In this document: positions 1 through 64,000 of the stretch, piece after piece
How positions within the stretch are numbered: position 1 is the first letter of the stretch
Layout: the number at the start of each line of letters is the position of its first letter
NCBI GenBank assembly: GCA_015178975.1
Contig: WHVD01000184.1
Coordinates: 62,001-126,000 of the forward strand
Source of the DNA: Hysterangium stoloniferum
Lineage: Eukaryota > Basidiomycota > Agaricomycetes > Hysterangiales > Hysterangiaceae
DNA length: 64,000 nucleotides
Reading direction: 5' to 3'
Made by a program: the position numbers and the translations under genes
Notes under the pieces: generated by a model
Told to the model about the DNA's origin: nothing
Databases searched by the model: none
The model's input: only the letters and a program-made list of their open reading frames with translations

Positions 1-616
1 TAAGGGGAATGTCATAAACACTATGGCCAGGGTGGATCCTATCCATATGTTGTTTCGATATAAAAAATTTATTGTCAACGCCATGGCGGTGAGAATGATG
101 GAGAGGATGATCAGTCCTATATAGAACCCATCGTTTTACCTTCATCCATGCAGCAATTGTTATCCACACGCCATAACCGCCACGGGAAGACTAGAATACA
201 TCCAAAGAGATAAATTTAATCCAGAAACGTCTTGGGTACTACCACCTCTACACAACTTGTAGATTGACAGGCATGTGGTAACGAAAATAAACGAGTCTTT
301 TGACAAAATCTTTCATGTACCCTCCTAGGGCGACTTCTTTGTAGATACCGGAGTGGTAGCACATGTGCCAATACTTGTTTCCAGGTAGAGGTTAATGCAG
401 CACGCGATGGTAAGTGGACACGCAGGCATTCCCATGCTACATCGTGGAGGCAGCATTTGAATCTTTCACGGAACAGAGCGGGAAGGTGGAATAGCCACCA
501 TGTCACGTTTAAGTTGATCATCGTAAGAACAAAAATACCCCAGTCCAATCCATCAGTCTCGCGCTGTTTGCTGGCGGGGAGGTGACACGAGGGGGTGAAG
601 GAAAGGTAGGATCCAT
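1..616 (-). pseudogene. Multi-pass membrane protein gene, copy 1 (broken, cut by window edge)
   Basis: This is a decayed copy of the intact gene at 27147-28049. The two align almost base for base, from the start codon (position 616 on the minus strand) to the window edge, where the gene would continue leftward. Compared with the intact copy it has small deletions (near 120 and 172) and single-base changes that break the frame, so only a 110-residue open stretch remains. The recognisable N-terminal part contains the first membrane segment (DWGIFVLTMINLNVTWWLFH). I do not recognise the family. It is one of three copies of the same host unit in this window. Confidence 0.8.
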
Positions 617-1490
617 GTCACTATCTCAAATGGTCGAGAAGGAACGGGGATCTGCTATAGTAATCCTACACTGCAGGGGATATTAACAAAATATGGTGTT
701 TGGTGCTATGTTGTAACATGAGGTCAAGGTAGCCAGACAACTGTAGCTTAGACAGGCATTATTAAATGGTGCCCGCCTAAGATTTGAATAAATGACTGGG
801 AGCCGAACGCTCCTTTTGGTTAGAGTCGACAATATCATCATAGCATATCGATACCCTCAGCTTTCACTGGAAGAACGCCCCGGATTTGAGGATCCGGGGC
901 TTCTTCCGTTGAAAGAGGGTTGAAGAGGGTGTCGATTATAGAAAGAGACTTCCTGTCATGTCGCTGTGTGTTTGTACGCTACGGGAGTGTGGAATAATTA
1001 CCACCTCTCAGTGGTTTTAGAGTAGCTAAGCTTTATTAGACGTCCCCACTCACCACATTTTTCATCGAGAATGCCCGAGAAACGCTGAAAAAATGAAGCC
1101 GAGGTCGAGAGGCAGATTACGCTTCTTGACCCTTCCTTCTAATCAGCCTGCATGGTCAAGAGATAAATCACGCTCCATTTCAGGGACCTGTCGGACCGCG
1201 ACTAACACTATATGTTAGTACATTTTTAGTGGTGCTGGAAAGATTCGTGGAGAGTAACTACGAAATTTAGCAGAGACGGATTTGAACGTTATAGGTCTTC
1301 GTGCCAACCCGGTATAATTCAACCATAGGTATGTATTTCAAAAGTTTTTATAGAAGTAGATATCGCATTTACGTTTGCTAATTCGTCGCATTCACTCATT
1401 ATGTATTGATCTTGAGTACTAGTCCATGCACTTGGAGCTTCGTCACTATAGAGACGTTGCGGCATTAGTTATGCAATGTTTAATGGGACC
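617..1490. other. Non-coding spacer of duplicated unit, copy 1
   Basis: There is no supportable gene here. The stretch aligns to 28050-29240 and 48284-49270, the spacers of the other two unit copies. It contains the inverted repeat at 861-915. It also serves as the empty site for the solo LTR present in copy 2 at 28825-29168: the target GTCCA occurs once here, near 1421-1425. Confidence 0.75.
861..915. repeat. Long perfect hairpin between host genes (copy 1)
   Basis: A 9 bp GC-rich stem, GCCCCGGAT pairing with ATCCGGGGC around a TTGAGG loop, is extended outward by GGAAGAA/TTCTTCC and CTTTCA/TGAAAG. The same structure is at 28284-28336 and 48491-48545. It lies about 250 bp upstream of the membrane protein start codon and has no T-run typical of a bacterial terminator. 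Its role is unknown: it may be a small palindromic mobile sequence, a structured RNA or chance. Confidence 0.6.
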
Positions 1491-1491
1491 A

Positions 1492-1814
1492 TCAGGTGGG
1501 AGGAGATATTAGAGTGCCTTCAAGGCGTTGTGGAGGCCAGATCAATAATACACCTTTCCCCTCCGAGTCGATATCGCCGACTGCGATGTGAGTACCGTTT
1601 ACAGCCAAACTATTAGTTTTAAATAACCCAGGTGATTCGCTGGTCCAAATTTTCTCCATTTTCGATTTATGCACGCTGAGGGTTCCTAACAATGTTAGGT
1701 GAAAACACTGTTCGCTGAAGCGAAGGCACTAAAGAAAGAAAGAATAAATATTTGCACTTGCAGAAGCTGGATATACCTACATCCCATAATAGGACCTTCA
1801 GCAATCTACCAGCA
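1492..1814 (-). pseudogene. WDR53-like WD40 gene, C-terminal fragment, copy 1
   Basis: Only the C-terminal end of the WD40 gene that is complete at 49271-50668 is present. The reading ESPGLFKTNSLAVNGTHIAV and a following LIWPPQRLEG match the last exons of the full gene. The homology stops abruptly near 1814, where an AMP-binding gene fragment on the opposite strand begins. The same breakpoint is seen in copy 2 (near 34405), so the truncated WD40 tail and the AMP-binding fragment were joined before the duplication. Confidence 0.7.
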
Positions 1815-2228
1815 TAGGGTGGGGCCTGATAGAAACAAGTCCTACCTGCGCGCTTCAATCGCCCGAAGAGTGGCTAAACAAAGCTGGCAGCATTGGAAGC
1901 GCGACTCGTTCTTGATGACGGCATAACTAATGCAGCGGAGGGAGAGCCTGGCGAGATTTGGATCAGAGGTCCAAATGTCATAAAGGTACGGCCTTTTCGT
2001 CTTGTTCTATTCATGGCGCTGGTGTTCGGGACGCCTTCGTTTATGACTAATTCTCAAATTTGTGTGTAGGGCTATTTGACTAATCCATCTGCGACAACAG
2101 ACGCCATCACCCCTGATGGCTGGTTCAAAACGGGAGATATCGCTGTAGTAGACAGGGACGGACATTTCTTCATCATTGACTGAAAAAAAAAATTAATTAA
2201 ATACAAGGTAAATCAGCAATTTCTTATA

Positions 2229-2442
2229 CAGTGACTTACAAAACATATCCAATGTTTTGTAGTTTCAGCTTATATATGCTATATCCCAGTAGATAAAATA
2301 GTAGAAATCACCAAAATATTTGTGAACATGGCCTATCATGTATATATTTATATGGTAGAACTATATTATGTAATATCCATATATGGAAACACTATGAATA
2401 TTTCAATGGAGAGGGTTCATTGGATACGTTTTGTAACTGACA
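2229..2442 (+). repeat. Tc1 left terminal inverted repeat
   Basis: About 214 bp, inverted relative to 3619-3832. Its inner end carries a second, inverted version of the outer tip (TTGGATACGTTTTGTAACTG), so each arm is itself a partial palindrome with two candidate transposase binding sites. Confidence 0.85.
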
Positions 2443-2467
2443 CATTTAGGCAGGAAATTACTAGTAT

Positions 2468-3484
2468 TTAGTACTTAGTGTAGCCACCCTTTGCCTTTAA
2501 TATATCTGAAACCCTCCTAGGCATACTTTCAATCAAATCCTGACACCCCTTTTCATCAATCTTGTACCATTCATCCACCACCCTCTCCCACAACTCTTCC
2601 ATCCCCTGGGGTGCATTTTCATACCCTGCCAACCTCCTCTTCAGGTGATTCCATAGGTGTTCAATGGGATTCAAGTCAGGAGACTGTGCTGGCCATGAGA
2701 GAACCCTGAAACCATTTTCTTGGAACCAATTCTGGGCCTTCTTACAGGTATGCTTGGGGTCATTGTCCTGCTGGAAGATGATACCATTGGCAGATTTACC
2801 ATAGTCCTTAAGACTGGCTTGCACGTCATCCTCCAGAATCTGGATGTAGAGATCCCCATCCATCCTTCCATCAATCTTGCATGCATACCCAACCCCCTCC
2901 CACAGCATGCACCCCCAAACCATTAAAGATCCACCCCCAAACTTCAGGGTTCCCTCAACCAGCCTGTCACTCAAGCCCTCCCCTGCCTTTTTCCACACCC
3001 ACTTCCTGCCATCTGACCCCAGCCTATTAATTTTGGTCTCATCAGACCACACCACGTTCTTCCAATCCTCCACAGTCCAATCCTGATATGCCAAAGCAAA
3101 ATCCATTCTCTCCTTTTTATGCCTCTTAGAAAGAAGAGGCCTTTTCTTCTTTACCACAGGCTTCATCCCAGCTGCCTTGAGTCGATGATGCACTGTTTGA
3201 GGATTGAGTGACTGGTTGGTGATAGTGCAAAGTGCCTTTGTTGCATCTACAGCTGTATCAGCCTTTCCAGAGCTGATAAGGCATTGTGCAAAATGGATGT
3301 TGGCTGTGGAGAGTTTGGAAGAGTGACCACCAGAGGACTTAGAAAGGTGGGAATGGTGTTTAGAATGAAGTCTAGAGATAGTAGCATAGCTATAGCCAGT
3401 AGAAACTGAAATTTGTCTGGCAGAATGGCCAGCATCAAGTAGAGAAAGGATCTCATACTGGGCAGCAGTGGAAAGAGGATGCAT
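2468..3484 (-). CDS. Tc1-like DD34E transposase
   Basis: This intact 338-residue open frame would catalyse cut-and-paste transposition by binding the terminal inverted repeats in the nucleus. The N-terminal 110 residues have the helix-turn-helix layout of the family (AAQYEILSLLDAGHSARQIS is a Psq/HTH-like start). The catalytic triad is visible: D in WSDETKINR, D in QQDNDPKHT, and E in PDLNPIEHLW, with exactly 34 residues between the last two. Length is normal for Tc1 transposases (about 340). There is no stop or frameshift, in contrast to every other transposon gene nearby. I chose this start because it is the first ATG, and the HTH follows directly. Confidence 0.92.
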   Translation of the reverse strand: MHPLSTAAQYEILSLLDAGHSARQISVSTGYSYATISRLHSKHHSHLSKSSGGHSSKLSTANIHFAQCLISSGKADTAVDATKALCTITNQSLNPQTVHHRLKAAGMKPVVKKKRPLLSKRHKKERMDFALAYQDWTVEDWKNVVWSDETKINRLGSDGRKWVWKKAGEGLSDRLVEGTLKFGGGSLMVWGCMLWEGVGYACKIDGRMDGDLYIQILEDDVQASLKDYGKSANGIIFQQDNDPKHTCKKAQNWFQENGFRVLSWPAQSPDLNPIEHLWNHLKRRLAGYENAPQGMEELWERVVDEWYKIDEKGCQDLIESMPRRVSDILKAKGGYTKY

Positions 3485-3618
3485 AGTTAGAATTGAGGGA
3501 ATCTTAGCTGAGAAAGCCCTTCAACTTATACTGTAGTATAGAATGATCACATGACATGTTGAAAAACATAAACAAATGCAAACAATCAACATAGGCATAT
3601 GGTTTTCATGCCAGAACC

Positions 3619-3832
3619 TGTCAGTTACAAAACGTATCCAATGAACCCTCTCCATTAAAATATTCATAGTGTTTCCATATATGGATATTACATAATATAG
3701 TTCTACCATATAAATATATACATGATAGGTCATGTTCACAAATATTTTGGTGATTTCTACTATTTTATCTACTGGGATATAGCATATATAAGCTGAAACT
3801 ACAAAACATTGGATACGTTTTGTAAGTCACTG
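3619..3832 (-). repeat. Tc1 right terminal inverted repeat
   Basis: Mirror of 2229-2442 with a few substitutions, including GGATAC versus the left arm's ACATATCC at the outer tip. Followed by the TA duplication at 3833-3834. Confidence 0.85.
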
Positions 3833-5265
3833 TAATACCGTAATGGATTGGAATAAAATGTCTTGTACAGGGAGTCCAAGGCAGGCTCATACGACCACGT
3901 AAAATCCTGATTTTACTGATCCTCCATGCACAGTTCCCCCTGTGGATCTAGAAGGTGTCCTCCTTACACACCCAAATGTTATCGATGCTGGTGTCATTGG
4001 CGTGTGGTCGGAAGCCAAGGCGACTGAATTCCCTCGGTGAGCTTTATGCCCCACGATTGTCCTGTTCTCAATGTATTCCTAGGGCATATGTTGTCCCTAG
4101 AGGTGGTGCAGGGAGTCTGAAAACGTCTGTAGAGAAAGATGCCTTTGGTCGTGAGATTCAGACTTGGATACGGAGCAAGGTCGCACGCCATAAATATCTG
4201 CGTGGTGGTGAGTTCGATTATGTTTATTCGAGTGCATCCACCTGTATCTACCCATACTTGGCCAATGATCCTCATCGATTACAATCTACCACCAGAGGAT
4301 TGAATGCTCATGGAAAATCTTATCCCTTTAGGAGTCATCCCCGGACCAAATTCCCCAGAAACCCTTGATTCATTCTACATCCCTTTTATTGATGAATGCC
4401 TTCAACTAGCCCATGAAGTTCACACTTATGATGCATCCTGTTGAAAGAACATTGCTATGCATGCCTACCTGATTACTACATTTGGGGACATTCCTCCAAT
4501 CTCAAAGCTTCTACACCTCAAAGGACACAATGGATATTGCCCCTGTCGCACCTGTATGATTCGTGGTGAACATATTGAAGGATCAACAAATAGTGTCTAC
4601 TATGTTCCACTGTGTGCTCCAATTTGAAGCCACACACCCTCTGAGCTTGGTTGGGACCCATCAAATCTCCCTTGATGCAGTATAAATGGTTTAAAGGAGC
4701 AACTTCATGAAATACAGAGTGCTGCAACAGGTAAACAACAAGATGCTCTCGCAACACATTATGGCATCAATGGTTTCTCATATATTCTCAAGGTCCCCTC
4801 GCTTTCTTTTCCAGCCTCATTCCCACATAATATCATGCATCTATTCTTTGAGAACATTTGTCCATTATTGTGGGCTCATTGGATTGGTGCATGCAAGTTC
4901 AAAGATAAGCCACCGGCTGACCCTGGTTACAGGCTTGCACCTCATATCTGGGAAGACATTGGTCACGAGACAGCTGATGCTTACAAGAAGTGGAATATTG
5001 GTCTTTTTGGATTATATATCTTGCCCCTGCACTCTTACATGGTCGCTTTCCCAATGACCGGTATTACAAGCACCTCCTCCTTCTCATCAAAATTATAAAG
5101 AAATGCTTTCAATTCAAAATAATATCTCAAGAATTGGAGGAACTTTGGCAATCTATTATCCAATGGGTTGAACAGTATGAAAGGTATGTACACATACACA
5201 ACTTGGATGATGTTCAAACTTATTTATTAAACAGATTATACTACAAATATAATGAAGGAAATCTG

Positions 5266-6799
5266 TGTTAAGAACAGAAAACTGACTAATGTCAGTAGGC
5301 TGATGGGGACCAATCAGAAGGACTTGGCTTCAGCTTATGTGCTGCACCCTTGCAAGTTACTGTCAGGTGTCCTTAAATTTTGGGCAGGTGAAGACTAGTC
5401 CTATCAAATTCCTCACAGTGAGTTACCGATCGGAACTGAAGGATAAGTCAAGTGTCGGGCCGAGGGTTCAGAGGCCAAGGGTGGGCAAGCACACACAGAG
5501 GCAGGGAGCGGGATACTTAGAGTGAGGCTTATGGGAGATGTATGTGGGTGTTCTGAGTTGATATTCTGATTGCCTAGTAGCTACAATTATGGTGGGTCTA
5601 TATACAAGTTATCAGCATCTAGAAAATACTAACTAAGGGAAGAGTGGAAGATACTATTGACAAATAAGCTTGACTAGGAACTGGAAGGTTATGATAAGTT
5701 TAGAGGCTGTGATTAACTGAGAGCGGACTTACAAGAAAAGGAAATAGTCCAAGGGTTACAGGTATATATGGCATAGGTGAAACATAGAGTAGAGCAGATC
5801 AACATAAGTAAAAAGGAGATGTATTGTGAGGGATATGCCCTGGTCATGGTTTTATTATAGTAAAATACTCCTTTTATTTTATTTTATTTATCTTTTACAT
5901 ATTCACTCATATTTTCCTATTCTTTACATTCTTCGAATATTGCACCATTTCTTTAGTTCAAAGTGCTGTGTATACTTGTGGGTGTACTCAGCACCAAATA
6001 GAGAGACACACTTTTTACCCAGAAACCACCACTCGTAAGACACTAAACTAGGTCTACTACAAGCGGTGATTAGGGTAACATGCCAGCTACTACATAAGTA
6101 GCATTATCTGAACTATCTGAGCTAACTAACATCTCAGGCCTCGAACTGTAATAGTCGAGGCCTCCTCTCAATCTATCATGCTCATCTACTTCAGCGTCAT
6201 CTAGCTCTCTCACTCTCTCACTCTCTCTAATATCACACTGCAATAGTCGATATTCTTCATATATAGAGTGGTCTGAATACTCGACCCTTTACAGTGGTGA
6301 TCTGGGCTGGACCGCTCTTTCCCTACGAAGAAAATTTTATTCTAACTATCAAATTCGAAGTACAAAAGCTCCACCGATACGGAGAAATTCACGAAAAGGC
6401 TCAACAGATCCAGCTACTACATAAGTAGCATTATCTGAACTATCTGAGCTAACTAACATCTCAGGCCTCAAACTGTAATAGTCGAGGCCTCCTCTCAATC
6501 TATCACGCTCATCTACTTCAGCATCATCTAGCTCTCTCACTCTCTCACTCTCTCTAATATCGCACTGCAATAGTCAATATTCTTCGTATATAGAGCGGTC
6601 TGAATACTCGACCCTTTACATGTATCAAAGTATAACCAGATAGTATGAGTATAATTTGACAGGGGTGTAAATGGGGTTTGATTGCCATGAAGGTATACAT
6701 CAATGTCAGGTGGCTGATGGTTTGACTTGAATAATAACTAGAAAAGTTGTATCCTTGGGGACCATCAGTTTGTGACAGGGTTGCAACACGGTCGTAACA
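5266..6799 (-). mobile_element. Solo LTR, family B (B1), containing a nested LTR element
   Basis: It begins TGTTAAGAACAG and ends GGTCGTAACA, matching 9195-9932 and 45218-46462 (inverted). The flanks are ATCTG (5261-5265) and AGCTG (6800-6804), a 5 bp duplication with one change. It interrupts the Tnp2 relic. A second LTR element occupies 5825-6620. The strand is inferred from the gypsy coding direction of the related A family, whose LTRs start TGTTACGACC in coding sense. Confidence 0.85.
5825..6620 (+). mobile_element. Deleted LTR element (family D-like): LTR, 117 bp internal, partial LTR
   Basis: It starts TGTGAGGGATATGCC, ends CTCGACCCTTTACA and is flanked by a perfect TGTAT duplication (5820-5824, 6621-6625). 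A complete LTR occupies 5825-6293. Then follow 117 bp of internal sequence starting GTGGTGATCTGGGCTGG, and a 5'-truncated LTR copy (6411-6620) nearly identical to 6084-6293. This is best explained as an element that lost almost all its interior plus the start of its 3' LTR. Confidence 0.8.
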
Positions 6800-6842
6800 A
6801 GCTGCCTGCATTACTTTTAATGTGCATGCAATGCTGCACATT

Positions 6843-7641
6843 TGTTAAGGGTGCGTACACAGAGGGTTTTCAGAGAAACCCATGGGAAATCTGGTAGGAC
6901 TTGGCTTCAGCTTATAGGCTGTGCCCTCACAAGATCATGTTGTCCAATTTCAAACAGGCAGATGGGAATTCCGGGGAGTCCAGGCGGAGTTTGTGGGTCG
7001 AGAGGTCATGGGTTGAGAGGTCGGGGAGTCGAGATAGATAAGTTGGAGGTTGAGTGATAAATGCATTGGAGCCTGTGGGCTCCAACTAGTGAGAGTGGTG
7101 TAATTCAAAGAGGAGTTTAGAGCAGAAAATGTACTAGATTACTGGGGAGAATCTAAGCTGATTTTCTGACTGGATTGTATATACAACATTTGCCAGACTA
7201 TATAGACTGTGGAATGAAATACCAAATACAGTAATAATGAAAATGAAACTAGCAAACATAAAATGAGATAAGTAAACACCAACCTTGGTGTTAGGAATGG
7301 AATGGAGCAGAGTCCAAATCGTGACAGATCATAAAACCATAACAGGAATGGAGCGGGAGTCTGAATTGTGACAGGTCATTTGACTATAATGGGAACGGGG
7401 CTCAGTTAGAGGGATGACGGGTTTTCCAAGCAGGGTCCAGTGACTGATGCATGGGACAGAGTTGGACATAGACAGAGACAGAGTCTGGCAGGTATTCCGG
7501 TGACTGATAGATGAAGTCAAACGTGGACAAGTCTGACGTACAGAGTCTGGCAGGAATTCTGGTCAACTGACAATTGGTGCATATAGGGTGCAGGTGCATA
7601 TAAGTTATGCCTGGAGTCCAGCGGGAATTCCAGTCGTAACA
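6843..7641 (-). repeat. 3' LTR of composite gypsy (A1)
   Basis: 799 bp, TG to CA; in coding sense it starts TGTTACGACTGGAATTCC at 7641. It is preceded in coding sense by a polypurine tract. It contains about two units of the 15 bp repeat that is expanded in A2 (near 7003-7030). Confidence 0.85.
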
Positions 7642-7644
7642 GTA

Positions 7645-7654
7645 CTCTCCCTTT
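7645..7654 (-). other. Polypurine tract of the gypsy element
   Basis: In coding sense AAAGGGAGAG lies three bases upstream of the 3' LTR. Its position fixes A1 as the 3' LTR and so the extent of the element. Confidence 0.7.
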
Positions 7655-7790
7655 ATGCTGAAGTCCCAAAGAGGCTCTAGACCTTGATAAGGTTTTGTCG
7701 GTTATGTGCATGTGCCAAAAGTCATGTCAATTACACATATGTGTCAAAGAGTCATGTGATCTGGAAGGTAAGGTTCAGACATGATGAGCC

Positions 7791-7798
7791 TATATAAA
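7791..7798 (+). promoter_or_regulatory. TATA box of the gypsy antisense gene
   Basis: TATATAAA lies 54-61 bp upstream of the candidate start codon at 7852. A pyrimidine-rich stretch (TTCTTCTTCTTTTATTACCC) and a good start context (CAACACCATG) lie between. It faces away from the 3' LTR and opposite to gag-pol transcription. Confidence 0.6.
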
Positions 7799-8010
7799 AA
7801 ATTGAAAAAATGAATTTTTCTTCTTCTTTTATTACCCCCATCATCAACACCATGTGTTAGGGTACATACACAGTTTCTGGAGAAACCCACGGAGAATCTG
7901 GTAGGACTTGGCTTCAGCTTATAGGCTGTACCCTCATGAGATCATGTTGTCCAATTTCAAATAGGTGGACAGGAATCCCAGGGAGTCCGGGCAGAGTTCG
8001 TGGGTTGAGA

Positions 8011-8896
8011 GGTTGTGGGTTGAGAGGTTGTGGGTTGAGAGGTTGTGGGTTGAGAGGTTGTGGGTTGAGAGGTTGTGGGTTGAGAGGTTGTGGGTTGAGA
8101 GGTTGTGGGTTGAGAGGTTGTGGGTTGAGAGGTTGTGGGTTGAGAGGTTGTGGGTTGAGAGGTTGTGGGTTGAGAGGTTGTGGGTTGAGAGGTTGTGGGT
8201 TGAGAGGTTGTGGGTTGAGAGGTTGTGGGTTGAGAGGTTGTGGGTTGAGAGGTTGTGGGTTGAGAGGTTGTGGGTTGAGAGGTTGTGGGTTGAGAGGTTG
8301 TGGGTTGAGAGGTTGTGGGTTGAGAGGTTGTGGGTTGAGAGGTTGTGGGTTGAGAGGTTGTGGGTTGAGAGGTTGTGGGTTGAGAGGTTGTGGGTTGAGA
8401 GGTTGTGGGTTGAGAGGTTGTGGGTTGAGAGGTTGTGGGTTGAGAGGTTGTGGGTTGAGAGGTTGTGGGTTGAGAGGTTGTGGGTTGAGAGGTTGTGGGT
8501 TGAGAGGTTGTGGGTTGAGAGGTTGTGGGTTGAGAGGTTGTGGGTTGAGAGGTTGTGGGTTGAGAGGTTGTGGGTTGAGAGGTTGTGGGTTGAGAGGTTG
8601 TGGGTTGAGAGGTTGTGGGTTGAGAGGTTGTGGGTTGAGAGGTTGTGGGTTGAGAGGTTGTGGGTTGAGAGGTTGTGGGTTGAGAGGTTGTGGGTTGAGA
8701 GGTTGTGGGTTGAGAGGTTGTGGGTTGAGAGGTTGTGGGTTGAGAGGTTGTGGGTTGAGAGGTTGTGGGTTGAGAGGTTGTGGGTTGAGAGGTTGTGGGT
8801 TGAGAGGTTGGGGAGTCGAGAGGTTGTGGGTTGAGAGGTTGTGGGTTGAGAGGTTGTGGGTTGAGAGGTTGTGGGTTGAGAGGTTGTGGGTTGAGA
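8011..8896 (+). repeat. 15 bp minisatellite array inside LTR A2
   Basis: There are 53 consecutive identical units of GGTTGTGGGTTGAGA (8011-8805), one 16 bp variant GGTTGGGGAGTCGAGA (8806-8821), then five more perfect units (8822-8896), followed by the variant again. The plus strand of the perfect block has no cytosine for about 800 bp. Because 15 is a multiple of three, most frames stay open, which explains the long meaningless reading frames here. Homologous LTRs have about 2 units (A1) and 6 units (A4, as GGTCATGGGTTGAGA). Confidence 0.97.
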
Positions 8897-9194
8897 GGTT
8901 GGGGAGTCGAGATAAATAAGAAAGATAGATGTGTTGGAGCCATGGGCTCTGACTAGCATGAGTGGTGTAATTCAAGGAGGAGTTTAGAGCAGAAAATGTA
9001 TTAGATTACTGGGGGGGAATCTAAGGCAATTTTCTGACTGGATTGTATGTACAACATCTGCCAGACTACAGTATATAGACCATGGAATGAATAACATACC
9101 AAATCCAGTAATAATGAAATGAAAGTAGCAAAACATGAAATGAGAATAGTAAACACCAAATTTGGTGTTAGGAACAGGACAGAATGGAGTGGAG

Positions 9195-9932
9195 TGTTAA
9201 GAACTGAAAACTGATTAATGTTGGTGGCCGACAGGGACCAATTGGAAGGACTTGGCTTCAGCTTATGTGCTGCGCCCTCACAAATATCCGTAGTGTCCTT
9301 AAATTTCGGATGGGTGAAGACTAATCCTAAAGAGTACCTTTTGGCAAGATCCCGATCGGGACTGAAGGATAAGTTGAGTGTCGGGCCAAGGGGTCGGGAT
9401 TGAGAGTGGGCGAGTGCACGCGAAGGCGGATGAGGGGATCCTTAGTATGAGACTTCTACAGATGTATGAGGGTATTCTGAGTCAATATTCTGATTGCCTA
9501 GTAACTACAACTACAGTGGGTTCATATACAAGTAACAGGCGTCTAGAAAATACTAATGGGGAGAAAGGTGGAAAACGGTATTAACAATAAGCTTGACTAG
9601 GAATGGGAAGTTTATGATTAGTTCGGAGGCTGAAGAGATAACTGAGAGTGGAATTACGGAAAAAGGAAATAGTTCAAGGACTACAAATATACATAGACAT
9701 ATGTGAAACATAGGATAGAACGGATCATGATAATAAAAGGGATGTATCAAAAGTTTAACCAGATAGTACAAGTATATTTTGACATGGGCGTAAACAGAGT
9801 TTGATCATCACGAAAGCATACGTCAGCCTCGGGGGCCAATGGTTTCTGATGTGGTGACTTGAATAGTAACTTGAATCGTCAATAAGTGGCGATAACCTCG
9901 GGGACCGATAGGGTTGCGACACGGTCATAACA
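9195..9932 (-). mobile_element. Solo LTR B2, nested in A2
   Basis: 738 bp from TGTTAAGAACTG to GGTCATAACA, with a perfect TGGAG duplication (9190-9194, 9933-9937). The A2 sequence continues cleanly on the far side. It is an undisturbed reference copy of the B LTR family. Confidence 0.93.
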
Positions 9933-11175
9933 TGGAGTCTGAATCATGACAAATCATAAACCATAATGGGAAATGGAGCGGGAGCGGGGTCCGAATCGTG
10001 ACAGATCATTTGACTAAAACAGGAACGGGGCTCAGTTAGAAGGTTGATGGGTTTTCCAAGTGGGGTCCGGTGACTGATGCCAGGGATGAGGTCGGACATA
10101 GACAGGGATGGAGTCTGGTGGGTATTCTGGTGACTGATACATGACATATGTAATAAAGTCAAATGTGGACAAGTCTGATGTATGGAGTCCAGTGGGCATT
10201 CCGGTAAACTGACAATTGGTGCGTATAGGGTGTGGGTACATATAAGTTAGTGCCTGGAGTCTGGCAGGAATTCTGGTCGTAACACCATGAAACCAAAGCC
10301 AACACTGAGAAGACCAATGCCAACTGCTGGGCCCTCCATGGGCAATCAATATTGGGCACCTCTCACCGCTGCCCAGATCTTGGTGGAGTGAGAGGAACAG
10401 CATCGTCAATGAGAAGAGGCGGAGAGGGAGGCCAAGGAGGCATTAGACAGAGAATACCAGGAAGCATTGGCTGCAGAGAAAGTGGCTGAGGAGCAGAGGA
10501 AGAAGGATGAGGAGGAGGCTGTGTAGGTCACTGTGGAGAAAGCCCAGGCAGCTGGATAGGGCCGCAGTTGCTGCAGGCAAAGTAAGTCCCATAGTTACAA
10601 CTTGTCGATTTTAACTGACTTGGTATTTTCAGCACAAGGCAACAGAGGTTGAGTTGGAGTCCAAGGGGAAACTGGAGAGCCCCCAGAAGGTAAGTCTCAG
10701 GTCCATGGGCATTCTGGGAAGCTAACCACATCAACAGAAGGCAAGGAAAGTGGCACCAGTCTACCTACCAATGAGGAATGAACCACAGTGTTCCGGTTGT
10801 AATGACCAGAACACTGATTGCAATTGAAAGTCTGGGCAGGGACTGGGGTGCTTTCAGTGCATGCACCTCAAAGTGAGGTGCTTGCTCATGCACGAGCAGC
10901 CCACAGGGTCCATGGCACAGGAAACAAGTGGGTCAGATGGGCTTTCAGGTTTGGATGAGGTTTTGGGGTCACTGAGGGCATAGAGGCCCAGAATGAGTTG
11001 CTTAGGAAGAGCAACAAGGTGCAGATAGTGGTGGCTAAGGAACTTTGTGGACTCCATGAGGAATTTTGGAAGTTCCTGGCAGAGTATGGCAGCTATGTGT
11101 ATGAAGAGCCGCAAATTGGGAGTTCTGAGGATGCCAGGTCAGATGAGGATGGGGTTCCCGTGGAGATAGCAGAGC

Positions 11176-12139
11176 TGTTATGACCAGAATTCCCACTGGA
11201 CTCCGGGCACTAACTTATATGCACCCGCACCCTATACGCACCAATTGTCAGTTTACTGGAATACCCACCGGACTCCATATGTCAGACTTGTCTACATTTG
11301 TCTTCGTTACGTTGTGTATCAGTCACTGGAATACCCACCAGACTCCGTATGTCAGACTTGTCTATGTTTGTCTTCATTACGTTGTGTATCAGTCACTGGA
11401 ATACCCACCGGACTCCGTATGTCAGACTTGTCTACGTTTGTCTTCGTTACGTTGTGTAGCAGTCACTGGAATACCCACCGGACTCTGCCCCTGTCTATGT
11501 CTGACCTTGTCCTGCGCGTCAGTCACTGGACCCCGCTTGGAAAACCCATCATCCCTCTAACAGAGCCCCATTCCTGTTTTAGTCAAATGACCTGTCACGA
11601 TTTGGACTCCACTCCCACTCCATTTCCTGTTATGGTTTATGATTTGTCACGATTTGGACTCCGCTCTGTTCCATCCCATTCCTAACACCGAATTTGGTGT
11701 TTACTATTCTTGTTTCATGTTTTGCTAGTTTTGTTTCATTATTACTGGATTTGGTATGACATTCATTCCACAGTCTATATAGTCTGGCAGATGTTGTACA
11801 TACAATCCAGTCAGAAAATTGGCTTAGATTCCCCCCAGTAATCTAATACATTTTCCACTCTAAACTCCTACTTGAATTACACCACTCATGCTAGTCGGAG
11901 CCCATGGGCTCCGGCACATCTATCTCTCTTATCTATCCTGACTCACGACCTCTCGACCCATGACCTCCGACCTCCGACCCCTTGACCCATGAACCCTGCC
12001 TGGACTCCCCGGGATTCCCATCCACCTGTCTGAAATTGGACAACATGATCTCGTGAGGGTGCAGCCTATAAGCTGAAGCCAAGTCCTACTGGATATTCTG
12101 TGGGTTTCTCCGCAAACCCACCGTGTACATACCCTAACA
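11176..12139 (+). mobile_element. Solo LTR A3, near the 3' end of the antisense gene
   Basis: In coding sense it starts TGTTATGACCAGAATTCC and ends CATACCCTAACA. The flanks AGAGC and GGAGC match at four of five bases. It is opposite in orientation to the host element's LTRs. It contains about four copies of a 60 bp repeat (11262-11480) with the core GGAATACCCACCGGACTC. Confidence 0.88.
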
Positions 12140-12264
12140 GGAGCTCCCTGAGGAGATGACTGAGGTGGGGAAAAAACACAGCCCCATAAATGTAGATGAA
12201 TAAAATAATAAAAGTTTAATAATTTTTTGTTGAAAATAAAAGTAAAGTGTGAAAAACATAAAAA

Positions 12265-15200
12265 TCAAAGTCTGCAGAAAATCCACTCAAGGACTTGAAA
12301 ACATGTCAGAACCTGTAAAAGCAAAGAGAGACATAGGGCAACAGGAAATAATGAGAATGAGTCCAGACATAACATGGGGTCCATGGAGTGTGGTAAAAGA
12401 GAAGATAGTGGTCCGGGTTTGAGTGGGTAAGCTGTATGAAAGTCAGTAATGATTTCCATGGCATTACCAAGTTCTGTGGCCAAAATCCATCAAGTTTCTT
12501 CATCAGTGCCCTTGTAACCTGCCCACTTGACCAAGTAAAGCAGTTTACAAGTGCATTGATGCTTGTCAATTTTCAAATCTAAAATTTGTGAGATTTCAAA
12601 CTCAGGTTCTCCGTCAATAATGACTGGAGGAGGTGGAGATTGCATGTGATCTGGGATAGTGTTAGCAGTACCAGGTTCTAACATAGAAACATGAAATACT
12701 GGGTATACTGTGCACATGCTATCTGGAAGCTGTAGGTTGAAAGAAACTGAACCTACTTGTGCGATTATTTCAAATGGACCTAAATATTTTTCAGCAAGCT
12801 TTTTTGATGGATGGGTAGTCCAAAAGAATTGAGCTTTGACAAAAACACAGTTGCCAATCTTGAAGTTGGGTGGCAGAATCCAGTGTTTGTGTGCTGAATA
12901 TTGATATTGCTCTTGGGCAGACTTTATTGCAGTCCAGATTTCCTTGTGGACCTCATAGAGGTCCATGGTGAACTCTTGAGCATGGGCAGAGGTGAGATTT
13001 CATTCTGGATGTACTGTAATATTTGGATTATATCCTTTATTTGCAAAGAACGGGGAAAAACCAGTAGTGGCTGAGGGTGCATTGTTGTAAGCCAATTCTG
13101 CAAGTGGTAATAAGGATTTCCAATTGTCCTGTTGATAATTGCAATATATGTGGAGATATTGTTCCAATGTCTGATTGACACATTCAGTTTGTCCATCGCC
13201 TTCTGGGTGGTGTCCGGACGTGAAATGTAGTTTCATGTCCAAGGATTTCCCAAGGGGATCTAAAGAAGTGAGATATGAACTCTGATCCTTGATCGGAAGT
13301 TACATGGGATGGAACTCCATGCTTGGAAAATATGTGGATAATAAAAGGTTCTGCTAACTGCACAGACGTAATGGTATCATATGTAGGAATGAATATACCT
13401 TGTTTTGAGAATCTGTCAACAACAACTAGAATGGCGGAAAAGCCTTCGGAATCCAGTAGGTGTTCAATGAAATCCATAGAGATGGAATTCCACGGGTGCT
13501 CCGGTACTGGGAGTTGTTTCAAAAGGCCGTATAGCTTGTGTCACTGAGATTTAGAGCATGGACAAGTAGTGCAAGATTTACAATAGTGCTTAATGAATCC
13601 ATGGAGTCTGGGCCAAGTATATTCTCTTCTTATTAATGATAGAGTTTTGTTGAACCTGAAATGTCTGGAGAGTGGATGATCATGTTTGTACTGAAGGATC
13701 CTGAGGCAGAGGCCGTCAGAGTCTGGTACATAGATACGATTGTCAAGTCTCATGAAACCATGCTGATCGAGAGACCACTGGGGTCCACGAGATTGTCAAA
13801 GTGTGCTTTAGTTATCAGGTCTATCAGAATTGCCAATAGAATATATTGATGTAACTTCTCAATATCCATAATGATAATTCCATGGACAATAGGATGGATG
13901 AGGAAAGTTGCACGGACTGATGTGGTAAGCTGCTGATTCGTGAAAATGGGTTTCAGGTTGTGCAGGTTTACCATGGCATAGTCATTGCTCCCCTCTTTAG
14001 GATAGATGTCCCATCATCTAGTTAAAGCATCGGGTTTGCTGCCGAGATGGCTGGGTCAAAAGTGGATAATCATATTGAAAGCAGATAGGTATTCAGACCA
14101 GCAGGCCTGCTGGTGGGTCAAAATTTTTGTAGTAGAAAAGTATTCCAGGTTTTTGTGATCTGTTACAACATCAATCAGAGTTCCCGAGCCTTCCAAATAG
14201 TGTCACCATGTTTTGAGAGCTGAAGAAATTGCCAGGAGTTCCTTATCATGAACATTGTAATTGAGCTCTGCTCTGGTAAAAGTCCGGGATAGAAAGGCCA
14301 CAGGGTGGACTTCTCGGTCAGAGTCCTGGATAGACAGAATGGCTCCAAGTGCATAGTCCAAGGTCTCCGTTTTGACAATGAGCGGGAAGTCTGGTTTCCA
14401 ATGTGACAGGATAGGAGCTGAAGAAGAAGAATTTTTTAAAAGATTGAAAGCTTTTTGACACTTATCATTAAAATTCCACAGAGTATCCTTATGGGTAAGA
14501 TGGGTAAGGGGAACCATGATGTCGGAATATCCACAGATAAACTGTTGGTAAAAATTGGCAAAGCCAAGGAAAGATTGTATGTCTTTGACTTTTTGGGGTT
14601 CTGGCCAATCTTTGATGACTTGTACTTTAGTTTCGTCCATGCAGAGTCTGTCAGGTCCCATTATGAAGCCCAGGTATTCCACAGAGTCCATGTCAAAAGT
14701 ACATTTTTTACCATTCGTGAATAAACCATGTTGTCTGAGTCTCTGGAGAACTTCATGACTTGTTTGTTGTGTTCTGTGGGATTCTCGGAGTAGATAAGAA
14801 TGTCATCCAGGTAAACAATGACACATACATTGAGCATGTCAGAGAAAATGTCATTGATAAAATGCTGAAAAACAGATGGAGCATTGGTGAGTCCAAAGGG
14901 CATCACCAACCACTCAAAGGCCCCATAACGGGTTCTAAAAGTGGTTTTTCATTTGTTGCCTGTGGAGATCCAGACCAAATGATAGGCATGTTTAAAGTCT
15001 ATTTTGGTGTAAATCTGGGCATTCTGTGGAGCATTGAGCAGATCAGATATAAGTGGAAGTGGATACTTATCCTTTTTTGTGACAGCATTGAGTCCTCTGA
15101 AATCAACACATAGTCTAAGGGATCCATCCTTTTTCTTGACAAACAGAACAGGTGCTCCAAAAGGAGACTTAGAGGGTCTGATAAAGCCTATGGACAGATG

Positions 15201-16112
15201 TTCATCCAGGAAATCACAGATTGCAGAAAGTTTCATGGACGAGAGCAGGTAAATATATCGTAGGGGTGGCTGGGCACCTTCTTCAAGGTTGATTTTTAAG
15301 TCATACTCTCTGTGGGGCAGAAGCTGGTCAGCTTTCCACTTACTGAAAACATCTGCGAAGTTATGATATTGCTCCGGGACACCTTCTAGATCGGCAGTTT
15401 GCTCAGATTTGGATACTGGGGCTGAAAAACAGCCAGTTGCTTCATCAATTTTTAAATTGATAGTGAACACCTGGGACCCATCCATTTTTGTAGCCCTAAT
15501 AAAAGCTGCAGCATTAATCAGAGAAATAGACGGAGGTGCTGTGGGTTCCAGGGAAGCCATGGGTGCTGTAGAGATCACAGGAGTCCTCAAGACTGCAGGT
15601 GCCGGGAAGGCCATGGGTGCTGTGGAGGCTGTGTCAGGTACAGTTTCCTCAGCTGCTGTGGGTGTCCAGAAAGTTATACTGTTAGCTACCCAGTCAATCA
15701 ATGGATTGTAGTGGGTAAGCCAGTTATGTCCTAGGACAACTGAGCAACGTGAGTCTAACTGGGTCACATAGAAAGTGACCAACTGAGATGTTCCACATGT
15801 GAAACAGATGGATAAATCACAAGCTTGGGTGACAACTGAATTGCTTGTGCCATCGAAAAGTCAGAGGCCGATGGGATTTATCAGATAAGTTGACAACAGA
15901 TTTTTTTGTGTGAAATTTGTATTTAAAAAACAATGAGTCAAGCCTGAATCTATGAGGGCTGAAAAAACAAATTTCAGAATCATATTAGACATAAGTTTAA
16001 TAAAAAACAAATCAGAATGCAAAAGAGCAGATACATTGAGATGGGTAAACTCTTGAATGCATGGAGAGGCAATGCAACGCCCAACCCATGTGGAGTCCGT
16101 GGGGTTGCTCAC
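12265..16112 (-). pseudogene. Ty3/gypsy pol polyprotein (protease, RT, RNase H, integrase, chromodomain)
   Basis: Domains appear in the usual chromovirus order on the minus strand, in several frames. The protease region has ALIDSGLTHCFLN (DSG active site) near 15950. The reverse transcriptase has DFLDEHLSIGFIRPSKSPFG and LCVDFRGLNAVTKKDKYPLP (14949-15782) and the YLDD box in [14 protein letters not shown] (14661-14909). The connection/RNase H region is at 14203-14691 (FLSRTFTRAELNYNVHDKEL). The HHCC integrase finger is at 13541-13753 (HPLSRHFRF, CKSCTTC), the integrase core at 13000-13522 (SMDFIEHL, SDQGSEF), and the chromodomain at 12490-12966 (LLYLVKWAGYKGTDEET). Frameshifts and stops make it inactive. 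The C-terminus reaches the typical KPGPL end near 12265-12420. Confidence 0.9.
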
Positions 16113-16347
16113 TCTTTTTTCGAGTCAGAAGCTGGTTTGTCCTTCGATGGAGTTTCCATGGAGGTCTTGGCTGTTTGACCCTTTGCAGAGTTTGCTTTTG
16201 CCAGCGGACATTCCAGGACTTGATGACTGGGTTTTCCGCACAAGAGACAGAGTTTATTGTCCATACGATGTTGCCTTTCTTGTGGGGTCAATTTGCCATC
16301 GGGTCCAAGCTTGCCTGTGAGGTCGGGTTTTCCGGTTTGCTTGCCAG

Positions 16348-17825
16348 TGTGAGAGGTACAGCAAAATATACTCTGGAAATATAGTCTGGACGAGCTCATA
16401 CTATATTTCCATTATTTTTTCTATTTTTTCTCTATTTTATTATATGCATATAATTAGTTCGACTGTTAGGGTACGTACACAGCGGGTCTCTGGAGAAACC
16501 CGCGGAATATCCAGTAGGACTTGGCTTCAGCTTATAGGCTGTGCCCTCGCTAGATTGTGTTGTCCAATTTCAGACAGGCGGATGGGAATCCCAGGGAGTT
16601 TGGGCAGGGGTCGTGGGTCGGGGGGTTGTAGGTCAGAGGTCATGGGTCGTGAGGTCGTGAGTCGAGACATTAGTCGAGATAGGTGAGAGAGATAGATGTG
16701 CCAGAGCCTGTGGGCTCCGACTAGTGTGAGCGGTGTGATTCAAGTAGGAGTTTAGAGTGGAAAATGTATTAGATTACTGGGGGGAATCTAAGCTAATTTT
16801 CTGACTGGATTGTATGTACAACATCTGCCAGTTTAAATAGACCATGGAGTGAATGTCATACCAAATCCAGTAATGATGAAATGAAATGAGAAAAACATAA
16901 AACAGGAATAGTAAACACCAAGTTTGGTGTTAGGAATGGGATGGAACGGAGCAGAGTCCGAATAGTGACAAATCATAAACCATCATGGGAAATGGAGAAG
17001 GAGTGGAGTCCGAATCGTGACAGGTCATTTGACTAAAATGGGAATGGGGCTCTGTTAGAGGGATGATGGGTTTTCTGAGCAGGGTCTGGTGACTTATGTG
17101 CAGGATGAGGTCAGATATAGACAGAGATGGAGTCCAGTGGGTTTTCCGGTGACTGAAACACAACGTAATATAAGTCGAACATAGACAAGTCTGACGTACA
17201 GAGTCCGGTGGGAATTCCGGTAAACTGATAATGGGTGCATATAGGGTGTGGGTGCGTATAAGTTAGTGCCCCAAGTCTGGTGGGATTTCTGGTCATAACA
17301 TCGACGACCTATGCATTCAGTACATTGACTCTTGTGGGTGCATACATGTCAGACTTATGTATTCTAGTGCCGGTAGTTAGAACTCAGACACTTTTTACCC
17401 CGCAACCACGACTTACCCAGACACCCAGTTAGTGTCCTGTAAGTTGTGATTGGGGTATCATCTCGACCGTCACAGATGGGCTTTAACTACTAGTGCAATC
17501 AGAGCTTCAAACTATACTAGTTGAAACTCAAACCATTATCTCAATCCGCACGGTCTACATCCGCACTACTCTGTTATTTGACTCTCTCGTTATTCTCTTC
17601 AACACTCAAGCAGTCATTCAGAAACATACTTTACAGTCAATTCTCCTTTATTCGTTTTAGCTCTCTATTCTAATTTAGATAGCTAATTCACTTGACTGTA
17701 TTGAACTAAACAGTGAATACATGTTTGGTCTGTATTAGACTTAAATAGTCAATACATTGTCGTGTTGTACCTAAATGGTTGATATTCTTCATATATAGAA
17801 TGGTTAGAACTTCCACCACTCTTCA
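16348..17825 (+). mobile_element. Solo LTR D inside gag (contains A5)
   Basis: It starts TGTGAGAGGTACAGC. Its 3' half aligns to the 5825-6293 LTR (TACTTGTGGGTG/CTCTTGTGGGTG, CACTTTTTACCC, TTCATATATAGA) and it ends ACCACTCTTCA by that alignment. No 5 bp duplication is visible (GCCAG versus AAGCT), so the edges are approximate or insertion came with a small deletion. Without A5 it is about 640 bp. Confidence 0.65.
16464..17300 (-). mobile_element. Solo LTR A5, nested in LTR D
   Basis: 837 bp from TGTTAGGGTACGTACACAG to GGTCATAACA with a perfect TCGAC duplication (16459-16463, 17301-17305). Confidence 0.93.
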
Positions 17826-18515
17826 AAGCTGGACTGTTGACCTTTGTTGTTGTTGTTGTTAGAAGACTTTTTATCATTCTTCTTGTCAGATTGTGTGGAG
17901 TTCTGGTTGCTGGTTGATGAATTGTTGTTGTTGTTTTTATTGGCTGTGGACTTGTTTACTTTGTCCACGGAGGTCTCACAGGCAACTTCTGTGAGACATT
18001 CCCAATAGCATGCGTCTGTGTTTTGAGCTTTAAGGTGGATACGGGACAGGGCTTTTGGCTTTCCATCTTCTCCTTTTGAGACTTCGTCTTTAAGGTGGGA
18101 TGACAGACTGGCATAGAATTGGTGGCAGAGAGCGGGATCACCCCACTGACAACGAGCTGCAAGATTATTCAATTGGATAATATAGTCCATGATGCGCTGC
18201 ATGTGAAGATTAATGAGACTGTTCTCAGCTTCTCCAGTCAGGTCATATGGGCCAAAGTTGGTTTCACGCTCCTCAACAAAAGCATCCCAATCTTTGAGCC
18301 AAAGCAGCTCTTCCTCAGAAAGTCCACTAAAAGCCAGTTCAAACCATTTCAATGCAGATCCCGACAAGTATGAAAGTGCATAGTTGACTTTTCAGGAGTC
18401 CATGGAGAATGCAGTGGATCAATCATAGAAATTGAAGTGACATTGCATGAGGAAGGTGGAAAGTTTGTTTGGGTTGGAACCCATGAAGGGTTCCAGAGTG
18501 TTGACTTTTGACTGC

Positions 18516-19078
18516 TGTTAAGTGCCGTGTCGGGAACTTATTCCGGAACTATCGGGAAGTCACCGGGAAGTCGGAAACTCATAGATAGGGTCAGGACGTC
18601 GGCTTCAGCTTATGTGCTGCGCCTCTACGCAAACGCTCAATGTCCTTAATTTCGGAAGTGAACTAACGACGGAAGATATGGATATTCAGAGTTCCGAAGA
18701 GTTCTGAATATCGAGCGTACAGAAAGACGGGAGGAGGAATAAGAAACTAAGTCGATATCAGATCTAAAGTAAAGTACAAATTCGCGGAAACTAATATAAG
18801 TCTACTCGTTATTGTACTACAAACTGAGACCATAATAAGATGGAAATGGAAGTGTTCTTAAAACGGAAATACAATAAGACATATTAGGAAGACAATATTC
18901 CGAGACGGGAATACAACAACAAACGAGTGAATACTTGTCAACAGACAAATTACCAAATGCGGAACAAACGAAGAATGCGGATGATACGGTAACTATGATG
19001 TTCCGTAGTCGGATACCGGATATTGAAAGTGGGAGATCGGAAGTCAGATATTGAAACATCCGGGAACGGGTCGTAACA
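18516..19078 (-). mobile_element. Solo LTR, family C, inside gag
   Basis: 563 bp from TGTTAAGTGCCGTGTCGGG to GGGTCGTAACA with a perfect ACTGC duplication (18511-18515, 19079-19083). It shares only the ends and the CAGCTTATGTGCTG hairpin region with families A and B. It has many CpG dinucleotides and little decay, so it is probably young. Confidence 0.92.
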
Positions 19079-19446
19079 ACTGCGGAGGTTCCAGATCCTT
19101 CTTTTTGCCTTCTCCGAGCATATGATTCATCAACCTTTCTAAAGTGACTGCTAAATACTCAGAGGCAGGATCCAAAAGCGGCAGTCCATTGTTAGATGAA
19201 GGATTTTTGACACCCTTGCCCTTGTCGGGGGCCACAGACTTGTCCTCATGCTCAGATTCATCCTGGTTTTCCAGGACTTCTTCGATATGGGCTTCTTTCA
19301 TGGCTTCTGGCTGGTTTGTGAGTGTCTGGCTGGTATACAAAGTTAATGGGGAATGAAGAGTCGATGGTCCAGGTAATGATGCCTGTGCGTGCACTTTGCT
19401 TCTTGGTGGCATATTGAACAATCTGTGAGTCTTAGTCAGAAAATAC

Positions 19447-20387
19447 TGTTAAGGGTGCGTACATGGAGGGCTTCTGGAGAAACCTGCAGGAAATCCGGTA
19501 GGACTTGGCCTCAGCTTATAGGCTGTGCCCTCATGAGATCGTGTTGTCCAATTTCAAATGGGCAGATGGGAATCCCGGGGAGTCCGGGCAGAGTTCGTGG
19601 GTTGAGAGGTCATGGGTTGAGAGGTCATGGGTTGAGAGGTCATGGGTTGAGAGGTCATGGGTTGAGAGGTCATGGGTTGAGAGGTCATGGGTTGAGAGGT
19701 CAGGGAGTTGAGATAGATAAGTCAGAGGTTGAGTGATAGATGTGTTGGAGCCTGTGGGCTCTGACTAGTGAGAGTGGTGTATTTCAAAGAGGAGTTTAGA
19801 GCAGAAAATGTACTAGATTACTGGGGAGAATCTAAGCTGATTTTCTGACCAGATTGTATGTACAACATTTGCCAGACTATATAGACTGTGGAATGAATAA
19901 CATACCAAATCCAGTAATAATGAAAATGAAACTAGCAAACATAAAATGAGATAAGTAAACACCAAACTTGGTGTTCAGAACAGGATGGAACAGAGTAGAG
20001 TCCAAATCGTGACAGGTCATAAAACCATAATGGGAATGGAGCAGGAGTGGAGTCCGAATCATGACAGGTCATAAAACCATAACAGGAATGGAGCAGGAGT
20101 GGAGTCCAAATCGTGACAGGTCATTTGACTATAACGGAAATGGGGCTCAGTTAGAGGGATGATGGGTTTTCTGAGTGGGGTCCAGTGACTGATGCATGGG
20201 ACAGAGTTGGACATAGACAGAGATGGAGTCTGGTGGGCATTCCAGTGACTGATACACAAAGTCAAATGTGGACAAGTCTGACATATGGAGTCTGGCAGGA
20301 ATTCTGGTAAACTGACAATTGGTGCATATAGGGTGTGGGTGCATATAAGTTAATGCCCAGAGTCCAGCAGGAATTCTGGTCGTAACA
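19447..20387 (-). repeat. 5' LTR of composite gypsy (A4)
   Basis: 941 bp, TGTTAAGGGTGCGTAC to GGTCGTAACA in plus sense; transcription of gag-pol would start here and run leftward. It contains six units of GGTCATGGGTTGAGA (19608-19697). The segment near 19980-20110 is internally duplicated (GACAGGTCATAAAACCATAA occurs twice). Confidence 0.87.
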
Positions 20388-21369
20388 GCATTCCTGACTA
20401 TATCAAACAAGCCAGCCCTGTTTGGATGACCTGGGCATTCCCCCATGGAATGCTATTGTGGCAAGCTTGGAGAACATATTACATCTTGTCTCCATCCCTA
20501 TGCAACACTCTCATTTCATGAAACAAACAGCCCAACTCTTTCAACTCAAGGCCCATTACTCTCATGTCTGGACACATCTTTCAATATGTGTGGTTGACAA
20601 TCAGCTGGCCAAATATGAAGTGATTTTTGAAAGATGTAAGTTCAAATAATGAAGTATCCTCCAATATTGTACTAAAACCTATTATAGATGAAGACTATGT
20701 TCTGAGACCTCCACATCATCTAGGCTACATACCAGAACATATAGTGATGTGGAAAATTGCACAGTACTTCGTAGCAGTGTACCAATGCAGCCACACTCGT
20801 ATCAGCACTCTATTACCATACTGCATGGTGCACTGGGGCAAGGTTAGAATCCAGAATGCAGGTGACAAAATCTGGACAAGCAGTGCAGTTAGTGAAGAAC
20901 AGGCAGCGAATGTTCATGACTCATCATTTGTCCCTGTAAGTGGTACATTTTACATATATTCTCATATATTTACATAATGTTTATGGCAACAGTATGAGCT
21001 CTTAGTCAAAAATAATCACCGAAGTAAGAGGAAATCTGAACCTACTGAGATCCAACAGGTTTTCTATGGGCAAATTCACTACATCATCTCATTAAAGCTA
21101 TCCTCATGTGCAGAACTAAATATCCCAGATATGTACACCATGCAGTCTCCTTGCATGTATATCACCTTGCATCCATCACCAATGGGAAAGATGCAACTGA
21201 ATCACTTACTTCTTATAATCGTACTTCAACAGAAATTTTCATTGATCTCCAAATGATCAACTGTGTTGTGGGGCATGTACAATATGGCAGGGACTGGTAT
21301 ATCATCAACCAAAGTGGGGGTATTGCTCAGACTGTATTCATTGAGCCCAATCTGGATGAGGAATGATTA

Positions 21370-22879
21370 CAGCTTGTGGACATGTGGCTCAGGTAAGTCA
21401 TCATATTTAATGCAGAGTTTTCATATTGAGCTATCAGTTTAGCTTGTCATTTCCACACTGTATGCCATAGGTTTTGAAAGAAGTATGTATATTTTAGTAC
21501 TTAGGGTGTCCTTCTGCAACTTTCTCTCTTCCTTCTTAGAATCCCTCAAATGGCTTCCCTGCTTCAATGCTAAATGGCTGTAAGGTGAATATTTGGCGAG
21601 GTACGAGTTATTTGTATGGAAAGAATCAGTAGAAAACATATAGGGCCTGAAGTGGGAAACATGTCAGTGATGGTGTGGGAGACTGACTGAGGACAGATTC
21701 ACGGGTTGGAATATCACATACACGAGACAGGAACACTATGGCCTAGTTATTTATTTAAATTCCATCTGGAAGAGTCAATTAGCCTGCGGATAGGAAATTC
21801 AAATAGATATACATCATGGGAAAGAGTGCGCAATTATACTTGAAGAAGGTGCCAAACAGCTGTTTTTAAGTCTGTAATACTACTAAGAGAAGTACAAAGT
21901 TACATCAAAACCAGTTCAATTAAGCACTTGAAATAAGTGGATTTTCTTAATTAAAATCCTCCAAGCTCAGAGACCCTTTCCGGTGCATTTTTGGACTTCT
22001 AATCAGTGTGAGCCTCTTAAGCACCGAAAAGAAGTCCCTTTCCTTGCTACAGTGCCGTGTTCTCCCTATTGCTTTGCTGTCATTGCTTCTCGCGCTTACT
22101 ACCCAGTTTCCAATGCCCATTTCGATACACCAACCCTGTATCACAAACTGGATCCAATTGATGCCTCTCTTAAGAGAACACATATTTTGTAATATCATTT
22201 TTCTGAGTAAGGTATCAGGAGTTTCAGAAGTAATATCCTCCTTCATGGCCTAGTAGACCAGTGAAATCTTCCTAGTTAACTGTGTTCAACCCTTGTCCTC
22301 AGAATTGTGCTCGCGGAGGTTGTAATGTCATAGTGAAACCCTGCTTGTGAGTCTGCTCCTTTCATATCGCTCATATATATATATTTACAACTTGTATTAC
22401 AGTTCCTATTTGCCATACCTCTGCATTTTAGTTGAGGTTCGGTAATGACCCACATCAGAGATTTGGGAATCTCTACGCCAATTATGTAGACTACCTCGAC
22501 ACCTAAATCTATAGTAAGCCTTTGTATCGGCCAGTAAACAGGGATCTCGAGAAAGTAGTGTCTCTAGCCGAGCTAGGGAGCCCTTCTTGATGGCTCTAGA
22601 CAATATATACGGCATACTTACTGACCTTCCCATTTTCCTGATGCAACAGGTTGTCTTGAAGAAGGTCAGTGGGACTGATTCCAATTCAGAGAAACCTCAT
22701 GAGTAGAAGCATGTGCTGATTTACCTTAAGATGTTAGAGAAATGACATTGGCAATATTAGAAACATGACGAATCACTGGAGATCGATGTGCCTTTACTAC
22801 ACCGAGTGGGAGTTTTCATGATGACATTGTTGGGAATCTGCCCTGGATAAAATTGAGTCTTAAACCAGACTAAGTCGGC
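21370..22879. other. No recognisable gene
   Basis: A/T-rich DNA right of the Tnp2 relic. Open stretches at 21947-22253 and 22406-22684 are short, have no recognised motif and no convincing introns. It may include the remainder of the Tnp2 element, but no end sequence was found. Confidence 0.5.
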
Positions 22880-22889
22880 AAAGGCTCTC

Positions 22890-23060
22890 AGAGAGACAAA
22901 ATCCCAGACGTCAAGATCGATCTGTGCCGGGTACTGGGTCATAATGGAGTAGGTGGAAATGAGGCTGTGGATAAATACGCGAAAGGAGCAGCGGAAGGAC
23001 AGGTTACTTGACACGAATATCTCCCCCCACTGCTACAAGCCAGCCTTCGTATGGGGGAAA
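22890..23060 (+). pseudogene. LINE RNase H relic
   Basis: The reading VLGHNGVGGNEAVDKYAKGA followed by AEGQ matches the C-terminal RNase H signature of fungal non-LTR retrotransposons (pattern PGHxGxxGNExAD). Upstream and downstream frames are lost. Only a fragment is left, so the element type is inferred. Confidence 0.55.
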
Positions 23061-24650
23061 TAAGGCCACCCCAAAGATTACCTCTCTTCATCCATGGAGA
23101 CAATCCCACCACTGTCCTTGAGACCCCGTGGCTAATATAATCGATCGATACGGACTGGAGCTATCTGCCCCAGCTGGAATGATGGTCAGCTTTCCCTTTT
23201 TACTCTCACGATTTCGTTTTTCGTTATACCACATCGGTCAAGGATATTTGGGGCCTTATTAAACTCGTATTTAAATCCCGGTCAGTTCACAATCACCGTT
23301 CACATTGAATCTGACATCACAGATGTCACCGTGGTATAGGCGGTTAACTAAATTGTCTGCTTCTTGTCTACATAGCGTCGTCCCAATCTCGGCCTTGACC
23401 ATAGGTGCCATATTCGCAGATAATCATCACAGCCAACTCCGTAATGGTGTAGCCTCGCGCACCTCGGAGTTTAGTCTGTCAAAATAAATTAAATTGGTGA
23501 TACACGGACCGACACCGACAACAGTATTGGAAATATTCGGAACATTTAACAAAGCATGAGCCACTGGGCAAGAGGCGAAAGCGTTATCCACAACCATACA
23601 AAGTACATAGTCTAGCGCGGAGAAAAAGCTACCCACATGGTTGGCACCGCGCTGGTCTGGATATGTCTCCCCAAACGGCACGCAGACTCTTTCCAGGTTT
23701 CCTTATCAGAATGATGGACAGCTTGGGAATGTCGTTGAGCTTGTGCCGTCTGACCGGCATGACGGACGGGCCATGTTACTGTTCAAATTCCGGCCATTCG
23801 GTAATAATCCCAATATGATGACACCTGCGCCACCAGTATATTTGGCGCTAAGCTATGTAGTCCTGTACAGTAACTTTGTTATATTAATCATTTTTGTTCA
23901 TGTACTATCGCATACCCCCCTCTTGCGTAAACAGTTATAATTTGTGGATGCGATTCTGATTCGTGCTATTGCAAACCCTTTCGGTTAATTTAAACTATTC
24001 TACATTGCTTGATTACCTACCTTCCGAATGCCTGCCAGATAGGCGCAAACTTGAAATTTTTCGACGCCGAATAGTGCGTGACTTAATACCTTGGCATAAG
24101 AACAACCGGTTATTTCGAGAGAATTCAGCATGAATGCAATTGACGTAGACCTCTAAGTTGGTAGCATGAACAATATCGCGAAAACCTTCTGTCGATCTAC
24201 ACCAATAGTAAGGGGATATAAAGTAGATCGATTGGTGCGGCATAAAATAAGATTGAGGCAGGCTAGTCTTAATCTTCATCCCATTAATCCCACCACGGCT
24301 GAACGTTTTGAAGTCGATTACCTGAGTGAGTGTCCAGCATTACATAGCACACGGAGCAACAGTGACGTTTCGTCGGGGAAGCTCAAAAAAGTTTTATAGA
24401 TCGTTTGTGTAGAAGTCAACTAGTCATGTGGAGCCCCTTTGGGAGATTTGGGTGAATCAATCACTGGTTTTCCCTAGAAGAGGAAAAATAGATTCAATGT
24501 TGTCTAGACGATCAGGGGGTATTTTGGTTTTCACAAGGCGCAATTTGCCACGTCACCACACGGGAATCTCCCCCATAATGTTACTTCTCTTTGAGCACAT
24601 CAAATGCAAAAATCAGATTCATTGGGAGGTTTATGGACAAACTATGATAG
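23061..24650. other. No recognisable gene
   Basis: Short open stretches on both strands (for example 23427-23681 minus and 23641-23940 plus) overlap each other and show no known motif. GT-AG introns could be drawn, but none joins frames into a recognisable product. Confidence 0.45.
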
Positions 24651-25235
24651 CTAGAAGATAGAACATATAAACTTGTCTTCCCAGGACATATAAGACTCGA
24701 CGTCCTCGGGTAAAAGTGTGCGCTTTGCACGAAGTTCATTTGCCTCCCGTGCCTCAATACCATCTAAAACATCCCCAGGTGCAAGGCCTTTCTTGTGGTC
24801 CTTACAGTGCTGCTGAAAATTTTCAGAAAAGAAAAAACCGCCCCGCTTGGGGCAAGCTTCTTCTCGACACTTCAACAGTGAGTTATGGACAATTTCCCAC
24901 TGTTGGCAGGACAAGTCGACACTTCCACCTTCCCAAAGTTCAAATAAATGGCCTCTTAGCCAGTGTTCCATGAGATCTTGTGGAGTGTTGTAACGGTATG
25001 AGCAGCGTCTCCGAGCCAGATCAGTTTGGATCATAGGCAAACATGTGCGATCCGGCGGTTGGAAATTGCTGAGGGTATCCGACCATACGGTATGGGAAGA
25101 GGTTGGGGGGAGGAAAGAGGACGGTGATTGTGCGGTAGGGGGCAAATCATTGCTAGAGAGTGCGTCCAGCTCCTCGCCCTTGATGGATTTCCTGGGGGGC
25201 ACCACGGAAGCGATATTTCCCTCCGGGTACTCCAT
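24651..25235 (-). CDS. Possible C2H2-type zinc-finger protein (unrecognised)
   Basis: A 194-residue open frame starts MEYPEGNIASVVPPRKSIKG. The N-terminal third is Ser/Pro-rich and probably disordered. The C-terminal half has a Cys/His pattern CREEACPKRGGFFF then HCKDH, that is CX4CX14HX3H, resembling a C2H2 finger. A first, partial finger (CSYRYNTPQDLMEHWLRGH) lacks one cysteine. Codon use and length are more gene-like than anything else between 21 and 27 kb. It may be one exon of a larger minus-strand gene that includes 25545-26101. The family is not recognised; a nuclear or DNA-binding role is only suggested by the finger. Confidence 0.45.
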   Translation of the reverse strand: MEYPEGNIASVVPPRKSIKGEELDALSSNDLPPTAQSPSSFLPPTSSHTVWSDTLSNFQPPDRTCLPMIQTDLARRRCSYRYNTPQDLMEHWLRGHLFELWEGGSVDLSCQQWEIVHNSLLKCREEACPKRGGFFFSENFQQHCKDHKKGLAPGDVLDGIEAREANELRAKRTLLPEDVESYMSWEDKFICSIF

Positions 25236-25544
25236 GTGATCAGTATTTAACAGTTGACGGGGAGTTGCACTGCAGCCAGCAAATCGATCGGGAAATGTAA
25301 TCAGTGAACTGAAATAATAGATCCGCTTTACTCACTTTTTCATCTCCCCGTCATAAATCGATATGGAATTGGGTCATCATTTTTTCATGCTTACAGGTTC
25401 AGGGACTTATGCAGTTCAAGAATATTATCCCTATGGTCCTCAGTGCTATGAGCGGTGGCAATTATCCGAGTGGGAGACATGACGGGTCCTGTGCTGGAGC
25501 TGGCTCGCATCTGACATCCTGAGCCACTCGGGAATGCTACACTA

Positions 25545-26101
25545 TTAAGGGGAAAAACTCAGTTTTGTCGCATCGTATACACACGTTGATACCGACTTCT
25601 CTTTAATCAACATATTGTCACCAGACCCATCGCTATTGCTGTCCCCTCTAGCTCGCCCCAGACCAATTGGGTACTGAAAATGGGTGGGGACTCGCCGAGC
25701 AAGGGGAGGCCATGGTTGCTGGTCGCCGGTTTTTACCGGGTGGGGGGTGTCCTCTAAGGAGGGAGGAGTCACAGTGGTCTTTGGCAACCCGTGGGATACA
25801 AGGGAACGCTTATTTTTACTCCTCACGGGCTGCAGGGGGTCGTATATTACCATTTTTGGGAGTCTATCTATATGATCCCGAGAAACGCTGGCCTCTCTGC
25901 GTCTGAAAGGGAGTGCGAGTGGGTGTCATCCATATCGGATTCGTCCGCGAAGAAAAATATTCGTGGGCGACGGCGACGAATCCTTGGGAGAGAAGGCGGG
26001 GTGGATTCTGAAGACTTTGTCCCGCGAGTTGCTGAGACACGTTCCAAGTTGGCACTAGTATCAACCCTGTAGGCCTGTGGGTAAGCGAACAAAATTTTCA
26101 A
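25545..26101 (-). CDS. Hypothetical minus-strand open frames, possibly 5' part of the zinc-finger gene
   Basis: Two open stretches in different frames (25868-26101 and 25545-25853) have compositions like disordered protein: RIRRRRPRIFFFADESDMDD in the first, Pro/Arg/Asp-rich sequence in the second. They lie in the same direction as, and just upstream of, 24651-25235. A frameshift or an unplaced intron separates them. I could not place convincing splice sites. Treat as tentative. Confidence 0.25.
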
Positions 26102-27146
26102 ATTAATCTCTCACTGCTGTTGATGTTCGTGTCTTTCCCCGACACTCAGGGTGTGCAACGTTCTGAGTGATTTGGGGAGATCAAGGTCTCCTTCAAGGTC
26201 ACGGTCACTGAGGTGAAAGGATAAGTAAAGGTGTTGAAGTAAAAAGTCTGCCGACATACTAAGACATTTTGCTCATCTGTATGGACAGAGGATGGTGGTG
26301 TTCACAGAGTGGGGGGAAAGGTTTAGAAGAAGACTGTTATCTGTCTATCCCCTCGAACCCTGACATGTCGCCTAAATCGAGCTAAGCGAGCCGGTAGAGC
26401 TTCAGAAGAGCTCGGGAACCAGATCTGTCATTTTGGCTTTCATTTCTCTTATCTCTTTCGCTTACAGAGTAATGCGCGGCAAACATTGCCACAACCATCC
26501 GAGCACTTGCCCCAGGCAGGTCTGAGTATGATATATAAACATGGATAGGGCATCTGTGTGAGTTACACACTTGTGTTTGTCTGGCTAGGAGGGCTAATGC
26601 CAGCCTCATTAAATTCTCAACCAATATGCTCAAAGTCAGCGTAACAAGTAGGCTTACGCTAAACAGGATGGTTAAGGTTCTTGAGATATATCTATGCCCC
26701 ATCCCCCATCATATGCTATACACCCACGGCTAAAACCAAAGATTGATGGGATCATGTCCGACGATTTGGACCCTATGTTGAACCACAATTTCCTTAAAGT
26801 TCAAGGAGAGATAGAAATTCCAGAAGTAAAAGTACCATTGTCATGGTATACGTCAATAATGTTAAAAATATATGGCGGATTTTCGAGGGGCCTCATCTTT
26901 TCTATACTCTTATAGCTGTTTAAATGTACTGGGGTTGTAGATAAATTGGTAACGTTAAATATCCTTGTGCTAACACAGTATGACCGCGATGAGCGCAGCA
27001 AAACCCCGTGCGTCCTCAACGGCTTACAACACAAATATCCAGAAATTACAACAAATAAAAACTATCAAAATGCGCCACACCCCAAGCATTGATTACAGGT
27101 TGGCGGATGTAAACCCAGTATAACGGAAGAACTTGAAAAGGATTTG
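26102..27146. other. No firm gene; hydrophobic open frame at 26382-26702
   Basis: The minus-strand frame 26382-26702 (106 residues) begins with a hydrophobic segment (ILFSVSLLVTLTLSILV) that could be a signal anchor, but nothing else identifies it. The rest, up to the stop of the membrane protein gene at 27147, shows no recognisable coding or repeat structure. Confidence 0.35.
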
Positions 27147-28049
27147 TCATGGCAAAGCCACGTTCTCCGCGTTCGAGTCCAGAGCGTCATCATTCGTGGA
27201 CTGGATTGGTATTCGAGGTTCCATTCGTATCGAGGCAAAGAGTGCTAATAAGGTGGATACGATTCCCAACGCCATAACAGGTCCTGCAAATCCCCACCCT
27301 CTGGCCGAACAAAAGGGGAAATATGCGCCTGAGTTGAGTACACCCGCCAGTGGGCCTCCAATCCTTGCAAAGGACCCGAAGGCTACCCCGAAGAGTATAA
27401 ACCTGTGTGATATCAGGAATAAGAGGCATGCCATAAACACTATGGCCAGGGTGGATCCTATCCATATGTTGTTTCGATATAAAAAATTTATTGCCAACGC
27501 CATGGCGGTGAGAATGATGGAGAGGATGATCAGTCCTACTGTGTATAGAACCCATCGTTTTACCCTCATCCATGCAGCAATTGTTATCCACACGCCATAA
27601 ACCGCCACGGGAAGACTAGGGTACATCCAAAGAGATGAATTTAATCCAGAGACGTCTTGGGTACTACCACCTCTACACAACCTATAGATTGACAGGCATG
27701 TGGTAACGAAAATAAACGAGTCTTTGACAAAATCTTTTATGTATCCTCCTAGGGTGGCTTCTTTGTAGATGCCGGAGTAGTAGCACATGTGCCAATATTT
27801 ATGTTCTTGTTTCCAGGTAGAGGTTAATGCGGCACGCGATGGTAAGTGGACACGCAAACGTTCCCATGCTACATCGTGGAGGTAGCATTTGAATCCTTCA
27901 CGGAACAGAGCGGGAAGGTGGAATAGCCACCATGTCACGTTTAAGTTGATCATCGTAAGAACAAAAATGCCCCAGTCCAATCCATCAGTCTCGCGCTGTT
28001 TGCTGGCGGGAGAGGTGACACGAGGGGGTGAAGGACAGGTAAGATCCAT
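27147..28049 (-). CDS. Multi-pass integral membrane protein, unknown family (copy 2, intact)
   Basis: A 300-residue uninterrupted frame, the only intact copy of three. About six to seven membrane segments are visible: residues 25-50 (WGIFVLTMINLNVTWWLFHL), near 110-130 (DFVKDSFIFVTTCLSIYRL), 145-160, 167-190 (WVLYTVGLIILSIILTAMAL), 195-215 (IWIGSTLAIVFMACLLFLIS), 218-245 and 250-272. The C-terminus is short and polar. The region between segments 1 and 2 is basic and aromatic (TWKQEHKYWHMCYYSGIYKE). I do not recognise the family and assign no function. Its start sits 250 bp from the conserved hairpin. Copies 1 and 3 are pseudogenes with the same flanks. Confidence 0.7.
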   Translation of the reverse strand: MDLTCPSPPRVTSPASKQRETDGLDWGIFVLTMINLNVTWWLFHLPALFREGFKCYLHDVAWERLRVHLPSRAALTSTWKQEHKYWHMCYYSGIYKEATLGGYIKDFVKDSFIFVTTCLSIYRLCRGGSTQDVSGLNSSLWMYPSLPVAVYGVWITIAAWMRVKRWVLYTVGLIILSIILTAMALAINFLYRNNIWIGSTLAIVFMACLLFLISHRFILFGVAFGSFARIGGPLAGVLNSGAYFPFCSARGWGFAGPVMALGIVSTLLALFASIRMEPRIPIQSTNDDALDSNAENVALP

Positions 28050-28819
28050 GTCACTATCCCAAATGGTCGAGAAGGAACGGGGATCTGCTATAGTAATCCT
28101 ACACTGCAGGGGATATTAACAAAGTATGGTGTTTGGTGCTATGTTGTAACATGAGGTCAAGGTAGCCAGACAACTGTCATTATTAAATAGTGCCCACCTA
28201 ATATTTGAATAAATGACTGGCAGCCGAACGCTCCTTTTGGTTAGAGTCGACAATATCATCATAGCATATCGATACCCTCAGCGTTCACTGGAAAAACGCC
28301 CCGGATTTGAGGATCCGGGGCTTCTTCCGGTGAAAGAGGGTTGAGAGGGTGTCGATTGTAGAAAAAGACTTCCTGTCATGTCCCTGTGTTTGTACGCTAC
28401 GGGAGTGTGGAATAATTACCACCTCTCAGTGGTTTTAGAATAGCTAAGCTTTATTAGACGTCCCCACTCACCACATTTTTCATCGAGAATGCCCGAGAAA
28501 CGCTGAAAAAATGAAGCCGAGGTCGAGAGGCAGATTACGCTTCTTGACCCTTCCTTCTAATTAGCCTGATCACGCTCCATTTCAGGGACCTGTCAGACAG
28601 CGACTAACACTATATGTTAGTACATTGTTAGTGGTGCTGGAAAGATTCGTGGAGAGTAACTACGAAATTTAGCAGAAACAGATTTGAACGTTATAGGTCT
28701 TCGTGCCAACCCGGTATAATTCAACCATAGGTATTTCAAAGTTTTTTATAGAAGTAGATATCGCATTTACGTTTGCTAATTCGTCGCATTCACTCATTAT
28801 GTATTGATCTTGAGTAATA
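28050..28819. other. Non-coding spacer of duplicated unit, copy 2
   Basis: It aligns to 617-1420 and 48284-49195 with small indels. It contains the hairpin at 28284-28336. No coding potential was seen. Confidence 0.7.
28284..28336. repeat. Long hairpin, copy 2
   Basis: Same GCCCCGGAT/ATCCGGGGC stem with TTGAGG loop as at 861-915. The outer arms TTCACTGGAA and TTCCGGTGAA differ by compensating and non-compensating changes. Confidence 0.55.
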
Positions 28820-28824
28820 GTCCA

Positions 28825-29168
28825 TGTTAAAAATCAAGACCCTAAAACATCTCAGTCTCGTATAAGAAGTATAACGGACTAGGTTAAGTACCTAAAACAT
28901 CTATAAAAGACATGAATAAAGCATACCATGTATACTAAAAGAAAGCTTACCTCAGTCTCATATAAGAAGTATAACGGACTGAGGTAAAGTAAACTATGAT
29001 CTACTGCTTATATATCTTTGGTAGAACAATGAGATAGTTAGAACAATTAGCAGCAGAACAAAGAAAAAGGTGTAACAAAGAGAAGTTGGTCAAGTGACGT
29101 GATTCCTTTGTTGTCCTAAAAATAGATGGGGTCTTCGGAATTTGTTGTCTATGATGTACATTCCAACA
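28825..29168. mobile_element. Small solo LTR, family E
   Basis: 344 bp from TGTTAAAAATCAAG to TACATTCCAACA, with a perfect GTCCA duplication (28820-28824, 29169-29173). Both other unit copies lack it and show a single GTCCA. Inside, a segment containing TATAAGAAGTATAACGGACT occurs twice (near 28859 and 28961). Orientation cannot be told. Confidence 0.88.
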
Positions 29169-29353
29169 GTCCATGCACTTGGAGCTTCGTCACTATAGGG
29201 ACATTGTGGCATTAGGTATGTAATGTTTAATGCGACCATCAGGTGTCAAGCGGAGGAGATATTAGAGTGCCTTCAAGGCGTTCTGGAGGCCAGATCAATA
29301 ATACACCTTTTTCCTCCGAGTCGATATCGCCGACTGCGATGTGAGCACCATTT

Positions 29354-29625
29354 TATTAAAAATAGTATGAGTTGACTCTATTGCAATACACAATATACAA
29401 GGGTTTAATAAGCTTGTAATAAAAGTACTTTGTGTCTCAATATCTTGTGTCAGTTAGTGTAGCACCTCCTGACAATATAGGTTGGATGCTCTGGGAGGTG
29501 TATAGTGATTCTGACACACATTAACCTCCAAATGCATGGTCCCCAATTAGCATCTTCATATGAAAAGTTGCAATAATTGGTGGACTCCCCCTATAAAAAG
29601 GTGTGTTTCATCATCAAATTTAACA
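29354..29625 (-). repeat. Copia 3' LTR
   Basis: 272 bp; preceded in coding sense by the polypurine tract AAGGGGGTG (29626-29634). Confidence 0.88.
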
Positions 29626-29832
29626 CACCCCCTTGATGAAACACTTTTTTAATCCCATATCTGTTCAATTTCCTAATCCCATCATAAATCTGAACTTTTC
29701 CACCTTTGGTTTTGGTAATGCTTTGGTTAAGATATCTGCCGGCATTTCATCTGTTTGTAGATAGATAGGGTTGATTGATTCCTTTTCTACCATGTCACGT
29801 AACCAGTAGTAGCATAGGTCCAGATGTTTCAT

Positions 29833-32800
29833 TCATCCATGATGTTCTGGATTCTTGGCTACAGTTAGTGCTGACTGGTTGTCAATGAAGAGTTTTGATG
29901 GACATGGTGCTTTGTATCCCAATTCCTTTAACAGGTTCTGCATCCAACAGATCTCCTTCCCTGCTGCAACTGCAGCAACATATTCAGCTTCTGTGGTGGA
30001 TAGTGTCACAATTGGTTGTAGTTTGCTGCTCCAACATACTGCTCCTGATCCCACTTTGATTATGTACCCTGTTGTTGATTTTCCACTGTCCTTGTCTCCA
30101 CCATAACTAGCATCACTGAAGCCAACGAATAGATCTGTATTTAATGGATCAGGACCATATGTGAGTTTCATATCCATAGTCCCCTTCAAATATCGGAATA
30201 GATGCTTGACAGCCTTCCAATGTGCTATACCAGGGTTTGAATTAAACCGAGCCAATACTCCTGCAGTGTATGCAATGTCGGGACGGGTGGTAGTGGCCAA
30301 GTACATCATGGACCCAACTGCATTAATGTAGGGAATGTCACACATTTCATTCTGTTCCTCCATGGTTTTGGGTGACTGATCTGATGATAGTTTTGCCCCT
30401 GGATCCATGGGTGTACCCACTGTATGACAATTTGACATCCCAAATTCCTGTAATTTGTTCAAGATGTACTGGTATTGTGATAGAGATATAGTCCACTTTT
30501 CTCGATCTCGTGTGATTTCAATGCCTAATAGGAAAGATGTAGGTCCTAGATCCCTGAGTTTGAAATGTGTAGCTAATTCAGCTACAAAATCATCCAGGAC
30601 TTTTTCAGATGGTCCTGCAAGGGTGATGTCATCTACAAATATGGGAACAATGACTTGGATTCCATCTCGTTGATAGATATAGACCAATGGATCAGAATAA
30701 ATCCACTTGAAGTCCATTTTCTCTAGTACACTCCGCAGGTGTTTGCTCCAGAGATTGCTTGCCTGCTTGAGTCCATAGAGCAACTTGTCTAGTCTACATG
30801 CTACATCTGATCCTCCTTGGTGAAATCCTTCTGGCTGGACCATGTATATTTCTGCATCAATATCACTGTTGATGAATGCATGTGATATGTCAACTGATCG
30901 GAGGTGAAGGCCTTCTGCTGCAGCCAGTGCTAATACTAGACGAATAGTAGCATGGCGCATTGTTGGGGCAAAAATCTCTGTATAGTCAAATCCTGGTCTC
31001 TGGTTGTATCCTTTAGCAACCAATCGTGCCTTAAACCGTTCTATTGATCCATCTGCCTTTCGTTTCACTTTGAAAACCCATTTTGATCCTATAGCCTTTT
31101 TTCCTGGTGGTAGTTTCATTATGGTCCAAGTTCCATTGCTCATGTGTGTGTTCATTTCCTCCAAGGCTGCCTCTCTCCATTGTCTTGCCTGTGGACCATT
31201 CATTGCCTCTGTAAATGTCCTTGGTTCAGAAATAATTGACACATGTGCCTCCTCCAATTCCACTTCATTGGTACTGTCAGAAGTGGTAGGATTGGGTTCC
31301 CAGGTTTTCCACCATTCATTAGGAGGTTTTTTGTTGCGCAAAGGTTTTTGAATAGCAATTGGTCTGTTATCTTCCTCCTCCTCTTCCTCCTCCTCATTAT
31401 CTGTGATCTGGGGGGATGGTGTGATAACATTGTCTTCAGATTCAGGTACAGGGAATTCATGATCCTCCACAGGGGCAGTTGGTAATTCACTTGGTGGATT
31501 ATCATCTTCTTCAACAACTGGACCCCCTGGGATATAATCCCTAGTACTTGATTCATCCTTCCCACCAGTATCTGGAACTTGTGGTGGTTGGTGTTTCCAT
31601 GTGTATCGTTCATCAAATTCAGCTCATTCACTATCCTTCTTGTCAATGGGTTGTAGAATAACCATCCCTTATACCCTTCAGGATACCCAATGAAGATGCA
31701 TTTCTCCATGTGAGATCCCAGGCTTGATTGTTTATCCTTTTGAATGTGGACATATGCAATGCATCCCCAAACTCTGATGTGACTGATATTTGGTTTCCTT
31801 TTGTGCCAAATTTCATATGGGGTTTTGTCCTTTGAGGCAGATGATGGGCAGTGGTTCCAGATGTGTACAAATGCAGCCAGGCAGTACTCCCAGAATTTCT
31901 TGGGTAGTTCAGACTCTGTTAGCATGGTTGTAATCCCTTCTGCTAATGTTCGGTTTGCACGCTCTGCCATTCCATTTTGCTGAGGTCTATTACAGACTGT
32001 ATGCTGACGCAAGATACCGTGTTTATCGGTGAATTCAATGAATGCCCTTGACATGTATTCTCCACCCTTGTCATCCCTAAGTTTCTTTATTTTCCATCCA
32101 AGGAGGTTTTCTGCAAATGCTTTGTACTGTTTGAATGCCCAGAAAACACCACTTTTGGACTTGATTGGGATGACATAATAGAATCTTGAAGCCTCATCAA
32201 TGAATGTAACCCAATAGTAACATCCAGATCGGGATCTTGTGCCAATATAATGTACATCTGTATGTACCAACTCCAAAGGTTCATTGCAGTGATGTTCTGA
32301 GGGGGGAAATGGGTTAGCATGCATCTTTCTTGCAAGACATGGTTCACAAATTGGATCTGGTTTAGCCTTTGAATTAAGTACCAATCCTTTAACCATGTTT
32401 CTTTTCATTAGATTCTTTATCCCCTCATAGTGGTGATGTCCCAATCTTCTATGCCACAGAGACAGATCTAGAGGTAAAGTAGAGGACATGTGCACATTCT
32501 CCATTTTATTTATAATAGTCTTGCCATCCAAGTAGCCCACATTTCGATCAGTGATTGATGCAGTGAATAAAAGATTCCCATGGCGATTAAATCTTATGGT
32601 TTTGGATGAAATGTGTACATCAAATTCTTTATAACGTGTGAGGTATAGGACAGCAAGAAGATTATTATGTAAAGCTGGAACATGTAATACTTTTGTGAAT
32701 TCAACCTCCCGGCTAACTCTTCCATCAATGATTGGTTGAAAAATAACACTCCCAACACCTTCAGAATATACAATTCTATTGTCTGCAAGTTTTATTGGGG

Positions 32801-33086
32801 TTCTGTATGGGGTATAGGTGTGGAACCAGTTGTAATGGGGTGTCATATGTGATGTGGCCCCTGTGTCTGTATTCCAATCGTAGATATTAGCTGAGGTTGC
32901 ACATGCATCATGTTGTGAAAAGACACTTGCTTTTCCTGTCTGTTCCTCTACTTCCTCTATTTTTGCCTCTTCCATCTTGTTAGCACTGTTGCGTGACTGC
33001 CAGTATTGCTGTATCTTTTCTTTATTCCTTGGCTTTGGACAGTCATAGCTGAGGTGCCCTTCCTTGTCACAATTATAGCAAACCAT
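29833..33086 (-). pseudogene. Copia pol (zinc knuckle, protease, integrase, RT, RNase H)
   Basis: Two long frames cover it. 31200-33086 starts with the CCHC knuckle CYNCDKEGHLSYDC, then the protease site WNTDTGATSHMTPHY, GAG-pre-integrase (LWHRRLGHHHYEGIKNLMKR, CEPCLARKMHA) and the integrase core (LVHTDVHYIG, LRDDKGGEYMSRAF, then NRPQQNGMAERANRTLAEG). 29833-31470 holds RT (AIGSKWVFKVKRKADGSIER, FDYTEIFAPTMRHATIRLVL, LYGLKQASNLWSKHL, FVDDITLAG instead of the common YVDD) and RNase H (GFSDASYGGDKDSGKSTTGY, STTEAEYVA). Breaks: a frame change between the two (31471-31620) and a TGA within HHG-stop-MKHLD at 29833, the position of an expected arginine CGA. Confidence 0.92.
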
Positions 33087-33092
33087 CTTTTT

Positions 33093-33735
33093 TCAATGCT
33101 TGATGGGTGCTTTGGCCCTATTAACCATTTCTCCACGGTGATTGCGATTTAGTTCCTCACTTCTAAATGCCTGGAGAATGGTATTCTTGTCCAACTTCTC
33201 CATGAGTAATAATGATGAGGAGAGGTGTGCATATTCCTCAGGAAGAGCCCGGATGAGTGCCATGCATTGTAATTCTTCATCCAACTTTTCAATTGTGAAG
33301 TCCTTTGGGCGCAGGTTTTGAATAGTCCCCATTGCTTTATCAATTCTGACACCCAAATCCATCAGACTCCTTTTCATCCTTTTGGATTGAGAATAGGTCA
33401 TCATAGGCATTGAAGCGGGCTCCTGGTTTTTGTTGTAAGTGTGTCCTTTCCAACAAGTCCCACATTTTGATTAGATCTTCTTCAAATCCATGGAAATGCA
33501 CCCTCTGATCATTTTCCACCATAAGATATATCTCTGCAGCTGCTTTCTCTGCCTTTGTTTCCCACTTCTCAATGTTATCACTGCCATTTACTGGCTTGAT
33601 TTCTTTTCCACAAACAAGCTTCCAATAACCCAACTTCATCAACCATGCCTTCATTTCTCCAGACCATTCTGGATAATTTTGGTTGTTTAATGGTTTGAAT
33701 TTTGGTAATGATTCTGAGGATGTCATGTTTGACAC
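33093..33735 (-). pseudogene. Copia gag
   Basis: It starts MSNMTSSESLPKFKPLNNQN at 33735 and shows the Gag capsid region (YPEWSGEMKAWLMKLGYWKL, LLERTHLQQKPGARFNAYDD). A one-base frame change near 33370-33410 shifts to the frame encoding TIEKLDEELQCMALIRALPE. The downstream stop before the CCHC knuckle is TGA where CGA would continue gag into pol. Confidence 0.88.
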
Positions 33736-33890
33736 AGTAGGGAAATTTTCGAAAATCCAAAAATTAAGGTTTCTTGCTTATGCAAGCAAAAGTGACAGGC
33801 TCAACCAAACACAAAAGTTGGTTTGTTATGCCTCCAAATTCAAGTACTTATAGTAATGTGTATTATAATTAGAAGCTGGGGCCCATAACC

Positions 33891-34162
33891 TATTAAAAAT
33901 AGTATGAGTTGACTCTATTGCAATACACAATATACAAGGGTTTAATAAGCTTGTAATAAAAGTACTTTGTGTCTCAATATCTTGTGTCAGTTAGGGTAGC
34001 ACCTCCTGACAATATAGGTTGGATGCTCTGGGAGGTGTATAGTGGTTCTGACACACATTAACCTCCAAATGCATGGTCCACAATTAGCATCTTCGTATGA
34101 AAAGTTGCAATAATTGGTGGACTCCCCCTATAAAAAGGTGTGTTTCATCATCAAATTTAACA
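33891..34162 (-). repeat. Copia 5' LTR and adjacent primer binding site
   Basis: 272 bp; followed in coding sense by GGTTATGGGCCCCAGCTTC (33871-33890), the primer binding position. GGTTATGGGCCC recurs at the copia relic near 61819. Confidence 0.85.
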
Positions 34163-34985
34163 TGTTTACAGTCAAACTATTAGTTTTAAATAACCCAGGT
34201 GATTCGCTGGTCCAAATTTTCTCACTTATGCGACCATTTTCGATTTTTTATGCATGGTGAGGGTTCCTAACAATGTTAGGATGAAAACACTGTTCACTGA
34301 AGCGAAGGCACTAAAGAAAGAAAGAATAAATATTTGCACTTGCAGAAGCTGGATATACCTACATCCCTATAATAGGACCTTCAGCAATCTGGGTATAATT
34401 ACCAGCATAGGGTAAGGCCTGACAGAAACAAGTCCTACCTGCGCACTTCAATCGCCCGAAGAGTGGCTAAACAAAGCTGACAGCATTGGAAGCACGACTC
34501 ATTCTTGATGGCAGCATAACTGATGCAGCAGAGGGAGTGCCTGGCGAAATTTGGATCAGTGGTCCACATGTCATGAAGGTACGGCCCTTTCGTCTTGTTC
34601 TATTCATGGTGCTGGTGTTCGGGACCCCTTCATCTATGACTAATTCTCAAATTTGTGTGTAGGGCTATTTGAAGTAATCCATCTGCAACAACAGACGCCA
34701 TCACTCCTGATGGCTGGTTCAAAACGGGAGATATCGCTGTAGTAGACAGGGATGGACATTTCTTTGTCATTGACTGAAAAAAAGAATTAATTAAATACAA
34801 GGTAAATCAGCAATTTCTTATAATACTGTAATGGATTGGAATAAAATGTCTTGTACAGGGATTCCAAGGCAGGCTCATCCGACTGCATAATATCCTGATT
34901 TTACTGATCCTCCATGCACAGTCCCTCCTGTGGATCTAGAAGGTGTCCTCCTTACATACCCAAATGTTATCGATGCTCATTGGCA

Positions 34986-35487
34986 CACCTGTGACTCCCA
35001 CAAATCACCTCCAATTAGAGGTGTATTCACATGCCTAATACACCTCTAAGTTGAAGGGTTTCAGCTAAATCTTCTGTTCTGCCAATAAAAGCTGATTAAT
35101 TCTTGAGGTGACTCCAAATTTTAAAACCATCACCAAACCATTGCTGGATTATAGCACCATGTTCAGCAATGTTGCCACCCAACATCTGGTCGCAACTTCA
35201 GCATCAATCATCTGCCCCCGCATCATTGCCAAATAAGGTTGCCCGTCATCACCATCAACAACAAGCTCGACACACTTTCTTTAACAATTCAATTTTTAAT
35301 ATAAATTTTGAAAAAAAATTATAGACAATTCTTGCAGAATATACCTACATACATAAGCCTTCAATATAAGAATAAAGTAAGCTGTATGAGCTGAGCATGA
35401 CTTTAGTGCCAAATATGGTTGCTCGTCATCGTCATCAATGATGAGCTGGAGACCTTGTTCTCAGCATGTCAATTCTTAGAGTAAATG
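34986..35487 (+). repeat. KDZ left terminal inverted repeat
   Basis: About 500 bp, inverted relative to 44808-46560 once B4 is removed. It contains an internal palindrome AGAGGTGTATT/AATACACCTCT at 35015-35048. Confidence 0.85.
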
Positions 35488-35547
35488 CTTGTAAACAGTG
35501 TATTTCATAGAATAAATGTAAAAGGAACAAAATGTGAGCTACTCCGA

Positions 35548-38500
35548 CTAGTCTTCAGAAACTGTTAATAAAGACATGATATTCTGAATGAGTTCATACT
35601 CTGCCTCCTCCTCTGCCTCCTCCTCCTCTGCTTCTTCCTGCTCTGTCAGAGTATTGTTGAATTGCTCCTCATTACCAGTGGAAGCATCTCCATCACCAGT
35701 GCCATTGCCTTCTCCAGCTGGTTCTGTCAACTTCCACACTCTTGCACTCTCCCCCTCCCCATCCTGGATACTTGTTCCTGGCACAATGCTACCACTAAAC
35801 CCTGCAAGACTGGCAATATCATGCAATCGGCACTTGTGATATGATGTGAAGTGCCCACGAACCATGCTATGCAACCATATTTGATGAGCAATTCGAAGAT
35901 CCGATAATCGAGTATTTTTCTCGGCATTGTAAAGGTAGTGCATTTCATCATAGATGTATGTAGCAACACGTCGGACTTCAATGTTGAGCTGATTGATCTC
36001 TTCATAGGCACATTGGATCTTGAAGTATAGGTCCATGGCGAGCCTTCCAGCTGGTGTTGCCCACAGTTTATGTGAGATATCTTGACGAGCATCACTGTTA
36101 AGAGCAGAAACTGCAGATGGTATGAGTATATTTTGACAGGGGCGTAAATGAGGTTTGATCGCCATGAAGGTATACGTCAATGTCGGGTTCCGAAGGTTGC
36201 CAAAATGATGACTTGATCAATAACTTGGAACATCGATAGACAGTAGTATTCTCGGGGTCCGTCGGTTTGCGACATGGGTTACGACACGGTCATAACAATC
36301 ATGAAGAAGGTCAAAATCAGCAAGAAAGGCATATTCGACAACTTCTTTCCATTCAAGTTGACGCCGAGGGATGGGAAGCCCTTTTGCTGCAGTGTTGTAT
36401 CGGCCTAGTGCAGTTTGAATGGCCTGTGAGTGGCTCTGAAGTGCCTTTGCTATGTGCTTTCGTAGCTTATACCCTGTAATATCTCCTTGTCAATACTATT
36501 TGAGATGTTTTACATTATAGTATTTACCTGTCTGCAACATATTCAGTTTTGTGAGTTCAAACATCTGTGCCACAATTAATCCCTCAAGCTGATCGAGAGC
36601 TTGTTGGTACATGCGCATGGCTACCAGTTTACTGGTATTTACCCACTCTGCACTCCCAGGTTCCCAGCATTTAGCAACTACAAGCTTCTTCTCAAGGTCT
36701 TGCACAATTTTCAAATCTTTCTCGTACCCTTCTAAGAGATGTCGCCAGGTGGTCTCAAGAGATATTGTATTATCCCTCATGCTTGTAGAGATAGTTATAG
36801 GTGTTGCCTGTATCCAAGCAGCTCGGACATTATCAAGATTCTTTCTAATTAATTGTTGGTTAAAACAATAAATAAAGTTACAGAGAACTTGGAACTTACT
36901 CGCTCACTCGAAGATTGATTAACTTCTGGTAGTACTCCATCTCCAGTGTTTCCATAATTGGCTCCTTTGATAACCCTTCGAGATAAATCTTTTCCTCCTC
37001 ACGCCATTCCTCAAAAACATTAAAATTGGAAATCTGGAGATCCTGCATTGCTTGGGATAGGGCAGTGGGGCCACTATTAATGATATCAAGTGCTTGCTTA
37101 TAGTTATTATATAAAAATGTTGCTACACAAATTTGAATGACTTAGTTTTGGTGTCGAAAAATTATAATTGTCACTCACTGAGATTCTGGTAAACCTCCAT
37201 GTCATCATTATATTTGAAATATGTTGTGATGGCTTGCATGCGATGAAATGCACTTGCATAATGGACAGCTCAAGCGACATCATTTGATTTGAAAATGCTT
37301 GTTCACAGCCTTCCAGATCTTCAAGCCCAAGACCCTTTGTATATGTGGCAAGATGGACAAATTGACAAAGCCGTCGATGTACATGACCATGAAACCCACC
37401 AATAAGAGATGTATAGTTGAGTTCTTTTGCTTGAGGTCCAAGGGGACTCTGGGCAAGTGTAGTTTTGAATTGGCAACCAATATCAAACCTGCCACCCAAA
37501 TCCTTGCCAAAAACCTGAAGTAGTTTTGCAACCACAGCTGATGGGTATTTCACCCTGAAATATATGGGTAACATCGTGAATCACAATTAAAAGGAACTTA
37601 CAATTCTCCACTCTGAACCATGTCCGCTATTACCAAGGAGAAACCATGTCAACACAGTGCAAGAAATACCCCTGTCTCATCAAAGATAGCCCACATACGC
37701 TTTGTAATATCATCCTTCATGTTTTTCCATCTGTCTGCACATGGGTTGTAGTCCACATCATGCTGTAAAATTTCAATAAGTGATTTTTGTATAGCTTATC
37801 AATGTCTTAGAATTCTCACCCTATCTGCATTAAATGCCATGAGATTCTGTAGTGGTTTATGAGCCCACTTATCGACTTCTTCTCTAGTTAGGTAAAAGTC
37901 ATCATGGACTTTTCTGGAGTCAGTGTGTTCAGAGCTACTACCAGGCATACCATCTTCATCCATTACCCGTCGTCGTATTCGCTTGAGAGAATCATTTCCA
38001 TCCATTGTGAATAGAAGTGAAAATAATAATGGTTTTTCATCCTTGAGTTTGTAGGTGCAAGCAGGGGAAGCATGACGAAGTCGCCAGTCTGGTAAATCAC
38101 GATTGAGTGAAGTTTGTACAATCTTGTCAGTTGCATGACATATGCTGAGGTATAAATCAAATGTAATTGAGAATTGACGAGATAAGTAGCAGTGAAATTG
38201 GACCTACAATAAATGATTCAGAATTATATGTATAATATATGAATGAAGACTAACACCATGCATGTCACAGAGAGTTTTTACCCATGCTTGGATGGAGAGA
38301 CGTGGTGACCGTAGATGAGTGACTCGATAAAGCTCCAGAGCTTTTATTGTGATACAGACTGATGGGGATAGAGGTGCTGATGGCATAAGACCTTGTCGAA
38401 CAAGAGCAGATATAATAAAAGAATCTGTCAGTAGAATAGTGGGTTTCGCATCATAAGCAGCTGGTGAATCTCATCAGCAATGCCAAAATCAGGTATGAGA

Positions 38501-39190
38501 TACATATAGACTCACTGAATAAATCAACAACATGAATCAAGTAAACACTGGAATCAGCTGTCAGAGGCAGATCTGGTACTGGGTCATCCTGATCCACATA
38601 TTTCAAGCACCAGTCCATGTATGCATCAGTAAGTGCCTCCATCCATCCCTCAAATGCTGCTGTACATCGTTCAGTTCGATCCTGACGTGTTCTGTAATCA
38701 ACTCGGCACACATGACTGGATATGGTTAGCCTATGGCAGTTTTTAGATAAGGGATTACATACAATTTTCTTCACTTATCCTTAAGATCAGTGAGAGCAGA
38801 TAGCTCTCCACCTGCATGGCTGACCTCCAAGCAATGCGAGCCATATAATACCTCATCCAACATGATCCAATCATCAGAATCTTGTCCCATCTCATCAGGG
38901 AGTTCCCGAAGTGCTTGGAAAGACCGATGTTCATCCGGAGTCATTTCTACAAATAGGGGTAAGCTAACAATATATGTGGCAATTCTTAAAAGATACATCG
39001 CACCAGCTATTCTTTCATTCTGCTTTTGAATAGTGTCTAATTGGTGTGCCCAGACACCCTGAGACCCAAGAAGTTCCCTGACTGGATGAGGTAGACGTCA
39101 ACCAGATTCATCCCAGGTAGTCCTGGTGTGTCGTATGCGCCTCAAAGTAGTTCTACTTGTATTTTGTGATCTGTTAGAGAGTGCACACAT
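35548..39190 (-). pseudogene. KDZ transposase, multi-exon, decayed
   Basis: Read from 39190 leftward. The N-terminal region (RIRHTRTTWDESG, then a TGA) is followed by RTRQDRTERCTAAFEGWMEA (38451-38774), then ALELYRVTHLRSPRLSIQAW and KTLCDMHGVSLHSY (38204-38386). Next come MDGNDSLKRIRRRVMDEDG (37799-38005), CADRWKNMKDDITKRMWAIF (about 37640-37740) and KLLQVFGKDLGGRFDIGCQF with ELNYTSLIGGFHGHVHRRLC (37107-37574), the most characteristic KDZ block. The C-terminal helical region is LAMDLYFKIQCAYEEINQLN, with an acidic tail ending at 35548. Short introns separate the exons. A deleted LTR B (36096-36297) and stops inactivate it. The protein would catalyse cut-and-paste transposition. Confidence 0.85.
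36096..36297 (-). mobile_element. Internally deleted solo LTR B3 in KDZ transposase
   Basis: Its first 20 bp (TGTTAAGAGCAGAAACTG) and last 180 bp match B4, the middle is missing, and it ends GGTCATAACA. The flanks are ATCAC and ATCAT, a 5 bp duplication with one C-to-T change. Confidence 0.8.
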
Positions 39191-39429
39191 GCAAGCTTAA
39201 GCACGAGTTGTGCTGTCACATGTGACATGTCCACTTTGTCATGCACCATACTACCACCACTACAACAACAATAACTGTGAGTCCTTCTGTAGCTCATGTC
39301 CCACAGCCCTCTTCCTAAGGCCCAGATCCAAATACTAATGTTCTACGGTTGAAGGTCAGTCATTCTTATATATATATATCATTCTGGACCTATCCCCTAT
39401 TTCATTTTATCAGGCATCTTCCCTTGATG
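39191..39429. other. No recognisable gene
   Basis: Spacer upstream of the KDZ transposase; contains a short (TA)n run near 39369. Confidence 0.5.
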
Positions 39430-39648
39430 AGGCAACACAATCTGGCGTGACTGGTGGATGCATGACATGGTCAAAGCATACTCTGGAATGAATGCCACTT
39501 TAGCAGCACCCCTGGGTCATATCAATGTACATATTCGAGGCGGTTCAGCATTGCTCCTACACAATAAGCCAGGATATACAATTGAGGAAACACGGAGTGG
39601 CCCATACACACTCCTTGTATCATTGTCGAGCAGTGGATCAGCCATGTG
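39430..39648 (+). pseudogene. Captured C-terminal fragment of a GH31 alpha-glucosidase
   Basis: The reading RDWWMHDMVKAYSGMNATLA continues APLGHINVHIRGGSALLLHN and KPGYTIEETRSGPYTLLVSL. The pattern APLxxINVHxRGGS is the C-terminal beta-domain signature of glycoside hydrolase family 31. Only about 70 residues are present. A shorter repeat of the end of this fragment lies at 40288-40381. It lies inside the KDZ element and has no link to transposition. Confidence 0.6.
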
Positions 39649-39765
39649 ATATTTACAATATGTATGGGGAGTATCTTCAACTGCAGTAACAACCACTAAG
39701 GCTGACTCTTCGTTTTCCATCTTCACCGAAGGACAGTTCTATTTATGATGACCTTTTACTAACAA

Positions 39766-40070
39766 TGTGCTTTCAATAGGCACGACGATGACGGTGCGTA
39801 CCTTTGATAGGCGTGACTTTCAATTTCGATTTGTGTGCTCTCGTTAGGCACTGCAACGGTACGAGCAATGGTGCACGTTTTTGATAGGCGTGACTTTTGA
39901 TGTCGAACTCGGTGTGCTTTCAATAGGTGGGAAGGCGACAATGCACACTTTCAACAGGCGCGACTTTTGATGTCAAATTTGGTGTGCTTTCAATAGGCAC
40001 GGCGGCGGTGTGAGCGACAGTGTGCATTTTCGATAGGCACGGCTTTTGATGTCGAATTCAGCCTCGATGG
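39766..40070 (+). repeat. Tandem repeat, unit about 80 bp, about four copies
   Basis: Diverged copies share GTGTGCTTTCAATAGGCACG, a variable middle and GACTTTTGATGTCGAA. This block separates the GH31 fragment from its partial second copy. Confidence 0.7.
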
Positions 40071-40287
40071 GGCAGAAGAAGTGTTTTATGCGCTTGTGTT
40101 GGGATTTCACAAGCGAGGACCCAAGACCGTACAGAGCCAACTTGGAACTGTATCTAGTTACAAGCGCATGACATGTAATTTACATGTAGATACGTATAAA
40201 CTAATGTCTCACCATTGCCTCACCATGACACGAGTGCAACGTCGATTCGATGACACTCCCACATAACAATCCATAATATCCAATAAT

Positions 40288-40381
40288 TGCTCCTACACGA
40301 TAAGCCAGGATATGCAATTGAGGAAACACGGAGTGGCCCATACACACTCCTTGTACCATTGTCGAGCAATGGATCAGCCAT
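40288..40381 (+). pseudogene. Second partial copy of the GH31 fragment
   Basis: GYAIEETRSGPYTLLVPLSS repeats the end of 39430-39648 with a few changes, followed by the same ATGTGATATTTACAATATGT. It arose by local duplication. Confidence 0.6.
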
Positions 40382-40397
40382 GTGATATTTACAATAT

Positions 40398-40770
40398 GTA
40401 GATAGATATGCAATGTTCAGCTTCGCCACCTAACCTTTGTATGATTGAAATATGTTAGCATGGAAGATTGACTGAAATATTCTTAAAGGTTTATCAGTAA
40501 GAATAGCCCCATTTCATATGTGCAGTGCCAACCTAGTTTTCTAGTCTACATTTTCCTAAATTACGGACTGTATGTGATATTTACAATATGTATGAGGAGT
40601 ATCTTAGATAGATATGCAATGTTCAGCTTTGCCACCCAACCTTTGTATGATTGAAATATATAGCATGAAGATTGACTGAAATATTCTCAAAGGTTTATCA
40701 GTAAGAATAGCCTGTTTCATGTGTGCAGTGCAAACCTAGTTTTCTGGTCTACATTTTCATAGATACCAGC
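40398..40770 (+). repeat. Direct duplication of about 170 bp
   Basis: 40398-40560 and 40608-40770 are close copies (ATAGATATGCAATGTTCAGC to CTAGTTTTCTxGTCTACATT). Function unknown; together with the GH31 repeats it shows local duplication within the KDZ interior. Confidence 0.75.
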
Positions 40771-40797
40771 AATATACTAACCAATGTCAATTATATT

Positions 40798-41040
40798 TTA
40801 ATTGAATATGTACTGTATATATAAGTGTTTACTAGGCCTTGCATGTAACTGAGACACTTGCCGGCACTCTGAGCATTGCACACGGTGTGATTCCTCTGAG
40901 TGGGGCCCTCTGCACTTTCTGCACCGAGCATCCTTCACCTTCGACCGTCTAGACATTTGAACATTTTTCGAAAGTGTCTTGCAATAATATATAACCATGT
41001 ATAGTCTTAGCATTTTGAATGTGCGATAAAAGTGTAACAT
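40798..41040 (-). other. Small Cys-rich open frame in KDZ, uncertain
   Basis: An 80-residue frame with the pattern CRKCRGPHSEESHRVQCSEC, two CXXC pairs and two histidines, like a zinc ribbon. Near the transposase 5' side, it could be a remnant of a Cys-rich KDZ N-terminal module. No wider support. Confidence 0.25.
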
Positions 41041-41259
41041 AACACAGACTCGAGCTATTACTTTAACAACAATTGGTTATTATTCCTATCTACTATTTTT
41101 GGGAACATAATGGAATAGTTGGAGTGGTGAAATAGGAAGGTCAGTCGACCGACTTGTGCTGAAGGTGTTACGAAAGTGAATGGTAAACCACATTGTTCGA
41201 AGAAAACTCTCAAGTTGAATCATCAGTGGAGCAGTGTTGTTACAGTCCATAAAATCATG

Positions 41260-41735
41260 TCAGCCTCGCATCTGTCCAAAATCCTGATTCTGCGGCCTCA
41301 TAATACTGCCCCTTGTTTCTCTGAGATCTCAATAACGGGCTTACAATGTCTTCACAGTGGACACAGAGAATAACACATTCGTCAGAAACCACCTGGTGTC
41401 CACTCTCCATGCTTTGAAGTGGCATGTCGAGAAGGATTTATTTACCGACATGACGCCCTATGGCGAAAAGAGGTTCATGAACGTCATAGCAACTAAGGAT
41501 CCTGATGCTCCAAGACGACTGGTGTTGGCCGCTCATTTTGACAGTAAATATTTTCCTAGCGTGCCACAGAACCAGGTACACCATTTTACTCCGGACTAGG
41601 GGAAACTCACTTGGGATGTCAGTTTGTAGGTGCTACCGATTCGGCCGCACCTTGTGTTATCCTTCTCGACGTGGCCGAGACGTTGAATCAATTATTAGAC
41701 CAGTGACAAGAAAGGCTAGAGCAGGCCTCTGAGTC
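41260..41735 (+). pseudogene. Captured fragment of a glutaminyl-peptide cyclotransferase-like (M28) gene
   Basis: After an acceptor at 41357 the frame reads NNTFVRNHLVSTLHALKWHV, EKDLFTDMTPYGEKRFMNVI and ATKDPDAPRRLVLAAHFDSK, then an intron (GTACAC to GTCAG, about 41576-41622) and FVGATDSAAPCVILLDVAET. HFDSKYF and GATDSAAPC are the conserved zinc-site region of the M28/glutaminyl cyclase family (H and D metal ligands). The first exon and the downstream catalytic half are absent, and a TGA follows. Presence of a normal intron points to capture of genomic DNA rather than of an mRNA. Confidence 0.7.
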
Positions 41736-42179
41736 AACTCACAGCTTATTCAGGAGAGCAGTAGTAGCATGTTGAATTCTCAAAACTTGGGCTCAGTCAT
41801 GGATTTTTCCAGTGCAGTTTTATTTTTGGGAGGATGCCTAGCGTCGGAGCTTCCATGGCATCACTTTGAAAATGTTCTAGTACGGTTTGTGTATATTTAT
41901 CAAATCCCATTGGAATAAGCCATAATTATAAGCCATACTCAACTCTAACTTTCTATGTACCTCTAAATTCTGTTCGGCATGGTGGGGTTCTTTGTAAGGC
42001 TGTGCTGAGTCCTGTGAATCAAGACCCTGGACTCTTTAGTAAATGTAAGCATCAGCACATCGCTGCTTGGGTGTACTGTATAGTTCAGGGTCGCAAAGTG
42101 ACCCTAGATAGTGGTGCGATTGAGAGTGTGACCTCTTAGTGAAGTTGTCACTCACTAAGAGGTACACAAAGGGGGATTT
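41736..42179. other. No recognisable gene
   Basis: Spacer between the captured M28 fragment and the Gag-like frame. It contains an inverted repeat of about 15 bp around 42130-42163 (CACTCTCAATCG side: GTGACCTCTTAGTGAAG/CTCACTAAGAGGTACAC). Confidence 0.4.
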
Positions 42180-43009
42180 GCAGGTGATGAGTGAGTGTCC
42201 AAGGGCCCAGCATTTGGAGCACTGTCAGAGTTTGGGTTTGTCAACCCATTTCTGTGTCCTCACTGGGCTAGGGGCCCGTGATTGAGGGCTGGGTGGTGGG
42301 GTGGCAGCAGCAACAGTGGTGTATGATGTCACAGTGTTCCCAGCTGCCTCAGGTGCCAGCCAATTTGCAGGAGATTGGTGCTTGAGCCTGCGTGGACTTT
42401 GGGCATGCTGGGTGTCAAAGTGTTGTTCAAGGCGTGTGAGTTGCGTGTGATGGAGTTCCTGATGTCCACCATGGACTTGGACAGAAAATCCATGATAGGG
42501 CATGGTATTTGGTCAGGGTTGTATGACTGGGATGGGGTAGGCTGTGGGGTCTGGGTGACAGGGTAGCTCTCACCCAGAGATCCCAGTGTATCATCAGGGC
42601 TTTGGATGTGGTAGGTAAGGTCATGGAATTTGGTGATACAGGTGAGGGCATCACTTGTAATCTCATGAGAGCTGTGGAGAGCGCTGTTAAGTGTTTCCAC
42701 AAACACCTTGATGAGGTTAGAGGCAATCTGCTCTAGGGATAGCGGTTGGTAGAGGGATTCATCATCCCAATGGGACGCCAGTACCTGAACCTTGGAAATG
42801 AGGCTAGGAACAGGGTCAACTGGGGGGCAGAGGGGGTCAGGGAGAATTTCTGAGCTATCAGGAGACAGGGAGGGGGCCATGCAGGTATGGGGCCATGGTT
42901 CGAAGCAGCCTTCAGTCACTGGGGTGGTAGCAGCCTGTTTTCTGTTGTTAGAGGGATCAAGGGGGTCCTGAGGGGCCTTAGGTCCAGGGTCTTCGAGTGA
43001 AGGATCCAT
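42180..43009 (-). pseudogene. Gag-like open frame with zinc knuckle (retroelement relic)
   Basis: A 226-residue frame starts MDPSLEDPGPKAPQDPLDPS and is rich in Pro/Ser. It passes by frameshift into 42225-42503 and reaches CSKCWALGHSLITC, a CX2CX4HX4C knuckle, just after a stop. This layout resembles ORF1 of fungal LINEs or a divergent Gag. No polymerase was found nearby. It may be a nested insertion or another captured piece. Confidence 0.4.
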
Positions 43010-43223
43010 TGGGGAGGTGATGGAGCCAGAGTCAGGGTTGAGAGAGAGGCAGCCACAGGAGCAGGTGGTGGGAGCAAGAATAACCCAGCCATGCCACGTG
43101 ACTACATATAGTTTTTTTCAACAGCTAACTCCTCCAGTTGCTACCAGTGCAAGGTCTCCACATTCCTACCTACCTCTTCTGCAGCTTTTAATTCCACTGG
43201 CTCCAAATCCCAACAACTTAATA

Positions 43224-44743
43224 ATGTCATTGGAAACACCTGTGGTACCCCATGCTGATAGAACTACGTGGGCCAAACGAAACCCAGCTGCTAATGTTCA
43301 GGCTTCTCGTGAACCTACACACAAGCTTACTGATGCAAAGAAGGCAATGTGCAAGTTGGCAGCTGAGCTGAAAAAAACAGGTCAAGTGGCCCTAAATGCT
43401 GCTGTCAGCACCTACTTGCTTGAGCAGACAGAAAAGCTCAATGCATTAGCTGCAGTGTACAATGTTAAAGTCAAAAGGATTGAGGATATGGTGAACTCAC
43501 AGACTCACTACAAAAAATCTCAAGCCCCTACACTTCAGAATGCCATTGTGCATTTCCTTGCCAAAAAGGTCAACAGTTGTGAGTTCTTATACAGTATTCA
43601 TTATTCCATATGTCCTAAATGTCAATGGAATACAGACCTACCAGTTGGATATCGAAAGACCCTTGCAGAGCTGAAGGTGATGGCCCAGGATGATCTGGAT
43701 GTTCAAAGTTTTACGAAGGATGATGAGGAGAACCTTATCATTGAACTCATTGAATACCGAGCTTTCAAGAAAACTGGTGTTCGTGCGACCAACAAGGTAG
43801 CATCACAAGATATTCTTCTTACCTTGGACCGGGTTATTAATGAGGTGAGCTATAATAAATGACTACAAGTATTATTGCATACTGATATGAACCTTTTTTT
43901 TAGCTTGACTGTTTGGCAGATCGGACTGGATTCAGTACATTTATACTTGGTGCTCGCAACAGTGTAAATGATGAGGCCCTGCCCACATTCCATGGATCTG
44001 GTGACTCTATGGAATTCTTTTCTGAGGTGCTAGAGAGAGACCCTTGGGAACTCGCACGGTTATTTGAGCAGTGGCTTTGCAAGAGAGAGAAAAGTATGTA
44101 CCTGTGATACAATCCAAATCAAATATTAACATACAGTACATACTATTGTCAGACATATGTAGTTGAATGTGATACAATTGGGAAGCTTCGTATACAGTCA
44201 ACTGGAATGATTAGAGCTGGCTTGCGTATGGCTTTACATGTTTCTGATACGGCGTATACTCACTTCTGTTCTACTTCAGGCAACATCACAAACATCAAAA
44301 GAATTGAAATGAACTATACCAACTACGAAACTACAATTGTTCAAGCTCACGGTGTCAAATTGATTGGCTTTTCACTCAACCAGTTTGTGAATCCATCAGA
44401 AGTTACCAACATCACAGATATGCAACAGCTACACAATGCTTTAAGGTCAGGCGAGTGCAAATGGATTCGGCTGTTACAACCAGAGCTTGACATTCATGCC
44501 GAGGGCTGCAAAGCATGTCACAAGGATGGTGAGGTTGTTGGGAAACCTAGGAAGAAAAGATGTGATGCTGGGGTTCTGAGGGGAAAACAAAAACGAGCTG
44601 GCATGGATTCAGACAAGGAAAAGCAGGACACACTATCAAAGAAGCAGAGAACAAGTCATTTATTGACTCAGAGCAAGTTGAACACAGGCCTGCAGAGGCA
44701 GAAGAAGAGGCCAAAGAGCTGCGAGTTCATCAATTTAGATTAA
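43224..44743 (+). CDS. Second gene of the KDZ element, unknown function (apparently intact)
   Basis: The start ATG at 43224 (MSLETPVVPHADRTTWAKRN) is 110 bp downstream of a TATA-like CATATAG. Exons: helical LTDAKKAMCKLAAELKKTGQ and KVKRIEDMVNSQTHYKKSQA; an intron (GTGAGT to TACAG, ending 43639) leading to LPVGYRKTLAELKVMAQDDL; an intron (GTGAGC to TTTTAG) leading to LDCLADRTGFSTFILGARNS and LFEQWLCKREK; a short exon with STGMIRAGLR; then KRIEMNYTNYETTIVQAHGV and LRSGECKWIRL. The tail is Lys/Arg-rich with likely nuclear localisation sequences (GKPRKKRCD, RQKKRPKSC). The pattern matches a large family of mushroom hypothetical proteins I associate with KDZ-rich genomes. A role in transposition or target choice is inference. 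Confidence 0.6.
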
Positions 44744-45217
44744 TCTGATAGCATGGACAACAATGAAGTTGCACTCAGCTCAAATACTATACACTTTTTT
44801 TAAATATTTACTCTCATAATTGACACTGTGAGGACAAAATCTCAAGCTCATCATTGATGACGATGATGAGCAACCATATTTGGCGCTAAAGTCATGCTCA
44901 GCTCATATAGCTTACTTTATTATTATATTGAAGGCTTATGTATGTGTGTAGGTATATTCTGCAAGAATTGTCTATAATTTTTTTTCAGAATTTATATTAA
45001 AAATTGAATTGTTAAAGAGAGTGTGTCGAGCTCGTTGTTGATGGCAACGATGGGCAACCTTATTTGGCAATGATGCAGGGGCAGATGATTGATGCCGAAG
45101 TTGCGACCAGATGTCGGGTGGCAACATTGCTGAACATGGTGCTATAATCCAGCAATGGTTTGGTGATGGTTTTAAAATTTGGAGTCACCTCAAGAATTAA
45201 TCAGCTTTTATCGGCGG

Positions 45218-46462
45218 TGTTACGACCGTGTCGTAACCCATGTCGCAAACCGACGGACCCCGAGAATACTACTGTCTATCGATGTTCCAAGTTATTGATC
45301 AAGTCATCATTTCGGCAACCTTCGGAACCCGACACTGACGTATACCTTCATGGCGATCAAACCTCATTTACGCCCCTGTCAAAATATACTCATACCATCT
45401 GGTTATGCTTTGATACGTCCCCTTTCATTATGATGATCCGTTTTACTCTATGTTTCGCATATGCCCGTATATACTTGTAGCCCGTGGACTATTCCCTTTT
45501 CTCGTAATCCCACTCTCGGCTAAATCTCGGCTTCTGATCTTATCATAACCTTCCGGTTTCTAGTCAAATCTATTTGTCAAATAGTGTTTCCGCTCTTCCC
45601 TTAGTTAGTAGTTTCTAGACACCGACAACTCATATATAAACCCGCTGTAAATGTAGTTACAAGACAATCAGAATATCAACTTAGAATGTCAACTTAGAAT
45701 GTCAACTTAGAATGTCAACTTAGAATATTGACTTAGATTGACTTAGATACCCCTCTAATTTCCGACTCCATTATCTATTCACGACCACCACATTCTGACC
45801 CCATCCGATTTACGATTCAACCTACATTTACGACTTCAACCTCTAATCCCGACTCTCAGTCTCCGACTCTCGGTCTCCGACTCTCTCAGTCTCCGACTCT
45901 CTCAGTCTCCGACTCTCTCAGTCTCCGACTCTCTCAGTCTCCGACTCTCTCAGTCTCCGACACTCTCAGGCTCCGACACTCTCGGTCTCCGACACTCTCA
46001 GTCTCCAACACTCTCAGTCTCCAACACTCTTAGTCTCCGACACTCTCAGTCTCCAACTCTCTCAGTCTCCAACTCTCTCAGTCTCCAACTCTCTCAGTCT
46101 CCGACTCTTGGTCTCCGACCCTTGGTCTCTGACCCTTGGTCTCTGACCCTTGGCCTCCGACCCTTGGCCTCCGACCCTTGGTCTCTGACTCTTGGTCCCC
46201 GACTCTTGGTCTCCGACCCTTGGTCTCTGACTCTTGGTCTCTGACTCTTGGTCTCTGACCCCTCAGCCCAACCCTCGACTTATCCTTCAGTTTCCGATTG
46301 GTAGTTCACCGAGAGGTTTACCTGACAGGACTAGTTTCCACCCGCCCGAAATTTAAGGACACCTGACGGTAATTTGCGAGGGTGCAGCACATAAGCTGAA
46401 GCCAAGTCCTTCTGTTCAATCCCCGTCGGTCAACTGACATCTGTCAGTTTCTGCTCTTAACA
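45218..46462 (+). mobile_element. Solo LTR B4 in the KDZ right repeat, with internal minisatellite
   Basis: 1245 bp from TGTTACGACCGTG to CTGCTCTTAACA, with a perfect GGCGG duplication (45213-45217, 46463-46467). It is longer than B2 (738 bp) because of repeat expansion at 45850-46260. CpG content is high, so it is a young insertion. Confidence 0.93.
45660..46265 (+). repeat. Minisatellites in LTR B4
   Basis: First, four units of ATGTCAACTTAGA (about 45686-45725). Then a long imperfect array of GTCTCCGACTCTCTCA-type and GTCTCTGACCCTTG-type units (about 45850-46265), 12-16 bp each. The position corresponds to the 15 bp array in the A family. Confidence 0.85.
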
Positions 46463-46888
46463 GGCGGAACAGAAGATTTAGCTGAAACCCTTCAACTTAG
46501 AGGTGTATTAGGCACGTGAATACACCTCTAATTGGAGGTGATTTGTGGGAGTCACAGGTGCATTGGCATGTGGTCAGAAGCTGAGGTGACTGAATTCCCT
46601 CGGTGAGTTTTATGCCCTGAATTTCCCCACGATTGTCCTGTTCTCAATGTATTCCCAGGGCATATGTTGTCCCTAGAGGTGGTGCAGGGAGTCTGAAAAC
46701 ATCTGTAGATAAAGATGCCTTTGGTCATGATATTCAGACTTGGATACGGAGCAAGGTTGCACACCATAAATATCTGCGTGGTGGTGAGTTTGATTATGTT
46801 TATTCGATTGCATCCACCTGTATCTAACCATACCCTTACAGGTGTTGTGGTGGTTGATGTGGTATCCAAAAGTTAAGCTCCACAGGTG

Positions 46889-47105
46889 TCTAGAAAGTTA
46901 TACTGTTAGCTATCCAGTCAATCAATGGATTGTAGTGGGTAAGCCAGTTGTGTCCTAGGACCACCAAGCAACTTGAGTCTAACTGGGTCACATAGAAAGT
47001 GACCAACTGAGATGTTCCACACAGGAAACAGATGGATAAATCACAAGCTTGGGTGACAACCAAATTACTTGTGCCATCGAAAAGGCGGAGGCTGATGGGA
47101 TTTAG
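46889..47105 (-). pseudogene. Gypsy protease-region fragment
   Basis: About 215 bp aligns to 15670-15885 in the composite gypsy, including the stretch GTTATACTGTTAGCTA, with both ends abrupt. It directly abuts the broken end of the AMP-binding gene. No LTR or target duplication is present. Confidence 0.75.
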
Positions 47106-47628
47106 GAGGATAACCCAAAACTTTAAAAGTTATTTATCCACTAAAGCATATATATTTATATTATTTCTTGTAAAATTAATATTTAAACAAATTCAGTTGA
47201 TTAGGTATCACTCTGAAGAATGCAAAAATATTAATATTTATCCTATATCTGACAAAATTTAGTCAAACAATCATCTGTAGATTATTCTTTTGGAATAAAT
47301 TGCACAATGGGGATTGGTACCCCAGATAGTTCTGGTTAACTCTCTAAGCCAACTAAATTTAAATTATATGAAATATATTTGAAAGTTTGCTTGTATACAA
47401 GAGAATACATCATAACCCAAAGATTAAGTCATAACCCAAATAATCTTGTTTAACCCAAATAATCTAGGTTAATCCAAATAATCATGTGTAACTATGTCAT
47501 TTGTGTGTATTTTAAAAGGGCATGCATATTTTCAAGATGAAATTTCAGGTAACTAAATATAAACTTATAGAATAAGTTGTCATGGCGAGAAGGAATAGTC
47601 TCACTTGGAAAATATGAGGATTTTTTCA
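47106..47628. other. AT-rich junction sequence, no gene
   Basis: It links unit copies 2 and 3. It holds several copies of ATAACCCAAA and TAATCxxGxxTAAxCCAAA (47405-47490). No coding or element ends were recognised. Confidence 0.55.
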
Positions 47629-48283
47629 GTATAAACCTGTGTGATATCAGGAATAAGGGGAATACCATAAACACTATGGCCAGAGTGGATCCTATCCATA
47701 TGTTGTTTCGATATAAAAAATTTATCGTCAATGCCATGGCGGTGAGAATGATGGAGAGGATGAGCAGTCCTACTGTGTATAGAACCCATCATTTTACCCT
47801 CATCCATGCAGCAATTGTTATCCACACGCCATAAACCGCCACGGGAAGACTAGGATACATCCAAAGAGATGAATTTAATCCAGAGACGTCTTGGGTACTA
47901 CCACCTCTACACAACCTATAGATTGACAGGCATGTGGTAACGAAAATAAACGAGTCTTTGACAAAATCTTTTATGTATCCTCCTAGGGTGGCTTCTTTGT
48001 AGATGCCGGAGTAGTAGCACATGTGCCAATATTTATGTTCTTGTTTCCAGGTAGAGGTTAATGCGGCACGCGATGGTAAGTGGACACGCAAACGTTCCCA
48101 TGCTACATCGTGGAGGTAGCATTTGAATCCTTCACGGAACAGAGCGGGAAGGTGGAATAGCCACCATGTCACGTTTAAGTTGATCATCATAAGAACAAAA
48201 ATGCCCCAGTCCAATGCATCAGTCTCGCACTGCTTGCTGGTGGGAGAGGTGACACGAGGGGGTGATGGAAAAGTAGGATCCAT
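47629..48283 (-). pseudogene. Membrane protein gene, copy 3 (truncated, nonsense)
   Basis: Near-identical to 27397-28049, but the C-terminal 80 residues are cut off at an abrupt junction (47629), and the codon for R before WVLYTVG is TGA instead of CGA. The open part encodes the first 164 residues and two to three membrane segments. Confidence 0.8.
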
Positions 48284-49270
48284 GTCACTACCTCAAATGG
48301 TCGAGAAGGAACGGGGATCTGCTATAGTAATCCTACACTGCAGGGGATATTAACAGCGTATGGCGTTTGGTGCTATGTAGCCAGACAATTACTAAATGGT
48401 GCCCGCTTAAGCTTTGAATAGATGACTGGCAGCCGAACGCTCCTTTTGGTTATAGTCGATAATATCATCATAGCATATCGATACCCTCAGCTTTCACTGG
48501 AAAAACGCCTTGGATTTGAGGATCCGGGGCTTCTTCCGGTGAAAGAAGGTTGAATAAGGTGTCTATTGTATTGTAGAAAAAGACTTCCTGTCATGTCGCA
48601 GTGTTGAGCCGCTTACATCGAGCTCATCACCGCCGCTGCCGTCACTCAGTACTTGAGGACGCAGTCATATGGTCCGAATCAGTACTCGCTTCGGCGTATG
48701 CATGAGATAATATAACTACTACGTGAGGCTGGCTGTAGCGTCTCTCGTTCTACATACTCCCAGAGCTTTCGGATTAAAGATGCGTTTGTACGCTACGGGA
48801 GTGTGGAATAATTACACCTCTCAGTGGGTTTAGAATAGCCAAGCTTTGTTAGATGTCTTCACCCACCACATTTTTTATTGACAATGGCCGAGAAACGCTG
48901 AAAAAGCGAAGCCAAGGGCAGATTACGCGCCTGCATGGTCAAGATAAATCATGCTCCATTTCAGGGACTTGTCAGACTGGGACTAACACTATATGTTAGT
49001 ACATTGTTAGTGGTGCTGGAAATATTCGTGGAGAGTAACTAGGAAATTTAGCAGTAACAGATTTGAACGTTATAGGTCTTCGTGCCAACCCGGTATAATT
49101 TAACCCGTAGGCTTGTATTTCAAATTTTTTTATAGTAGATATCGCATTTGCGTTTGCTAATTCGTCGCATTCACTCATTATGTATTGATCTTGAGTACTA
49201 GTCCATGCACTTGGAACTTCGTTACTATAGGGACATTGCAGCATTAGTTATGCAATGTTTAATGCGACCA
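48284..49270. other. Non-coding spacer, copy 3
   Basis: Aligned to the other spacers. It carries a hairpin at 48491-48545 and about 180 bp not present in the other copies (about 48604-48783) of unknown origin. No gene was seen. Confidence 0.65.
48491..48545. repeat. Hairpin, copy 3, decayed
   Basis: Same layout as 861-915, but one arm reads GCCTTGGAT instead of GCCCCGGAT, so two stem pairs are weakened. Confidence 0.55.
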
Positions 49271-50668
49271 TCAGGTGTCAAGCGGAGGTGGAGATATTAG
49301 ACTGCCTTCAAGACGTTCTGAAGGCCAGATCAATAATACGCCTTTCCCCTCCGAATCGATACCGCCGACTGCGATGTGAGTACCGTTAACAGCCAAACTA
49401 TTAGCTTTAAATAACCCAGGTGATTCGCTGGTCCAAAATTTCTCGCTTACGCGACCATTTTCGATTTTATGCATGGTGAGGGTTCCTAACAATGTTAGGG
49501 TGAAAACTCTGTTCCCTGAAGCGAAGGCACTAAAGAAAAAAAGAATAAATATTTGCACTTGCAGAAGCTGGATATACCTACATCCCTATAATAGGACCTT
49601 CAGCAATCTGAGTATAATTACCAGCATCTGGGTTAAGACCGTCCCACTTCCGCCGTTTTTTCTTTGAAGCACTAGTACTTCTCTCACTTGAGGGGATGGG
49701 GATCCTTTCACCACCTGATCCTAACCAAATACGACCATCGGCAAGTCCACACGCGACCAGTCCATTAGAGGATATATCCAAACTTTGGATAAACGGCGGG
49801 GATAACGACACCTGAGCGGATGGCTCTGATGGCCCTTCTATATGCCACTAGTAAGCAAAGAGGGAAGATATGTATATTGAAACAAACCTGACCGAATTTT
49901 AAGGAGGATAAGAATTTTCCAAGGGGAAAATCAAAGTGTAACAGCGTGAAATCATAACCACCGGAAATAACTGTGCAAAAGGATGTTATGAGGAGACGTT
50001 AGGTTAACAGGACTACAGACGTTCGCGTGGGCGATCAGGTATAAATGAGACGTTTGTGCAGAGCTAATTATGTTGTGAAAAGTTTACCAAAGGGGAGAAA
50101 CGTCTACATACATTGGAATGTAATGCCTTCATGACAATTTTTTCTCGAGATTTTAGGTCTATAACCCCAATAACGCCAGAGTCTAGTGAGTATGCCAAAT
50201 GGGAGCCGTTGGTTGCGATCTAGCCAAGCAAGTAAACGGATTTTCTCCACGGGGCTAACACAGATGCAACCTCATTTAAGACGTCATCATCCTCTTCAGT
50301 GATGCGAATTTTGGTCAACGCGTCGTTTTCCACCAGAATCATCTTAGATGCAGACCCAAGCTCAAAGCATAAAACCTAGCCACTTTTAGAATAAATCAAA
50401 TACGGTATTTACGTGTCTCAAAACGTACATTCTGCCCACAAGCTAGCCAAACCGGAACGCTGTCGACCTTACCGCCGCCTTCGACAAAAACTAATGAAGA
50501 AACTTCCGAACCCAGATTCCTCGCTGCTTTCCAAACTTTCTTATAAGGAGCCTCATAAACTCTTAAAGTCCCATCATCCCCCGCCACTCCTAAATGGCCT
50601 GAATATGAAAACGCGGCAGCTGTGACGGACGACGGTAAACGTAAGGATTCTGGTGCACTCATTGCCAA
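49271..50668 (-). CDS. WD40 repeat protein, WDR53-like
   Basis: A multi-exon gene. Exon 1 (50668 leftward) has SSVTAAAFSYSGHLGVAGDD and GTLRVYEAPYKKVWKAARNL. Later exons read KMILVENDALTKIRITEEDD, IATNGSHLAYSLDSGVIGVI with DLKSREKIVMKALHSNVC, and VISGGYDFTLLHFDF. They continue with FIQSLDISSNGLVACGLADG, a basic SKKKRRKWDG loop, and the last exon NSLAVNGTHIAVGGIDSEGK with VLLIWPSERLEG. Introns are short (31-60 bp), with GT-AG ends such as GTAAAT to GGCTAG. The order and content (one short propeller, 'HSNVC', basic C-terminal loop) resemble animal WDR53, a presumed substrate receptor of CUL4-DDB1 ligases; that role is an inference. It is divergent from the gene at 50821, sharing about 150 bp upstream. 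It is the only full copy. Confidence 0.6.
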
Positions 50669-50820
50669 TGGATGACTTGGGAGGTGAAAGCGTCACGTCA
50701 CATTTACATAAAATTAGCGGACACGTGCCTATTCATACCACAGAGAAGAATTCTAGACCTATTAGAAAATCATTCTTTATTTTTAGACCAATAGGAGTAA
50801 GGATATTCTCTTCAACCCTC
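50669..50820. promoter_or_regulatory. Shared divergent promoter region
   Basis: 152 bp between the WDR53-like and glutamine synthetase-like start codons. It includes ATTCTTTATTTTTAGACC and a TTGGxCTA/CCAATAGG-like motif. A bidirectional promoter is inferred from spacing only. Confidence 0.4.
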
Positions 50821-53070
50821 ATGTCACTAGCTCTTTCTTCTCCTCAAACATTGCAACACTTACGAGATCTTTTGAAGGATGATATCAAGGTCAAGGTAGC
50901 TGGTTAGTTATTCTGAAGTTTTTGATATTTAAATCAGCGTTATGGCCGCTAATGTACTTCTTGTTAGGCATTGACGGTACGATAACCGTATCTAAATAGC
51001 ACTGATAGCAAATTCTATATTATCTCTAGTCGATGGCGTTCTACGTGGAAAGTATATGGTACGATGTGTCCTATGTCCGACCAAGCTGTTTAATTAACAC
51101 ATGTATCGCAGTCGAAGGAGAAATTCCTCAGTGCAGCCTTCGACACCAATGGATTTGGGTTTTGCAGCGTCATATTTGGTTGGGACATGCATGACCAGCT
51201 ATACAGCAGAGAGCTCTCGGTATCCAACAAAAAGAATGGTTACCGCGATATATTGGCCAGAGTCGACCTTTCAACATACCGACGAATTCCTTGGGAATAC
51301 AACGTCCCATTCTTCCTGGTGTCTTTCCATGATCCTGACACTAAGGAACCATTATCGGTGTGCCCCAGAGGTACTCTAGCGAAAGCGGTAGCTGCGGCTA
51401 AGAAGAATGGCTGGGAATGTATAGCAGGTGTGGAATATGAAGTACGTAAAAGTATTCTCTGTAGTATACGTACTAACCCATATGTCTAGTACTTCCAATT
51501 CAAAGGTAGAAATATCATTTTATCCTTCCTAAAATGAAATTGTCTCAACTGGTCGAAGAAACCCCTCAATCACTCGTGGAGAAGAACTTCATGACTCCAA
51601 TGCCTTTGACTCCCGGAAGTACGCAATTTACTGTCTGACTAAGTATTTCTGTGCACTAAATTCTTTCAGTGCATGGATATTCACTTCTGCGCACCCAACT
51701 GAACCAACAATATTTCAACGACCTCTTTGACGAGAGCGCGAAATTCGGGGTGAGTATCGAGGGTCACCGTACGTCTACATCCGTGATTTCTTTTCTTTCC
51801 TTTCATTAAAACGGAGACATCACAAGATACCGAAACGGGTCCTGGTGGGTACCGTGAATTTTCTGCATTCCTCGGTAATAATAACCATTTTCGCGAAAGG
51901 TGTTTATGAGACTGCCCTGGCATATACCTCAGCTTCAACAATGGCCGACAACGCAATACTTTTCAAGTTCATTGCCAAATCAATTGGAATGAAACATGGC
52001 ATTATACCTAGCTTCATGGCGAAGCCATGGGGCAACGTATGTGCTACAATATGTTTTTTGATGGCAATGGTCATTAACAAAATTATTGCAGCTTCCAGGT
52101 TGTAGCGGGTAAGTACAGACACGAATGTATTTGATTTTATGATCTAAATCATATGGTTAGACACGTTCATGTTTCGTTGCGAACTGCAAGCGGGAAGAAC
52201 TTATTCGCTGTGTCGGATTCCGAACTTAAGACAGGTCGCAAAGGAGCCGCAAACGATGAGACGAAGTTCCTGAGTCTGGAAGGAGAGCACTTCTTGGCTG
52301 GTATCCTGGATGGTTTAACAGATGGTTGGTCCTGATACTTGCTGTCTGTATGACGAACCTAACAAATACTGCAGTAGTTCCGCTGGTTGGTATAATCCAT
52401 TCGTATTGTCTTTTTATGTTTAATCATGTATCTAGTTGGTCCCCACAATCAATGGCTACAAGAGGCTTGTCGGCGGCGAGGTTAGCCTCATTTCCTCACC
52501 TTTGCACACTAGTCTGAAATGTATTAGGCGTTCTGGGCACCCAATGCTGTTACTTATGGTTATGACTCACGTGCAGCGTCAGTCCGAATTATCTCTCCGC
52601 CTTCCGTTCCACCATCAGGGACCCGGTTTGAAGTCCGGATAACCGGCGCAGATATGTAAGAAATATGCAATATCCGGCAGGGCCAAAAGATTCTGACGCA
52701 TTTTGAGGCAGGAACCCTTACTATGCCCTCTCTACAATCTTCCTTCTGGGTTTACGTGGAATTGCAAAGAAGCTGCCTCTCACGACGCGTCCAATGTCCG
52801 AATTGGCGAATGATAAGAGCAGCGTTGTACACCTGAGCAATTCATTGGAGAGCGCTACTGTCAATATGATGAAAGCCGGTAGTGTCGCCCGTGAGATATT
52901 TGGAGATGAATTCGTAGAGCACTATGGCGGGACTCGTGAGCACGAAGTTAAACTGTGGAATCAGGCTGTTACGAACTGGGAAGGTATGTAGATCCATATA
53001 TTGCTTCCTACGATCAATTCTGACTTCTTATATCTTATTTTCAGTGGAGCGGTATTTGGAACTCACTTGA
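50821..53070 (+). CDS. Type I glutamine synthetase-like enzyme (GlnA/FluG C-terminal family)
   Basis: An intact gene with about eleven short introns. The start MSLALSSPQTLQHLRDLLKD is followed by small exons giving IDVDGVLRGKYM, then SKEKFLSAAFDTNGFGFCSV and MHDQLYSRELSVSNKKNGYR with DILARVDLSTYRRIPWEYNV. The core motifs are present: ETGPGVYETALAYTSASTMA, FMAKPWGN then LPGCSGHVHVSL (ATP-binding signature split by introns), VPTINGYKRLVGGE, AFWAPNAVTYGYDSRAASVR, GTRFEVRI and NPYYALSTIFLLGLRG. The C-terminus is FVEHYGGTREHEVKLWNQAV then VERYLELT. The family ligates ammonia or amines to glutamate with ATP; in fungi it includes FluG, so the real substrate is open. Cytosolic, as no targeting signal is visible. 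Confidence 0.85.
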
Positions 53071-53456
53071 ATGTCGGTAGGTCGGATGACAGGTAGTTCG
53101 GCCATGTCGACTGAAAGATTTGTTTGTTGTTAGCTATTTATCACTTAAGGTTGACTTCTTGCAATAATCAAGGCTGTGACGCACGTATTGTACATTGAGC
53201 TTATTACCTCTGACCAAATCCAACCAAGTCGTGCTTCTTAGATCGGACTATAAGTACGAGGACGAGCAGCCTAATTGTCGGTGTATCCCATCAACTACCG
53301 CGTCGAAGTGGTAGTTGAACTTAAGAGAACGCAGAATATATTCGTCAAGTCATAACTAGTCGTAAAGCTAATGTCATAAGATAAATGATAGTAAATAAAA
53401 AGATGTAGGAGGTGCAATTGTTCCAGTGAAAAAGAAAGAAGCCGAGTCCGAGAACA
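53071..53456. other. Intergenic, convergent gene ends
   Basis: About 390 bp between the stops of the glutamine synthetase-like gene and the membrane protein gene, presumably 3' untranslated regions. Nothing else was seen. Confidence 0.6.
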
Positions 53457-55324
53457 TCATGTCCGTGTCCGCGGTGACGCCCTACTGGCGTGTAAATCCA
53501 TAATGTCGAAATATACACTAAACCCAAATGACATGAAGAGAAAGCACGCCGTCGCCGTGGCAAGATTGTACGAAGTGCACCTATCACAACGGTTTCAGCA
53601 CACCATCTACTCTACCAAACAAAATTTGTAGAACTCACCAGCCATTGAATTGACCAGGCGGGCACCTCTTCCCAAAGAGAACGAAGATAAAGACTGCGGC
53701 TGACACGATCAAACATAAAATGTCCACGACAAACATCTTCTTTAAGAAGGAACGGGCTGCTATCCATTCTTTCTCTAGCGCCAGGCCTTGGAAGACACTT
53801 CGACGTGCATTCCCACCATTACGAGGCCCTCGTTTCCGTGATGACGCTTGTGAACCGTCAAAGTTCCCCTCATCATCCGACCCGTAATCATCTCTGCGAC
53901 CACCAGGAAACATGCTTGGATCAACAATCAGGTTGACGTGGACATCAGCTGTTCCGTTGCCTTTGCCTTTTTTGCCCTTTTTCTTTTTCTTCTGGCCACT
54001 TTGCACAGGAAGGACCATCATGCCACCTGGCATATTTGGAAAGGGCCCGTTGGCTTTCTTTCGCTTGCTACAACAACACGGTCGCAGGGCAAAAAGATAG
54101 AAAGTTAGGGAAAAGCTGATGATGCTAAGAGCATAGAGGGCGAAAGCAGGTGGCTGTGAGGATGGCGGCGCTGGCGTCGGTGATTTGATGAACTACACAA
54201 ATGCTTCATCTCAATAGATCACACGAGATTGAAATTCGACGTACCAATGCACCATATATCGAACTGGCACCAGTCGCCAGCGCAAAAATGGCCTGGGCCC
54301 ATCTAGCCAAGGCCCGCTTCTTAGGACCTCGTGTTATCAAGTCACCTTTGTCGTCTACACTTCCGATAATAGGCTGGTCTGCCACTTCCTTATCGCCTTT
54401 CTTCCCAAACTCATACTCAAGCATCCGTATACGTTCCTCTTTAATCGAATCATCTACGGGCGGACTATTGTCATCCGTGAGCTGAGAGCTCCATGGTAGA
54501 AGATTTCTTGAGCTGTCAGAAGTTCTTGATGGCACACCATAGGATGATGATTGGGAATAAGGCGGTAGTGATGATCGCTTTGGTTTATGAGGCTCGTCAT
54601 ACCAACCTCGTGAAAAGGCAGGAAAACGAGATAGATCTACTTCATCTGGATCTTCCAGCATGGGTGATGCCAGACGAGGTGATTTCAATCTAGGTGACGA
54701 AGAGGCGGCAGAAAATATGGCGGGTTTCCCTTTCTGGGGATTCTCTCCGGAAACAGGGGCAAGAAACGAAGGGAGGGAATATGGTCGCCGGTTAGGATAT
54801 GGATGTGTGCTGCTGTAAGTTTCATGAGTCTCATACGAGGACTCTCCAGACACAAGAGATGGCGGGGCTTGGTTAAAGGAGTCATGACTTTGTGCAGAGA
54901 ATGGTCGTAAGTTATCGGGGGATGGAGGGTATTCAGGATATGAGCCAAATGGAGGCTGTGGGTTTGATACCTGGAATCTACTAGTGTGGATCGGCGTAGG
55001 GACAGACAATGGATGGACATGTGAAGTATGTGGAAACGGCGGGTATGGACTGTCCTGCCCTACACCACCAGGCCTCCTAAGTGTTTGAGCGTAGTCGGCG
55101 AGGTCCAATGCTTCGATCGAATCTTCTGAGGCCTCCTGTCTCGATCCCCGTAAAAAAGATCCTGGAACTTGATCTTGGGAATAATAGTTGTGCATGCCTT
55201 GACTATAGGTGACATCATCATCATAGTTAATAGGTGACCATGGTCTTCTAGCACGCTGGGGGAAGGAAGAGGTTCCTGCCCGGCTCGCAGTTGCTTCAAC
55301 CTCGAAGTGTCCTGGGAATTGCAT
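53457..55324 (-). CDS. Conserved membrane protein, disordered N-terminus, four membrane segments
   Basis: Three exons. Exon 1 (55324 to about 54250) encodes about 350 residues rich in Ser/Pro/Tyr, probably disordered and cytosolic, ending with a membrane segment (WAQAIFALATGASSIYGAL). After an intron come a proline-rich loop, a second segment (ALYALSIISFSLTFYLFALR), CCCSKRKK (possible palmitoylation), a Lys/Gly stretch, and VNLIVDPSMFPGG. Then come SVFQGLALEKEWIAARSFLK and a third segment VDILCLIVSAAVFIFVLFG with GKRCPPGQFNGW. The last exon (53457 to about 53580) gives CTSYNLATATACFLFMSFGF (fourth segment), then DLHASRASPRTRT. I know similar hypothetical proteins in basidiomycetes but no function. 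The frame is intact. Confidence 0.75.
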
Positions 55325-55702
55325 TTGTGTGTTCGTGAAGGTCGTAAATGTTTTAAAAGTATTGAGTGTCTACCAGTAACTGGCGACTGCCCTTGCAAGC
55401 CGTCTTCAACGAGTAAGACAGGCTAGGGCGTTGACCGTACGTATGCTGGGTATTAGGTAAAGCTACGCTGATGACTCAGCTGTGCCGTCATTTCTTAATT
55501 TTAAGCTAAGTCGCGGCGAAAAATCAAATATTATATGGAAATTGATTCTATGTACTCTAATGATTGCTGTTGATAAAAAAAAAGGTCAGTCAGGGAAAGG
55601 CTAATTTTAAAAGTATTTCAGTGAATAGGGGTCCTCTAAAAGCGAGAGATGAGTGGGGCGCCAGATAGAAGTAAACACCAGGAGAAGACAGCGCAGTCCG
55701 TA
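55325..55702. other. Intergenic
   Basis: Likely promoter of the membrane protein gene and 3' region of the next minus-strand gene; no other feature. Confidence 0.5.
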
Positions 55703-57034
55703 TCATAACTTTCCCAGCACGCCGCGCAACAACTTCTCCTTTTCTTTTGCAGAATCTTCCTTCAGCATAGCTTTGTATTTCTTGTCTAGGGACGCAACTG
55801 TACGAGCCATATTGTCCTCAAGTTGATCAAGGACGCCAACTTGCAGATCAGCTAACAGCAGGCGACGAGGTGTTAATCTTCCAAGCAAGAGCGATTCAAG
55901 AGTACCTACTGAGTTCTTGGATCTTAGCGTCGAGATTCACCCATAACTGCGCTCGGGCATCATGTGCTTGCTTTAGTTGGACCAGTAATTTTTTTATTTC
56001 AGCCTCAAGTGCATAGTTAGGCATGGATATCGTCAAGAAACAAATGAAACAAGCCGTACTTGGCCGCATGCCAGGTCATCCTTGAGTTCTGCTTGCAAGT
56101 GAGAGGCTTCGACGTGACGTTTATCACAAGCGCTGTTGAAGTAGACTATGCCTTTCCTACAGTAAATAGCGGAATTGTTCGAGCCCCAGACGGTTGTGAT
56201 GATGAGACGTTTAGATCCTACCCTCTACTAGCATCTACACTCTGATCGACTTGGATGTGGGCTTGGCGAATGTCGTCGATAGCAGAAGCAAGTCCGTTGC
56301 AAAGTTCTCGTTGGAGTTCATGAGCTTTCTCCTGGAACGGTACTAGACACAAAGTGAAGTACAACGTAGTGACTGCATTACTTGTAAACCATACTTTTTA
56401 GATATTCGACAAGGGCGATAGCGCGCTCTTCCTCGGTTTCGGGGTTGCTAAAGCGTCGTTAGTAACGTGGATGCAAATCAAGAGCTCTACATATAAACGA
56501 TGCGGAAGACGACGACTTCGCACATTCTGAAGTGTGATGTATATTGTGCATGGACCGCACAACTCACTCTTCGCCATACTGTGCGATCAAAGTTAACCCG
56601 TCGAGCCAGTCATGCTCGTCTTCATCACTGTCGTCTTCATCACTGCTTGTTACGGGATTCGACCTGTTATCTTCATCTTCAACCACGTGTTTTTTGTTCT
56701 TAGCCATCGAATCAAATGTGTTGTCTACATCGTCCTGCCGCTGATGATGTTTGCGAAGCTGCAGGGTGTTTTGAGCTCTAGGAGCGGAGCTAGCAGATAT
56801 CCGAGTAGCCTTGGGTGATTCAAGCAATTTATTTTTCTTTTCTATAAACACAGAAAGTCAGGTCGAACAGGAGTTGACCTTGATTATTAAGTCGAACTGG
56901 TCGTGGAATGCTTAGTTAAAGGTCCTCGTTTTCGAAGGAGTTCCTCGACCATGCTCGACCTAATTTTAGTCTTTCCATTAGAAATTCTGCCTCGAGAAGT
57001 GGATTTGCTGTGTAAAGGCGACTCAGAGGAACGG
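55703..57034 (-). CDS. Hypothetical coiled-coil protein, multi-exon
   Basis: A possible first exon starts at 57034 (MGRSSESPLHSKSTSRGRIS) and includes SMVEELLRKRG. An acceptor TTTATAG precedes EKKNKLLESPKATRISASSA (56851 side), followed by an acidic patch (SSDEDDSDEDEHDWLDGL). Next come SNPETEEERAIALVEYLKSM, FQEKAHELQRELCNGLASAI with DDIRQAHIQV, LKQAHDARAQLWVNLDAKIQ and the C-terminal LTPRRLLLADLQVGVLDQLE with LDKKYKAMLKEDSAKEKEKL. Heptad-like helices dominate. Splice sites are only partly resolved. I do not recognise the family. A structural subunit of a nuclear complex would fit but is a guess. Confidence 0.5.
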
Positions 57035-57222
57035 CCCATGTTGTAGGAGGTAAAGGTAGTTCGCGTCTATCGAGGCGATAGGCGCCCTTCAAATTTACTT
57101 GTGAAAAGGCTCTATCGACAGTAAACGTTCCCTTGAAAGGTCAAGGAGGTAGGTAGTATTGTTTGGATTTGTTCAGTCATGACTACTTATTCTCTGCTTA
57201 CAGAGCAGCCGTTATCAGGAGC

Positions 57223-60200
57223 ATGGCTCCTACAAAAACTTCAACCGTGGCTGCTGTTGCACCAGACGATGCCTCTAGGCCGCGAAAACGTCCAAAACGC
57301 AATAAAAGAAAAACAGCAATTGCTTCCCCAAAAGAAAGATATACAAATAATCTTTTTGTACCGTTTCGTGCATTAGGATTTGTCACCAATCATGTCCCAT
57401 TCGTTCTGCAGACAAGGTCTTATAAAGGAGCTGCTGAAGGTCCGCGAATTCATATCCTTACCTGCCTAGGACGTTCGTGGGCACTTTGGGAAGGCGGTAA
57501 AATGACACTGCTATTCATTGGTATGTGGCGTTTTGTATTAAGAGTAAGACAGCAATGCTGAAACGTACAGGGCCTGACACGGAGGATCCGATATCCTCAT
57601 TAGCCATAGATGGCGATGCTGTGTGGGCAGCCCATGGCATTCATGCATCAAAATATCTTCGGGGCAAGGAGGTTGCTGCGTTTTAGTTACTGAACGAATG
57701 CTTCTCTAATACCTTCCACGTTAATATAGGTAGCTCGCGTCTCCAACCCTTTAGGCACACAATTGTCGTCGCTTGTTATCTTCGGTTCGCAGTTATTATC
57801 TTTAACTGAGGATGGACGACACCTTCTCGTGTGGGATACTCAGAATAATGGTGAGTTACTCCGATCTATCAATGAATCTGTTCTAAATGGCTTTTAGCAT
57901 TGTCTTCGACAATTGCCTTTGATCCTGACTTTACTGCAACGTGTGTCCTTCACCCCGCCACGTATCTTAATAAAATCCTTGTCGGATCCTCTCAAGGGTC
58001 TCTTCAACTGTGGAACATCCGCACGCAGTCATGCATTCATCGCTTCTCGCCCACAGACCTACAATCTCTTCCCTCGTCGTCCCCATCTCCCAGCCCTATT
58101 ACGGCGTTAGTTCAATCGCCTGCTATTGACGTTGTTGGCATTGGTTTTGCATCAGGAGAAATATCTGTTTATGATATCCGGGCAGGTGAACGCTTAATGA
58201 GAATATTCATGGAGGGTGGGGCCGTCCAGTCATTGAGTTTTAGAAGCGGCAGGTGCTTCCTTCGGGGTAAATGCTCATTACTGATGACCCCCTTCAGATG
58301 AGCATGCTGTGTTGGCAAGCGCCTCCTCTACTGGCCACGTCGCTTTGTGGGATCTCAGCCATCAAGGGCGTTTACTTCACATCGTCAGAGGTGCTCACGA
58401 TGGGCCGGTATCCTCCATAGAATGGATACCTGGCCAACCAGTTCTCATTACTTCAGGCGACGACAATAGTGTCAAGGTTGTTGAAGTACTTCTTTACATG
58501 TCATGGCATTACTGATATGATCTGCAACCTTATAGCAATGGCTATTTGACTCACCAACCGCACCCCCACGGTTACTCAAATTCCGAGCGGGACATCATTT
58601 CCCGCCACATGTGATCCGATACTACGGAGAAGATGGGAAGCAACTTTTGACTGCCTCCCGAGATCGAAGTCTGCGGTGCACATCGGTCGTTCGCGACTCA
58701 CGAAGCTTCGAGCTATCTCAAGGTGAGTTTATTTTGGTATTTCACCCTGGGTGAGTTACCGACACGCCCCCTAGGCTCTTTACTAAAAAAAGCTACGTCT
58801 CTATCGACTCCCATTGCCAACCTAAAGTTCCCGCCTGTGACATCTCTTGCATTCTCATCCGCACGATCCAAAGATTGGGAGGACGTATTAACGGCACATA
58901 CGGATGAAGCGTTCGCTCGCACATGGTCTGTTCAGAACAAGAAAGTGGGGCGTTGGACATTCGGTACAGCCGATAAAGGAAAGGCTGGGTCTGTAAAGGT
59001 CAGGGGTTGTGCCAGTTATCCTGTTTATGCCGACTAATATATTGTCTCCTAGGCAGTCTGTGTCAGTGCGTGCGGTAATTTTGGTATTGCAGGATCCTCT
59101 ACAGGGGTCATCCTCATGTGGAACATGCAATCCGGAATACAACGTAAAACTTTCAATATTGGGCCCGCGCCACAGCAAGTGGCGGAACGCGGATTTGGAA
59201 CCAAAAAAAAAGACCGTGCTGTTGTTGGTCTTGCCAGTGATGTTCTTGACCGTGTTGTGGTGGCATGTACAATGGATGGGACTTTGAACGTAAGTTTATT
59301 TTGTATATTATCAGAAATGATTTAGGTTGACCACGCGGTGTAGTTTTTTGACTTCCACAGCCAAAACTTAGAACATGTACTTATTCTTCCGTCTACCGCA
59401 TCGCAAACACTGCTACAAAGGGACAGCAATCTCCTTGCTGTTGTCTGCGACGACCTTGTTGTGCGAATAGTAGATATTGAAACACAGCGGATAGTCCGAG
59501 AATTGACAGGATTCAAGGGCCGTGTCTTAGATATTGTACGTCTTATCGACGCATATGGTTGAAATATTTCTTATGTATTGCTTATATTTTACAAGGCATT
59601 TTCGCCCGATTCTAGATGGCTCATCGTGACGTCGTTAGATTCGATTATTCGAACATACGATGTTCCAACTGGTCGCCTAATTGATGCATTCCGTACAGCT
59701 TCTATTGCCACAAGCATAGCATTTTCTCCCACAGGTGATTTTCTTGCGACATCGCATGTCGACAGTGTTGGGGTATATTTGTGGTATATGCCCATTTACT
59801 AGTATCCCATACGCCGTTTCTCTAAACATAATCTTGAAGGGCCAATCGGGCGCAATACGGTGAAGTGTCGTTCAAAACCATCACCGACGAGGACATGAGC
59901 GATGTCGCGTTGCCAACCATGCAAGGCTTTGGAGAGGATGAAGGTAACATCACAATTAATTTCTCCTTAGGGTTACACCTAATTTATTTTCATCCTGTAG
60001 CACTGGAAGGCTTAACAGGTCTTACACTTAAGGATGAGTCAAGCTTATTTATCACACCCGATCAGCTCGACGGCGAGCTGGTGACATTGACACTATTACC
60101 TCGCTCAAGATGGCAGACCCTATTAAACATCGAAACTATCCAGGTATTCTTCGTTCTATATCCGTCTCGTTATGTTGTTCGCTGAGGCTCGCCTAGCAAC

Positions 60201-60787
60201 GGAACAAACCCAAGGAACCGCCTAAGCCTCCAGAGAAAGCACCATTCTTTCTTCCTACGGTGGCAGGCATCGAGCCTAGATTTGATGTGCAGCAAAGTCA
60301 GCCGAACGGCCCAGAGGCTAAACAGTCAACAAGACTTTTGGATGCTATGGCCCGTGGGCTAGAAAGCGAATTCTATAAAACCTTATCTTCATCGAAATCG
60401 GATGGTGACTGTAGGCAAAGTCAAGTTTTGTTAATCGACCTTGCATTTTGATTATTATGTGTCTCAGATGAAGATTTTTTCACATATGTCAAAAGGCTAT
60501 CACCCGCAGCAATCGATGTAGAAATGCGCTCGTTATTGACCCCAGAGAACCTGGATGTCTTTCTACAAGCCCTAACGCAACGATTACGTTCACATCGGGA
60601 CTTCGAAGCTGTTCAAACCTTCCTCAACGTTTTTCTTCGAATCCACGGGGATGTTCTCGTGGAAAACACGGAACTGCAAAGATCGTTACAGACACTCTTG
60701 AGTGTCCAAAAATCGGAGAGTATGCGGATAGTAGATCAGATTTCAGCAGCGTTGGGAACGTTGAGTTTTGTACGGGATACTTTATAG
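57223..60787 (+). CDS. utp21: U3 snoRNP-associated protein UTP21 (WDR36 homologue)
   Basis: An intact gene with about ten short introns (for example 57521-57570). The start at 57223, MAPTKTSTVAAVAPDDASRP, is followed by a basic stretch KRPKRNKRKT and NNLFVPFRALGFVTNHVPFV, typical for the family. Two WD40 propellers follow: TYLNKILVGSSQGSLQLWNI, VLASASSTGHVALWDLSHQG with GAHDGPVSSIEWIPGQPVLI, LLTASRDRSLR, FGIAGSSTGVILMWNMQSG, VVACTMDGTLN, and AFSPDSRWLIVTSLDSIIRT with FSPTGDFLATSHVDSVGVYL. The C-terminal Utp21 domain contains SLFITPDQLDGELVTLTLLP, SRWQTLLNIETIQ, KPPEKAPFFLPTV and FLNVFLRIHGDVL. UTP21 is a UTP-B subunit of the small-subunit processome in the nucleolus, needed for 18S rRNA processing. 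The 3' flank is a copia LTR within tens of bases of the stop. Confidence 0.92.
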
Positions 60788-61046
60788 TGTATTCGGAAAG
60801 TGGACCACTGTGTTGTTGGGCCCATATGAGAACTGTTCTCCTACCAAATATTTGCAAATACATATTGTGGACCATGCTCAGTGAGGCTGATGCATGATTT
60901 AACCTGTGCACACCTAAACTACCACCAAACCTATCATGTCAGAAGGTGATTCACTGACTGACACATTGATTGCTACAAGTATTTCATTACAAGCTTATTA
61001 AAGCCTTTTAGTTTGTGCATTTATAATAGACCCAACTCATACTATG

Positions 61047-61795
61047 TGTAAAGATCTGTTCCTGGAAACTCCTCAGACTATTCTCCAGATATAATATCAG
61101 TTTCTGAAACATATTCTGGATTAGTGTTAAGATCTGGAATCCACTGGAACCTGACCCTCATCCCTCAAGGACCCCTCAACTCAGTTCCCAATCAGATATT
61201 CTGCCCTCAACTAGATGCCTCACCTTACTGTATGTATGTCCTGGAACCTGTCAGACTCTGCCCCTTCCCAGCTAACCTCTCCAAGTGTCTTTGGTCATTG
61301 CCTGACCCAGACTCCCTGTGTTCCTCTAAATGTTTCCATAATTCATGACTCAACCCTCACCAGATTATATCTGTGTCAACCCTCATCACTTTCTCTAAAT
61401 TAATGTTCCCACTTCCCTGAACCCATTGGACTTGCTCAACTGGAACTCCAGTCAGACTCACTGCATTCTTATAAATGCTTCAGTAATCCATTTCTGGACT
61501 ATAGTGGATATCCCATGGATATTCCTGTTGGAATAATAGCATTGACCACTTAGAACACAGGGGGAGAATGCTGACTTGGCAATGTGCTGCCAAAGTAGTA
61601 TATACAGTATATCTTAGTGAGAAGTTTTTGCCACCTTAGTTGCTCACCTAATGGTCCAACTGAGGCATAAGTAGTGATACCATACTTATCATGATATACA
61701 TACCTATACCAACCTACATGTAGTTATACATTATATGTAGGTAGTTAATCTTAATTGCTCGCCTAATGGTCCCAACTAAGGCTTATACATTATAG
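61047..61795. mobile_element. Insertion within the copia LTR, type unclear
   Basis: About 750 bp with a TGTGTAAAGATCTG start splits the copia LTR. It has no coding capacity. The segment GCTCxCCTAATGGTCC occurs twice (61643-61660, 61757-61772). The end and target duplication could not be fixed. Confidence 0.45.
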
Positions 61796-62282
61796 TTTTT
61801 ACTCCATTAATTTCTACAGGTTATGGGCCCTGCTGGCCAAATTGATGCTGCATTACTTCCCATGAGTCAAACCCTGCCCTGTTAGGGACTGTCTGTACTC
61901 AGACTACAGTAGATGCCATGTACCCAAGTCAATTACAAAGTTAAGGACCTACTGTCTTTAACTCCCTATATTATATACATGGTTGTGCATCTAGCTAAGA
62001 CCTAAAGCAGTACTAGGTGTCATGCACAGACCTTCTCAGATCTCATGCACAGACCTCGTAATCTAATATCTAAACACTACTAAAGATATCTGTCAATAGC
62101 ACTAACCCAAACCTTGGGATGTCAGATAGGACAACAAATATAGATTTATCTGTCTAGGGTTGGCATTAAGACACACCCTGACATGCCCCTACCAAAGCTA
62201 GACACCAATGGGTCAAACTGGGTCCTATATAAGGTGTGAATTATATCAGTGTTGACCTACCAGAAGCTTATCCCCTACATCA

Positions 62283-62975
62283 ATGGCTGAGTACAGAAAC
62301 CTAACCCATCTAGTGCCAATGCAACAACTGATATCAAAGAGAAGTTCAAAGATGATCTTGAAACATGGGAGATCAGGAATGAATATGCTTGCTCAATAAT
62401 GCTGAGCACATTACCCAAAACATACCAGATTGATGTAATTGGCCTAAAAATGGCAGCAGAAACTTGGAAGATGATCAGCTCAAAGTTTGACAATCAATCT
62501 GAAATGGTCCAGGTGGATATACATACTTTGGCAAATCAACCAAACCCAATGTTCCAAGGATGATGACCCCCACAAGACTATCCAGACACTACAAACCCTG
62601 TGAGAAAAATATGCATCAGCAGGTGGACACCTGGAACCCTCCCAATACACTGCAATGATACTCAGCACCATGCCAGACAAATACCAACCACTGTTTCACA
62701 CACTTATCACCACTACTTGTGTTAACAAACAGTCCCTAAGCCCAAATGACCTTATATCACACATCACCAAAGCCACCAAACATGACTTTACTCAGATGCA
62801 GGTGAAGAAGGATAATGCCACACTAGCAGCCAGAATGGCCAGCAATTGTGGTGGGAATAGCAGCACTGGCAATTGGACCAACCCACAGAGAGAAGGAAAA
62901 TGTGACAATTGTGGTAGAGAGGGCCATTGGCAGGAAGATTGCTGGAGAAAGGGCCACAGCAAAGAGGGTCAATGA
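62283..62975 (+). pseudogene. Copia gag (UBN2-type with CCHC knuckle)
   Basis: The early part reads KFKDDLETWEIRNEYACSIM and LKMAAETWKMISSKFDNQSE with frame changes. The later open part (62655-62975) has MPDKYQPLFHTLITTTCVNK and ends with the knuckle CDNCGREGHWQEDC. This is the layout of copia Gag. It differs from the gag at 33093-33735, so it is a different copia family. Confidence 0.75.
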
Positions 62976-63079
62976 CCAAAAAAGTATGGTGGACACTGTG
63001 GGAAAGGTGTTAATAATAGCAAGTCTTTGCATAAACTGAAATCACAATTGAATCTGCAATGACAAATGTATGTGCATAT

Positions 63080-63901
63080 TGTTAGGATACGTACAGGGTG
63101 GGTTTCCGGAGAAACCCGCGGGATATCCGGTAGGACTTGGCTTCAGCTTATAGGCTGCACCCTCGCTAGATCATTTTGTCCAATTTCAGACAGGTGGTCA
63201 GGAATCCTGGGGAGTCCAGGCGGAGGTCATGGGTCAAGGGGTCGTAGGTTGGAGGTTGGAGGTCATGGGTTGTGAGTCGAGATTTGGTGAGAGAGATAGA
63301 TGTGCTGGAGCCTGTGGGCTCCGACTAGTGTGAGTGGTGTAATTCAAGTAGGAGTTTAGAGCAGAAAATGTATTAGATTACTGGGGGGAATCTAAGCTGA
63401 TTTTCTGACTGGATTGTATGTACAACATCTGCCAGTTTAAATAGACCGTGGATGAATGTCATACCAAATCCAGTAATGATGAAATGAAATGAGCAAAACA
63501 TAAAACGGGAATAGTAAACACCAAATTGGTGTTAGGAATGGGACAGAATGGAGTGGAGTCCGAATAGTGACAAATCATAAACCATAATGGGAAACGGAGT
63601 GGGAGCGGAGTCCCAATCATGACAGGTCATTTGACTAAAATGGGAATGGGGCTCTGTTAGAGAGGTGATGGGTTTTCTGAGCGGGGTCTGGTGACTGACG
63701 TGTGGGATGAGGTCGGAAATAGACAGAGATGGAGTCCGGTGAGTATTCCGGTGACTGAAACACAATGTAACGAAGATGAATGTAGACGAGTCTGATGTAT
63801 GGAGTCCGGTGGGAATTCCGGTAAACTGATAATGGGTGCATATAGGGTGTGGGTGCATATAAGTTAGTGCCCGGAGTCCGGCAGGATTTCCGGTTGTAAC
63901 A
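63080..63901 (-). mobile_element. Solo LTR A6
   Basis: 822 bp from TGTTAGGATACGTACAGG to CCGGTTGTAACA with a perfect CATAT duplication (63075-63079, 63902-63906). It is inserted into the copia relic. It keeps many CpGs and no repeat expansion. Confidence 0.93.
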
Positions 63902-64000
63902 CATATACCATAACGCCATAAGGGGAACTAACTCCTTATTTCTCCTTAATGATGCAATTGGCTAGAAACTTCAAGTATCTAAATTTTTTTTTTTTTTTTT
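63902..64000. other. Copia relic continuation and terminal T run
   Basis: Short sequence after LTR A6, ending in 17 T at the window edge. No feature beyond that. Confidence 0.4.

Follow-up and report, generated by a model that had tools for sequence, protein, structure and literature searches.

An antisense gene situated between pol and the 3' LTR is almost certainly a real, selected gene of a family of Ty3/Gypsy retrotransposons, one member of which lies in the 64,000-nucleotide stretch of Hysterangium stoloniferum DNA analysed here (the window). The gene has a constant position in the family, evolves under purifying selection, and has conserved splice sites, leader and cysteines. Its preservation by selection suggests a regulator produced by the elements themselves, and we regard as somewhat probable the whole account in which a spliced antisense accessory gene encodes a nuclear zinc-cluster-like regulator of the element.

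The element and its antisense gene in the window

The window holds a decayed element with gag-pol on the minus strand (Table 1). Its two LTRs are 90.2% identical over 799 aligned bases, with 62 of the 78 mismatches being of the CpG type, and it is flanked by a 5-bp target duplication with one mismatch (ACATT/GCATT). On the minus strand come first RVT_1 (6.6e-7), then RT_RNaseH_2 (5.2e-26) and last Tf2-1 SH3 (1.8e-18), all of which, like RT_RNaseH, score above their Pfam cut-offs; in this decayed copy the chromodomain reaches 19.3 bits against a cut-off of 25.1, and the integrase piece (13000-13242) matched no Pfam family. Neither of the two gag pieces searched matched a Pfam family, and a CCHC-like knuckle was recognised by eye in the piece at 16109-16399. 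By its LTRs, polypurine tract and domain order, the element is a chromovirus-like Ty3/Gypsy LTR retrotransposon.

Table 1. Features of the element and of its antisense gene (window coordinates)
Feature	Position	Strand	Evidence
3' LTR, TGTTAAGG...TCGTAACA (plus-strand reading)	6843..7641	-	alignment to 5' LTR
Polypurine tract, adjoining 3' LTR	7642..7654	-	direct sequence reading
TATA box and CT-rich leader, up to split start site	7790..7854	+	conservation in related copies
Inserted LTR piece, same family and same orientation as the element's LTRs	7855..10284	-	LTR matches; flanks CCATG/CCATG
Exon 1, charged, coiled-coil-like; broken here	10287..10581	+	
Intron 1, 51 nt, GTAAGT...CAG	10582..10632	+	GT..AG in 68/71 copies
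Exon 2	10633..10689	+	
Intron 2, 48 nt, GTAAGT...CAG	10690..10737	+	GT..AG in 71/71 copies
Exon 3, first part: basic NLS-like stretch and six-cysteine cluster; broken here	10738..11175	+	
Inserted LTR, same family, orientation opposite to the element's LTRs	11176..12139	+	flanks AGAGC/GGAGC
Exon 3, last part, end ...SPINVDE, stop 12201-12203	12140..12203	+	intact copies end same or similar
pol, several broken frames: RT, RNase H, Tf2-1 SH3, weak chromodomain	12490..15782	-	Pfam
gag region, interrupted by inserted LTRs	16109..19421	-	pieces 16109-16399 and 17804-19421
5' LTR	19447..20387	-	flank ACATT paired with GCATT at 3' end

The antisense gene occupies the plus strand between the 3' LTR and the end of pol, opposite to gag-pol. 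A sequence-only reading of the window had proposed a gene here with a TATA box, a CT-rich leader, two introns and a C-X2-C-X6-C-X9-C-X2-C-X6-C cysteine pattern, and all of these are present as claimed, with TATATAA at 7792-7798 ahead of the leader and the six cysteines at about 10789-10881. The layout thus proposed stands, but the gene is neither uninterrupted nor intact in this copy. The first of two LTRs of the element's own family inserted within it, which carries an expanded 15-bp minisatellite, parts the leader from the start codon, and the second (80% match to the 3' LTR) splits exon 3. Exon 1 contains three in-frame stops followed by a frameshift and a fourth stop, and exon 3 one in-frame stop and one frameshift. 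The window copy of the gene, with its stops, frameshifts and two nested LTR insertions, is dead.

Linkage to the family and purifying selection

Some copies elsewhere in the genome are intact. The antisense gene accompanies 90 of the 100 top-ranking pol ends, separated from them by 205-221 bp, and all five examined of the other ten carry it whole or in part. Conversely, of 53 distinct gene places, 50 have the 3' end of pol in their 1.5-kb flank pointing the other way, and none has it in the same orientation; 84 of the best 100 gene places are matched by one of the 150 pol ends listed. We examined copies at 73 places, which gave 71 distinct sequences; 26 of these hold an intact gene of 290-304 aa, a fraction that does not stand for the whole family, the copies having been taken from the top scores of longer candidate lists. 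The sequence-only reading had made its case depend on other elements carrying the gene, on some copies keeping an open frame and on the gene not occurring alone at many host loci. The copies examined bear out the first two points, and no free-standing host copy was found among the best 40-150 places scored, this scope of the genome searches being such that a free-standing host relative could still exist.

Its proposal that the introns travel with the element holds as well, since they persist in the copies; with introns on the strand opposite to gag-pol, the gene would come through retrotransposition unspliced. All four splice-site dinucleotides are kept in 67 of 70 well-covered copies. Outside CpG-prone sites, divergence is 0.11 in the leader, which is the least divergent non-coding region, 0.11-0.20 in the exons and 0.28-0.36 in the introns and 3' region; the splice sites are conserved while the introns drift. 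TATA[AT]A is found in 64 of 66 leaders of related copies, and TTCTTCTT in all 66.

The coding sequence is constrained to a similar extent as that of pol. The median dN/dS between intact copies is 0.17 (range 0.10-0.37, 248 pairs more than 2% apart), well below 1 and thus indicative of the purifying selection that the earlier reading had put forward for checking; the value for pol is 0.15 (0.05-0.31, 31 pairs). Outside CpG context, the ratio of non-synonymous to synonymous changes is 0.62 on inner branches versus 1.06 on tips (Fisher p=2e-9), and 3.3-5.4 in the two wrong frames. Stops arise on inner branches too (28, versus 83 on tips). The six cysteines are all kept in the 26 intact copies (each single cysteine in 61-63 of the 63-64 copies counted), as is the basic stretch just ahead of the cluster.

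Linkage and codon evidence together set a chance open frame aside: the gene is more than that. A host Zn2Cys6 gene hit by, or carried along with, one insertion might also have produced the arrangement in the window, and the genome does contain ordinary Zn_clus genes (61 of 76 matches, counted by eye, are above the cut-off on their own score). The constant gap in 90 of 100 elements leaves this explanation a negligible probability, and by eye none of the Zn_clus matches listed falls at a listed gene place; we reject it on the linkage evidence. Antisense RNA rather than protein could be what matters, through double-stranded RNA or interference with gag-pol transcription, as the gene is convergent with the end of pol; a review of plant antisense ORFs considers such a possibility (PMC7264820). 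An RNA-only function would not be expected to leave dN/dS at about 0.17, the cysteines invariant and the splice sites conserved; it is strongly disfavoured, very improbable in our estimate, and set aside on codon-level constraint.

The encoded protein and its possible role

In the account that we favour, this accessory gene would be transcribed antisense to gag-pol from its own predicted TATA/CT-rich promoter and its two introns, of about 50 nt each, would be spliced out; expression and splicing are both deduced from the conserved signals. The predicted product of about 294 aa begins with a charged helix, followed by a basic stretch resembling a nuclear-localisation signal and by a zinc-cluster-like domain with six cysteines; its C-terminal half is helical and its tail acidic. 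Such a protein would probably be nuclear and bind zinc and DNA, and it may act on the element's own LTR, or on host chromatin there, tuning gag-pol transcription in a manner akin to the antisense nuclear factors of HTLV. We consider the case for a regulator role to be about evenly balanced.

The domain had been described as a Gal4-type binuclear cluster, and the spacing agrees, C-X2-C-X6-C-X5-12-C-X2-C-X6-8-C being found in all 26 intact copies. Membership of the family does not follow: the cut-off of 21 bits for Pfam Zn_clus (PF00172) is unreached, with scores of 6.9-15.3 bits (6.9, 8.1, 13.9 and 8, and 15.3 with a fragment wrong by one residue), and 'Gal4-type' is therefore a resemblance. 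A PROSITE-type signature with basic residues in the first half occurs whole in none of the 26 intact copies; by inspection, its first-half part is found in 23 of the 26 at cysteines 4-6. In the best Pfam stretch, the first cysteine half is aligned to the second half of the Zn_clus model. When six copies were compared with a small profile made from six yeast clusters, five of them aligned in both ways, with 4.6-5.6 bits for the normal six-cysteine order versus 3.9-6.6 for the first half on the model's second half (the sixth copy, L020, reaches only 1.0 bit). The two isolated cysteine halves have no Pfam match, and a PDB search returned five weak matches (best Talin-1, E 0.046), none to a zinc-cluster protein. 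A swapped Gal4-type cluster is thus a lead, towards which the Pfam stretch and the PROSITE-type signature lean and for which the small profile gives both arrangements.

As for a possible target, one young LTR contains 56 CGG/CCG versus 40.8 in shuffles, and five CGG-N3-CCG versus 0.44. The CGG-N3-CCG motif comes out of 75 arrangements tried on this one LTR, which is itself repetitive, and direct CGG pairs spaced 4, 8 and 15 are strongly over-represented there too (6 each versus about 1), so that none of the sites can be singled out. The 300-bp LTR ends of copies L069 and L073 lack CGG-N3-CCG, as do the LTRs of L020, L022 and L032, and GGAGTCC is found in four of these five sequences. The CGG-rich repeats of one LTR, as a putative target of the protein, are only a lead.

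A selected nuclear protein need not control transcription. The product could serve in import of the pre-integration complex, in integration targeting or in shielding of cDNA, with the cluster binding nucleic acid or protein non-specifically. The selection and linkage data fit such a role equally, and the basic stretch that directly precedes the cysteines in every one of the 26 intact copies and the weak profile match to transcription-factor clusters are in keeping with it. An antisense promoter of its own and introns would be odd for a protein needed in the gag-pol particle, however, and the CGG repeats of the LTR hint at a DNA target, so that we regard this role as rather unlikely. A structural or chaperone role is compatible with everything found here. 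The protein might alternatively counter host silencing, by methylation or heterochromatin, instead of working through the LTR promoter. Judging by the heavy CpG-type decay of the window element (the LTR mismatches given above), such elements are mutated or methylated by the host, while young copies stay intact; the Pfam and PDB searches matched no known anti-silencing factor, and we hold this possibility to be improbable.

Comparison with known antisense genes of retroelements

The sequence-only reading considered the gene the best candidate for an undescribed system. That goes too far, as accessory genes that lie antisense in the interval from pol to the 3' LTR have already been described from plant Gypsy elements and from Boty. 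The kind is known, and this gene represents a new variety of it. In plant Ty3/Gypsy elements, such additional ORFs (aORF-3R) include gene23 of maize Grande, those of rice RIRE2 and that of Silene Retand, with a TRP28 domain; the Grande product is nuclear and its gene has its own promoter, and the Retand domain is predicted to bind DNA (PMC7264820 and PMC11963269). As is the case for aORF-3R, the gene reported here is antisense between pol and the 3' LTR, is present in most copies (90 of 100 pol ends and five of five checked among the rest) and is conserved about as strongly as pol (0.17 versus 0.15). The promoter that Grande possesses has a predicted counterpart here in the conserved TATA box and CT-rich leader. 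By description, the gene is set apart by its fungal host, its two conserved introns and a six-cysteine cluster instead of TRP28/SMC. The gene brtn of Boty, from Botrytis cinerea (Zhao et al. 2011, as cited in PMC7264820 and PMC8365987), is likewise an extra antisense gene between pol and the 3' LTR of a fungal Gypsy element, a likeness drawn by description only. None of the papers listed in literature searches dealt with an antisense zinc-cluster gene of Gypsy elements, as judged by titles and abstract openings, and the word 'antisense' is absent from the main text of a survey of fungal LTR elements (PMC3248453). Zn(2)-Cys(6) factors of the Gal4 type share the cysteine spacing found in 26 of 26 intact copies, but the profile score below cut-off and the pairing of the first half with the model's second half distinguish the present protein from PF00172 members.

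What antisense accessory genes do in LTR retrotransposons has yet to be settled in the plant literature (PMC7264820 and PMC11963269), and the present family makes the question testable by its many intact, near-identical copies, conserved introns and compact cysteine cluster. HBZ of HTLV-1 and APH-2 of HTLV-2 are nuclear proteins made from antisense transcripts, that of APH-2 being called spliced, and they repress Tax-driven LTR transcription (PMC3185765). Their genes, too, are antisense and lie in the 3' part of their retroelement. HBZ differs from the present protein in being a bZIP factor with transcripts that start in the 3' LTR and with a known action, whereas the gene reported here has a separate, predicted internal promoter and a putative action. 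It is conceivable, though on balance doubtful, that an HBZ-like strategy evolved independently of HTLV, with a spliced antisense gene for a nuclear zinc-cluster factor, its halves swapped relative to Gal4, that would recognise LTR CGG repeats such as CGG-N3-CCG and form a self-contained transcription switch. If the protein is indeed a regulator, retroviruses and this lineage would each have arrived at antisense self-regulation on their own, as plant Gypsy elements perhaps did.

The element and its antisense gene in the window

The antisense gene, with its CT-rich leader and six-cysteine pattern, lies on the plus strand between the pol end and the polypurine tract that adjoins the 3' LTR of a minus-strand Ty3/Gypsy element. 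The sequence-only reading had reported this arrangement, and re-reading confirmed both the observation and the coordinates of the gene and its introns. Pol pieces of the element exceed the Pfam cut-offs for RVT_1, RT_RNaseH, RT_RNaseH_2 and Tf2-1 SH3, and a Chromo match falls under its cut-off; Pfam gave no family for three of the six pieces submitted (one from integrase, two from gag). The target flanks are ACATT and GCATT.

Features of the element and its antisense gene in the window
Feature	Position	Strand	Remark
3' LTR of Ty3/Gypsy element	6843-7641	minus	adjoins polypurine tract
TATATAA	7792-7798	plus	upstream of CT-rich leader
Same-family LTR insertion	7855-10284		splits antisense gene; holds 15-bp minisatellite
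15-bp minisatellite	8007-8892		58 exact unit copies, expanded inside inserted LTR piece
LTR-like piece	9195-9932		inside inserted LTR
Start codon ATG of antisense gene	10287	plus	
Intron 1	10582-10632	plus	
Intron 2	10690-10737	plus	
Same-family LTR insertion	11176-12139		splits antisense gene
Stop of antisense gene	12201-12203	plus	
Solo-like LTR, element's own family	16464-17300		nested between gag pieces
LTR-like piece	18516-19078		inside gag
5' LTR of Ty3/Gypsy element	19447-20387	minus	holds repeat units related to the minisatellite
Solo-like LTR, element's own family	63080-63901		

This copy is a fossil: exon 1 carries three in-frame stops, then a frameshift with one more stop after it, exon 3 is broken by a single in-frame stop and a frameshift, two LTR insertions split the gene, and the element's LTRs differ by 78 mismatches in 799 aligned bases. 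Most of these mismatches (62/78) are CpG-type, which suggests that this genome undergoes methylation- or RIP-like decay. The two LTR-like pieces, with TGTTAAG...CGTAACA or CATAACA ends (found by eye, then checked), look like a different family.

Linkage to the element family and selection on the gene

The antisense gene belongs to the element family. We searched the genome (111 Mb, 554 contigs) for it by DNA, scoring the best 40 of 799 first-look candidates, and by protein, scoring the best 150 of 1301 and the best 150 of 1341. Among 59 loci fetched (L010-L068), 55 have a pol end in opposite orientation inside the 1.5-kb flank, none has one in the same orientation, and four lack a pol match; six loci being repeats, this amounts to 50 of 53 distinct places. 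Searching for elements that bear the gene, as the sequence-only reading had proposed, placed it among the listed matches at 205-221 bp (median 214) from 90 of the 100 best pol ends, and all five fetched from the other ten carry it whole or in part. Conversely, the 150 listed pol matches supply a pol end for 84 of the 100 best gene places. By eye, 17 of these 150 matches fall within an uninterrupted frame whose length is exactly 1304 aa, so some young elements still have a long open pol frame. Exon 3 is stop-free in 110 of the 150 best-scored gene places of the protein search, and 19 are identical to the query (both counted by eye). By eye, at least nine of these 19 young copies are no more than 6 kb from the end of their contig, as would be the case had the assembly broken at long identical elements.

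From 79 loci (73 places) we obtained 71 distinct sequences, of which 26, many of them near-identical and young, are intact, reading from the ATG across both introns to the shared terminus and encoding 290-304 aa in each copy's own sequence; three of the other 45 were unplaceable. An open frame is thus kept in some copies, and the purifying selection that had been proposed as a check is apparent: pairwise dN/dS has a median of 0.17 (range 0.10-0.37; NG86, 248 pairs differing by more than 2%), and pol at the same loci gives 0.15 (0.05-0.31; 31 pairs, 16 intact of 40). Parsimony on a tree of 64 copies, counting changes outside CpG context, gave N/S of 327/526 on inner branches against 707/669 on tips (Fisher p=2e-9), and 3.3-5.4 in the two wrong reading frames. 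Stop gains in all contexts number 28 on inner branches and 83 on tips, which means that certain inner branches connect dead copies.

All GT/AG splice sites are retained in 67 of 70 copies, with intron interiors diverging by 0.28-0.36 outside CpG-prone sites. The leader (0.11) diverges less than exon 1 (0.20), exon 3 (0.18) or the 3' region (0.28); exon 2 is similar to it at 0.11. Of 66 leaders, 64 contain TATA[AT]A. A CT[AG]A[CT] motif resembling a branch site is present in 63 of 71 copies of one intron and 70 of 71 of the other. This splice-site, intron and leader pattern fits the earlier argument that introns on the antisense strand are not spliced out of genomic RNA. Substitution patterns indicate that selection maintains the antisense gene in a form that codes for protein and would be spliced. 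One copy (L055) has a ~440-base insertion in exon 1, with a tRNA-like stretch (by eye) and repeated terminal sequence on both flanks, perhaps a small tRNA-bearing mobile element.

The zinc-cluster question and the possible role of the protein

The protein opens with a charged, alanine-rich helix, followed by a basic stretch (26/26 intact copies, loose pattern), the cluster, helical-looking conserved blocks and an acidic tail ending in SPINVD or a near variant, helix and coiled-coil assignments being by eye. All six cysteines of the C-X2-C-X6-C-X9-C-X2-C-X6-C spacing are kept in 26 of 26 intact copies. Zn_clus was the sole relevant Pfam match, at 6.9, 8.1, 13.9 and 8 bits against a cut-off of 21; a short fragment, one residue off the true sequence, reached 15.3. 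The best stretch aligns the protein's first cysteine half with the second half of the model. The basic motif typical of a zinc cluster's first half occurs in 23 of 26 intact copies, by inspection at cysteines 4-6, and the whole signature in 0 of 26. The cluster halves may be swapped relative to the usual zinc cluster, but a small profile built on six yeast clusters also fits all six cysteines in their usual sequence in five of the six copies tried. Ordinary Zn_clus genes occur elsewhere in the genome; together with the intron length of about 50 nt, they point to a fungus, probably a basidiomycete. The interpretation first offered is partly supported: membership of the element and coding selection stand, and with Zn_clus scoring under its cut-off the Gal4-type label describes a resemblance in cysteine spacing rather than family membership.

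Across 808 bases of one young LTR (L059), 56 CGG or CCG triplets were counted, compared with 40.8 in dinucleotide-shuffled sequence, none of 500 shuffles reaching 56. CGG-N3-CCG, one of 75 arrangements tested, occurs five times against 0.44, again unmatched in all 500 shuffles, and the same holds for direct CGG pairs at spacings 4, 8 and 15. Of 12 LTR ends sought, 11 were recovered; ten contain GGAGTCC and six CGG-N3-CCG, the ends without the latter being the more diverged or decayed ones. As the LTR is internally repetitive, these motifs hint at a binding site but do not establish one.

There is about an even chance that the product is an accessory nuclear regulator acting on the element's own LTR. 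The gene would be transcribed and its transcript spliced, and the protein would enter the nucleus, bind zinc and DNA, and influence gag-pol through that LTR. The observations beneath this scheme are the gene's position and constancy, its coding selection, and the conservation of splice sites and leader. Rival readings are that the protein helps import or integration, that it is an anti-silencing factor, or that the gene acts through RNA only.

Literature searched by title and abstract, with most subscription journals outside its scope, yielded no Gypsy element with an antisense gene for a zinc cluster, and antisense accessory genes of such elements are already known. Plant Ty3/Gypsy antisense ORFs are described as of unknown function, with some products nuclear (PMC7264820). 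For the plant element Retand, 97% of clusters are reported to hold antisense ORFs with TRP28, for which DNA binding is predicted (PMC11963269, in which the word 'intron' does not occur). The antisense gene brtn of fungal Boty is cited in PMC8365987, and the HTLV antisense proteins HBZ and APH-2 are described in PMC3185765.
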